Notes under the pieces: model-generated
What the model was told of the DNA's origin: nothing
The model's database searches: none
The model's input: the letters and a program-made list of their open reading frames with translations, nothing else
In this document: positions 1 to 64,000 of the stretch, piece after piece
How the letters are laid out: the number at the start of each line of letters is the position of its first letter
Numbering within the stretch: position 1 is the first letter of the stretch
NCBI GenBank assembly: GCA_947561715.1
Contig: OX387200.1
Coordinates: forward strand, 4,032,501-4,096,500
Origin: Ascidia mentula
Taxonomy: Eukaryota > Chordata > Ascidiacea > Phlebobranchia > Ascidiidae
Length of the DNA: 64,000 bases
Direction: 5' to 3'
Translations under genes and position numbers: made by a program

Positions 1-2
1 CC

Positions 3-131
3 GGCTGTAAAAGAGCAGCTGCCCTTTTAACCGCAACACCAAGTATGAAGCTTTATAGGCGGGCGACAATGGAACGTTTATCGGCAAACACCATGACCGA
101 GTACAGTCGTATAACACCACGAGTGTTATAA
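3..131 (+). CDS. possible 3'-terminal exon of a gene cut by the window edge
   Basis: An open frame runs from the first bases to a TAA at 129-131 and would give about 42 residues, basic and Arg/Thr-rich, ending in TPRVL. It has no start within the window, so it could be the last exon of a + strand gene entering from the left. No family is recognised and no clear polyadenylation signal follows. It may equally be chance. Confidence 0.15.
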   Translation, partial: GCKRAAALLTATPSMKLYRRATMERLSANTMTEYSRITPRVL

Positions 132-673
132 TGGGTCGCGTGGCTTACTTGTGCCAGGAAGTTATACAGCGACAGTCGAATTCAACAGCCATAACGCAGG
201 CGGCGGCTAATTAAATTCTGTCAAGGTGATTTAAAGCGTTTGCAGCCGGGATTCCAGTACACATGATGAGTATGTAATCGATAAATCACTGACTCAATAA
301 CTGGTATAAAACAAACCGTACCTGTAAACTATCTTCTCTACGTCTGTTGCCCGCTTTCCCATCGATATGAAGGTGTATGCGATGTTCTTCGTCGGTGACA
401 TAGATTTGTATTCAAATACCCGGCGTTATTTTGCTTATGCCTTATTACCTCACTCAATACGCTGTAGAACAGGTTTAAGCTTTTCCAAACCACCCTCTTC
501 CGACATAGCAGTACTGTTGCATTGTTTACCACAGAAATTCCTTCTTCAGATTGTATGTCGCGATTTACTCCCGGTGTTTAACGAGAATCCCCACAAAGGT
601 CTTCGTTTGCCAACCCAACCTCCAAATCAAACACAGGACCTTCTTTTAAAGCCGCCGAAAGTGCTCGGTCAAC

Positions 674-820
674 ATGGGCGGGACGAAATACACGCTTGAC
701 GATTTTCTTGCGTCAGAGCGTAAATGGCAGGGGGCGGAGAACAGAACCCAGGTGAAGCGTAAACGTGACAAAGGGGACGCCCATAGCCGTGCGACCACAA
801 CGTCACCGCCTCTATCGTAA
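674..820 (+). CDS. possible small or terminal exon, hydrophilic, unknown
   Basis: ATG at 674 opens a 48-residue frame starting MGGTKYTLDDFLASERKW and ending TTTSPPLS before TAA at 818-820. The composition (acidic first half, Lys/Arg-rich second half) is protein-like, and the stretch is more GC-rich than its flanks. An in-frame stop lies just upstream. It could be a terminal exon whose upstream exons were not found. A possible AATAAA occurs near 1062. No homology is recognised. Confidence 0.2.
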   Translation: MGGTKYTLDDFLASERKWQGAENRTQVKRKRDKGDAHSRATTTSPPLS

Positions 821-2381
821 TATTTCCTTTGCGTTACCGGCATAAATCCAGTGACCCTTTCATCGCATGTGCTGGTCTCTCACTTGCACACACAAAATTG
901 CCTCGCGAATTTAAATTTAGTCGCACACAAAAAACGTTTCGGGGACGGCTCGATAAACTCTGCGGTTTTAGCTGTGCACTTTTTATGTTTCACGCATGTT
1001 TTTGTTTATGTGTGTTTGGATTATTACAACCAATTACTTGATTTGATTTATTCAAGAATATAATAAAAGTTTACATAGAATACAAATACCAGATCAGGAC
1101 GTCTTGATTGCTTTTTAAATTAGTAATACTTACACACTACAAACGGACATAATGCGTGCATTACAAAGATAAGCTAAACTTAGCGTTGTGGTAAACGTTC
1201 GCTATCTTAGGTTAATGGTACAGGAACGGTGATATAATTTCGCCGCAACGTTCCATTGCAATCCAACGTTGGCATTCCAACCGATTAACTAATATTTGCT
1301 CTTCAAACAATCTCGACTTACCCAGTAACATTAAATCGTATCACGAAAAAGTACGTAAGGATTTGCAAACATACTTAACATCTTTATGACAATTGGTCGG
1401 AAACAAAACAAACTTAAATGTGAACTTTGTCGAATATGCCCCAAAATGGAGCCAGACGAGCCTGAAATTGTTATTCTAATCACCAAATGTGTGTTCTGTT
1501 TAACAAGTTGTTGTTTCGGTTTGGACATGAAATAACCATTTAACTTCCAGTAGGCAGAGACAAACATAAGAGACAATATTGGCTTTCAGTTCATTTAAAG
1601 GCAGCAACGTTGAGACAATCATCGTGTAATGACAAACTCCTGTAGCATAGTAAACAATACATTGGCAAATAAAAGAAGCTCGCCAATGCCCTTATCACTT
1701 TTATATATTTTTAATATTCACAATCTTTGGTAACTGATATTCCCACGTTGCTTTGCCAATTACAACGTGTGGTCATTATAATAAAGTGTGATGTGTATGC
1801 GAGTGCCGCACACCCTTGCAACTGCGTCGCGACGTTTATGGTTGTCGTAAACATTCACGTGCAACCTGAAAGTACACTTTCCTATTCGTAAGAGGCAACC
1901 TATATAGTGTAGCGGTATGTCGCAGAACAGCATAGAGTCCAACGCTGGCACACAATGAGCAACAAAAATAAATGTTTTGATTGTATTTGATCGATTTAAG
2001 TTCGTCATTAAAATAATATTTCTTCACCCTTAGGTTCCAGTCACCGGTCGTTGTAACAACAATATAGCCTTTGTGGGAATTAGAATGTGAAATGACACAT
2101 TTTGAACATTAAGTGAGGAAGTCTAATAGCATCAGGACAAGGTAAAAATTAGATTTAAATCGCGTGAAAGTCAGTTTACAGCAAAACTAGTAGCGCATTT
2201 GAAAACAAGAACAACAAAACCAGAAAGACTATGAGTCCTTTTTTGTTTTACGCAAACATTATGAATGCGATTCGAAATTGTTCCTTGTCATAGATATGTT
2301 GGTTCTGCATGTCGTCGACTAGCATCGGTAAAATATACGCTCATGGACGTTTAAGGTAGACTGTGTATTACTGCTGGTGCC
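821..2381. other. intergenic, nothing convincing
   Basis: Only short open frames without splice context or recognisable domains are seen on either strand. This is probably spacer plus the upstream region of the GPCR gene. Confidence 0.5.
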
Positions 2382-5300
2382 ATGGAAACTTTTTGCAATT
2401 GCACAGGACATAATTTCCACATCGAAACTTCCGGGTTTGTGACGGTCATTATCTTGAGTTTGGGAACTCTGCTTATTCTGTGCGTTGGTGTTTTCACAAA
2501 TGGATTAAGGTACGTTAGGTTTGTTTTGTGTTAATTTATTTGCTTACCAAATAACACCCTAAAGGAAGTTTGCGAACCGCATAACGAAACGCAACATAGC
2601 GCCGAAGGCGTGTGACAATTTTTTAAGGCGTGCGACCAAGGCGTATCAATAATGTGTCGGTAATTTTTGTAATTACACGCACGGAACCCCATTCTCGGTT
2701 TCCGTGTTCGTACAATACATGTTTACCAACGAACACAAACAAATTTTTGATTCAAGCAAAACATTGCATTCAGCTTCTAGCCAGGGAATTGTTGTAATTT
2801 GTCTTTACGCTTTTTTTTCAGAAAGAATACGTTGCCAGCTAACGATTTCAACTACTTGAAAATCAGCATAATAACTGGATTGCTTTTACAACCTTCTGCA
2901 ATAATTTTTGCGGCTGGAATACTGCTGGAAAATTTTCAAAATGCATTAAACGTAAGAACCAACAATGGAGACATAAATGAATAGAAAAATCACATATATT
3001 TTCTTGCAGAATTCGTTATTGGTGTCGATATTGCTACGAGCCAGCTTGAGTGTCATTAGCGTCGGTTACTCATTAGTATTCGGGTCAATTTTAATTGACA
3101 CGTGGAGGCGATCGGAAAACAGTCTGTGCAGGGTAAGTGTTCACTGTATACATGATATTACATACTGAAAGATACTAAATGCAATTCAGATTACGCAGAA
3201 GTAATGCCATGCTTACGCATAGCAAGGCGGGATCGCCCCACTGCGCAGGCCCTTTATATTTGGCGATCACAGCTTTTTTCTAGTCATAAGGTTCACAGGC
3301 TTCGCAGCCAAGCATTGCAGCCAAGCATTGCAGCCAAGCTGGATCAGCCACTTTTCCCGACAAGTCGGAGCGAGATCTGAAAAATCAAGCTCCCGGTGAG
3401 GCTTGAACTCACGACCCTGGGCTAACCAGGCCCAACGCTCTACCAACTGAGGTACAGGAGCTCAGTGGCTTCACGGAGTATATTGTGGCGACAAAAGTGG
3501 CTGATCCAGCTTGGCTGCAATGCCTTGGCTGCGAAGCCTGTGAACCTTATGATCAGAGTATTAGAGCTCTGATCGCCAAATACAAAGGGCCTGCGCAGTG
3601 GGGCGATCCCACCTTGCTATGCGTAAGCGTGGCATTACTTCTGCGTTGTCTGATTACGGTGGTGGATATCCTCTACCCATGTGAAGGTCGCCTGACAAGC
3701 TGTGCGCTTGCGCTCCAGTGTACCTTGGCCACAATATACCCCGTGAAGCCACTGAGCTCCTGTAGCTCAGTTGGTAGAGCGTTGGGCCTGGTTAGCCCAG
3801 GGTCGAGAGTTCAAGCCTCACCGGGAGCTTGATTTTACAGATCTCGCTCCGACTTGTCGGCAAAAGTGGCTGATCCAGCTTGGCTGCGAAGCCTGTGAAC
3901 CTTACAATTTGGATTTATTTTTTCAATTGAAATCAAGGACACACAACTGGTAGCATATGATTTTTTTGCAGAAGCTCAGAACTGAACATTTGCTTACGAT
4001 TCTAGGAATAATCGTAATAGTGGAAATTTTGGTGCTTTCCTTTTGGATTGTGTCATTTGGATCAAGGCATAAAACTGTGCCGCAAGAAAGTACGGTGATT
4101 TAATGACATCCTTTTGTATAACCGAATGTCCTCAATTTTATTTAGCTTGGTGCTGGGTAGCACAGTCATCTGGATGCCGTGTTATTCTATCATTAGATTT
4201 CGAAGAAAAACATTGGGTTTCAGGCTTTTTATTGTACAAGGTAAAGATTGTTTCCTCCCTTCTCGATGCCAATAATGTGTTCAAAATGTCGATTGTTATA
4301 ACTTCAGGTTGTCATGACAACGGCCCCTGTCTTCCAATCAATGGCGAGTAGAAAAGCAGTGCGCAATGCATCCGGTCACGATAAAATGAGAACACTCGTT
4401 CCATTATCTTCGATCACCTTAGCGGGGATTGCCTGCTGCTTGCCAGTGATCCTGTTTTCGGCGACCACGAACTTATTCTTTGTTGGAGCTTCTTTGCTTG
4501 TTCTAATGTCCAACTTGTTTGGCGTTGTTGCATATTTTCCCATCACAGTAGGTCCAGCATTAGATATCCTACTTCAGCATAATTCATATTAATCCGTTTT
4601 TTTTTTCTTGGTGGAGTTTTGTCGCAAGGAAGAAAGTGATATATTGTCCTCCGACAAAACAATGCGAATTTCTGTGCCTGATTCCAATGATACCAAGTTG
4701 TTGCTCCTGTTGGAAAACAAGAGGTTGACGAAGGCCAATGCTGAGGTACTGTACTTGTACAATAATCCCAGTTTCTATATATGTCTACCTCTATTATTAA
4801 AAAAACAAAATGTTAATTGTCTCCATTCCAACCGTAACAAACGCGTACAACATAGTTTTAACAAATATTTTGACTGCGACATAACACGCAACAAGCATAC
4901 ACGTGTTAAAACCAAATACAGTCATGATTTATTATCAAGTTCAAACTACGATACTCATCATAAGTTTATTACAAACTCGTTGTTTGCAGAACAAACGCAT
5001 AATACAAACCCTCAAGTCCAGATTACGCGCACCACCCGTTACCACTAGAGAATGGAAGACGTCGTCAAATACATTTCGTTTTGTGAGATCAGGTAATTGT
5101 TGGATACTTAGTGATCACGTTGTATCTAAATGTGTTTTCCTACGAACATTTCAGAACATTCGGAACAAGACATTTGGGTCACGTCAAATCTGCACAAACG
5201 AAGATGTGTATCTGACACAATGTTGTTGAAAACGAGAGAAACAACAACGCAAGACAAAGGATATTTCGACAGCAAAACAGAACTTAGTGAAACAGTCTTC

Positions 5301-5666
5301 AAAATCCCGCGCCGGCATGAGGTTATAGACTGTGGCGCTGGATGCTATTACGTCACTGATGACGACACCACTACTGACAGTGAATCGGAGTGGGAACCAC
5401 TAGGAGGAAGTGGCGCACTCCGCTTTCAGAAACACGTCAAAATCATTGAGTCTGTTTATAGAAATGGATTTCTTGAGAGGGGCGCGCACGCTCCAAGAAC
5501 CAGGTGCACAAAAACATCCCCTAAAGTGCCAACTTCTTTCGTGTGGCCCGATTGGAACTTTACAGCTGATAATGACTGCTATTCTTATGACAGTGATTCG
5601 AGTTACGACAGTTACGATCAAAATATCGGTTTATTGCCTCTCCGCAAAAGCGAAACATTAGTGTGA
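2382..5666 (+). CDS. class C (GABA-B/GPR156-like) orphan GPCR with very short ectodomain
   Basis: Nine exons splice in frame: 2382-2509, 2822-2951, 3010-3132, 3972-4089, 4146-4240, 4308-4547, 4617-4745, 4990-5092 and 5155-5666. The product is 525 residues. The N terminus is only about 18 residues (one NCT glycosylation site) before helix 1, so there is no Venus-flytrap domain. Seven hydrophobic segments follow. The helix 3 region GYSLVFGSILIDTWR matches the class C pattern, close to SLVFGPIL of human GPR156 as I remember it. Helices 5-7 run from FLLYKVVMTTAPVF to LFGVVAYFPIT. The tail has a coiled coil split by an intron (ENKRLTKANAE then NKRIIQTLKSRL), like the GABA-B/GPR156 coiled coil, then an acidic Asp/Ser/Tyr-rich end. 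By family, a plasma-membrane G-protein-coupled receptor; its ligand is unknown. GPR156-like is preferred because of the missing ligand domain, but a divergent GABA-B-like receptor is possible. Confidence 0.85.
3389..3461 (-). tRNA. tRNA-like head (anticodon GGT) of a SINE-like repeat
   Basis: On the - strand 73 nt fold as a cloverleaf. The acceptor stem is GCTCCTG/CGGGAGC. The anticodon stem TGGGC/GCCCA encloses the loop CTGGTTA (anticodon GGT, threonine-type). The T stem GTGAG/CTCAC is perfect around TTCAAGC. The D arm has one mismatch compared with the other copy. It joins directly to repeat body sequence, so a SINE head is preferred over a working tRNA gene. Animals normally read ACC with an AGT-anticodon tRNA, which also argues against a functional tRNA. 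Confidence 0.5.
3756..3828 (+). tRNA. second tRNA-like head (anticodon GGT), opposite orientation
   Basis: Nearly identical to the copy at 3389-3461 but on the + strand. The acceptor stem GCTCCTG/CGGGAGC, D stem GCTC/GAGC and anticodon loop CTGGTTA are intact. The T stem has one mismatch that the other copy lacks. It is followed by the same GATCTCGCTCCGACTTGTCG body. Probably a SINE head rather than an active tRNA gene. Confidence 0.5.
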
Positions 5667-6534
5667 AACGTCTTTTTTGCCCACCGTGTTTGATATGACA
5701 CATTGTAGATTTATTTTTAACTTTTATTAGCTGGAAAAACCGCGACCGTTAAACAGGTTATTATTCGTGCGTTATTGTTTGATCATAAAATTAATAGAAT
5801 ATCATTTCGATGAAAGTCAAGAATTAACTCCAGCGCATGGGATTATTTACAAAAGGCGCGCAATTTATTTAGGTTTAAAAACTTGTTTACTTTCCAGTAG
5901 TTCGTTATATTTGTTAAGCTTGTTGAATGCTGTTGACGTAGTAATCTGATACATTTTAAGTATTATGTAAACATAATATGTTATTAAAAGTTTTTTTCTT
6001 AATATTCCCACTGGTTGTGCCTACATGGGTTAAAAGAAAAAAATGAAACTTTTCGAAGAGGGAGATGCCTAATAGTCAGACAAACGTGAGTCATACATTG
6101 TGTTTACTATCTAGCATTTGCCTAATTCTGAATATAAAAAATATGAATTATGAACAAAACTTTGAACATGTTTAGTGGTGAACAATTGTTATCAGTGTGG
6201 AAATTTAAATGGTTAGGCCCATAGAAAGCAGACAATAGTAAGTATTGCTACTTAACTTACTACTTACTAAGTAGCACTGTGTATTTAAAAAAAAATGATG
6301 TCTAAGATTTAGAAATGTACATTACTGGGCACAGTCTATCTATTAAGTCCAACACAATGAAGTCACTGCAAGAACAACATGTATTTTTCTATTGTTAGCT
6401 CTATATGTTTACAATTTTTGAATTACAAAAAGAGGATGGCATGTAAAAACAGCACATAAAATTATACAATGTCAACTTGGCCTGTGCTTAGTTTGTGTTG
6501 TGTACATATTAAATAATGATCTACTTAATTCAAC
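5667..6534. other. convergent intergenic region
   Basis: AT-rich DNA between the 3' ends of the + strand GPCR and the - strand receptor A. A possible ATTAAA polyadenylation signal for the GPCR lies near 5983. No gene is seen. Confidence 0.5.
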
Positions 6535-7797
6535 TTATAAAACATGTTGGAATTTTGTCCTGGGTGGTGGCTTTGGCCTTTCATTGGTTTGCTTCTCCAT
6601 AGCCTCATAGTCATTGTTCTGTGTGATGGCTACTGGGTGATCCAGTTTGTTCTTCTGTTGGTCATTACAGTTTGCAACATTATTTCTCCTTGCTGGCTTG
6701 GGTATGGCATTTGACCTATTACATCCCATTGCAGGACTAGTCTTTTGTACTGTGGCATACACATGATCAATGCTACCCCCCTTGGCTTCTTTTGTGATAG
6801 GCACAATTTGTAAAGCGTTACTGTGTTGTTTTTGATTAGTTGCCGTGGTGTTGTTGTCATAGTCATCGTAGGCACAATTTTGAACTGCACTTGTTTCTAC
6901 AGCCGTTGGTATCACGTTCACTTTTTCTTCATTGGCAAAAGAGTCTGATGGCTTTGGCGTGTCTGACCGCTCAACGCTGTCAAAAGGTAATGAAAAGCAC
7001 GATAACGTTTGCAAATGTACAATTTTTTTGTATTTTAATTAAATAACCTACGTATACTTCTGTAAAACCTTTTATTTCTCTGAAATTTTTTGTTGGATTA
7101 TGTTATTATTTTGAATTTAAATAAGATAATTGACTTACGTGTAATACCCATGGTCGCTTTGAATGGCGTTGTTTGGTATTTGCTCCACACTATCGCACGT
7201 AGACCGCTGCTTAACTAGGATCTCAAAGTCCCATTTGGCCTTTTTTTGTCTCCGATTGCGATAAGAGAAGAAACCAATTAGCGCCATTAAAACGAATAAG
7301 GCGCCCAGCAATGCCCCAGCCACAACTCCGACGTCTATCTTGTGTTGTGTGTTTGAACTTCCAAGAACATTTAATGTTGAGTTGTCAATTCTGGGCAAAG
7401 GCTGTTGCTTGCTTTGTTTAGGAACAAGCGAGCTCCTCCCAATCGGAATGATTGTCGTCGACACTTTTTGTTTTGTCTGTGCTTCAGTGGTGGCTAAGGC
7501 AACCTGGCATATATAACCTTTGCCGTTGTTGCAGATTCCTTTATGTTTACCTCCTTCCGACAGACGAATGAAATTGCAGTTGATTGCTCCGTTTCTAGGT
7601 TTTCCCTCGCCTTTAAAATCCACCCAAAAATCACCATTTTGGCAGCACATTTTCATCAATGTCTTTACTGTCTCTTCGTCCAACACGGCTAGTTTGCCTC
7701 TACTTTCGCATTGCGTTTTTGCCTGGTCGTATGCTTCGTGAGGTTGGGTGTGGAAGACATATTCAAAGCCCTTGTGCGTGCAGGTTCTGCAGCTCAT
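6535..7797 (-). CDS. receptor A: lectin-like single-pass receptor with YxxM and SH3-ligand tail
   Basis: Two exons, 7797-7139 and 6976-6535, joined in phase 2, give 366 residues. Residues 1-100 form a compact C-type-lectin-like domain: YVFH near the start, an A...C helix, CCQNGDFWVDF in the middle, and a C...GYICQ end. It lacks the EPN/WND calcium motifs. A Thr/Ser-rich stalk, a membrane helix (VGVVAGALLGALFVLMALIG) and basic RNRRQKKAK follow, so the C terminus should be cytoplasmic. Exon 1 ends DHGYY and splicing completes YYTV. The tail adds CAYDDYDNN, HVYATV, DYEAM (YxxM, the p85 SH2 type) and PKPPPRTK (PxxPxR, SH3 type). No signal peptide is visible at MSCRTCTHKG. Signalling is inferred from motifs only. 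Confidence 0.8.
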
Positions 7798-9406
7798 GAT
7801 GGTATTTATGCTTTCTAAAAACCTAACCTACAAAACTGCCTTATGCCTTATGACATACAATAAAAATAGATAAAATTAAAAAAAATTTGAGGCGAACTTT
7901 TTAGTAAGTTCATCTCGATTTGTGTTTAATTTGCTTTACAGTGTACTTTTGAAAAGGCCGTTTTCTGAAGTCTGTCTGCTAACGTCGTTTTTGCTCTAGT
8001 AATAACGATTTTATGGATGTGATCATCCACTTATATTCATTCCTGTCTTAAGCTGTCTGAACAGAGATATTTTGAGATATCCGCTCCTCTGTAAACCCAA
8101 AACCTTGCATGCGACAACGACAGGTCACAACGGGGTAAGACCCAACGATTTCCATATGCGGTTGTGTCAAAACTGTACCCCGTGATATGACTGTGGTCAC
8201 GCCAAAAATGACGTCATTTTTTGGCTAGGTTTTGCAAAGTCTGAGAAATGTAAATTAAAATTGTAATAAACGTTAGTTGCATCATTCCTGTGGCGCCGTC
8301 GAGATTCAGGTTCCTCGTGTTTAACCTTTGGTCTGACCTTGTTTGTGTATAACTGCTTGCTATCTTTTTCTACGAACGATGTGACAGGTATGTTTTACAG
8401 ATTCACAGCAAATTATTGGCTACATATTAGTATGGCATTTTTTTAAACGGTTCGGTCTTGTAGCTTTTTGGTCATTTTAATTCACTTTCCTTTGGTTGTA
8501 GAGCGACGAAAGAAAGGAATGTTACTCCAAAACAACGTGATTTTTTGTATGTGCCACATTTTGGCTGTTTATTGCCTGGCGAAAGCAGTCTGGGACGAAA
8601 TTTACCACAAAACCAAACATGGCTTTTGGTCTATACTGGGAGGGCTGGGAAGCCGAAATATCTTTTAGTTCCGGGTTTTACACATTGTCTTTGACCATAT
8701 GGCAAAAATATCCAAATTTACATGTACACTTTTATGCAATATTTATATGAGGAAACTTCTATTTTATGTGTATACACTGAAAGTCGTGCGTTATTTATAC
8801 AACACTGAAACATTCGCAAGTGTCTCATACTCTGCGTGTCGTGTTTGATAAAGTTTAAATTAGCGTTAAATGAAAATGAACACACTCAAAATAGATACTT
8901 TGGTGAGTTGGCAAAATTATACATGTTGATAACCGCGGCAGTTTTTTGACAAGGCAAACATCAACTAGTTGAAACTCACCGACAGCTTTTTTAACGTCGA
9001 AAAATCATGAAATTGATCCACGTATGTCACAGTGGCGCACTGTTCCCCGTTAGAGTAAAGAAATGATGATTGTTGCAAATACTACACCTCTACTTAAATG
9101 TAACACAAAATTATTGAAGAAACTTGGTTTTAAACGTCGGGGCCTCACCTACGGTACACAAAGCATGCATTGTACGTAATGGGTATAAACATACCAATAA
9201 ACGCTTTTAACATATATTCTTTATTAAACATACTGTCCACGTTGTCACATCGAGATACTTGATACATTGCAAAATCAATCAAACCGAAACGCACATTTTG
9301 TTCGCTTAAAAGTGATTTTGCCGAAAACGAATATAACCGCTTTGATAGCCGTATTTGTGTACCGACAACCTCTGCTTTAGACTTGTTGTAGAACCGATGT
9401 CATTCG
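7798..9406. other. intergenic between receptors A and B
   Basis: No gene is supported. A polypyrimidine-AG site sits just upstream of the A start codon (- strand, near 7816) and could be a 5' or trans-splice acceptor. On the - strand AATAAA at 9225-9220 is a plausible polyadenylation signal for receptor B. Confidence 0.5.
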
Positions 9407-10441
9407 CTACTCGGTGCAATGCGGAAGTGACTGCGTCTTGTATTTGCTCTGATGCACAGTTTCTTGGCTGTTCAAGCTTATTTCATTGGGAACTGTAGCG
9501 TCAGTTTCAAACCGCGTCGGTTGGTTTTCATCTTTCCACATGAATGTGTTGATACTGTTGGTGGATTCCTTTAGTTGGATACTGGAAAGGGAATAAATTT
9601 CACCTATTAGTGACATTATTCCATGGCTACATATATAATATGTATCTGAATTTTAGTTATTAAATAATAAAAGTATGTGATGTTTTAATAGCAAGACAAG
9701 TGTTAACACAAACCCCTTTCTTTTATTCTGTCGCATTTTTTATTTGTAATATTTATACCTGTAGTAAAAGAAATCTTGCTGAGGCCCGTCTGCTTCTGAT
9801 GGAGGATCGTCAGTCCTGAGTTGTTCACATGCTTGGCAAATAATTCCACCAATCTTGTTACGTTTGTAGACAGCCAAAACTGCCAGTGCAATTATAAATA
9901 AAACAAGCCCACAAACCAAACCGGCCGTACTGTTGTTCGTCCACCCCTGCCTTTGTTCCGTGGTTGTAATTATATTATTTGTCGTTGCCTTGCTGGTTTC
10001 CAACCGCTCGTCGGCAGTGGTGGCATATTTCGATGCACTGTATATTTTCGTAGTTGAAACGTACGGGCGCTTTGCCTGGCAAATGTATTTATAATTTTCT
10101 GTGCACGACACGTTTCTCCTAACTGCGTTTTGTGAGTCAAGGGCAAAGCATACTGCACCCTTCCTTTGTCTTTTTAAGTGTGTAGTATTATATGCCACCC
10201 AATGAATTCCACCACTGCAACAGCGGGATAAGGTCCTTTGCGTCTTTTCGCCGTTGACATGTGCCACAGTGGCGTTACGCATTTGGCACATGCGCAGAGC
10301 TGCGTTGTACGGTCGTGCGTCAGTCGAGTAACTGTACACATACGTTGGTGTTGTACATTCGCATACCATAGCTATCCAAAATGCCACAGCGGCACAAGAC
10401 GTTTTCGCTTTTTTGTTACTTTGAAGTGCTTGCTTTGGCAA
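9407..10441 (-). CDS. receptor B: lectin-like single-pass receptor
   Basis: Exon 1 is open up to 10441 and ends at 9759; exon 2 is 9581-9407. The junction is phase 2. The first ATG is at 10369 (MVCECTTP), giving about 261 residues. Upstream in frame is a hydrophobic run (CAAVAFWIAM) that could belong to a signal peptide begun in an unseen exon; the frame at 10441 itself has TTG, not ATG. The lectin-like domain shows an A...C helix, RCCSGGIHWVAY and a C...YKYICQ end. Stalk, membrane helix (LVCGLVLFIIALAVLAV) and basic KRNK follow. Exon 1 ends QQDFFYY and splicing gives YYSI, parallel to receptors A and G. The second exon adds a short tail with few tyrosines (SKYKTQ). Confidence 0.75.
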
Positions 10442-10578
10442 TACTGTTTAAATATCTGCCATGCAAACTGCCTTGTAAAACAAAGGGCATATGGGATAGT
10501 TTATAATCAAGCAAGTTTCAATGTAGTGGTTGGGCATATAGTACATTGGGGAGTGGCTGACATCTGACAAATAACTCA

Positions 10579-10633
10579 TGTATTCCTGCGTTTATCCAAA
10601 ACTTTATGCGTTTTGGATAAACGCAGGAATACA
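10579..10633. repeat. perfect 24-bp inverted repeat (hairpin) with 7-nt loop
   Basis: The arm at 10579-10602 (TGTATTCCTGCG... to CAAAAC) is the exact reverse complement of 10610-10633, separated by TTTATGC. It lies about 140-210 bp upstream of the receptor B coding exon. It may be a short foldback element, a recent inverted duplication or a transcribed hairpin. Confidence 0.9.
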
Positions 10634-11200
10634 TTCACAATCAACTTTTAGCACACGGCTATTACCTATATACTTAAAGTTTAAACTACCTTTCATGTCA
10701 CGTATGCACCATAGTTGTACCCTGACACTGGCATATCCAGTACATCAACCTTTCCATGTACTTGGTACTTCTGGATTAAACTGTCAAAACAAAATTATAA
10801 CTTTGCTTCCAGGAAGTTTTTAACTACGTCATTATTCCAACAGCTCAAAGAAACCACGCGGAAGTGGCGACATTGCACCAACCAACATTTGTGTTTGGCA
10901 AAAACTAAGTGTCTTCAGCTGCGAACTCTATATGATTTCTGGATGTTTCACGTTCTTAAGTAGTAAATATGTCAGGCTTTATCATGCGTGTATTGAAAAT
11001 CGCTGCACTGGTTTCTAATAATTGCATTAACATATTCATCTTTTTTTTTAACTTGTTGCTTTTCAGCAGTTGTTGTTGCGACTTAGTATAAACTTCCATC
11101 CCAGCATTTTGTTCATGTTCGCGGATTGCCGAAGATACAGCTGTGCACGAAACAGGTGTTTACAATGTAGACGAAGGGGATTTCCCTCCGTTGACATCTC
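10634..11200. other. intergenic between receptors B and C
   Basis: No convincing exon is seen on either strand. It holds the region downstream of the last C-locus tail exon. Confidence 0.4.
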
Positions 11201-11658
11201 CTAGGCGCTGTATACGCCCGAAGTGGGTATTGGCAAAGGGGAATTCCCACCGTTGTTACCCCCTAGCCGCTTCGTGGCGCTGTAAACGCCCGAAGTGGAT
11301 GTTGGCAAAGGGGAATTCCCACCATTGTTACCCCCTAGCCGCTTTGTGGCGCTGTAAACGCCCGAAGTGGATGATGGCAAAGGGGAATTCCCACCGTTGT
11401 TACCCCCTAGCCGCTTTGTGGCGCTGTAAACGCCCGAAGTGGATGTTGGCAAAGGGGAATTCCCACCGTTGTTACCCCCTAGCCGCTTTGTGGCGCTGTA
11501 AACGCCCGAAGTGGATGATGGCAAAGGGGAATTCCCGCCATTGTTGTTTCCTATCCGCTTTGTAACGTCACTTGCAGTCGCATAGCGCATGGAAGGTGCG
11601 ATGCTGGATGGCGCTAGTGGCTGGTGTAGATGCGTCTTTTTCATCACCCCCTTGGACA
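11201..11658 (-). CDS. C-locus tail exon 3: repeat-bearing cytoplasmic tail, frame uncertain
   Basis: A possible acceptor (GCGTTTAG) precedes 11658. Entered in phase 2, like every other tail exon of the family, it reads SVQGGDEKDASTPATSA and stops at 11568-11570. In the next frame it stays open to 11201 and reads MRYATASDV, then about five copies of a 24-residue unit TKRLGGNNGGNSPLP...SGVYSA. Each unit carries one tyrosine. Both frames look protein-like, so either a small indel has shifted the frame, or the exon is entered from a phase-1 donor not found here. It could be a broken tail exon. Orientation and position place it at the 3' end of locus C. Confidence 0.45.
11203..11565 (-). repeat. 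72-bp coding minisatellite, about five copies
   Basis: Tandem units begin every 72 bp (for example GCTGTAAACG at 11279 and 11351 on the + strand). They differ by few substitutions, mostly Thr/Ser at one position. The unit is a multiple of three and open on the - strand, giving 24 residues per copy. Confidence 0.9.
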
Positions 11659-11785
11659 CTAAACGCATGGTTTGGTTTCAATAACAAAAGGCCAAGTAAT
11701 ATGTATACACTTGTTCAGTTCTACTGGAACTTTGGTTATTGAGCAAACACGGTTGCTGCACGACCTGCCTTTCGCATACAGCGTT

Positions 11786-12419
11786 TTATGTATAGAGCCA
11801 TCGATGTAGGGTCACTACCCAACAAAATACTATAACATTAAAAAAACTCAAAAATATGTCTGACTCAATAGTAAGAAATACTATTTTCTCAATATTCAAA
11901 AACCGCAAGTATGGCGACCAACCTGCGTTTTTTCCAAGTTTTGGTCGGTGTGGTGGTTTGTCGTGAGGTACTTTTTTCAAAGGCAAGTTTCTCTTCGTTT
12001 TCTTCGCCTCTATGTCAGCTTTCCTTTCTTCGTCAGGTTGCGCTTTGTTGTGCTCGGAAACAGTGCTATAAACTTTGTCGGCATCTGGCAAGTGAAGCGT
12101 TGCGAAATTCAAACTGTTGTTGTCTCCATTTTTACTGGGTTCGTGGGCAACATTGTATGCACTTTCTAAGTCACATGTACGAAGGTTTTTTGCCTCTTTT
12201 TCAGCCATCTTTTCTTCATCTGGTTGCGCTTTGTTTTGCTCAGAAACATGGCGATAAACTTTGTCGGCCGACAAGTGAAGAATTGCGAAATTCTGACTGT
12301 TGTTGTCGACATTTCCACTGATGTATTTTCTATCCTCGCCGCTTGTTCCCACCTCTCGGGATGAACTTGGTCCAATGAGCTGTCCGCCAATGGCTTGTTC
12401 GTGTTGGTATTCAATAACG
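11786..12419 (-). CDS. C-locus tail exon 2: duplicated tyrosine-module tail
   Basis: After AG at 12421-12420 the exon enters in phase 2 and reads S-VIEYQHEQAIGG. Two similar modules follow (NNSQNFAILHL..DKVYRHVSE and NNSLNFATLHL..DKVYSTVSE, each with NKAQPDEE), separated by LESAYNVAHE. The frame is open to a stop at 11786, up to 211 residues. The last 40 residues are hydrophobic and AT-coded and may be intron read-through past a weak GTTGGT donor near 11935. No membrane exon of its own is found upstream, so it most simply serves the receptor C exon at 13626-13007 as an alternative to tail exon 1. The acceptor polypyrimidine tract is weak. Confidence 0.5.
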
Positions 12420-12714
12420 CTTTAATATAGCAAATTCGAAGGTTAGCTTCATACTGTAGTGTAAGCTACTGCATTGCAACTCAACAATACTTTAATCAAG
12501 GTTTATTCCATTACTTTTGTAAAATTGATTTGGTGTCCTTTAACATACATTTAAAAGCAACAGATTTAAAGTTAGAGTTTGTGAATATAATTATCTAAAT
12601 CAACAACCCTAAGGTATTTCCTGCCATTTTTTTCAAGTTCTCAAACTTGACTCATTCAAATCACTGTGGTTATTCGCTCCCAGAGCGTTTGTAAATATTA
12701 TACAACTGCAAATA

Positions 12715-13626
12715 TCACTTTGAATTGAATTCATGACAATCCAATTCTTCTTCATCCTCGTCACTTGAGTCGCTGTGTTGTGCAACATGGTGTTGGTAAC
12801 TAAAATAAGTAAGGAAAATTTGCTTAGCTTGCTACAATATTTTTTTAATGAAGTTGCACTAAGGATTATAGGGTTATTGATATTTCAGGAAACTAAAATC
12901 ATCTTAAAATGTGTACCCCGGTCAAAAATAAGGGCAGTAAAAATTATTTCACCAAATTTTGCTCAGTTCTTAGAAATGTGGACCGTATGAAAACTTTAAG
13001 TACTACCTATCATCTTCTTCGTCATCCTCTTCGTCATCCTCTTCGTCACTGGAATCGTCACTGTGCTTTGCACCGTGGTGGTGTCCAGTAGTATGTCCAA
13101 CCACTGCTGCCGTCGCAATAAGTTTCTTTTTGTCGGCATGTTTTTTCCAGTACGTACACAAAAGCACCACTATTGCGATTAGGAACAACGCGCCCAAAAC
13201 TCCAAGTACCACTGCAAGTATATCTAGGTGCGAATTGGAGAAATGGGGGTCGAGAGTCGACGAAGCGCTTGTATCAACCACCGTGGTATCAACTGGAAGA
13301 GGTGTCGTATCAATAGGAACGGTTGTTTCAACCACAACTTTCTTCCGACAAACATACGGTTGCGCGTCTACGCAGTCGTGCTGTTTTCGTTCTTGCATGA
13401 ACACGATAAAGCAATGGTCACCTTTCAGCTGCTGGGGAGTGGAAGTTACCCAGAAACCGATGTGGTGAAAGCATTTGGCGAGTCCGTCCCTCGTCGTTTG
13501 ATTGTCGGCGTTCGCGAGTTCGGACTGGAATTGCTTAACACAAGTGGTAACTGCAACAGGGTATGAGACGTGTAATTCGTTGTGCAGAACGTAATCGTAG
13601 TCGCCGATATTGCATGGTTTGCTCAT
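12715..13626 (-). CDS. receptor C: lectin-like receptor with acidic tail
   Basis: Exons 13626-13007 and 12799-12715, phase 2, give 234 residues. The lectin-like domain runs from MSKPCNIGDYDYVLH through CFHHIGFWVTS to the C...YVCRKK end. A Thr/Val-rich stalk, a membrane helix (LAVVLGVLGALFLIAIVVLL) and YWKKHADKKK follow. The tail is unlike the other receptors: a His patch (HTTGHHHGAKH), then long Asp/Glu/Ser runs continuing across the splice (SDSSDEDEEE), with only one tyrosine. It resembles casein-kinase-2-type acidic clusters. An in-frame TGA lies four codons before the ATG, so no signal peptide fits on this exon. TATATA at about 13655 lies only some 30 bp upstream. On the - strand AATAAA at 12507-12502 may end this form. 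Confidence 0.75.
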
Positions 13627-14989
13627 GGCGATGGTTCAATGCAATTGATTACCACTATATACAGTATAACGTTAAGCCTCTAAACATAACAATGTTACAC
13701 GTCGTTTGCTAGAACATTCTGCGAAAATCCCTTGCAGAAAGACATCGTATCATCTGCATTCCTGTGCTGAATGGGGAAGCAAAATTACTTAGTTTTTGTG
13801 AACTCCTTTTGTAGTGACGTACTGGCGTTATTAAACTGTTTTTACTAGTAATCAACACGTTTTCTATTATCGAGCTAAAAAAGTGTAACGTACGCTAAAC
13901 TCAACTTACAATAAACATTGTGAGTGAGAACAAAACAACACCGTATGCCCACACGTAACTTGTGTATGAACTCCAACTCAATATACATGTCAACATGTTT
14001 AACGAGGCGATTAATCATCGAGCTCGCTGGAGCTCCAATCGTGACTTCTAAATAAAGCAATGAGGTAAACAAACAATACAGCATATTATTTATATTGACA
14101 TGATGCATTGCGCTTACTCAATTGTGCATCAGTTATGTTATTTATAGACTTTATCGCGATGCTTCATGCCCTTGTTACGGGCACAAACACTCTGCTAATG
14201 ACACTTTGCTTCAGGAACCTATCGTTTGGTCGTGTTGTTTACGAATTCTTGTATCGACTTTCTATGTCTTTGTATTCCACAAGCATTTGTTGGTGTTACT
14301 ACTTTGAACCCACAATGCTTTTCTATTCTTTCTCTTAAATTTTTGTGCTGATGTTGTGATGTTCCTATTGCGTTGTGGGTGCAGATACTTTTCGTTCAAA
14401 TAGACATCGGTTTAAAAAATGCCATCCAGTAATAACTCAAGTCATTGCCTGACCGTATGGTCGGCAAAGTCGTCTAGAAGAGTCACACCAAACTGCACTG
14501 ATGAGACCTTGTAGGTCGGAACAGTGGTCATCTGTCTGCAGCTCACAGAAGTAATAACTAATCCCACTGGGCAGTACTTTTAATTCAGTTTTTATTCATT
14601 TGCTGCTTTGTATATAAAGACATCCTACGTCGTTTCATGCAACTTTTTGTCGAATATTTATACGCAACCAACCCAGAATAGTAAAAGCTCTTTTGCAAAC
14701 GTGCGTTGAATATGCTTCGGTTGTTGAAATCAAAGTTCCAGCTGCATGCGGGGAGGTTAAACAACCTGAACCCCTTATTATTTGTGAAGTTGTAAAATAG
14801 GTTAATTGTTTCATGCAACCTCATGGCAGGTAGGATCGTCCTAATACAGCGCAGGTCCTTTTGAGATATGCCACTTTATTGGCGTGTGGATATGTGTGTA
14901 AAATCAACATGCAATTTACAAAGGATTAAAAAGCGCGCAACACCATTCGTACATAATCAAAATAGAAAACATTGTGGCCCCAATGAGAA
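13627..14989. other. intergenic between receptors C and D
   Basis: No complete gene. On the - strand, 13996-13910 could encode a 29-residue hydrophobic leader (MLTCILSW... to FSLTMFI) ending at a strong GTAAGT donor in phase 0. No phase-matching acceptor in receptor C was found. On the - strand AATAAA at 14880-14875 probably ends receptor D transcripts. Confidence 0.4.
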
Positions 14990-16221
14990 TCACTTTCTCA
15001 CCACGCTGTATATGTCAGTATTGGACGTCTTGCCTTTCTGATTGCTGCCGTCTGGCGGCGGTGGTGCTGCTGCTTTCGGTTGTTCTGTCATGAAATGCTC
15101 ACGAGGCTGCCTTGTCGCATTGTGTGTACTTTTCCAACCGCTTTCTTGTTCGATATTAGGGTTGACTGCCATCACGTCAGCTGGATTTTCGACGCAGACT
15201 TGTTCCTCATTTCCTGAGTGAGTTGGGAGACTAAAAAATAGTATCAACGAATAGTTTAGGAATAGTTGTTTTACCTTTTAAAGCATTTTACGACACTTTA
15301 TCCAAAAACTAACTGCAGAAAACCTTAATGTTTAGTAAAAAAAGTGACCAGGCTAGTTTAAAAGATTTTCATTCACCACCAACGCCGCAATACACGTCAC
15401 CTGTGAAGGGACAAGCCAACTTTCTCAACCGGTTTTTCCTTTTCACCAACTGGGCGCTTCTGTCCCGTTTCAGTCGTTTTCTTCCTTCTCCTTCGGCACT
15501 GATACAAGACAATGCCCAGTAACAAAAGCAATAGCAATATCCCGACCACAGTTCCAGCGATAATGGCGCCGTTTACCGCTTGATTTGTGTGAGTTGATTC
15601 CGTGGTGTATCTTATGCTGCCGGTGGCCATACGCGCTGTCGTTGGGTATGTGCTGTTCACCGCTTGATTTGCGGCAGTTGATTCCGTGGTGTATCTTATG
15701 CTGCCGGTGGCCATACGTGCTGTCGTTGAGTGTGTGTCGTGTGTCTGCGAAGCCCCGTTTAGAATGTGAGATGTTGAGGCTTTGGTTGAACGTGTCTGCT
15801 CTGCCGATGTTGCCGTTGACCGAGATTGTTTTGTGCTGTATGTCGGTTTTCTCGCCTGTAATGTCGTTCCTACTGGTTTGGATTGTGTTGTGAGGGTATC
15901 AATTTCGCACATATATGGTAATAGTTCATCACAGCGAACATCGTGTGTTTTTTTGTCTGGGAGTGTTAAGTATTTGCACTCTCCATTCTCAATCCCAGTT
16001 TCCACCCAGTATTCGCCCCTGTATCTTTTTTCAAAATTTAATCTAGACAGCGAGTTTTCTTGTACGAGATTTCCTCCCGTGTTTCTGCAGGCATTTACAG
16101 CATCCCTGTAGTCAAAAGTTTGGCTGCAAAGCGCAAATTGTCTTCCACTCTTCTCAGTTTTGTCGCAGTTATTCTGATGCATTTTTTTTGTCATCCTGGG
16201 TTTCTGAAAGGTAACTTTCAT
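14990..16221 (-). CDS. receptor D: lectin-like receptor with duplicated stalk
   Basis: Exons 16221-15401 and 15230-14990, phase 2, give 353 residues if the 16221 ATG is used. A good acceptor (ACCTTTCAG) lies inside this N-terminal stretch, so the true first codon may be in another exon. The domain has the family pattern: A...C helix, RYRGEYWVETG, C...PYMCEI. The stalk is Thr/Ser-rich and holds two copies of a 28-residue unit with ARMATGSIRYTTEST. The membrane helix (IIAGTVVGILLLLLLLGIVLY) is followed by QCRRRRKK. The tail exon carries a PPPP run and a C-terminal DIYSVVRK (YxxV). No signal peptide is seen on this exon. Confidence 0.75.
15577..15744 (-). repeat. 84-bp tandem duplication in the receptor D stalk
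   Basis: CGCTTGATTTG begins at 15577 and again at 15661 on the + strand, and the following sequence (GTGGTGTATCTTATGCTGCC) is nearly identical. The unit is 28 codons and keeps frame, so it lengthens the stalk. Confidence 0.85.
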
Positions 16222-16907
16222 CTGCTCCGAAATAGTACAAACATTAATATATACTTAAGCTGTACTTCCGATTAAGTGACTGATTACATTCTAGTACCAA
16301 TCTGCAACCGCAGAGAAGTTGTTGAGAAAGTTGTGCAGTGCACTTTAATTACCCAAACCTTTTGTTACAGACATCAGACGACGTAAATGCCGGTTTTGTG
16401 TTTATAAGACATTACCTGTACAGTCTCATCATATGAAAATACCGTTTTTGTGGCGCTGTTTTAATTTTCGGCATGTAAAAATATTAAAATGTAGTGCGTT
16501 TGTGTGAGTTGGACAACTTTTCACGTTGAAGAAGGACAGATCCCGCACCAATATTACTCGGCAACATTATCGTACTTACAACGCTTTATTTCTAGGCAAA
16601 CTTTTCCTCAATGACTGACTTACAACAATTTTGTACCATATCTGACTAAGACGTAGTTTATTTGCATTAAATTGTTCACAGCCGGACACTGCAGCAGTTG
16701 CTAATCTTGTTTAAAAAAGATTTCAGGAAACCACACAAGAATCGCAAAAACTACCAACCCTTCTATCGACAGTGTACTGTACATAAAATGCGCTAAAACA
16801 AGATGGATAAATCACCTCCAAAATCACTATAATGCAATATTGAAGAAAATAAATACATGCCACGACCTTATAGCGTTAGGATCTATACTAACACCTTCTA
16901 ACCGTTA

Positions 16908-18007
16908 CTATTGCAGAATATTGTAAGCTTCCGTAGTGGACGTCTCGCTTTTCCCCGCGTTGTGATAAATACAATCTGTGGTCGGTGGCGTTGTTGCGAA
17001 ATGCAGACGGTCGTATTCATCGTGTGCTGCGACCTGGCTTGGCGTATTGTATGCACTTTCATAACCGCTTGTCCCCCGTGGCTCGGGTTGTCTTCCATAA
17101 TGAATGGGTTTTCTTTGCTGTTAGGTTTCGTTGTTTGTGGTTTCGCTGGGATAGAAATTTTGCTTTTAATTCTTTACGTAATTAAGCGAAATGTCTTCGC
17201 GATTTTGCACGAATACTTTGTTTCACTGCAGCAACAGGCTACACAATCGTTCTTAACATAATCCCTTTCTGTGACATTCAATAAGTAAGGGAACGGATCC
17301 CAGTTACAGAAAATAAATACTTCGATACATTTATGGGAGCAAAACTTTATGCAATATTGAAGGAAAGAGAGAAGTTCCATCACAGTACGTTCATACCTGT
17401 TTAACGGAAACTCCATCACTTCTGCTTGGTTTTCAACCAAGTTCATGCCACCCGTTCTTTCTTTCTCTTTCTTGGGTCTTCTGTTTTCTCGCTTTCGACG
17501 AAGAAATATTGCGCATCCCAGCAATGCAACTATGAACAAAATACCCCCCGCTACTCCACCAATGATTGCCCCCTTGGGTTGGCTTTCTGTAATTGCTTCC
17601 ATACTGGTTTCCTGAGTGTTGATTAATTGCTTTGTGGTAAACGTGTTTGTGCTTTTTCCGATCGTTGTAAAACTGGTACCTCCAAAAGAATTATTTTTTT
17701 CACATATGTAACCACTTGAGGTGTTGCAATGCTGTCGTTTTATACGAATTGTAGTTGTTTGGGAATTGTTTGGTGCGAAAAGTGCGATGTATTCGCAATT
17801 ATCATCTCGTTTCGCCGCATCGGTATCTACCCAAAAGTTGCCACCTTGGCATGCATTTCTCAACTTTTTTCGCTGATTGTAAGAATCGATTTTCGCGAGG
17901 ATCTCATAATTGTCTTCGCATTGTTTCTTGGCCTCAGTAAAGTTTAGTTTTTTCGTTGAATGGAACGTGTAGGTAGTGTTGCCGTTACTTGCTGGAGAAC
18001 ACGCCAT
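16908..18007 (-). CDS. receptor E: lectin-like receptor with multi-tyrosine tail
   Basis: Exons 18007-17397 and 17112-16908, phase 2, give 271 residues. The domain shows YTFHSTKKLNFTEAKKQC, ACQGGNFWVD, and C...GYICEKN. The membrane helix (GAIIGGVAGGILFIVALLGC) and RRKRENRRPKK follow. The acceptor choice for exon 2 (AG before 17112) is inferred from phase; a better-looking AG lies six bases upstream but breaks frame. The tail has HYGRQ, YESAYNTP, DEYDRL, CIYHNA and a C-terminal EAYNILQ (YxxL). In-frame sequence just upstream of the ATG is hydrophobic (SSAIVL), so a start in an unseen upstream exon is possible. Confidence 0.75.
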
Positions 18008-18408
18008 TAAAACGATCGCAGATGAAAATGTCTTCCAGAATTCTTGAATGAGAGCAATTTTATTGCTTGGCAGATATATTGACTGTTACCTAACAATAAA
18101 CAGCTTTTTCTGGAAAAAAAATACATTGACAAAATAGCTAAGTTGTCCAATACTTGCAAAAACCTAAAAACAACGCCTACGTGCAAATGCCTCGAGCATG
18201 AAAGATCGACTTTGTGTTCTCATTGCATAACAACAACCAAATCAAACTCGCTGCTATCTTTCTGCTTCCTGGAATAGCCCTTTCTTAGTAGAATGAGGGA
18301 AGTTTGGTGGCTTCCTGTTCTTCAGCGATTGTTCTTCACGAACGTCGTTGGCCTGTGGTTCACGAAAATACACTTTCACAGAGCGTCACCGTTCAAAATC
18401 ATGTATTT

Positions 18409-18637
18409 TTAAAAGGGTTTATTTATATTGTATTTAAACATGATTCTATTTGAATAAGTTTTGGTAAATGGAGAAACTGATGATGCCGTTTTAGGCGAAA
18501 TATATTTTTCTCTAAATAAATCGATCTGAGCTGTTTGAAGATCGCTGTGTTTGGATTTTAATACATTATTATTGATACGGTGTGCGATCGACAGCCTGCC
18601 AGGGGCCTTTGGTTTTTTTGGATCCAGATTTGATTTA
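18409..18637 (-). CDS. F-locus tail exon 5: basic tail
   Basis: Acceptor GTGATTAG precedes 18637. Phase-2 entry gives S-KSNLDPKKPKAPGRL... ending MFKYNINKPF, 76 residues. It is Lys/Arg-rich with KYISPK and TYSNRI. AATAAA overlaps the last codons. It lies upstream of receptor E on this strand, so it can only serve locus F. No NPY module is present, unlike F tails 2-4. Confidence 0.5.
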
Positions 18638-19542
18638 CTAATCACATTAAAAACATATGTATTATATTCATTATGGTGCTTGTTATATTTTCAGTCTTGC
18701 CTATCTCTTTTGCTGCCTTTTTCATACTGATGAAATGTGAATGGGCCGCAAACACTCCCGACCTCATTGAAGTAGTCTAACCAAGCTCTAAACAATGTTG
18801 CAGGTGATACGATAGCACTGAATTTGTTCAAACTGACGAATCTTGCAAATTCGATGCAGAAACAATGAGACAAAATAACTGAAGCGGCGAAGATTTTCAT
18901 AAAATGAAGCAAAACAACGGTTTTTGATATGCTTTGCAGTGAATGAATACATTTGCACTGTGCTATAAATGACGCAGCTATTCAAGAATATGATAATGCA
19001 AAACCTCATCAAGTATTTTCAACATGTTAACAAACCAACGTTCGACCCTGTCAGGAACAACATCAGTTTGCATCGGATGTCGTTTAACGGTTGGTTTAAC
19101 TCCGTTTGTCGCGTACCAATGTCACCGCACCCACCCAATACATGTCCTATATAATGTGCGAGCAATGGGATGTATCAGCACTTCCAAAACTTACTGATAA
19201 TATAAGGAACACTTATTTGATGCATGAACAGATTCACAATAATAAGGGCATGTAACATATAAAACCCCATTCCACGCACAAAATTGGGGTGACGTTGTGC
19301 ACGTGAAGTTTGTTGGTTGTCTCATTCCAAGCTGTGTTGATTGTTGAGACAGCTCATGTCTACCGCATAATACCGCACAAATAAAACGTAACATCACGCA
19401 AGCATGTCGTTTTACGTTGGAATGGATAGGTTTACACGTCAAATATCTTGGAAATTGCGCCTTGTTTTTTCATACATCGTTGTCGAAAACAGAATTGTGT
19501 TTTCAGTAAAATTATGTTTTTGTGTGACAAGGTTGGTCGTAC

Positions 19543-19657
19543 TCAGCACTCTACATCTTGGCTTGCCGTTGCGTACATAGGTTCATCTTCCCCGTCTATC
19601 GTTGAATAGGGATTTTCCGTGGTATCGGTTTCTTCGCATTGTTGTTGAAACCCAAGT
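19543..19657 (-). CDS. F-locus tail exon 4: ENPYSTI tail
   Basis: Acceptor ATATTTTAAG precedes 19657. Phase-2 entry reads x-LGFQQQCEETDTTENPYSTI then DEPMYATASQDVEC and stop, 38 residues. It shares the leading Leu codon and ENPY module with tail exons 2 and 3. YSTI and YATA are candidate phosphotyrosine sites. Confidence 0.6.
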
Positions 19658-19987
19658 CTTAAAATATTAGGGACCTTACGTAAAGCTATTTTGCCAAAAA
19701 AACTTTTTGTACACTCTGACGAGATGCCAAGATGATTTAACGACGAACAAATAAAACATGGTCTGTTTTGTGTGACTTTCACACTAGGTGCTGAATCATA
19801 ACATTTACTTACTATTACTTTTTTTATGAAATCACATCATAATATATTTAGATAACTTTACATTAGTGATTTTGGTGCCTTTTTATCATATAGACGACCG
19901 TGGATGCTGGGTCTCTTCTATGAAAATCATATTGTCATGAAACATATTCACGACAAAGCAAAAAGTCGAATAAAAAAAAATTATTGT

Positions 19988-20225
19988 TTACTCGGATAGT
20001 CGCTTGCTGGGTAATCCGGAAGACGGTGACTTGTTTTTTCGTACTTTGCTGTAGTTGGAATCGGTTTGTGAGGGCCCTGCAGCGATCATCAGTTTGTTGT
20101 CATTATCCTGTCCGCAGTCTTCGCTTGCCATGTCGTAAGCACTTTCACTGTCATTGGGGTTGTCCGCTGTTGCGTACGGATTTTCAGTATCCTGAATGCT
20201 GTCGTTTGTCTGTTCAGTCAGAAGG
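19988..20225 (-). CDS. F-locus tail exon 3: ENPYATA tail
   Basis: Acceptor TGTGTTTTAG precedes 20225. Phase-2 entry reads x-LLTEQTNDSIQDTENPYATA, then SESAYDMASEDC and SNYSKVRKNK, and ends KRLSE, 79 residues. AYDMA is shared with tail exon 2. YSKV is a YxxV site. Confidence 0.65.
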
Positions 20226-20518
20226 CTAAAACACAATACGGCATGGTCAGCTTCAACGACGGTTTTAAGGTTTATCGCAAAACGCACGTATTGGATATTT
20301 TTGAAAATAAACGAAAGATTTTGCAGTTTTGATTCCAAACCGCGGTCAACTTTTAAGTTTCGGCAAACATGGGTTTGCGTTTCAAAAGCTGTTTAGCTTC
20401 GTCTCCCTGCGTAAAAACCATAGTGCTTTACTACGGTTTCTGCAACTTTGCAATTATATTTCCTATTGAGCGCACATCTTATAAAGCATGATAGTAAAAG
20501 TTTCAATATAGCAAAAGT

Positions 20519-20708
20519 TTACTTTTGTGTTGCGTTGTGTACTCCCAAGTGTCGAATTGGAGCATTCGCTGCTGCGGGCACTGGTGATTGGTCTGCCATA
20601 TCGTACGCACTTTCATCATCAAATCCCGTTACTTTATTTGTATCGTCTGGCAGGGAATAGGGATTTTCATTGTTGAATGTCCCATTGCATTCTTGGTGAA
20701 CAGTAAGT
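20519..20708 (-). CDS. F-locus tail exon 2: ENPYSLP tail
   Basis: A strong acceptor (TGTCTTCTTCAG) precedes 20708. Phase-2 entry reads x-LTVHQECNGTFNNENPYSLP, then DDESAYDMADQSP and ends HNATQK, 63 residues. The NENPYSLP and SAYDMA modules align with tail exon 3, so the two are paralogous exons. Confidence 0.65.
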
Positions 20709-20914
20709 CTGAAGAAGACATGACTGATAACGATTTACTAATACACGAATCTTGTGTTCTGGATGAGGTTTGTAAAATCTTTGGGTCTACGTGTCTAAGT
20801 ATAACCGGTCATCTGGTTTGTTTTTGGCATTGCTTGAGGATAATGCAATCGCCAAGTAAACTTTGCCACAGCTCTCCGGTCACGTTTTTATTGTAATTTA
20901 AGCACAAATACTGA

Positions 20915-21134
20915 TTACTTGTGAGGTATGAAAGTTCCCGTCAATTCCGACGCCTCATTACTCAGGCCTTTGTTGTATGTTTCACCCATTGTTTTTTGCC
21001 TTGATACAAATCCATCACAATCAATCTGGACTGGGACTTGGCTTGCCACGTCATCCGGACTTTCATTGTTACTTCCCTCACCTTTGTCCTGATCGTCAGC
21101 GTTCCGACTTTCGGTTGCGCTGCTCTCTCGACTC
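20915..21134 (-). CDS. F-locus tail exon 1: acidic tail
   Basis: After AG at 21136-21135, phase-2 entry reads M-SRESSATESRNADDQDKG... to GTFIPHK and stop, about 73 residues; an AG three bases further would also keep frame. It is acidic and Ser-rich with ETYNKGL as its one tyrosine site. AATAAA lies 23 nt past the stop (20892-20887), so this exon could end a transcript alone. Confidence 0.65.
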
Positions 21135-21208
21135 CTTGCGAAGTCAACAACAACAACAACGAATTAAGGGTTAGCTTGAATTAAAGCTTTATGTTATGCT
21201 TAACTTAC

Positions 21209-21488
21209 ATGTGTGTCGGTGTAAGCTCTCTGCTTCTCTTCAGGCAAAGAAATAAAAATACCCCTATGAACACAACAAGTAATATCCCAGCCACAACTAA
21301 CATAGCGATATGAGCGTCAGCTTGTGAATTACTTGCATCTTTCTGTGCAACAGATTGGTTTTGTGTGATGTAGAACTCTGTGACTAGCATTGTATTGTAG
21401 ATTGTTGTCGTGTCGATTGCAGAACTACTCTCGCCTAAAACAGGCATTTGAACTGATGTTTCGCCTCCGAAACAAATTTTTATTCCAC
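21209..21488 (-). CDS. receptor F: stalk and membrane exon; ectodomain not found
   Basis: The exon runs from a possible acceptor (TTCAAAACAG) at 21488 to a strong GTAAGT donor, ending in phase 2 after ELTPTH. It encodes a short Ser/Thr/Gln stalk, a membrane helix (IAMLVVAGILLVVFIGVFLF) and LKRSREL. The family's lectin-like exon is not seen in 21.5-22.9 kb; fragments such as TYWDAFVVQV on the - strand near 21.8 kb are in disrupted frames and may be a decayed domain. It could also start at the internal ATG at 21447. It is followed by five tail exons in matching phase. Confidence 0.6.
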
Positions 21489-22941
21489 CTGTTTTGAATT
21501 ACATGTTATTTGCTATGTATACCCCATGTAGCTCGTAAACAATTTAAATTATCAACCTTTTTTCGGTTAGAATCCTAATTAAATAGAAATCTGCCAATAC
21601 TTTATACAATAAGGAGGCGAATTTGTGACATATTTAACGAAAAGATACGTTGAAAGTTTCAGTATATTTTCATCTACCTTTCGCTTATACCAATATACAC
21701 AAATCTAACTGCTCATAACTGCAACCCACTCCCAACACAGCTCAGTAATCGCCGTTGATTACATTTCCCCGAATGAGACTAAGGGAGCCATCACCTGCAT
21801 TTTCACTTCCGCGTTGCTTTGTGTTGGCCGCACTTGTACAACAAACGCATCCCAATATGTGTAAAGTTTTCAAGCGGTGTTATCAGAAAACAAAATGCAT
21901 CAGAATCCTTCTTTGTCATTCTTCGTATTTGCATGTGAACATTCCTCTGGCCCCGTTGACTGCATGTTGGACACCTCCGGTTTAAGAACATGTTAAGCAT
22001 ATATACTTGATCTTTAATGGCAGGCGCTCTTCTATTTGGAATTGCGTTTATGAGGCATAAAAATTTAAACCTTTGTGTCCGCTGCGTGGCGGTAGAGGTT
22101 TAGTAGCGTGTGGTATGAAGTGACATAAGTAGGGCGGACGATTGTTGCTTTTTACCAAGTGGAAAACATGTTCGATAAACAGTCTGTTCAAATCTCGCGC
22201 CTGGTGCTGTAAAGGTCGTGATTTTGCAAGTTAATCAAGAGTTTCATTGCTACTGTTTTAATCAAAATATTTGTTTTCTAATGACTCACTTGTTAAAGTT
22301 CGATACGTACTGAAACGTCAGTTGAAAAGAAATGTTGTATTTATTTCGCGTAATAAAACAACCAAACACAGTGGTAACACAAACAAGCAGCTGAAAGGAA
22401 ACTGAATATTTCATTACACAAGACATTTTAATAGGTTTTTTGCAGCCCCGAAATACTTGTTAAATTGATCGTCGGAATAAAATGAAACTTACAGGTTTTC
22501 TAATTTACTAAATGCAAGATAATGTCCTCATTCATCTCCTGCCAGGGTTCCGTTAAATATTAATTCAAATATTTAATGTAGTTTCGCACAGCTTGTGTCC
22601 TTGTCTACACCCAGTGCATGATTAACCATTGGGCAAACAAGACACATTCCTTGGGGTTAGCTAAAAATAGAAGCCACCTAAATAACTGTAAGTTCAGGAT
22701 GAAGTAGGTCAAACGGTCAACAACGTCTTCTGTGAAGTTTCCTTCACAAGCTTAATTTCAGGTTTGTCGTATGTTTGTTCCGAGCAATATAAATGTGCAT
22801 TTTTAGACCACTTGTCACAATTTGTCTTGGAGCCAGCAGAGTTTCAATCTCACACTGTCTGCGCCACATTCACTTTAGCCCAGAAAAATTTCTGGTTTCC
22901 AGTTGTTTTGTCACTTTCGAATGAATGAAATGTGTTGCCTT
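21489..22941. other. gap between loci F and G; possible decayed lectin-like exon
   Basis: No open family exon. On the - strand at about 21970-21760 short stretches in different frames resemble parts of the lectin-like domain, ending at a possible CAG/GTGATG donor. Intact coding cannot be supported. The rest is featureless. Confidence 0.35.
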
Positions 22942-25846
22942 CTATTTCCGGCTGCCGACCGAATTTTTGTGCACGACGGCGTAAGGATCGGAAGGTGGTT
23001 CCCCCAACACTCTTGTTATCGTCGTGTACGAAACCCCCTGTTCTTCTTCGGGCACTAACAGTGTTGTGTACGTCACGCCACCTGTGCCCGCAATGCCTTC
23101 TTCGTTGCCCGGGATGGGTGGGGGATCCACGGTAGGGGGCGGGGGAATCACCCGGGTGGCTTTTGCCTGCTGCTGTGGCGTGTTGTCGATCGTCTCGTAG
23201 TGGGTCGAAATATCCCCGATGGTAGGGGCAGAAAGGGGGGGCGCTTTAGAAATATTTTGCTGCGCGCGCAGATCCGGCGTGGCGGCGCCAGAGCGCGTGT
23301 TTGCGGGGTCCGTGATGTAACTGTAGACGGAGTTGGATCCAGAGCGGTCCTCGTGTACCCGAATACTAAAAAAATACGTCGCCGTTTAAAAATCTCAAAG
23401 CTCCTATTGTGCAACAAACACGGAATCAATGTCAACTTGTATATTTGTGAACACCTAAATATCGGTTTCGGCTTCGCGAGTATATTTTTTGTATGACCGT
23501 GCCTAATCGACGGCTTAATTTTACCAAGAGTTTCGCTTGGATGTTCAAAAACGTTTAAAGCTTTAAATAAGTGCCCACATTTTACGCTGTGTTACAAGAA
23601 AGAAGCATGGTGATAGTGTCCCGTTGTGTTCAATGCTGGCAACTGATATTTTCAACTTTTAGTTTCTAGCTTGTTGTGGCAGTTGCGGCTCCACAATGCA
23701 TTACTTCATCTTGCTTATCCAGTTTCGTTCCTTTAGCGATCTTCATAGTAGTTCGCTATCTAGGCCTAATGCGTTAAAATTGACCGACCTACATGCCAGA
23801 CCGAATATGCAGAATGCATGCCGTGCAACGCGCTGGGACTAACACCACGATTCGTGCTCATTGTCGTCAGCTGCACGCACTTTGCTATGAAATTTGCAGA
23901 CCCTTGGGATGTTATGACAATTTTTCGAAAATTTTTTTACGTCATCACAGCAATCCCCATAAGTGGCCTTCGCGGCTTTCTGGGAAAATGAGACTCCCGA
24001 GAGTTGATTCCATGTATGTTAAGCAGTTATCGGGTATAATTTCGTTTTTCGGCGAAACGGGAGGTGGTTTGCGGGTATGTGTGTTGCTTATCGTGTGGTA
24101 GCCAAAAATCAAAACAAAATGCCACTCGCCAAATAGGCTCCTTTAACATTCGCGTGCTTTTCACGTGTATTTTACACACAAACGTCTATAAGGTAATATC
24201 TCGCCCAAGCGGTGTTTGCAATTCTGTACAATACTTGTTTATTTAACCAATATTACAATTTTAAGGCTCGCTGGTTTCGGTACATTTGGTGGAAATTTCT
24301 TGACGTTGGGGTATTTTATCAGTTGTTTTAGTAAACCAACATCGTTACATGACTGTCGTCTAGACGACCTATTTGGGCGCCGTTGCGACCATTATGAATG
24401 GATGAGTAGCAGCATTGGATTTTCGGCGTGGTGGGAGAATTGCACATACCCTTGTGTCGATTTAATGATTTGTACAACATATTTCCTTGTAGTAGTGTAT
24501 AATTGTTACTTAGACTGTTTGAAATAACTATAGATGGTGAGAAAAGTTTTTATATCGATTCAAATCCCATGCTTCCGAAATTTAAATGTAACCTTTCTTT
24601 GAGTATTTCCCCTTTGCTGCTATACTATAGTGAGAGTTTGCTATAGCAAATGCACTGTGACGTTGGTGTGAAATATTTTACGTACACCATGTCAGCACGT
24701 GACGTAGGTGCTAAACGCCTTTAGGCTGATACCTCCTAGTTGTTTATCAGCTGTGACACTATGACTCCGGCCGGTAATTGGCGATTAAAGCGGCCTGCCA
24801 AAACGGTTTTAATGTATTGTCTGCTGCAGTCGAGCTGCCTTGGGAAATGACGCAACAGCAGACCTGTTAATCAAACACGTGGATACTAAATGTGCTGTGC
24901 GTTCTTTTTGCTTCTGTTCGTGGTTTCCAGTTCAATGAATTGCTTACGGCGGTTTATTATACTATGGCTTTAAAAATAACTTCAATACATTCCTAAGTTT
25001 TTAAGATCTTATTTAAATGGTTCCTGATTTTCCGAAGTTTTTCGTCACACTTTTTTATTCTTGTAGCAAACAGTAAACAAGATCTGGCTAATCGCGATGT
25101 TTTACAGAAGATTGCTTTTACATCCCAATGTCACCATACTAAACTACAGCGTTCAGACTGTGATTACCAGAACCTTGAAACATACGTTTTGCTCCAATAT
25201 CTCACCTGTAATAGCCGTGATCTTCTTGAGTTGCAGCCCTCGGTGCGGTGGATGTGCTGCTTTCTTTTTGAGTTCCCACACATCCCAACGCACACTTCTT
25301 AAACCCAGCTTTGCTGAACTTCTTGGTGTTGAGGTGACGGAGTCGAAAGTGATAAAGTGCTACCAGCATAAGGAGGAGTAAAACCACGGCAAAGACGATG
25401 CCGATTATCAGTCCCACGTTGGTTTGAGCCAATGCCCCAGCCGAGGCCGGCGTGAGTAAAGCAGTGTTGTTTCGTGTTTCAAGGGGCGTTGTGGACGGGT
25501 TTATGGTGGCAACGTTGCCTGTGGTTCCAACAGGAACTTGACAGATGTAATTCCGTAGGCTGTTGCATGTGCTTATCGTCTGAGAATCGGCCCTCGCTTT
25601 GAACAACGGGCAGTCGCCATCTGTTTTAGCCACCAGATCGGAATTTGTAAACGCCACCCAAAACTCTTGATCATTTCGGCAGCACTCGAATAGGTGAGTA
25701 CGGATCGCTTGGGTATTGGCAAAGGCGATACCTCCACCTGTCTGTTGACCACATTTGTTAAAGGCGGCTGCGTAAGTTTCTCCCGTGGCCTCTTGATGGA
25801 AGATATAATGCAGACCGTTCAGCTTACAATCCGTCGAACACGTCAT
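22942..25846 (-). CDS. receptor G: lectin-like receptor with three ITIM-type motifs
   Basis: Exons 25846-25206 and 23365-22942, phase 2, with a 1.84-kb intron, give 354 residues. The domain runs from MTCSTDCKLNGLHYIFH through CCRNDQEFWVAF to C...NYICQV. A stalk, a membrane helix (VGLIIGIVFAVVLLLLMLVAL) and a basic KKFSKAGFKK patch follow. Exon 1 ends EDHGYY and splicing gives YYSI. The tail exon is GC-rich. It carries SVYSYI, VTYTTL and VSYTTI, all fitting [SIVL]xYxx[ILV], plus HYETI, DPYAVV and a PPPPTVDPPPIPG stretch. The two YTT motifs are 14 residues apart. ITIMs in known receptors recruit SH2 phosphatases; an inhibitory role here is inference. An in-frame stop lies four codons before the ATG, so no signal peptide fits. 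Confidence 0.8.
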
Positions 25847-28800
25847 GTTTTCTTGGTTTTAAATGTTTTTTATGTATTTCTACACAGTGCTAAAAAATAA
25901 CAACCCAAAACGTTGTAGACCAAATGCAAAAGCACTGTCACGGGTCGATGTTTGCAAACGTGTACTCCACATTCTGCATATTTTCCAGCAACCAATCCCA
26001 AAAGTTACATATTGTAATCTTTCGTTTTTACGCAATAAAAATCTTACAAAAATTCCTCTTTCCCTTCACCAGCGTTGCGACAGTCGCGGAGGAAATCACA
26101 CAAGACAAAACCCAAAATATACACTTTTTACCTCGCTACAAAATGTAGGTAAGCTTTCAATTTTTATGAGTTAATATACTCTGCCTATGTAAAAGCCGCT
26201 TGCCGCAGCAGTGCATACATACAAAAGCACCCGGCGAGCTTTTGCATCGAAACAAGCATTTAAATTAAGTCGTCTGAAAACAAACCCCGGAAACAGGACA
26301 TTTCGTGCGAAAAACCTTCATGCTAATACCACCGACTTCCTGAGAAACTGTTAATGCCAGCAGCTGAAGCTGTGAAGAAAAAACATTCCGTCCAAGGAAA
26401 GGAGCACGTTTGTCGCCCTAAATAACACAGCATCGTTGGGCTGCGGACGCGGGTGTAACATGACCCCTACAACCTCGCAACGTATTCCCTATTTGGAGTG
26501 GCAAAAAGCTCGTAAATCATATGTACTTTATACGTGCGGTTCCCTTTCTGGCAACTGCGCGCGTTAGCGCAGGAACAGCTTTTGTTGTGTATGTAAGCAG
26601 CTTGACTCGCACCCTTAGAATGCAATCACACCCCAAAAGACATCGCGTAGATTTGCCCAATAAAAAGGGGCAAAGTTATCGTGAATAACTACCCTAATAA
26701 AACTGGGGTACTAACTAAATGCGGCATCAAATCGTTTGAAAATTCTGCACTAGTTATCGCCGTATTTATAATTTGCCATGGTTGCTAATTTTTTGATTAG
26801 ACTTAGAAGGATAACTCCAAAGGCGGCATAGAAAACTACTCCTAATTATTATTGCATTTGTGATTTGGTTGTGGACATTACTAATTGCTAAGTTTGGCTA
26901 AAGACCTAAGAATAACTTACGACGTTTCGAAACGTTCAGCGTAAAGAACACAATCCTATGCAGCTGCAGCTAAATCCGATTTTCAAAGGTAGGAGCTGTT
27001 TTGTTGATGCCATATTGCCTAAACCTGCTGTTGGTAAAGCTTGTATCACGACAAAGCTATCGTTGTACTGATAAACGACAAAACGAAAAATGGCTTCGTT
27101 TTGTAGCTGCGTACCTCAAACGGGCACTTGAAAAATGACGTTGCTGCTATTTTTAACCACTTGCGTAGTGTTGATCAGTAAACGTTGTATGACATAATTC
27201 ATTACAATTTTCTGGGGCAACAGTTCAGTATGATTGCGCAATTTGTCACCAAAAAGAAGCTTGTCTTTTGGCAAGGTCCCAGTTGGCACATGCCCGTGGC
27301 TCTAATTTACTCACCAACACCACGCATGCAAATAACGACTGAATTTCCATGATTTAACTGCAGTATATTCACAAGAAACGCGCCCTGCATTCTGTGCAAC
27401 TAGCCATGCTCAGGCTTATCTATGTTTGGATGTATGGCGTGTTTTATTGTGTATTGTTTGCATAATCACCTCTTACGTGTACGTTTGACTAACGTCTTGT
27501 TTTATGAAACTCTAATATTGCGCTTGCCAATCTTTTGAGTTTTGAAGAGCCCTCAAAGTCTTTTGAAAAAAATATCTTGGTCTTTAACATGACACACTGT
27601 TTTTGTACTGAAATTTAATATCTTATAATAAAACATTTTATATTTAAACTTTAAATTCTCCATCACTCATTTTCTACGTCACATTATACGCACAATTAAT
27701 ACCAAGCAATAAGTCCCAAGCTATTTGAACTCGGGTAAAGTCGTCTTTGTCGTCGCTGTTTTTCTAAACAACAAGCTTATACACAAACTGGTTTAAGCTC
27801 TTCTTCCTTTTCCCAAAATGTTACTGTGTCCCAAAGCTGACTAAAAATATCTCCAGCTGCTAAACACAGTGGCGCAAATTATACAGATGCTAACAGTAGA
27901 GGGTAAATAAGAACATAACGCGTAAAATGTGTCACCAATTTCTTAGTGATCCGCTGACTCATTTTTGACAGCATATCGCCCGCGGTAAGCGGGACACGAG
28001 TCATTTAATCATGCATGGCTATACATGGATTTGCTTACGAGTCCTGACGCGATTAAGCAAAGCAGGCTAGAAGGCACCTTACCGTTTAAAACGGTGTTAA
28101 GACCTCTCGCAGCTGTCATCGTGCACTTAGCGCGCGAAAGCTTTTACTTTGTGGCGTCACAAAGTTGATTGTGACGTGTTAGAGGCTCAGTATTGGCTCC
28201 TTCCGGCGCAAATCGTTGCGCCGAGCAGAAGTAAACAAATGATGCGCGCGTACCCTTTGTTTCCGCTATTAGCAAACAATTTGTATTGTAGTATTTGATG
28301 CGGTTGGCCCAAACGCTGAAACCGCACTTCCTGTTGTCGATGGACACAATCAATCGTTCACTGCATCTATTAATTTATTTGTACTGCATACTTTTGAATA
28401 TATTTCGGTACTTTTTGCCTGTGATATAAAGTGGTTACTTTTAAAAACACAAACACTAACATACTAGTGGCAGGCAATCAACCGAAGGATGGGGCTTTGA
28501 GCTGAAAAAGGTTTCCATTTGAAGAAACTGAAAAGAGGAATTCAGCGCGTCTATATTCAAGATTAAGTTATCTTGGTGTTACTGTTCGTATGTTGCATAT
28601 TACAACGGTCTCACACTATGACAAGTGTGCTTGAGGACTGTTCGTGGAGCTGGGTGGTCCAACGAGTCTGTAGGCATCCTGGGCTACAATACTGTTTGAC
28701 CAGCAGGTAATGCTGGCGGACCACAAATATAAAAACTAAGGTTTACAGAATTAACTGCGACCGATGGTAGTCTGCCATAACAACATATAGGCTACTGCAT

Positions 28801-29615
28801 ATCAATGGGTTACCTCTCTGAAACATTGACACAAAAAAAACTAAGTTACCTAAGACAAACACTATGAGACTTTTACTTATTTTGTTGTAAAACGCGTTTG
28901 TTTTTAGGTTTACTGACGATGCCTAATTGTGAGCGAGATTTTTTACCAGGAAAAAAAAACATAGCGACAAATGACCTTACCTGAAATATCGATTTTTTAT
29001 ACAAAGCATATCTAATGAGGACCACAGTGGATAATAAAATTCCCACCAGACTTAACTTTTGCACACCTTTTCCAGAAAATTATGCAATTTTTCGACTACG
29101 TCCACTCGGTGAAACTTTCTTCTTGTTACGTCATTTTTGCATCCCTCGAAATTCGGGACCCTGAAAGCAAACTAAGGGTTATTACGTCATCGAGTCCCGA
29201 GGCAAAGTTATTTTAGCGTTGGGGAATTGCCTGCAAACCAGGAAGTATTTACGCTCAGGCGTTCTAACTATACCACAGTCGACACTGTCCTTTGAAAGAA
29301 GGTCACGGCAAGAGTTTGGCAGCTACTGGAGGCTGGTAAATAATATGAATGATTTATTTAGCAAGAAAATAGCGTGAGGGACGGAGGCTTGTTGTATTGT
29401 TGCAACTATTTCTTTTGGACCAGTTACTGTAGTGCAAAGTTTTGTTTGGTAGTTAGTGCAGCATAAAGCAACCTTTAACAGTTATTAAAAACCAAGTCCG
29501 CTTAAAAAATGCATTCTTAATGACTCTCTTCGGGATAGCAAACAGTAAATTTGTTGCGCCACAAAATAACAACTGTTCAGTTCTACAGGACTTCAGCAAA
29601 ATAAAAAATTAAAAA
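25847..29615. other. divergent intergenic region between receptors G and H
   Basis: 3.8 kb with no supported gene. A strong polypyrimidine-AG (TTGTTATTTTTTAG, - strand) lies about 45 nt upstream of the G start and may be a 5'-UTR or spliced-leader acceptor. A hydrophobic frame with a GTAAGG donor near 29.06-28.97 kb (- strand) lacks an ATG. Shared control elements for the head-to-head pair G and H may lie here. Confidence 0.45.
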
Positions 29616-31101
29616 ATGCATTGGGTTATGGGAGGAGTGCCATGCTTCCACCAAGGCGTCAACTACACATTATTTACCGAACTTTTAACATACAAAGGTG
29701 CAAGAACGGCATGTAGTTTTAAGAAAATGGAACTGTTTCGTTTGAACCAAACTACACGAGTTAGCTACCAATGTAGACGACGACTTCCTGGCTATTGGGT
29801 TCACACGCCAAATTACAACGTTTCTGGACGTTGCAACGCAGTCACCTTTTTTGGTAGTGGGATCACGAAAATGCCTTGCAACAGATCTCTCTTCTACGCT
29901 TGCGGGACGCCAATTCAGCAGATTCCTCTCAACCAGACTTACAATATAATTACGGAAACGGGCACAGCTTTTTCAACTGTTGACATAAGAGCAACAACTC
30001 AACAGCAACAGCAGCAAGAGCGGAGTGCTACAACAGCGCCACCTAAAGTTGATGGGGTTCTTATAGGCTCATCGGTAGGTGGCGCTATGGCTTGTTTCGT
30101 CACACTTCTCCTTTTCTCGTTGCTTTGCTATTGGCTGGGCAAGCGTAATACCGAGAAACGGTTCGCAAAGGCTGGTATTAAGCGTCCCAACTATTATCAA
30201 CACAACTCTTCCAGCATGCGGGAGGTGGAAGAGAGAGTTCATGACAATGAGCAAAGCGAGCAGGAGGATCATTGCTATTGCTAGTAAGGGCCTAGATTAT
30301 TAAAACAAACAGCGATGTTTTTTTCAACCAACTCGAACAAATGCAAATTGATGCTACCCTCTAAATATTTACATTTTTAAAACTTAACATTTTTGTTTTT
30401 GCCATGCCGTCAGCACTTAAGAGCATTGAACTTTAGATGGTAAACAACTTTTGCAGTGTCGACCCAAGCCTTCCACGAAGCTGCCCGGGCCATTACGTCA
30501 ACATAAATAGCAACACTCACCCGAACAGTCTTAAAACGGTTTCTTGGAATACTTCTCGACCAGCCCAGAACGGTGTAAATTCAACCGTGAACCCGTGAGT
30601 GATTTGAATTCGAAACCCATATGGAAGCCTTTGTCTTTTAAATGATGATTTTAAATATTAAAAAATGGCAATGGCGATCACTGTAACTTCCGTAATGGCA
30701 ATATGCACACAAAACACTAGCTTTTAATATCAGGATCAGCCTGGCTGTTATTGGGAATATATATTTCGCCTGGTGAACATTATTAGTTCCTTCATCAGAA
30801 GGAATCACATTTTATTTTCGTTCATTTAGCTATAGGAGCGAAAATGTAAAAGCTTGCCTTAAAATGTTTTGGTAGGTTTGCGTCTTTGAACTTCTGTCAA
30901 TCTCAGAATATTTTTCCACATTACATAAACAAGCAAGCTTTTTGCAGCGGTGATATGCACGACCTTCCCACGGATGGAGACGGCTATATATTGCCTTCCA
31001 CAATCGAGAATCAGAAACTTACCAACGGAGAGGGGGAAGTTGAACGTTCTTTGAACCCAGAAACGCGACATGACTCAACAGAATATGAATGTTTTCGATG
31101 A
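29616..31101 (+). CDS. receptor H: lectin-like receptor, + strand paralogue of G
   Basis: Exons 29616-30283 and 30948-31101, phase 2, give 273 residues. The domain runs from VPCFHQGVNYTLF through RRRLPGYWVHTP to C...LFYACG and has several N-glycosylation sites. A Gln/Thr stalk (QQQQQER), a membrane helix (AMACFVTLLLFSLLCYWLG) and KRFAKAGIKRP follow. This last patch matches KKFSKAGFKK of receptor G. Exon 1 ends EDHCYC, parallel to EDHGYY in G. The tail has YGDMHDL, DGYILPSTI and STEYECF. TAA directly precedes the ATG, so the protein starts here without a signal peptide unless translation begins otherwise. Confidence 0.78.
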
Positions 31102-32629
31102 ATCTATCCAGTGGCGCAAGAAGGAAAGTTTGGGGTCTGTGCATCACGATTATTTCCGTGTACTGTCTTAACCATATATGGTACACGTGACGGCCACGGA
31201 CAGAGCCCTTGAGAGAAAAATATGTGCCTGTGTTTTTTTTCTTCTGATCATATGTAATTGTAGGCCGAACCCTGCCTTTACGTTAGAAGTTCCTTCGTTT
31301 TAAAACAAACATCGTCGGCGCCTTTTTCTATTCATGGGTCCTGGTATGTCGCACCGTCTGCACCCTTCTTCTTGTAGGGCCCTAGACACTGATATTTCTG
31401 TACATCACAAACTTGCTGATCAAAGTGAAACATTTATGTTCATTCTGATCAAATAGTCCTAGGAAAACGTATTTCATGTTGTTTTATTTGAATTTTAAAT
31501 GTCAATTACCAACTTTCACAAGCAAAATGCTGCTACTGTTACTGTGAACTGTATATGTTGTATATTAAAATCATTTGATGCATTTTTTTAAAGTTTTGTT
31601 TGTAACATTGTGTCAAAAATATTGTTTAATCACTGTTTACCCACAAACACGGTCAAACGCTTACTTGGTTATTCACGAGTTTGCTAAGTTGCAGTCATCA
31701 TGCGCATGACGCACCGGGCCAATTAATTTCGGTTTCGGGCATGACTTGACGCGACGTAACCATCTCCCTTGCAACCTTTTCAGTCGAGTTAAGGTGATCC
31801 GTTTTACGACCTACCTTTTGTGTGCGAACGACCGTGCGTTGAGTTGGTGTTTATTTGTGTGGAACTAAGGTCGTAGTTACAATCAACTACCTCGACTCCG
31901 TCCCCTTTAACTAACTGCCGTAGATTCGATCATCGACTTCGGCAACGAAAATTGTTAGGGAAGTTTCAAAACCAAATTATTTGGCTTCAAATACTAATAT
32001 TTGCACCCAGAAATTCGGCCAAATCCGATTGTTTTTCAGTCGCAACCGCCACCATATCACTCTATGTAGCAAACTGATGTTTCAGTGTTTACAGTAAAAC
32101 GGGCCTAACTAAGTGTGGCACTCTTTCTCAGGCCTCGTAGGACCCGATCCTAACCGGTAGGGTGTACGCCTTTATTAAAAACCGTAAAAGCGATAAAAAA
32201 TTAGTCTTTCACACAACACGTCCTGCCACGCATATTCATTCTCTCGTTCATTCAACCACACCCAAAAGTTGTCATGTATGTAGCGTATTTCATACTTTTT
32301 ACCTAAATTTAAAGCAGGATTGTTAAGCAAAATGAGTCGGCAACCATGGTGGTAATGAATGGAGATTCTTCTCCACCTGAAGTGCAAGACTTCCTTGTAG
32401 AAGCGATGTTACCTGGCGTAGTCATTTATGTTTCATGCTTGCAGACGTTTACTTTCCTTTCAAAAATAGTGTTTTTGATTCATCATTATAGCTTAAATGA
32501 ATCATGTAGAGTTACAGTTCCTCGTGACTCAATGCTGTGCAGTCCACCTCTTAATGCGTGAGTCGCATTTATCAAGAAGTGCAGTAACGTGAGGAGAAGT
32601 GTGATATTGGCGTCACTCGTGGAACTGTA
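31102..32629. other. intergenic upstream of ITLN-1
   Basis: No gene. About 31341-31480 (TGTCGCACCGT.TGCACCCTTC and following) is repeated, diverged, at about 38630-38760 upstream of ITLN-2, so it belongs to an old upstream duplicate block. Confidence 0.5.
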
Positions 32630-32709
32630 ATGCAAGGTCGCAGCAACGAAATGGTCGGAAACAGCGCAGTAGCGTCTGTTCAAAATGCTTATGAAGATCT
32701 ACAGTCGCT

Positions 32710-32740
<31 letters not shown>

Positions 32741-35700
32741 CGTTATAAAGGTGCCTTACGAAATATAAAACGTTTCAAAATTTGTTGCACTATTGCTTAT
32801 GGTAAGCCTAATGTATGTAAGATGCAAACAACTTCCATCAAAGCAAACAAACCGTTAATAACAACCCGATATATACAATCTTTGTATTGCATAGTGAGAG
32901 AAATTGCCCCACAGAAGAAGCAGATGAGGAGTTGTAAATTCCAACTGGTTTTCAATGCTTTTGCTTTGATCCTGCTTCTTGTTGTCATCGTCGCTTTGTT
33001 CTTGATTTACTTGGTATGATCCTATACTTTAATACGTGGATATTACAGTACCCATGCAAATGCCTAAATATTGTTTGTTGAAATACCAAATTGGTGCTAA
33101 CACCTTATCCAATATTTTAGTGGATTTCATTATCATACCAATTTGCACAACCTCATTTTTCAAGTTTTGTAAATTTGATTCAAATTAAAACTGGAAATAC
33201 TGAATTAGATTATCATAATTACAGTCATACAGACAAGTCATGTTTTTTAAATAGAACATTAGAATTCATTCTGTGTCGAACAAGAATGACGACGACGACG
33301 TATGCGTAAAAGTTTAACGCACGTTTTGTTCTTTGTTGGCAAAACCGTTTGTTGTTTGGGCAAGCATTTTCAGTAAAACTTGAAATTAGATAGATCTACA
33401 ATTACAGCATAGCCTACTCAGTTATCCAGATTAAAACTAGAGATTTAGAATTATAAAATTCCAATTCTGTACTCATAACTTGATTTATTGTCCACTCCCT
33501 CAAATTTTTTCCCACAACATTAGTGTGTTGCAATTGAACCTGTAAATACGTTCATTCCTCATTTTACTTCAACAACTTGTTAATGTCAATAAAATTTAGA
33601 AGCCTGCAGCTACCTCCACTGCACCTACTAATGGATTTCAAGCAGAAGTTAAAAAAGGTAACATTATTTCTCCGTACATACGATCGACTGTGAAATAATT
33701 CCCTTTTTTTGTTAGGCATGCAATCCGGAACTGGAACTTCATGTTCAAGCACTGACTTTGTAACACAAGGTATTACAAGCGGTAACTGTGCCTTAATACA
33801 AATAGTTTACACTTTATTTCTCTGCATATAGGAGTGCGATCCAGCCCTGCAACATCATGCTTGGACCTTTTAAAAAGTGGCTTCTCCAAGTCAGGAACAT
33901 ACTGCCTGTATTACAAAAATCCGTCTGCTGTTATGAACCAGCAAGAAGTTTATGAGGTTTCATTTACTGAATTTATACACAAAATAAAACCATTTCTAAA
34001 CACAATTTTTAAAAATTCCAGACAAGAAAATTACAATCAATGTGACGTATCGCGTGTGTTGCATTCTTTAGACGTAGATATTTCTGTTTTAAGACATACT
34101 GCGACATGACAACTGACGGTGGAGGGTGGACCCTTGTTGCTTCCGTTAACCGCGCAGAACGCCAAACAAAATGTAGCAGCTACGACCTTTGGTCTTACTA
34201 TCCAGACTCGAATAAGCAAAGTACAGCAGATGGATTATTTATAATAACACAATGAGTAATCGATCCATTTTTTTAATATTAGGTTCTTCAAGTTGGTACA
34301 GTAAAACGACTTTCGGAACCGTTCAAACGGCAACTTCTTCTGACTTCAAAAGCCGAGCGTACTTTAGACAAACGGTTAGTGTCGCTTCATGATTTTAAAT
34401 TTTGTTCTCCTCCTATTGTTTTTATCTTTTTCCGATTGTAAATTTGCCTAAAGTTCCCTTATTTTTAGCAACTAATAAAATTGGGTTTCATTGTAATAAA
34501 GTCCAATATATTATCAATTCAGGCTTCCGACATAATGCTGTCTCATGTTCCGAATATGATAGACACAGGTGATATTGAGGAGAAATCGTTTCTGAAATAT
34601 CACACCACGGATGGTTTCCTCAACAAACATGGATCTTCGTTTCAAAAAATGTTTAAATATGATGTCCCGCTCGATACCCTGAGCATTGTCGGTGAATTAA
34701 AACATTTATTAGTGGATTGTTATAGCGTATTAGATGTATTAATATACACAATTTGCAGGGTAAACCAATGCTAACGTTGCTTGTTTAAAACTAGGTTTGG
34801 ACAACAAAACTCTGGACTTAATAAGAAGTGAGATTCAAATAACTGAGATTATTCGAAACTGGTATAATTATTCATACGACTTGACACCAACGCCTACACC
34901 AGCACCAGCACCATCGGACACGGTATATTGGATTGTTTAAGAAATTAAATTAAAAAGTGTTTGGTTTGTCCCATTTACGACACTGTTGTTAAATTTTTGT
35001 GACCTCCACTCAACAGGAAAGTTTATTTCAAATCTTTTCTGTGTTTCTGTGCATTGTTCATTTATTAAGAATTGTTTTTCTCGCAGTTAACAAGTATACA
35101 TGATGGTGGAAAAGGCATGTTTACGGAAGGCAACAAGGTATTCAATTTCTCGCTCGTTCCAATGAGTACAAAAAATACTTTTGGCTATTTCACCACTGGG
35201 TAATGTCTAACATACAAAATCCTAACACATTTTTCGTTGTTGTCAGGTGTATTTTCGAATAAATGACGAACCTTTTACTCTAATGACTTATGACAAGTCA
35301 TATACGTAAGTGACATCACACTTCGCTAATGACGCAGACACTTTTAAAATTATCGTAATTTGCAGTGACTCCAAGACCTATCATATCAGCAGCGCCGCAA
35401 TCCATCCGTTTACTACTTTGGCAACAATTTCAAATTTTGACGGATATCCCAACAAGTTTACAATTAAGGTATTATACGAAACTTTTAAGAAAACTGCATG
35501 CAGATGCTTAAAAAATACTTTTGTGCAGATCGTCTCACATACAAGTTCAGGTGGCAACACAAATACGGATTGGTTGAGTTTTAACTACAAAAACTTTTAT
35601 GTATATGGAAGAGCATACCACGTGTATAATTATTTAGGAAAACCGTCCATTACATCGTTGCTGTTTGTCATACGTGGTGTTTCGGTAAACAAATTGTTTT

Positions 35701-37322
35701 ATATCTACGAAGACTTTTCAATATTAGTATTTACCATATATTCTCACTTCAGAAATTAATTCATAGCGCAATGATAACACTGTATGACTGCCTTTTCTTG
35801 TCTGGAATTAGTTTTCAACATGATATGCCGCTCTTTCTGTAGAAATGGAACAACTTTGGCGGATCGTACTCCTTTCCACCCACTTACCAAATGTCGGCCA
35901 CCAACCTCACATACGAATTCAGCGTCAGTGGAACCATAATGAACTACATGTTGGGATACATGCTGCTGAGCACGTAAAAATTGTTTATGTTTAGCCTGTG
36001 CAATTTACATTATTTGCAAATATTGTACTGTAAAAGTTACCGATACCCCAGTGTTAGCAGTGGATACGCACAAGCAACGGAGATGGAAAATCTATTGCGA
36101 AAAGTGATGGACTTGTTGGGTGGGTATTCCAAAAAGTGATTTTTAGAAACTGTGTTATCGCTGTGAGGTCCTTCGACGTTGTCGTTAATTTCAGCCTGGA
36201 AAAAATATTTAAATAACACAATTAACTCAAATTGGAGATCTTCTGCGCACTAGTCAATCCTGTCCATCATAAAAATGTAAATATCATCACGTGACAATGA
36301 TTTTTTAGATCTACCTGAGACTGATATTCGCAATCTATCCCCGCCTCCCCAGTTCATTACTCCAGTGAAGTTCGCAAAGGGATCCTTATCTTATCCAGGC
36401 AGGAAAGTCAGTCCGGGATTTTTGCAATTTCGAGCTTACGATCACCTCGGATACCCCTACGCTATGTGCCCCGGTGTGAGGTATGTACCAATGTCCACTG
36501 ATCAGTTTATCAAACTCCCTAAAGTAAGTAACGTTAACAACAATGTAAAAAAATCATAAAAAAATTAATTTTAGCACATTGCCAAAAACCCGTTTTCGCG
36601 TAGCTGTAAGACATTCGTATTATTTTTTTACATCTACTAAAAATTGTTTTTGTGTTTTCACAGTTTTCAGTTTTTTGTGTTTATTTACAACTACTGTATG
36701 TTTTGACAATAGGGTTTTCGCACTGCCGATATTCACTGTGTCAAAATGGTTGTGCCTATTATGTAGGCCTAAAGGTGGTTAAAAATTGTAATTATTCGTC
36801 GTGGGACAAATATTGATTTTCGAAAAAACAAGAATATTTTGACAAAAAATTATTTATGTTTCCTGCATTTCATAATTCAAGGTTATATTTTTTAAAGTAT
36901 TTCATTGTCGATATTGTGTATATTTGTGATCTATTATTGTAAACGTTTTGCACCCTTTAGAGTAGAGGACGGTGGTGATCCTGCTCAGTTCTGCATTGGT
37001 TCGGCAGACACCTCGTCACGCCACAGACAACGCTGCGGCGATTTTTCAGGTACGAGATTTTTTTGCACAAACTGTGTAGTGATATTAAATTCTTTTGAAA
37101 ATGTTGTTACTTAAATATCCACAATCAGAGATAATGTAGAACTTATAATGAGTGACAATGGTAATCATGGTTTTTTTTTGGTGATCAAGTTTCATTTGTT
37201 TTTTACCAATACGTATTTCAGAGTGGGAATCGCTACGGGAACACGTGCTAGTGAATAGATCTACGACTGATGGAGAGTTTGTGAACGATCTTCGTTCGAC
37301 CATCCTTATATTTACTCGCTAG
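32630..37322 (+). CDS. ITLN-1: type II membrane intelectin-family lectin
   Basis: Eighteen exons keep frame: 32630-32750, 32895-33013, 33600-33657, 33716-33769, 33832-33956, 34094-34220, 34283-34374, 34523-34691, 34795-34922, 35087-35137, 35247-35305, 35366-35468, 35529-35684, 35843-35973, 36037-36119, 36309-36480, 36961-37049, 37222-37322. The product is about 645 residues. The N-terminal cytoplasmic tail has NAYEDL and a polyGln run. A membrane helix (FNAFALILLLVVIVALFLIY) and stalk follow. The lectin part starts SCLDLLKSGFSKSGTYC, then [17 protein letters not shown] (fibrinogen-like start shared with intelectins) and ends GFLQFRAY, FCIGSADTSS, RCGDFS, ILIFTR. A large middle insertion exceeds human intelectin. 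The exon at 36037 could instead start at 36058. AATAAA follows at 37332. A surface lectin is expected, but its ligand is unknown. Confidence 0.82.
32708..32742 (+). repeat. CAA repeat encoding polyGln in the ITLN-1 cytoplasmic tail
   Basis: About eleven near-consecutive CAA triplets after CTACAGTCGCTA give a run of Gln. The paralogues have only QQGQHHQ or QQRQQQR here, so this is a local expansion and likely length-polymorphic. Confidence 0.9.
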
Positions 37323-40300
37323 AATCAGAGAAATAAACAGAATATTCGATAACTTTACCAGCACAAAATTGGTTTCTTTCGAAAAAATTCCCTTAAATTT
37401 TGTATTACTGTAAATAATTTAATCAATTGACCGTTTGCCAGTCTTGTTTGGGTGATTTCATGAAAATAAACCTTGTACAAAATTGTTGTGGCAAAAACCA
37501 TCATACAAAAGGTGGCTATTCGTAAGTGCAGTTTTACACAACATACTGTTTCGAAAGTATTCATTACAATGTTTTAAAATCACTTTTTCAAATCCTGTTT
37601 TGTCAAAAAACGTTCCAAAATATCCTCGCATAAATTTTATTGAGTCACAGAAGAGTTTTTTCGTTTATTTTTTCTTGTCAAGCACGACACTATGACTGAA
37701 TGCACAAAGCAGCGATTACATAAAAACTTAAATACTTCGTAAGGAGTGCATCAGATAACAAAAGTTTGCGTTTAACCTAACCAACATTGTCCGTTGGCAA
37801 AAAGGAAAGCAGAAAGGTCTATTCACATGATGGTTCTTTCCTTGTACAGTCCAAACCGTTTATAGTAGTATATATCTTCCTGGACATTTATTCTGAATTA
37901 GACAGACCTATAAAAAATGCGTTTCGATATGTTGAATAAACATATGTTCCTACATAGCTATTCTGAACTTCAAAACATCTTTTCCAAGTCCCCGAGCTAT
38001 GTGTTGCCAAAGCTATGCAGCAAAGAATATTCCGCATAATAAAATGCGCAAATCGAGACATTTGTTTTGATGTTTCCCATTTAAAAATATTAGAAAATCA
38101 ATAACGAACGAACTCATTTTACGTTTAAACTCCTGTATGTTTGTTTACGAGCTTAGTTATACTCATCAAATGCATGACACAATGATCCAAGCTTTGTTTT
38201 CGGTGGCGGTGATCAACCGCATGCGTGACGTAACCATCATCCTTATAACCTCCTGGCAAAAAAGTTGTGGTGGTTTGTGATAGGCCGGTTGTATTCTTTA
38301 CCTGCAGGTCAAACTCCGAATGAATTGCATCACTTACTGTGCGCCAACGATTGTTTGGTAGCATATAGGGTTGGGCGCAGGTCAACGTGGCTTACAGCCA
38401 CCTCCGCAATCTATCTTCCTGCAGTCGTGTTAGTTCATTCACGTGTTAACATGGTCACATTTCATGCAAGTGGGCGCTGGCTTTACAGATAAAAATGTTC
38501 GTTTTAAAATATTATTTATCATCGTTGGATGATACGACTCCAATTGATACATAACCGGGATGGTTGTACTGTCAAAGGAAAAATACGAAAACATGCTTTC
38601 AATTACATGAAGAGCCTACATGTGTCGCACCGTTTGCACCCTTCCTCTCGTAGGGTCCTGAACACTGATATTTCTGTACATTAGAAACTTCCTGAAGTGA
38701 AATACTTATGTTCATTCTGAACAAATAGTCCTAAGGAAACGTATTTCATGTTGAAATCGTATGTGTTTTATCTTAATGTCAAATGTCAAGCAAAAATGCT
38801 ACCACTCTTACTGTAAACCGTATGTGTTGTATAACAAAATCATTTCATGCAATTAAAAATTGTTTGATTTGCCCCATTCACAATTTTGTTGTCAAGTTTT
38901 TGTAACGTCCACGTAACAGCAAAATTTATTTCAAAGCTTTTCTGTATTTCCATACATTTTTCATTTGATAAAAAACATAACAGGCGGATAAAATGTAGAA
39001 CTATAACTAGATCTACATTTTATACGCCCGTTTGTGTTTAGAATTGGTCAAAGCTTTACGCCTGTCTGCGGTTTGTATTTCCCCTGTAGATTTGGTTTGT
39101 TTCGAACCATGAATATGACTGTTGACTCAATGTGTTCCGACTTCTTTTCATGGATCAAGAAACAATTAAATTTATAATAACCTTGACTCAAAAGCCATTT
39201 TTTCCCGACTTTCATCACCACTGTTTATGGAAACTAGTCTTGGACAAATTTGAATTAAAGCAATGGTAAGAATGTAACCAAATGCTGTACAACAGACCAC
39301 GTCATCGCCATGTTAACTCCATAACGGCATCAGTGCGGATAATAAATACAAGCAAGTGCAAATTACCACAAAAATTAAAATTTTACAATCATACAATGCA
39401 AGAAATGCTGAAAAGGTAAAACGGCATGTGTGATATTAGAGTGTTATTAGGTTAAGATTAGTTGAATTGCGAACAACAAAGCCAACAACAAGATTGAGCC
39501 ACAGAAGAAATTTGAGCCGCTTTTGTTGCTGATTTCTGTAAACAACAGGGGTTGTATGAGAAGAGTGCAAAACCATGAGGTACTTGCGCAATACCAAGTT
39601 TTCCCCCTCGGGTCATGAAGTATTGCAATAGAGAAGGCAAAAAATTGCGCAATATACATGGGATGAGTCAACGCGGGACTTCACACTGAAATTGAATAGA
39701 ACAAAACGCTGCAGGTCAATACCCAAGGCTTTACGAATAACGTAGCCATGACTTGAGGTAACATTTATGGTACACATAATACACTACTAATTATTTGCTT
39801 GTTTTTATAGGAAAAAGAGGCTGGTCAAGAGAAGTCAGAAAAAATGCGGCGCAGTTTCACCGCAAACGATACGCTTGAATGATTTCTCAAACGTTTTTAT
39901 GTAACTTGCTTTGTTAGCTTTTATACGTTTGTAATTAGGTGCAGTAAAGGTGTCAAGTTTATCTTACGCTTGATAGTGGCAGGTTGTTTCGCTTATGATA
40001 TAAGCTTATGTGCTATTAATCATAATGAACAGTCACATTAGCTATCAGTCGATAACGGTAATTCATGTCTGAATACAGAAATGGTTTGTGAGTGTGTAAC
40101 ATACGTCACAGAAAGCAGTGCTTGTATTGCGTAATGTTTTGCGTGTGTAACATACGTCACAGAAATCAGTGCTTGTATTGCGTAGTGTTTTGCGCGCTGC
40201 TTTGCACATGTACTGCATAATCCCACAATGTGACCCAAATGATTGAGACATCGAATATTCTCGAGTAAAGTGATTCATTCAACATCCTGTTTACCACATA

Positions 40301-40878
40301 AAATGTCCTCCTATGCCTTTGTCACATCACACCTATGTTCTTGTATTATATTACTTCAAGTGCCTCATGATATCACGTGACATTATTGACCAATCAGCTC
40401 TCATAATGGAGAGCGTTAAAGAGCCCAGTTTAAACCGGTAGATTCATTCTATTTGATTCTATTTGCCTGGCTTACATCCATCTCCGCAATCTGTCTTCCT
40501 GCAGTCGTGTCAGTTCATTCACGTGTTAACATGGTCATATTTCATGCAAGTAGGCGATCACTTTACAGATAAAAATTTTCGTTTCAAATTTTATTTATCA
40601 TCGTTGGATTATACGACTCCAATCGATACATAACCGGGATGGTTGTACTGCCAAAGAAAAAATACGAAAACATGCTTTTATTTACTTGAAGAGCCGGTAT
40701 TGTTGTTCGCCTTTTTTGGCAAAACTCATAACGCCTCTGCGTTTGCGGGTTCCGCTGACGCAACACTTTTTCAACCATTGTTTTCCACCTCTTCAGTGCG
40801 CGGGTCGCATTTAGCAAGCAAACAATCTAGCAACCGAACTCATTCGAGTGCAATGATATTGAGTCTCTGGTGAATAAA
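37323..40878. other. ITLN-1 to ITLN-2 spacer built from duplicated blocks
   Basis: About 37.3-38.6 kb matches the spacer after ITLN-4 (about 56.9-58.25 kb). The block at about 38392-38625 recurs at about 40465-40700, flanking a roughly 2-kb segment absent from the ITLN-4/5 spacer. Part of that segment matches sequence upstream of ITLN-1. 38990-39035 is a near-palindrome (GATAAAATGTAGA / TCTACATTTTAT). No gene is supported. Confidence 0.6.
40085..40193. repeat. two tandem copies of a 52-bp unit
   Basis: GTGTGTAACATACGTCACAG recurs 52 bp apart, and each copy continues with AGTGCTTGTATTGCGTA. The copies differ at few positions. They lie in the ITLN-1/2 spacer. Confidence 0.8.
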
Positions 40879-45867
<4,989 letters not shown>

Positions 45868-47026
45868 AATCAGAACAATTTAGATGTTGGATAGATTTGC
45901 ATATTGTAACGACAAAGTCGTTTATTTCGAATGGGTGTTTTTTGAAATTGTTGAAAAATTTTCGCTTAGATCAAATTTTCGATAAATGTAAATATTTTCT
46001 ATGAAATGATTGCTTGCCTCTGTTTAATGTAAGTGAGTGTGTAAATAACAAAATAAACCTTTCACAAAGTTGACTGAAATATATTTTTTGAGTAAAAATC
46101 ATCAAACTAAACTAATATATTACGTATGTTTATCCTTTTTCAAGGGAGCCTATCTCAACATCGGGATTCTATTTTCGAAATACTTCTCCAAACTAAAACG
46201 TTTTAAAATCACAACGTGCGATTTCATTGAGTTGTTCCTCGCATTCTTGTCAGGTCCGCTAAACTGTGACTGAATGAACCAAGCAAACTTTCAATAATGG
46301 ACATAAAAAGTTAAAACTACATACCGAAGTTGAAACACAATACAAAAAAAAACTGCTCGATAATCCACATAGTATTCGCCTAAGCGCTTCAGACAGCTAT
46401 CGTCTTAAATTCTTCAGGCAACTCGTAAAGGTTTGTCTTTAGTCCCAAATGAACACCATCAGGTGGTGGTCGTTACACTTCTCATTTTCTCATTGTGAAA
46501 AAGAAAGATTCTAGAATGGAATCTGTAAGAAAGTGGGTACATCTGTTGGCCCGAGCTTCCTTTGTTATTATTACAGATCAGCGTTCAGTAACGTTCACAA
46601 TGATGGAATCAGTAGTGCCGCACCTGATATCGTTGTAGCGACTAACCGTAGTTGGTCGCAATCTTTATTGTCCAACAGATTAGATAACATACTGTTGTCC
46701 ACCTTGTGCAAACCAGGCACTATGTGAAGGCATATGGAGTTTGCGCCCTACCGGCGTCATGTATTCTCTCTCTAGTTTCCTGCACCATTATTTTCTTAAC
46801 GTGGGCGTTTAGTTTTGCTTCATAATAAAGAGCCATCTCGCGTATGTATTATTCTTCACGACAGAACAACAAACCACCTACTGGTCCTAATGTTTTATTT
46901 TCTATTAACGCAATATTTATTTAATCATTCTGATCACACCTCGGCTGCGTGTAGATCGCATCAGGCTAAGTAGTTAGTTGGATAACGCAATTGGTGTTGA
47001 CAGGCAAATAATAATCTTATCTTAAA
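45868..47026. other. ITLN-2 to ITLN-3 spacer (B-type promoter block)
   Basis: This 1.16-kb spacer is nearly identical to those after ITLN-3 (51412-52571) and ITLN-5 (63173 onward). Small frames in it, such as ILFSKYFSKLKRFK, are kept only because the copies are recent. It should contain the promoter of the downstream type-B intelectin. Confidence 0.6.
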
Positions 47027-50000
47027 ATGCACGGTCAAGGCAATGGGATAGTCGATTACCGTGGAGCACCATATGCCCAAAACGCCTACGAAAATCCGCA
47101 GTCACTGCAACAAGGACAGCATCACCAAACAGACAAGAATGTACGTTCAGCAGCTTATGAAGGTAATTGTTTTCAACAAAATTGTTAATAAGTTCATCAC
47201 TAGCATACTATCGAAATATCACAGTCACAGAAACGTTAAATTCGAGGCTAAAATCTGTCAGTCTTGGTACATAAGACAAATTTATTTTGCTTTTAAGAAA
47301 AAGGAACCTCAGTGTTTTATTTCAATCAAATCAAAGCATTCTGTCGAAATCCGTGATAATACTCCCTGTAATTTTTGGATAAAAGTGTGTTAGAAGTTTC
47401 GCGAAGTAACGTTTGCGCCATAATTCCATCGTATTGTGGCAGATATTCCGAAACAGGAAAACAAGAAATGGTTTAAATGCAAACTGGTTTTCAACTGGGT
47501 CGCTTTGGGTCTGCTTGTGGTCATGGTCATCGCCCTGTACTTAATATACACGGTACAACTTTTTTTACCGCATCTGTTATTGGTAAACTGTCATGTTGTT
47601 TTCATATCTTGTTAAAAATGTTGGTTTGCAAATTTTTACAACTGTTCGAAGAGCTATTAAGTTAAACATTTATACTAAACATGTAATTGCCTTTAGATCA
47701 TTTATTCAAATAACTTATCACCGCTTAATTAAATTTAGAAACCAACAGCTATGCCAACGCCTACGTATACGCCACCTGCATATTCTGGATCTCAAGCAGC
47801 AGGTAAAGGGTAACTGCATACTTGTGAATTAACGCGTAAAACAACCAAACCTCTTATTTAGGAGGGCAGAGTTCCAGCAATGGAACTTCATGCTTGGACC
47901 TACTAAGCCGTGGCATCACCAAATCAGGGACATATAATTTACATTACAAAAGTTCTTCAACTGACAACAAACAGCATGAGATTTACGAGGTTGTACTGAC
48001 AAAAAGTTATGCACTATTGAGGAATATGTATTTTTGCAGTCTTTTCCAAACATGTTGCTTAGCCCTTCATCAAAGTGTCGCAATGTAGGTGTACCTTTCG
48101 TAAATATTGTTGTAACTGCTCTCTGCTTTAAGGCATACTGCGACATGACTACTGACGGTGGAGGATGGACACTTGTGGCGTCCATCAACCGCGCAGAACG
48201 CCAAAGGAAATGTAGCAGCTACGACCGCTGGTCCTATTATCCATACGTTTACCCAAATGGACAAGGTATACAATATACAAATGCAATATTTGTGAAAACG
48301 CGAAAATGATCAACAACCCACCTTTCCTACTCTTTAGTCTCTTCCAGTTGGCGGAGTGAAACGACTTTTGGAAGCGTCCGCACCGCAGCTTTCTCTGACT
48401 TTAAAAGCCGAGCGTACTTTAGACAAAACGTAAGTGTCACTTTATTATCCATGATGCTTTAATCAAACGATAAAACGCGTAAAATGCTTGAGGGTTATTA
48501 CCCTTGCTGTACTGTCACGGTTTTGCTTGTTTCTATTGTTGGAGACAACAGATGCGTTTATATTGTAGGTTACAGCTCTTGTATAGCTTGAAATTAATCG
48601 TACATGTTAAATATATGTCCGTTGTCAACACAGGCTTCCGACATAATGCTGTCTCATGTTCCGAATGAGATAGATACAAATGAGATTGAAGGGAAGTCAT
48701 TTCTGAAATATCACACCACGGATGGTTTCCTCGGCAAACATGGATATTCTATTCAAAGTCTTTTCAAAAAACACGCACCGCTGAATACCCTTAACATTGT
48801 TGGTAAGTCGAGACGTTTTGAAGTATATTGCGCACTGTTTACAAAAATCAACTCAACGTTTTGATAAAGCCTAACGTTGCAAATATAGGTTTGGACAAGA
48901 AACTTCTGGACTTGATAAAAAGCAACATTCGCATTACCGAAATTATTGGGAACTGGTATAATTATACATACGATGAGTCACCATCGCCCACACCCATGTT
49001 TCCATCGGACGAGGTATTAGATCATTTAGAATACAAAGTCGGTTAAATATGTTTTTTCACAGGTTGCAAGTAGTACAGGCATATATGACGGAGGTTATAA
49101 CATGTTTGACCAAGGCAATAAGGTAATAATAGATTGGTCTAAAATAACAAAAGCTTCTTGGTCTGTGTTTTGCTAGGTATTTAGTTGATAACAGATATTT
49201 ATTATTTTCCAATGCTTTCACATGCTACACATAAATCCAAACATTTTATTGTTGCCAGGTGTACTTTCGATTAAATCATGAAAATTTTACTCTGATGACT
49301 TATGACAAGTCATATACGTAAGTAACATCACACATCGCTAGTAACGCAGACACTTTTAAAATCATCGTAATTTGCAGTGACTCCAAGACCTTTCATATCA
49401 GTAGTTCCACAATCCATCCGTTTACCACTTTGGCAACAATTTCAAACTTTGACGGATATCCCAACAAGTTTACAATTAAAGTATCATACGAAACTTTTAA
49501 GGAAACTACATGCATGTGATTGGAAAATACTTTTGTGCAGATCGTCTCACAAACAAGCTCAGGTGGCAATACACGATCGGATTGGTTGAGTTTCAACTAC
49601 AAAACCTTTCACGTATATGGAAGAGCATACCACGTCTATAATACAGGAAAACCGTCCATTAACATCGTTGCTTTTTGTCATACGTGGTTTGTCGGTAAAC
49701 AAATAGTTTGGTGGCTTTTCAATGTTAGTATTTACCATTACTTTTCCACATGATGTGCCGGTTGTTGTGTAGAAATGGAACAATGTTGATGGATCGTACT
49801 CCTTTCCAACCCCTAACCCATCGTCATCAACCAACCTCACATACGAGTTCAGCGTCAGCGGGACAATAACGAACTTCATGATGGGATACATGCTGCTGAG
49901 CACGTACAAATTATTTATGTTCAGTCTGTGCAATTTACATCATTTGCAAATATTGTACTTTAAAAGTTACCGACACCCTTTTCTTGGCGGAGGATACGCA

Positions 50001-51411
50001 CAACGAACGGAGATGGAAAATCTATTGCGGAAAGTAGTGGACTTGTTGGGTGGGAATTTTAAAAACTGAATTTAAGAAACTGTGTTATCGCTGTGAGGTC
50101 CTTCGACGTTGTCGTTGATTTCAGCTTGGAAAAAATATTCAAATAACTAACACAATTAACTCAAATTGGGGATCTTCTGCACACTGGTCAATCCTGTCCA
50201 TCATAAAAATGTAAATATCATCACGTGACAATGATTTTTTAGATCTACCTGAGACTGATATTCGCAATCTATCCCCGCCTCTCCAGTTCATTACTCCAGT
50301 GAAGTTCGCAAAGGGATCGTTATCTTATCCAGGCAGGAAAGTCAGTCCGGGTTTTTTGCAATTTCGAGCTTACGATCACCTCGGATACCCCTACGCTATG
50401 TGTCCCGGTGTCAGGTATGTACATATGACCACTGGTTGGTTTATCGGTAACTTGCTAACGTAAATAACGTAACAACAATGTAGAAAAAACACCATTAATT
50501 CAATCAAAAAAAACATTTTTAGCTCACTGCCAAAAACCCGTTTACGCGGAATTGTAAAATATCCGTATTAACTTTTTTTACATCTTTCACAATTGTTTTT
50601 GTGTTTCCAGAGTTTTAACCTTTTTTTTACCACCACTAGTTTATTTACCACCACTATCGGCAAAAACATTTCGGTAAACGTCCCAAAACTATTGCTACTT
50701 GGTACTCCGTGAAAAGTTTTAACAATAGGGGGTTCGAACTGCCGTGTCAAAATGGTTGTGGATGTTATAAAGGCCTGAGGGCGGCGATAAAATTTATTGT
50801 CAGTTATTCGTCGTGGTATCAACTGGGTAACAAATATTGATTTTGCGCTGAAAACAAGAAGATTGTGCCAATTGATTTACGTTTCCTGCATTTCAAAATG
50901 CAAGTTTAGGCAAATTTTATGTCAACATTTGTGATATATTGTTGTGAAACGTTTTGCACCTTTTAGAGTTGAGGACAGTGGTGATCCTGCTCAGTTCTGT
51001 ATTGGTTCGTCCGACACCTCTGGAACCAACAGACAACGCTGCGGCGATTTTTCGGGTAATAGCTTTCATGCGAACTTTGCACAAACTGTGTAAAGATATT
51101 AAATTCTTTTCCAAATGTTGTCACTTAAATATCCACAATCAGAGATAATGAGGAACTTGTAAGGAGTGACAATTGTGATGATGGTTTTAATGAAGATTTA
51201 TTTACGCAACATAAATTGTTTGCCTTCACGCATGCAATATTGCTATGTTATTGGATTAAATCTTAATCGAATGTCCAACGTTTCACATACTTTAATAAAA
51301 CGAATTTCAGAGTGGGAATCGCTTCGAGAACACGTGCTTGTGAATAGATCTACGACCGATGGAGAGTTTGTGAACGATCTTCGTTCGACCATCCTTATAT
51401 TTACTCGATAA
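47027..51411 (+). CDS. ITLN-3: intelectin-family lectin (tail type B), frameshifted
   Basis: Seventeen exons as in ITLN-4: 47027-47162, 47443-47552, 47739-47802, 47862-47989, 48133-48265, 48338-48429, 48634-48802, 48889-49013, 49063-49122, 49259-49317, 49378-49480, 49541-49694, 49773-49903, 49967-50049, 50243-50414, 50967-51055, 51311-51411. The tail reads MHGQGNGIVDYRG with NAYENPQSL; the helix is WVALGLLVVMVIALYLIY. Exon 49541-49694 is 154 nt, against 156 nt in all paralogues. A lost codon plus an extra A (CCATTAACATCG instead of CCATTACATCG) shifts the frame, so the last five exons would not be read. This is either a recent pseudogene, a truncated protein or a sequence error. All other exons and splice sites look intact. 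Confidence 0.7.
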
Positions 51412-52571
51412 AATCGGAACAATTTAGGTGTTAGATAGATTTGTATATTGTCACGACAAAGTCGTTTATTTCGAATGGGTGTTTTTTAAAATTGTTCAAA
51501 AATTTTGGCTTTGATAAAATTTTCGATAAATGTAAATATTTTGTATGAAATGATTGCTTGCCTCTGTTTAATGTAAGTGAGTGTGTAAATAACAAAATAA
51601 ACCTTTCACAAAGTTGACTGAAATATATTTTTTGAGTGAAAATCATCAAACTAAATTAATATACTACGTATGTTTATCCTTTTTCAAGGGAGCTTATCTC
51701 AACATCGGGATTCTATTTTCGAAATACTTCTCCAAACTAAAACGTTTTAAAATCACAACGTGCGATTTCATTGAGTTGTTCCTCGCATTCTTGTCAGGTC
51801 CGCTAAACTGTGACTGAATGAACCAACCAAATTTTCAATAATGGACATAAAATGTTAAAACTACATACCGAAGTTGAAACACAATACAAAAAAAAACTGC
51901 TCGATAATCCACATAGTATTCCCATAAGCGCTTCAGACAGCGATCGTCTTGAATTCTTCAGGCAACTCGTAAAGGTTTATCTTTAATCCCAAATGAACAC
52001 CATCAGGTGGTGGTCGTTACACTTCTCATTTTCTCATTGTGAAAAAGAAAGATTCTAGAATGGAATCTGTAAGAAAGTGGGTACATCTGTTGGCCCGAGC
52101 TTCCTTTATTATTATTACAGATCAGCGTTCAATAACGTTAACAATGTTTGGATTCAGTGGTGCCGCACCTGATATCGTTGTAGCGACTCACCGTAGTTGG
52201 TCGCAATCTTTATTGTCCAACAGATTAGATAACATACTGTTGTCCACCTTGTGCAAACCAGGCACTATGTGAAGGCATATGGAGTTTGCGCCCTACCGGC
52301 GTCATGTATTCTCTCTTTAGTTTCCTGCACCATTATTTTCTTAACGTGGGCGTTTAGTTTTGCTTCATAATAAAGAGCCACCTCGCGTATGTATTATTCT
52401 TCACGACAGAACAACAAACCACCTACTGGTCCTAATGTTTTATTTTCTATTAACGCAATATTTATTTAATCATTCTGATCACACCTCGGCTGCGTGTAGA
52501 TCGCATCAGGCTAATTAGTTAGTTGGATAACGCAATTGGTGTTGACAGGCAAATAATAATCTTATCTTAAA
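51412..52571. other. ITLN-3 to ITLN-4 spacer (B-type promoter block)
   Basis: A near-copy of the ITLN-2/3 spacer, with AATAAA near 51596. No gene. Confidence 0.6.
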
Positions 52572-55500
52572 ATGCACGGTCAAGGCAAAGGGATAGTCGA
52601 TTACCGTGGAGCCACATATGCCCAAAACGCCTACGAAAATCCGCAGTCACTGCAACAAGGACAGCATCACCAAACAGACAAGAATGTACGTTCAGCAGCT
52701 TATGAAGGTAATTGTTTTCAACAAAAATTATTAATAAGATCATCACTAGCAAACTATCGAAATATCACAGTCATAGAAACGTTAAATTCGAGGCTAAAGT
52801 CTGTCAGTCTTGGTACATAAGACAAATTTATTTTGCTTTTAAGAAAAAGGAACCTCAGTGTTTTGTTTCAATCAAATCAAAGCATTCTCGAAATGCGTGA
52901 TAATACTCCCTGTAATTTTTGGATAAAAGTGTGTTAGAAGTTTCGCGAAGTAACGTTTGCGCCATAATTCCATCGTATTGTGGCAGATATTCCGAAACAG
53001 GGAAACAAGAAATGGTTTAAATGCAAACTGGTTTTCAACTGGGTCGCTTTGGGTCTGCTTGTGGTCATGGTCATCGCCCTGTACTTAATATACACGGTAC
53101 AACTTTTTTTACCGCATCTGTTATTGGTAAACTGTCATGTTGTTTTCATATCTTGTTAAAAATGTTGGTCTGCAAATTTTTACAACTGTTCGAAGAGCTA
53201 TTAAGTTAAACATTTATACTAAACATGTAATTGCCTTTAGATCATTTATTCAAATAACTCATCACCGCTTAATTAAATTTAGAAACCAACAGCTACGCCA
53301 ACGCCTACGTATACGCCACCTGCATATTCTGGATCTCAAGCAGCAGGTAAAGGGTAACTGCCTACTTGTGAATTAACGCGTAAAACAACCAAACCTCTTA
53401 TTTAGGAGTGCAGAGTTCCAGCAATGGAACTTCATGCTTGGACCTACTAAGCCGTGGCATCACCAAATCAGGAACATATAATTTACATTACAAAAGTTCT
53501 TCAACTGACAACAAACAGCATGAGATTTACGAGGTTGTACTGACAAAAAGTTATGCACTATTGAGGAATATGTATTTTTGCAGTCTTTTCCAAACATGTT
53601 GCTTAGCCCTTCATCGAAGTGTCGCAATGTAGGTGTACCTTTCGTAAATATTGTTGTAACTGCTCTCTGCTTTAAGGCATACTGCGACATGACTACTGAC
53701 GGTGGAGGATGGACACTTGTGGCGTCCATCAACCGCGCAGAACGCCAAAGGAAATGTAGCAGCTACGACCGCTGGTCCTATTATCCATACGTTTACCCAA
53801 ATGGACAAGGTATACAATATACAAATGCAATATTTGTGAAAACTCGAAAATGATTAACAACCCACCTTTCCTACTCTTTAGTCTCTTCCAGTTGGCGGAG
53901 TGAAACGACTTTTGGAAGCGTCCGCACCGCAACTTTCTCTGACTTTAAAAGCCGAGCGTACTTTAGACAAAACGTAAGTGTCACTTTATTATCCATGATG
54001 CTTTAATCAAACGATAAAACGCGTAAAATGCTTGAGGGTTATTACCCTTGCTGTACTGTCACGGTTTTGCTTGTTTCTATTGTTGGAGACAACAGATGTG
54101 TTTATATTGTAGGTTACAGCTCTTGTATAGCATGAAATTAATCGTACATGTTAAATATATGTCCGTTGTCAACACAGGCTTCCGACATAATGCTGTCTCA
54201 TGTTCCGAATGAGATAGATACAAATGAGATTGAAGGGAAGTCATTTCTGAAATATCACACCACGGATGGTTTCCTCGGCAAACATGGATATTCTATTCAA
54301 AGTCTCTTTAAAAAACACGCACCGCTGAATACCCTTAACATTGTTGGTAAGTCAAGACGTTTTGAAGTATATTGCGCACTGTTTACAAAAATCAACTCAA
54401 CGTTTTCATAAAACCTAACCTTGCAAATATAGGTTTGGACAAGAAACTTGTGGACTTGATAAAGAGCAACATTCGCATTACCGAAATTATTGGGAACTGG
54501 TATAATTATTCATACGATGAGTCACCATCGCCCACACCCGTGTTTCCATCGGACGAGGTATTAGATCATTTAGAAAACAAAGTCGGTTAAATATGTTTTT
54601 TTTACAGGTTGCAAGTAGTACAGGCATATATGACGGGGGTTATAACATGTTTGACCAAGGCAATAAGGTAATGATAGATTGGTCTAAAATAACAAAAGCT
54701 TCTTGGTCTGTGTTTTGCTAGGTATTTAGTTGATAACAGACATTTATTATTTTCCAATGCTTTCACATGCTACACATAAATCCAAACATTTTATTGTTGT
54801 CAGGTGTATTTTCGATTAAATCATGAAAATTTTACTCTGATGACTTATGACAAGTCATATACGTAAGTAACATCACACATCGCTAATGACGCAGACACTT
54901 TTAAAATTATCGTAATTTGCAGTGACTCCAAGACCTATCATATCAGCAGCGCCGCAATCCATCCGTTTACTACTTTGGCAACAATTTCAAATTTTGACGG
55001 ATATCCCAACAAGTTTACAATTAAGGTATTATACGAAACTTTTAAGGAAACTACATGCAGGTGATTGGAAAATACTTTTGTGCAGATTGTCTCACATACA
55101 AGTTCAGGTGGGAACACAAATACGAATTCGTGGAGTTTCAACTACAAAAACTTTCATGTATACGGAAGAGCATACCACGTCTATAACTATTTAGGAAAAC
55201 CGTCCATTACATCGTTGCTTTTTGTCATACGTGGTGTTTCGGTAAACAAATTGATTTATATCCATGAAGACTTTTCAATATTAGTATTTACCATATATTT
55301 TCACTTCAGAAATTAATTCATAGCGCAATGATAACACTGTATGACTGCCTTTCCTTGTCTGGAATTACTTTTCCACATGATTTGCCGCTTGTTCTGTAGA
55401 AATGGAACAACGTTGACGGATCATACTCCTTTCCAACCCCTAACCCATCGTCAGCCACCAACCTCACATACGAGTTCAGCGTCAGTGGGACCATAACGAA

Positions 55501-56944
55501 CTTTATGATGGGATACATGCTGCTGAGCACGTAAAAATTGTTTATGTTCAGTCTGTGCAATTTACATTATTTGCAAATATTGTACTTCAAAAGTTACCGA
55601 TACCCCAGTGTCAGCAGTGGATACGCACAAGCAACGGAGATGCTAAATCTATTGCGGAAGGTGGTGGACTTGTTGGGTGGGTATTCCAAAAAGTGATTCT
55701 TAGAAAATGTGTTATCGCTGCGTGGTCCTTCGACGTTGTCGTTAATTTCAGCTTGGAAAAAATATTTAAATAACACAATTAACCCAAAATTTGGGAACTA
55801 GTCAATCCTGTCCATCATAAACATGTAAATATCGTCATGTGAGAATGGTTTTATAGATCTACCCGAGACAGATATTCGCAATCTATCCCCGCCTCTCCAG
55901 TTCATTACTCCAGTGAAGTTCGCAAAGGGATCGTTATCTTATCCAGGCAGGAAAGTCAGTCCGGGATTTTTGCAATTTCGAGCTTACGATCACCTCGGAT
56001 ATCCCTACGCCATGTGCCCCGGTGTGAGGTATGTACATATGACCACTGGTCAGTTTATCAAACTCCCTAAAGTAAGTATCGTTAACAACAATGTAAAAAA
56101 ATTATAAAAAATACATTTTAGCACATTGCCAAAAACCCGTTTTCGCGTAATTGTAAGACATTCGTATTATTTTTTTTTACATCTACTAAAAATTGATTTT
56201 GTGTTTCTACAGTTTTCAGTTTTTTGTGCTTATTTACCACTACTGTATGTTTTAACAATGGGGTTTTCGCATTGCCGATATTCACTGTGTCAAAATGGTT
56301 GTACCTTTTATGTAGGTGGTTAAAAATTTTAATCATTCGCCATGGGACAAATATTGATTTTCGAAAAACAAGAATATTTTGACAATTTATTTATGTTTCC
56401 TGCATTTTATAATTCAATGTTATTTTTTTAAAGTATCTCATTGTCGATAATGTGCATATTTATGATATATTATTGTAAAACGTTTTGCACCCTTTAGAGT
56501 AGAGGACGGTGGTGATCCTGCTCAGTTCTGCATTGGTTCGGCAGACACCTCGCCATACAACAGACAACGCTGCGGCGATTTTTCAGGTACGGGCTTTTTT
56601 TGCACAAACTGTGTAGTGATATTAAATTCTTTTGAAAATGTTGTCACTTCAATATCCACAATCAGAGATAATGTAGAACTTATAATGAGTGACAATGATA
56701 ATCATGGTTTTTTTGGTGATCAAGTTTTTTTTTAGCAACTTAAATAGAATAGCCATGTTGCATGCAATATTTCTATGTTATTTAGTTAAATTTAAATCGA
56801 ATGTCCACTTGTTTATCACGTACTTTACCAATACGTATTTCAGAGTGGGAATCGCTACGAGAACACGTGCTAGTGAATAGATCTACGACCGATGGAGAGT
56901 TTGTGAACGATCTTCGTTCGACCATCCTTATATTTACTCGATAG
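52572..56944 (+). CDS. ITLN-4: type II membrane intelectin-family lectin (tail type B)
   Basis: Seventeen exons keep frame: 52572-52707, 52987-53096, 53283-53346, 53406-53533, 53677-53809, 53882-53973, 54178-54346, 54433-54557, 54608-54667, 54804-54862, 54923-55025, 55086-55241, 55400-55530, 55594-55676, 55857-56028, 56498-56586, 56844-56944. The product is 636 residues. The tail starts MHGQGKGIVDYRGATYAQNA followed by YENPQSL; the helix is WVALGLLVVMVIALYLIY. The first half is almost identical to ITLN-3 (offset about 5,544 bp). The second half and 3' flank instead match ITLN-1 (offset about 19.5 kb), so the gene is a chimera of two lineages. The stalk exon is Pro/Thr-rich (TPTPTYTPPAYSG). 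Lectin landmarks are as in ITLN-1. Confidence 0.82.
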
Positions 56945-58425
56945 AATCAGAACAACAAACAGAATATTCCATAACTTTACCAGCACAATATTGGTTTCTT
57001 TGGAAAAAAATTCCCTTAAATTTTCAATCACTGTAAATAATTTAATCAATTGACCGTTTGCCTGTCTTGCGGTGATTTCGTGAAAATAAACCTTGTACAA
57101 AATTGTTGTGACAAAAACCATAATAAAAAAGGTAGCTATTCGTAGTGCAGTTTTACACAACATATTTTTCGAAAGTGCCCGTTACAATGTTTTAAAATCA
57201 CTTTTTCAAATCCTGTTTTGTCACAAAACGTTTCAAAACATCCTCGCATAAATTTGAGTCACAGAAGACTCTTTTCGCCTTTTTTTTGTCAAGCACAACA
57301 CTATGACTAAATGCACAAAACAGCGATTTAATGTTGAATACACAAAAACTTATATACTTCGTAAGGAGTGCATCAGATGACAAAAGTTTGCGTTTAACCT
57401 TACCAACATTGTCCGTTGGCAAAAAGGAAAGCAGAAAGGTCTATTCACATGATGGTTCTTTCCTTGTACAGTCCAAACCGTTTGTAGTAGCATATATCTT
57501 CCTGGACATTTATTCTGAATTAGACAGACCTATAAAAAATGCGTTTCGATATGTTGAATAAACATATGTTCCTACATAGCTATTCTGAACTTCAAAACAT
57601 CTTTTCCAAGTCCCCGAGCTATGTGTTGCCAAAGCTATGCAGTAAAGAATATTTCGCATAATAAAATGCGCAAATCGAGACATTTGTTTTGCTGTTTCTC
57701 TTTTAAAATATTAGAAAATCAATAACGAACGAACTCATTTTACGTTTAAACTCCTGTATGTTTGTTTACGAGAATACTAAGTTATACTCATCAAATGCAT
57801 GACACAATGATTTAGGCTTTGTTTTCGGTGTCGGTAATCAACCGCATGCGTGACGTAACCATCATCCTTATAACCTCCTGGCAAAAAAGTTGTGGTGGTT
57901 TGTGATAGGCCGGTTGTATTCTTTACCTGCAGGTCAAACTCCGAATGAATTGCATCACTTACTGTGCGCCAACGATTGTTTGGTAGCATATAGGGTTGTG
58001 CGCAGGTCAACCTGGTTTACAGCCACCTCCGCAATCTGACTTCCTGCAGTCGTGTTAGTTCATTCACGTGTTAACATGGTCACATTTCATGCAAGTAGGC
58101 GTTCACCTTCCAGATACAAATTTTCGTTTTCAAATATTATTTATCATCGATGGATTATACGACTTCAATCGATACATAACCGGGATGGTTGTACTGCCAA
58201 AGAAAAAATACGAAAACATGCTTTTATTTACTTGAAGAGCCGGTTTTGTTGTTCGCCTTTTTTGGCAAAACTCTAAACGCCTCTCCGTTTGCGGGTTCCA
58301 CTGACGCAACACTTTTTCAACCATTGTTTTCCACCTCTTCAGTGCGCGGGTCGCATTTAACAAGCAAACAATCTAGCAACCGAACTCATTCGAGTGCAAT
58401 GATATTGAGTCTCTGGTGATTTAAA
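56945..58425. other. ITLN-4 to ITLN-5 spacer
   Basis: Matches the ITLN-1/2 spacer but lacks its roughly 2-kb extra segment. A - strand frame at 57777-58010 is shared with 38125-38385 and looks like a by-product of recent duplication. No gene is supported. Confidence 0.55.
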
Positions 58426-61400
58426 ATGCAAGGCCACAGCAAAGGAATGGGCGGCAACCGCGCTGCAGCAGCATCTGATCAAAACATGTATGAGGACCCA
58501 CGGTCTCTACAACAAAGGCAACAACAGAGAGGATTGAACCCGAATATACGTTCAGCAGTAAATGGAGGTGCCTAATTGGTCCTTAAATGTCGTCGAAATT
58601 ATAACCGTTAAATTACAATCTGGTGAAAAACTGGTGTCTGGACATTTGTGAGGATGAACTGCGCATTTTTCGAACCAGAAATTTTCAAATTTGTCTGGCT
58701 TGTATGTTGGTCAAAAAACTGAAAAAAAACGTTTACCTGCCCATCTACGTAAGATATTCTTTTAACCCTTGTGTTGAAACAGATATTCCAAATCAGAAGC
58801 AAACGATTCGTTTTAAGTACAAACTGCTATTCCATGCCATTGCTTTGATCCTGCTTCTTGTAATTGTCATCGCCTTGTTCCTGATTTACTCAGTAAGCAT
58901 ATTTGTTTTGATATGTACTTACTATGCACATGTGTACCGGTTGCTAAACATGTTAATACGTTCAAACCTACTGCGTTTTAATTAACCTGGTGAATATTGC
59001 CCGATAAAGCCCAGTTGGATCGCAGGCGAAACGTCGGTAAATAAAAGACGCGTATAATTGTGTCAGAAGGTAAGATTCTTTGAAATTAACTTTGTCAAGA
59101 AATTTCATAGAAACCAGCAGTTACCTCCACCCCGCCAGCAAATGAATCTCAAGTCGGAGGTAAAGTTGTAACTTCACATCCTTGCACATGATTGCTTAAA
59201 ACGGCTTCCCTTTTGTTTCAGGAGTGCAATCCAGCAATGAAAACTTTTGCTCAAACTCTGGGTTTCATGCGAATGGTATTGGGATCAACGCATTCTTGCG
59301 CTGATTTAAAATGACTTTCCTTTTTTTCCAGGAGTACAGTCAAGCAATGGAACTTCATGCTCAAACACTGGATTTCAAGCCGGAGGTAAAGTGGCTAAGC
59401 ATGTCTAATTTAGGGAAAAAAAGGTTATCTTTTTGTGTAGGAACACAATCCTTGAAGGCCACATCCTGCTTGGAACTTCTAAACAATGGTTTCACCAATT
59501 CAGGAACATACTGCTTACATTACAAAAGTTCAAATGTCAACAGTCAACACGTGGTTTATGAGGTTGTTAACTGAATTCGCCATATAATAGACAAGAGATT
59601 TTTCAATCGAATTTACAAATTTCAGTGAACGTAACTTCCACCAAAGCCGTTTTTTTCATTGTTTAATTGTTTTTTTACTTAAGACATACTGCGACATGAC
59701 AACTGACGGAGGAGGGTGGACATTGGTGGCGTCCGTAAACCGTGCAGAAAGCCAAAGCAAATGTAACAGTTACGACCTGTGGTCATACTATCCATACAAC
59801 TATCAAAACAAACAACAAGGTTCAACAAGTGCAATATTTGTGCAAATGCGAAAATGATCGGGAACTGACCTTTCCTACTGTTTAGGCCCATCCAGTTGGC
59901 GCAGTCAAACGACTTTTGGAAGTGTTTGTACGGCAACTTTCTCGGACTACAAAAGCCACGCTTTCTCACACATTCAGGTTAGCACAGCAGTTCGGCTGTT
60001 CACTGTATGTGACGTTAAGTAAACAAACCGCCCACAAGAGAGCAATAAAACTGCCTACGGATTATTACATTTAATTTAGTGTCACAGTTGTAGATGGTTT
60101 TATGTTGTGATAAATAACATAACCATCTGAATATTCTTTTTAATGTAACTTTTTCCAATTTGCAATTTACATATTCCTATCCTCTGGTAAAAAAACCCTT
60201 ACTTTATAATTAAGCCAATGCAAATATACGTCCTTTGTAATATCAGGCTTCAGACATCATGTTATCGCATGTTCCAAACGAAATAAATACACCGGATATT
60301 GACGCCAAGTCGTTTTTGAAATATCACACCACGGATGGTTTCCTCGGCAAACATGGATATTCTATTCAAAGTCTTTTCAAAAAACACGCACCGCTGAATA
60401 CCCTTAACATTATTGGTAAGTCGAGATGTTTTGAAGTATATTGCGCACTGTTTACAAAAATCAACTCAACGTTTTGATAAAACCTAACGTTGCAAATATA
60501 GGTTTGGACAAGAAACTTCTGGACTTGATAAAAAGCAACATTCGCATTACTGAAATTATGGGGTACTGGTATAATTATTCATACGACGGGTCACCATCGC
60601 CCACACCCATGCTTCCATCGGACGAGGTATTAGATCATTTAGAAAACAAAGTCGGTTAAATATGTTTTTTTACAGGTTGCAAGTAGTACAAGCATATATG
60701 ACGGGGGTTATAACATGTTTGACCAAGGCAATAAGGTAATGATAGATTGGTCTACAATTACAAAAGCTTCTTGGTCTGTGTTTTGCTAGGTATTTAGTTG
60801 ATAACAGATATTTATTATTTTCCAATGCTTTCTCATGCTACACCTAAAACCAAACATTTTATTGTTGCCAGGTGTACTTTCGATTAAACTATGAAAATTT
60901 TACTCTGATGACGTATGGCAAGTCATATACGTAAGTGACATCACACATCGCTAGTAACGCAGACACTTTTAAAATTATCGTAATTTACAGTGACTCCAAG
61001 ACCTATCATATCAGCAGCGCCGCAATCCATCCGTTTACCACTTTGGCAACAATTTCAAATTTTGACGGATATCCCAACAAGTTTACAATTAAAGTATTAT
61101 ACGAAACTTTTAAGGAAACTACATGCAGGTGATTGAAAAATACTTTTGTGCAGGTTGTCTCACAAACAAGTTCAGGTGGCAATACACGATCGGATTGGTT
61201 GAGTTTCAACTACAAAAACTTTCATGTATATGGAAGAGCATACCACGTCTTTAATGCACTGGGAAAACCGTCCATTACATCGTTGCTGTTTGTCATACGT
61301 GGTGTTTCGGTAAACAAATTGTTTTATGATAAGCAATGTGGAGCCAATAATATGAATTGTGTATAAGCTGCAGACAGATGGCCACTGTTTCGACCTAATT

Positions 61401-63172
61401 GTTTTATATCCATGAAGACTTTTCAATTTTAGTATTCAACGTATATTCTCACTTCCGAAATAAACTTATAGCGCAATAATAACATTATTTCTACTTTTCT
61501 TGCCTGGAATTAATTTTCCACTTGATGTGCCGGTTGTTGTGTAGAAATGGAACATTGGCGGATCATACTCCTTTCCAACCCCTAACCCATCGTCGACCAC
61601 CAACCTCACATACGAGTTCAGCGTCAGCGGGACAATAACGAACTTCATGATGGGATACATGCTGCTCAGCACGTAAAAATTGTTTATGTTTAGTCTGTGC
61701 AATTCACATCATTTGCAAATATTGTAAAAGTTACCGACACCCTATTCTTGGCGGAGGATACGCACAACGAACGGAGATGGAAAATCTATTGCGGAAAGTG
61801 GTGGACTTGTTGGGTGGGAATTTTAAAATGTGAATTTGAGAAACTGTGTTATCGCTGCGAGGTCCTGCGACGTTGTCGTTGATTTCAGCATGGAAAAAAT
61901 ATTTAAATAACACAATTAACTCAAATTGGGGATCTTCTGCGCACTGGTCAATCCTGTCCATCATAAAAATGTAAATATCATCACGTGACAATGATTTTTT
62001 AGATCTACCCGGGACAGATATTCGCAATCTATCACCGCCTCTCCAGTTCATTACTCCAGTGAAGTTCGCAAAGGGATCGTTATCTTATCCAGGCAGGAAA
62101 GTCAGTCCGGGATTTTTGCAATTTCGAGCTTACGATCACCTCGGATACCCCCACGCTATGTGTCCCGGTGTCAGGTATGTACCAATGTCCACTGGTTAGT
62201 TTATCGGGACTTGCTAGCGTAAATAACGTAACAACAATCTAGAAAAAACACCATTATTTAATTCAAAAAAAATTTTTTTTAGCTCACTGCCAAAAACACG
62301 TTTACGCGGAAATGTAAGACATCCGTATTAACTATTTTTACATCTTCTCACAATTGTTTTTGTGTTTCCAGAGTTCTAACATGTTTTTTACCACCACTAG
62401 TTTATTTGCCATCACTATCGGCAAAAACATTTTAGTAAACGTCCCAAAACTATTGCTACTTGGTACTCCGTGAAAAGTTATAACAATAGGGGGTTCGAAC
62501 TGCCGTGTCAAAATGGTTGTGGATGTTATGAAGGCCTGAGGGCGGCGATAAAATTTATTGTCAGTTATTCGTCGTGGTATCAACTGGGTGACAAATATTG
62601 ATTTTGCGCTGAAAACAAGAAGATTGTGCCAATTGATTTACGTTTCATGCATTTCAAAATGCAAGTTTAGGCAAATTTTATGTCAACATTTGTGATATAT
62701 TGTTGTGAAACGTTTTGCACCTTTTAGAGTTGAGGACAGTGGTGATCCTGCTCAGTTCTGTATTGGTTCGTCCGACACCTCTGGAACCAACAGACAACGC
62801 TGCGGCGATTTTTCGGGTAATAGCTTTCATGCGAACTTTGCACAAACTGTGTAAAGATATTAAATTCTTTTCCAAATGTTGTCACTTAAATATCCACAAT
62901 CAGAGATAATGAGGAACTTGTAAGGAGTGACAATTGTGATGATGGTTTTAATGAAGATTTATTTACGCAACATAAATTGTTTGCCTTCACGCATGCAATA
63001 TTACTATGTTATTGGATTAAATCTTAATCGAATGTCCAACGTTTCACATACTTTAATAAAACGAATTTCAGAGTGGGAATCGCTTCGAGAACACGTGCTT
63101 GTGAATAGATCTACGACCGATGGAGAGTTTGTGAACGATCTTCGTTCGACCATCCTTATATTTACTCGATAA
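58426..63172 (+). CDS. ITLN-5: type II membrane intelectin-family lectin (tail type A)
   Basis: Nineteen exons keep frame: 58426-58567, 58783-58892, 59111-59159, 59222-59275, 59332-59385, 59441-59562, 59684-59819, 59886-59977, 60247-60415, 60502-60626, 60676-60735, 60872-60930, 60991-61093, 61154-61309, 61545-61672, 61731-61813, 62003-62174, 62728-62816, 63072-63172. The product is about 667 residues. The front half is almost identical to ITLN-2 (MQGHSKGMGGNRAAAA; helix FHAIALILLLVIVIALFLIY). From about 61.7 kb it matches the end of ITLN-3 (offset 11,761 bp). Exon 61545-61672 is one codon shorter than in the others but keeps frame. The intron before it has an extra roughly 70-bp stretch compared with ITLN-4. 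Confidence 0.8.
58988..59047 (+). other. hammerhead-like/Penelope-type 3' remnant in ITLN-5 intron
   Basis: The duplicate of the ITLN-2 intron motif: GATAAAGCCCAGTTGGAT, then GGCGAAACGTCGGTAAATAAA. The core is altered in the same way, so the insertion predates the ITLN-2/ITLN-5 duplication. Confidence 0.35.
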
Positions 63173-64000
63173 AATCGGAACAATTTTGGTGTGAGATAGA
63201 TTTGTATATTGTGACGACAAAGTCGTTTATTTCGAATGGGTGTTTTTTGAAATCGTTGAAAAATTTTTGCTTTGATAAAATTTTCGATAAATGTAAATAT
63301 TTTGTATGAAATGATTACTTGCCTCTGTTTAATGTAAGTGAGTGTGTGAAAAACAAAATAAACCTTTCACAAAGTCGACTGAAATATACTTTTTGAGTAA
63401 AAATCATCAAACTAAACTAATATACTACGTATGTTTATCCTTTTTCAAGGGAGCCTATCTCAACATCGGGATTCTATTTTCGAAATACTTCTCCAAACTA
63501 AAACGTTTCAAAATCACAACGTGCGATTTCATTGAGTTGTTCCTCGCATTATTGTCAGGTCCGCTAAACTGTGACTGAATGAACAAAACAAACTTACAAT
63601 GATGGGTAATAAAGCTTATAGCTACATCAGAGAGGTATAAAAGTGAAATACAATTCAAAAAAATAGCTCGATAATCCACATAGTATTCGCCTAAGCGCTT
63701 TAGACAGCTATCGTCTTAAATTCTTCAGGCAACTCGCATAGGTTTATCTTTAGTCCCAGATGGACACCATCAGGTGGTGGTCGTTACACTTCTCATTTTC
63801 TCATTGTGAAAAAGAAAGATTCTAGAATGGAATCTGTAAGAAAGTGGGTACATCTGTTGGCCCGAGCTTCCTTTATTATTATTACAGATCAGCGTTCAAT
63901 AACGTTAACAATGTTTGGATTCAGTAGTGCCGCACATGATATCGTTGTAGCGACTCACCGTAGTTGGTCGCAATCTTTATTGTCCAACAGATTAGATAAC
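63173..64000. other. start of another B-type promoter block
   Basis: This repeats the spacers after ITLN-2 and ITLN-3. Those spacers end at a type-B intelectin start about 1.16 kb past the stop, so another gene copy would begin near 64.33 kb, outside the window. Confidence 0.65.

Follow-up and report, generated by a model that had tools for sequence, protein, structure and literature searches.

Candidate bank of four alternative cytoplasmic-tail exons at locus F, a relative of CTLD receptor genes in Ascidia mentula

Four exons lying behind a single stem/membrane exon at locus F, here designated F1 to F4, are on balance probably alternative terminal exons that arose by tandem exon duplication, the F membrane exon being joined to one of them. 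The use of more than one F tail is predicted from sequence. It is the best-supported reading because the four exons enter in the same phase, carry their own stops, share ancestry, have no membrane exon in the gaps between them and have kept open frames. An earlier note on this DNA had proposed five interchangeable tails; this proposal would hold for four of the exons and is not supported for the fifth.

The window analysed is a stretch of 64,000 nucleotides (C67:4032501-4096500) of an assembly of 196 Mb in 79 contigs. In the mitochondrial COX1 on contig 79 the conserved glycines (MIGGFGNW) appear only when AGR is translated as Gly, as expected for an ascidian. C72 denotes the contig which carries the other CTLD receptor cluster.

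Anatomy of locus F

The features discussed below are all located on the minus strand of the window:

25202..25858, minus strand, gene G: ORF with CTLD, stem and transmembrane segment (TM), donor AG/GTGAG in phase 2; upstream of F
22942..23385, minus strand, gene G tail ORF: ITIM-like SVYSYI, VTYTTL and VSYTTI
21209..21488, minus strand, F membrane exon: Ser/Thr-rich stem, transmembrane helix, KRSR stop-transfer, phase-2 donor AT/GTAAGT
20915..21134, minus strand, tail exon F1: 72 aa plus stop, acidic, preceded by a 74-nt intron
20519..20708, minus strand, tail exon F2: 62 aa plus stop, with ENPYSL and ESAYDMA
19988..20225, minus strand, tail exon F3: 78 aa plus stop, with ENPYATA, ESAYDMA and SNYSKV
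19543..19657, minus strand, tail exon F4: 37 aa plus stop, with ENPYSTI and EPMYATA
18409..18637, minus strand, F5, claimed as a tail exon: coding score -4.9, AATAAA at 18423 inside the ORF and before the stop
17402..18007, minus strand, gene E: CTLD, stem and TM (aligned part; the exon extends slightly to the donor); downstream of F
16908..17120, minus strand, gene E tail region, related to F3

The phase-2 GTAAGT donor placed at the end of the F membrane exon by the earlier note was confirmed and agrees with the consensus. The family HMM matches this exon with 18.8 bits (E 6.2e-8 if scored as a single sequence, E 0.0016 if the HMM is run over 2622 ORFs). The match is confined to the stem and TM, both of low complexity, which counts against a tail bank. 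The 5' end of the exon is uncertain. The acceptor AG ending at 21489 is poor (8/20 pyrimidines; 76% of 545 AGs equal or beat it), the one ending at 21435 is better (13/20 pyrimidines), and in-frame ATGs at 21447 and 21390 are further candidate 5' ends.

No CTLD was matched upstream of F by two family HMMs in the three frames of the gene strand between 22941 and 21489, and the coding scan of this upstream region gave weak segments only (best 7.8 over 21 codons, 22786-22724). We therefore regard F as a relative, not a complete member, of the ascidian CTLD-stem-TM receptor family, and the label of a lectin-like receptor given to the locus before is not supported. For the same reason the gene may be dead, which counts against the tail bank. 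F shares with the family a stem and TM with a phase-2 donor followed by a tail exon. It departs from it twice, by having four tails and by the CTLD not found upstream.

An AG acceptor, phase-2 entry and an own stop had been described for five exons. This anatomy is present in all five, F5 included, but F5 is not supported as an exon. Judged by its sequence, the locus shows at least two phase-matched, stop-bearing terminal exons behind one donor, as in a bank of alternative terminal exons. F2, F3 and F4 open with the Leu codon CTT and carry ENPY, and SAYDMA is common to F2 and F3, both in agreement with the earlier description. F1 has a degenerate module (NESPDDVASQ) and a single tyrosine (ETYNKG), whereas SNYSKV of F3 matches the pattern [ILVS]xYxx[ILV]; the four tails vary in number and context of their tyrosines. 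As claimed before, the stops exclude a use of the tails in series. A donor-like site inside F1 at 21081 was considered for serial splicing and rejected, being in phase 1 and incompatible with F2 to F4. No remnant of either a membrane or a lectin exon was detected in the gaps of 206, 293 and 330 nt that separate the tails (best E 0.084). The acceptor of F4 is ordinary (11/20 pyrimidines; 31% of AGs are as good), which counts against the tail bank.

F5 (18637-18409) is probably not an exon. Its composition is non-coding (-4.9 vs +9.2 to +13.8 for F1 to F4), none of the other tails pairs with it at p < 0.05 in the comparison described below, and it contains the internal AATAAA; on these grounds it was rejected as a tail exon.

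An AATAAA is located 22 nt 3' of the F1 stop. Neither AATAAA nor ATTAAA was found within 600 nt of F2, F3 and F4; variant poly(A) signals are present within 150 nt after F2 and F3, but not after F4. AATAAA within 600 nt is also absent for 12 of the 21 C72 tails and for 4 of 8 other non-F tails.

Coding potential and relatedness of the tails

The 3119 nt downstream of the F membrane exon were scanned for an acceptor followed by a phase-2 ORF and a stop, scored by the codon usage of 14 family lectin exons, F not being among them. F1 to F4 were the top four candidates (F3 16.2, F1 15.0, F2 13.2, F4 12.0), and the fifth-ranked one (9.4) is another reading frame of F3. Among 1000 order-1 Markov simulations of the 3119-nt region 998 yielded no candidate with a score of at least 12, 2 yielded one and none yielded two, the threshold of 12 having been chosen after the F4 score was seen. 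The rate at this threshold was 0.019 hits per kb in a 105-kb control (both strands of 52.5 kb), which also supplied the background codon counts.

In 14 C72 intervals a threshold of 9 gave two family tails and three other ORFs (non-tail ORFs reaching 11.6), and at this setting the scan misses the commoner C72 tail type. The scan returned one tail each for genes A, B, D, E, G and L041, for G together with an overlapping frame at 7.4; no tail was found for H, L042 and L043 at a threshold of 7. Gene C gave two candidates; as the first may splice into the second, they are not taken as a bank. When acceptors were disregarded in a cruder scan, F3 and F1 ranked high. The scores of F2 (9.4) and of the F stem (9.8) did not exceed there those of two stretches lying antisense to G exons (10.7 and 9.8), and this counts against the tail-bank reading.

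The tails were compared in 91 pairs with 400 shuffles each (lowest possible p 0.0025), all p values being uncorrected. F2-F3 (z 6.0), F2-F4 (z 6.4), F3-F4 (z 6.1) and F3 with the gene E tail (z 5.3) all reached p 0.0025. The F1-F2 alignment gave z 4.2 (p 0.0075), and F3 against the gene C tail was weaker (z 2.8). The locus has in this respect tails homologous to family tails, F3 pairing with those of E and C. No 4-mer common to F2, F3 and F4 occurred in 20000 shuffles, whereas the real sequences have ENPY. A blind search for DNA repeats returned as its first family copies in F1 to F4 and in the gene E tail; the family has 6 copies, and the remaining one, within the E stem, seems due to chance. 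That F1 to F4 are related among themselves and with a neighbouring gene's tail indicates that they are coding exons now or were so recently. The tails without the shared modules had been described as acidic or basic. F1 is acidic, but it is not unrelated to the others, as it aligns with F2 and has the DNA repeats D1 and D2.

Divergence was estimated from hand-picked gapless blocks. In blocks of 23-30 codons, dS was 1.18 for F1-F2 and 1.34 for F3-F4 and saturated for F2-F3, at pN values of 0.31, 0.38 and 0.22, respectively. The F2-F4 pair (blocks of up to 33 codons) has dS 0.44, pS 0.33 and pN 0.35; without a synonymous excess this pair by itself gives no sign of constraint, which counts against the tail bank. 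In simulations of neutral drift by substitutions only, all four frames stayed open in 8 of 4000 runs at 0.3 substitutions per site and in 337 of 4000 at 0.1. The large divergence with all frames nevertheless open, rare under neutral drift, suggests that the tail duplications are old and that the exons were constrained for most of the time since.

A genome-wide query with the F membrane exon and F3 gave the self-match alone below E 1. As F1, F2, F4 and the E tail, all within the window, escaped this query too, it cannot show the absence of such tails elsewhere.

Related receptor genes in the window and on contig C72

The donor of gene G is phase-compatible with the F tails, and the three ITIM-like motifs of its tail all match [ILVS]xYxx[ILV]. 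Gene G has a CTLD fold, settled by structure; by sequence nothing below E 0.5 was found for it in the PDB, and a Pfam scan of 10 proteins gave no match above the curated cut-off. Motifs of the EPN/WND type, the calcium- and sugar-binding motifs of C-type lectins, were not seen by eye in the CTLD alignment.

In the gene E tail the ENPF and ESAYN modules sit in different frames, and the frame used would depend on which of a pair of acceptors, CAG and CAAAG at a distance of 5 nt, is spliced. A candidate tail of gene C (window 11204-11563) contains a 72-bp tandem repeat in five copies encoding GVYSATKRLGGNNGGNSPLP repeats, by which the tyrosine motif is multiplied. On the plus strand, window 31000-63000 carries repeated fibrinogen-C-like ORFs, which we take to be intelectin-like; the one scanned had a match to Pfam PF00147 just under the cut-off.

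Phase 2 at the membrane/tail junction was read by eye in A, B, C, D, E, G, H, L041, L043 and the intact C72 copies and is common to the family (L042 was not read). The C72 cluster (18.09-18.19 Mb, L029-L038) consists of 20-odd nearly alike CTLD genes, with a varying number of Thr-rich stem repeats. A single sequence pattern picks out 21 donors there, and behind every one of them lies one tail. This count, which excludes the gene at offset 6363, is based on sequence patterns and homology and would miss unlike tails. An orphan open tail exon without a membrane exon is located at L033:5119-5373 (C72:18135119-18135373). It may be a relic, or else belong to the upstream gene as a second tail; stray tails therefore do occur, which counts against the tail bank.

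A signal peptide seems to be missing from the CTLD receptors. In the window and C72, the CTLD is immediately preceded by an M-x(1-4)-C start in 31 of 33 family ORFs (HMM E < 1e-6), and behind this start the 31 ORFs show no strongly hydrophobic stretch (best 12-residue mean 1.07). There is no AG between the in-frame stop and the Met in 20 of the 31, and the in-frame addition of an upstream exon is thus excluded; in the other 11 it is possible, most plausibly for L042. The receptors may be reverse signal-anchor (type III) proteins.

Rival readings and relation to known systems

The locus might be a relic, which we consider possible but rather unlikely: F would once have been a complete receptor with a tail bank, or several genes, and would have lost its CTLD recently, the tails being intact as the loss is young. 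This agrees with the missing CTLD and the lack of a strong coding segment upstream, the poor acceptor at 21489, AATAAA signals not close behind F2 to F4, and, in the C72 cluster, the orphan tail and broken-looking CTLD genes (split ORFs near C72 offsets 55191 and 95692). The four tails, the donor and the stem/TM frame are however all open, a state of the tail frames that 0.1 neutral substitutions per site left in a small part of the simulations only, and the loss would thus have to be recent. Alternatively, F may be a working 'headless' gene, made without a CTLD: a single membrane helix on a short Ser/Thr stem, joined to any one of four tails, that would serve the adjacent CTLD receptors as a switchable signalling partner. 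We regard this as unlikely; if true, the choice of F tail by splicing would set the output of the whole receptor cluster.

It is quite unlikely that the bank is shared with gene G, whose phase-2 donor would be joined either to its own ITIM-like tail or, skipping this, to F1 to F4, with the F membrane exon as a side product. G, 4.1 kb upstream of F1 and in the same orientation, ends in phase 2, F has no CTLD of its own, and the intron preceding G's own tail is already long (about 1.8 kb). But that tail is a good one, the F membrane exon with its consensus donor ends just 74 nt before F1, and junction introns in the C72 cluster are short (about 180-380 nt in 21 of 21 pairs). F1 to F4 would very improbably be the tails of separate tandem genes whose lectin and membrane exons were all deleted. 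The family does grow by tandem gene duplication, and F3 resembles the E tail (z 5.3) about as closely as it does F4 (z 6.1), but the gaps of 206-330 nt hold no remnant, and several independent clean deletions sparing the tails would be required. A chance origin of F1 to F4 as functionless ORFs, probably true of the claimed fifth exon, is extremely improbable for these four in view of the simulations, the homology among them and with the E tail, and their codon composition.

If F1 to F4 are alternative terminal exons, the single tail exon of a relative of CTLD-type single-pass receptors would have been duplicated in tandem, and splicing would join the F stem/membrane exon to one of four terminal exons that all end in a stop of their own. 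The choice of F1 would give a tail without the ENPY module, F2 one with ENPY and SAYDMA, F3 one with ENPY, SAYDMA and an ITIM-like tyrosine, and F4 a short tail with ENPY and MYATA. Phosphorylated tyrosines of the different tails would presumably recruit different SH2 partners.

CEACAM1, FcgammaRIIB and CD46 combine one ectodomain with alternative tails by splicing, resulting in different signalling; they have few splice forms and are not known to have a bank of four homologous terminal exons. The C-type-lectin-like receptors of the vertebrate NK complex (NKR-P1 and Dectin clusters) are described as type II proteins and have the tail at the N-terminus, whereas in the ascidian family the CTLD is N-terminal and the tail C-terminal. 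Among the literature matches listed there was no CTLD receptor or CTLD-related gene with a tandem bank of homologous tail exons.

The statement that no such tail array had been described was too strong, since tail switching is known from FcoR of Botryllus (PMC12065747) and Dscam of Penaeus (PMC6851185), according to the available parts of these papers. At some FcoR loci of B. schlosseri, in the fuhc locus, ITIM and hemITAM tail motifs are swapped by alternative splicing. FcoR resembles F in belonging to an ascidian and in being a multigene family of type I receptors with tail switching by splicing, which for F is predicted. Compared by description, it differs by an Ig/sushi ectodomain and a signal sequence, gene G having a CTLD, and the part of PMC12065747 available describes no tandem tail-exon bank for it. 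Shrimp Dscam has, in the available part of PMC6851185, alternative tail exons with stops, 44.1/44.2, as well as tail exons whose use is optional. It is like F in the former, but is an Ig/FnIII receptor varying mostly in the ectodomain, with two stop exons compared to four homologous ones. Splice switching of tail motifs is thus already described, and four homologous tail exons in tandem, behind a membrane exon related to those of the CTLD genes, would be a new form of it.

Should the four tails be in use, a single ascidian receptor gene would carry a tandem bank of signalling tails from which splicing picks the output. Exon duplication would then be a simple route to switching between activation and inhibition, as in Botryllus FcoR, which belongs to another receptor family, and locus F would be a direct test case for the origin of paired immune receptors.
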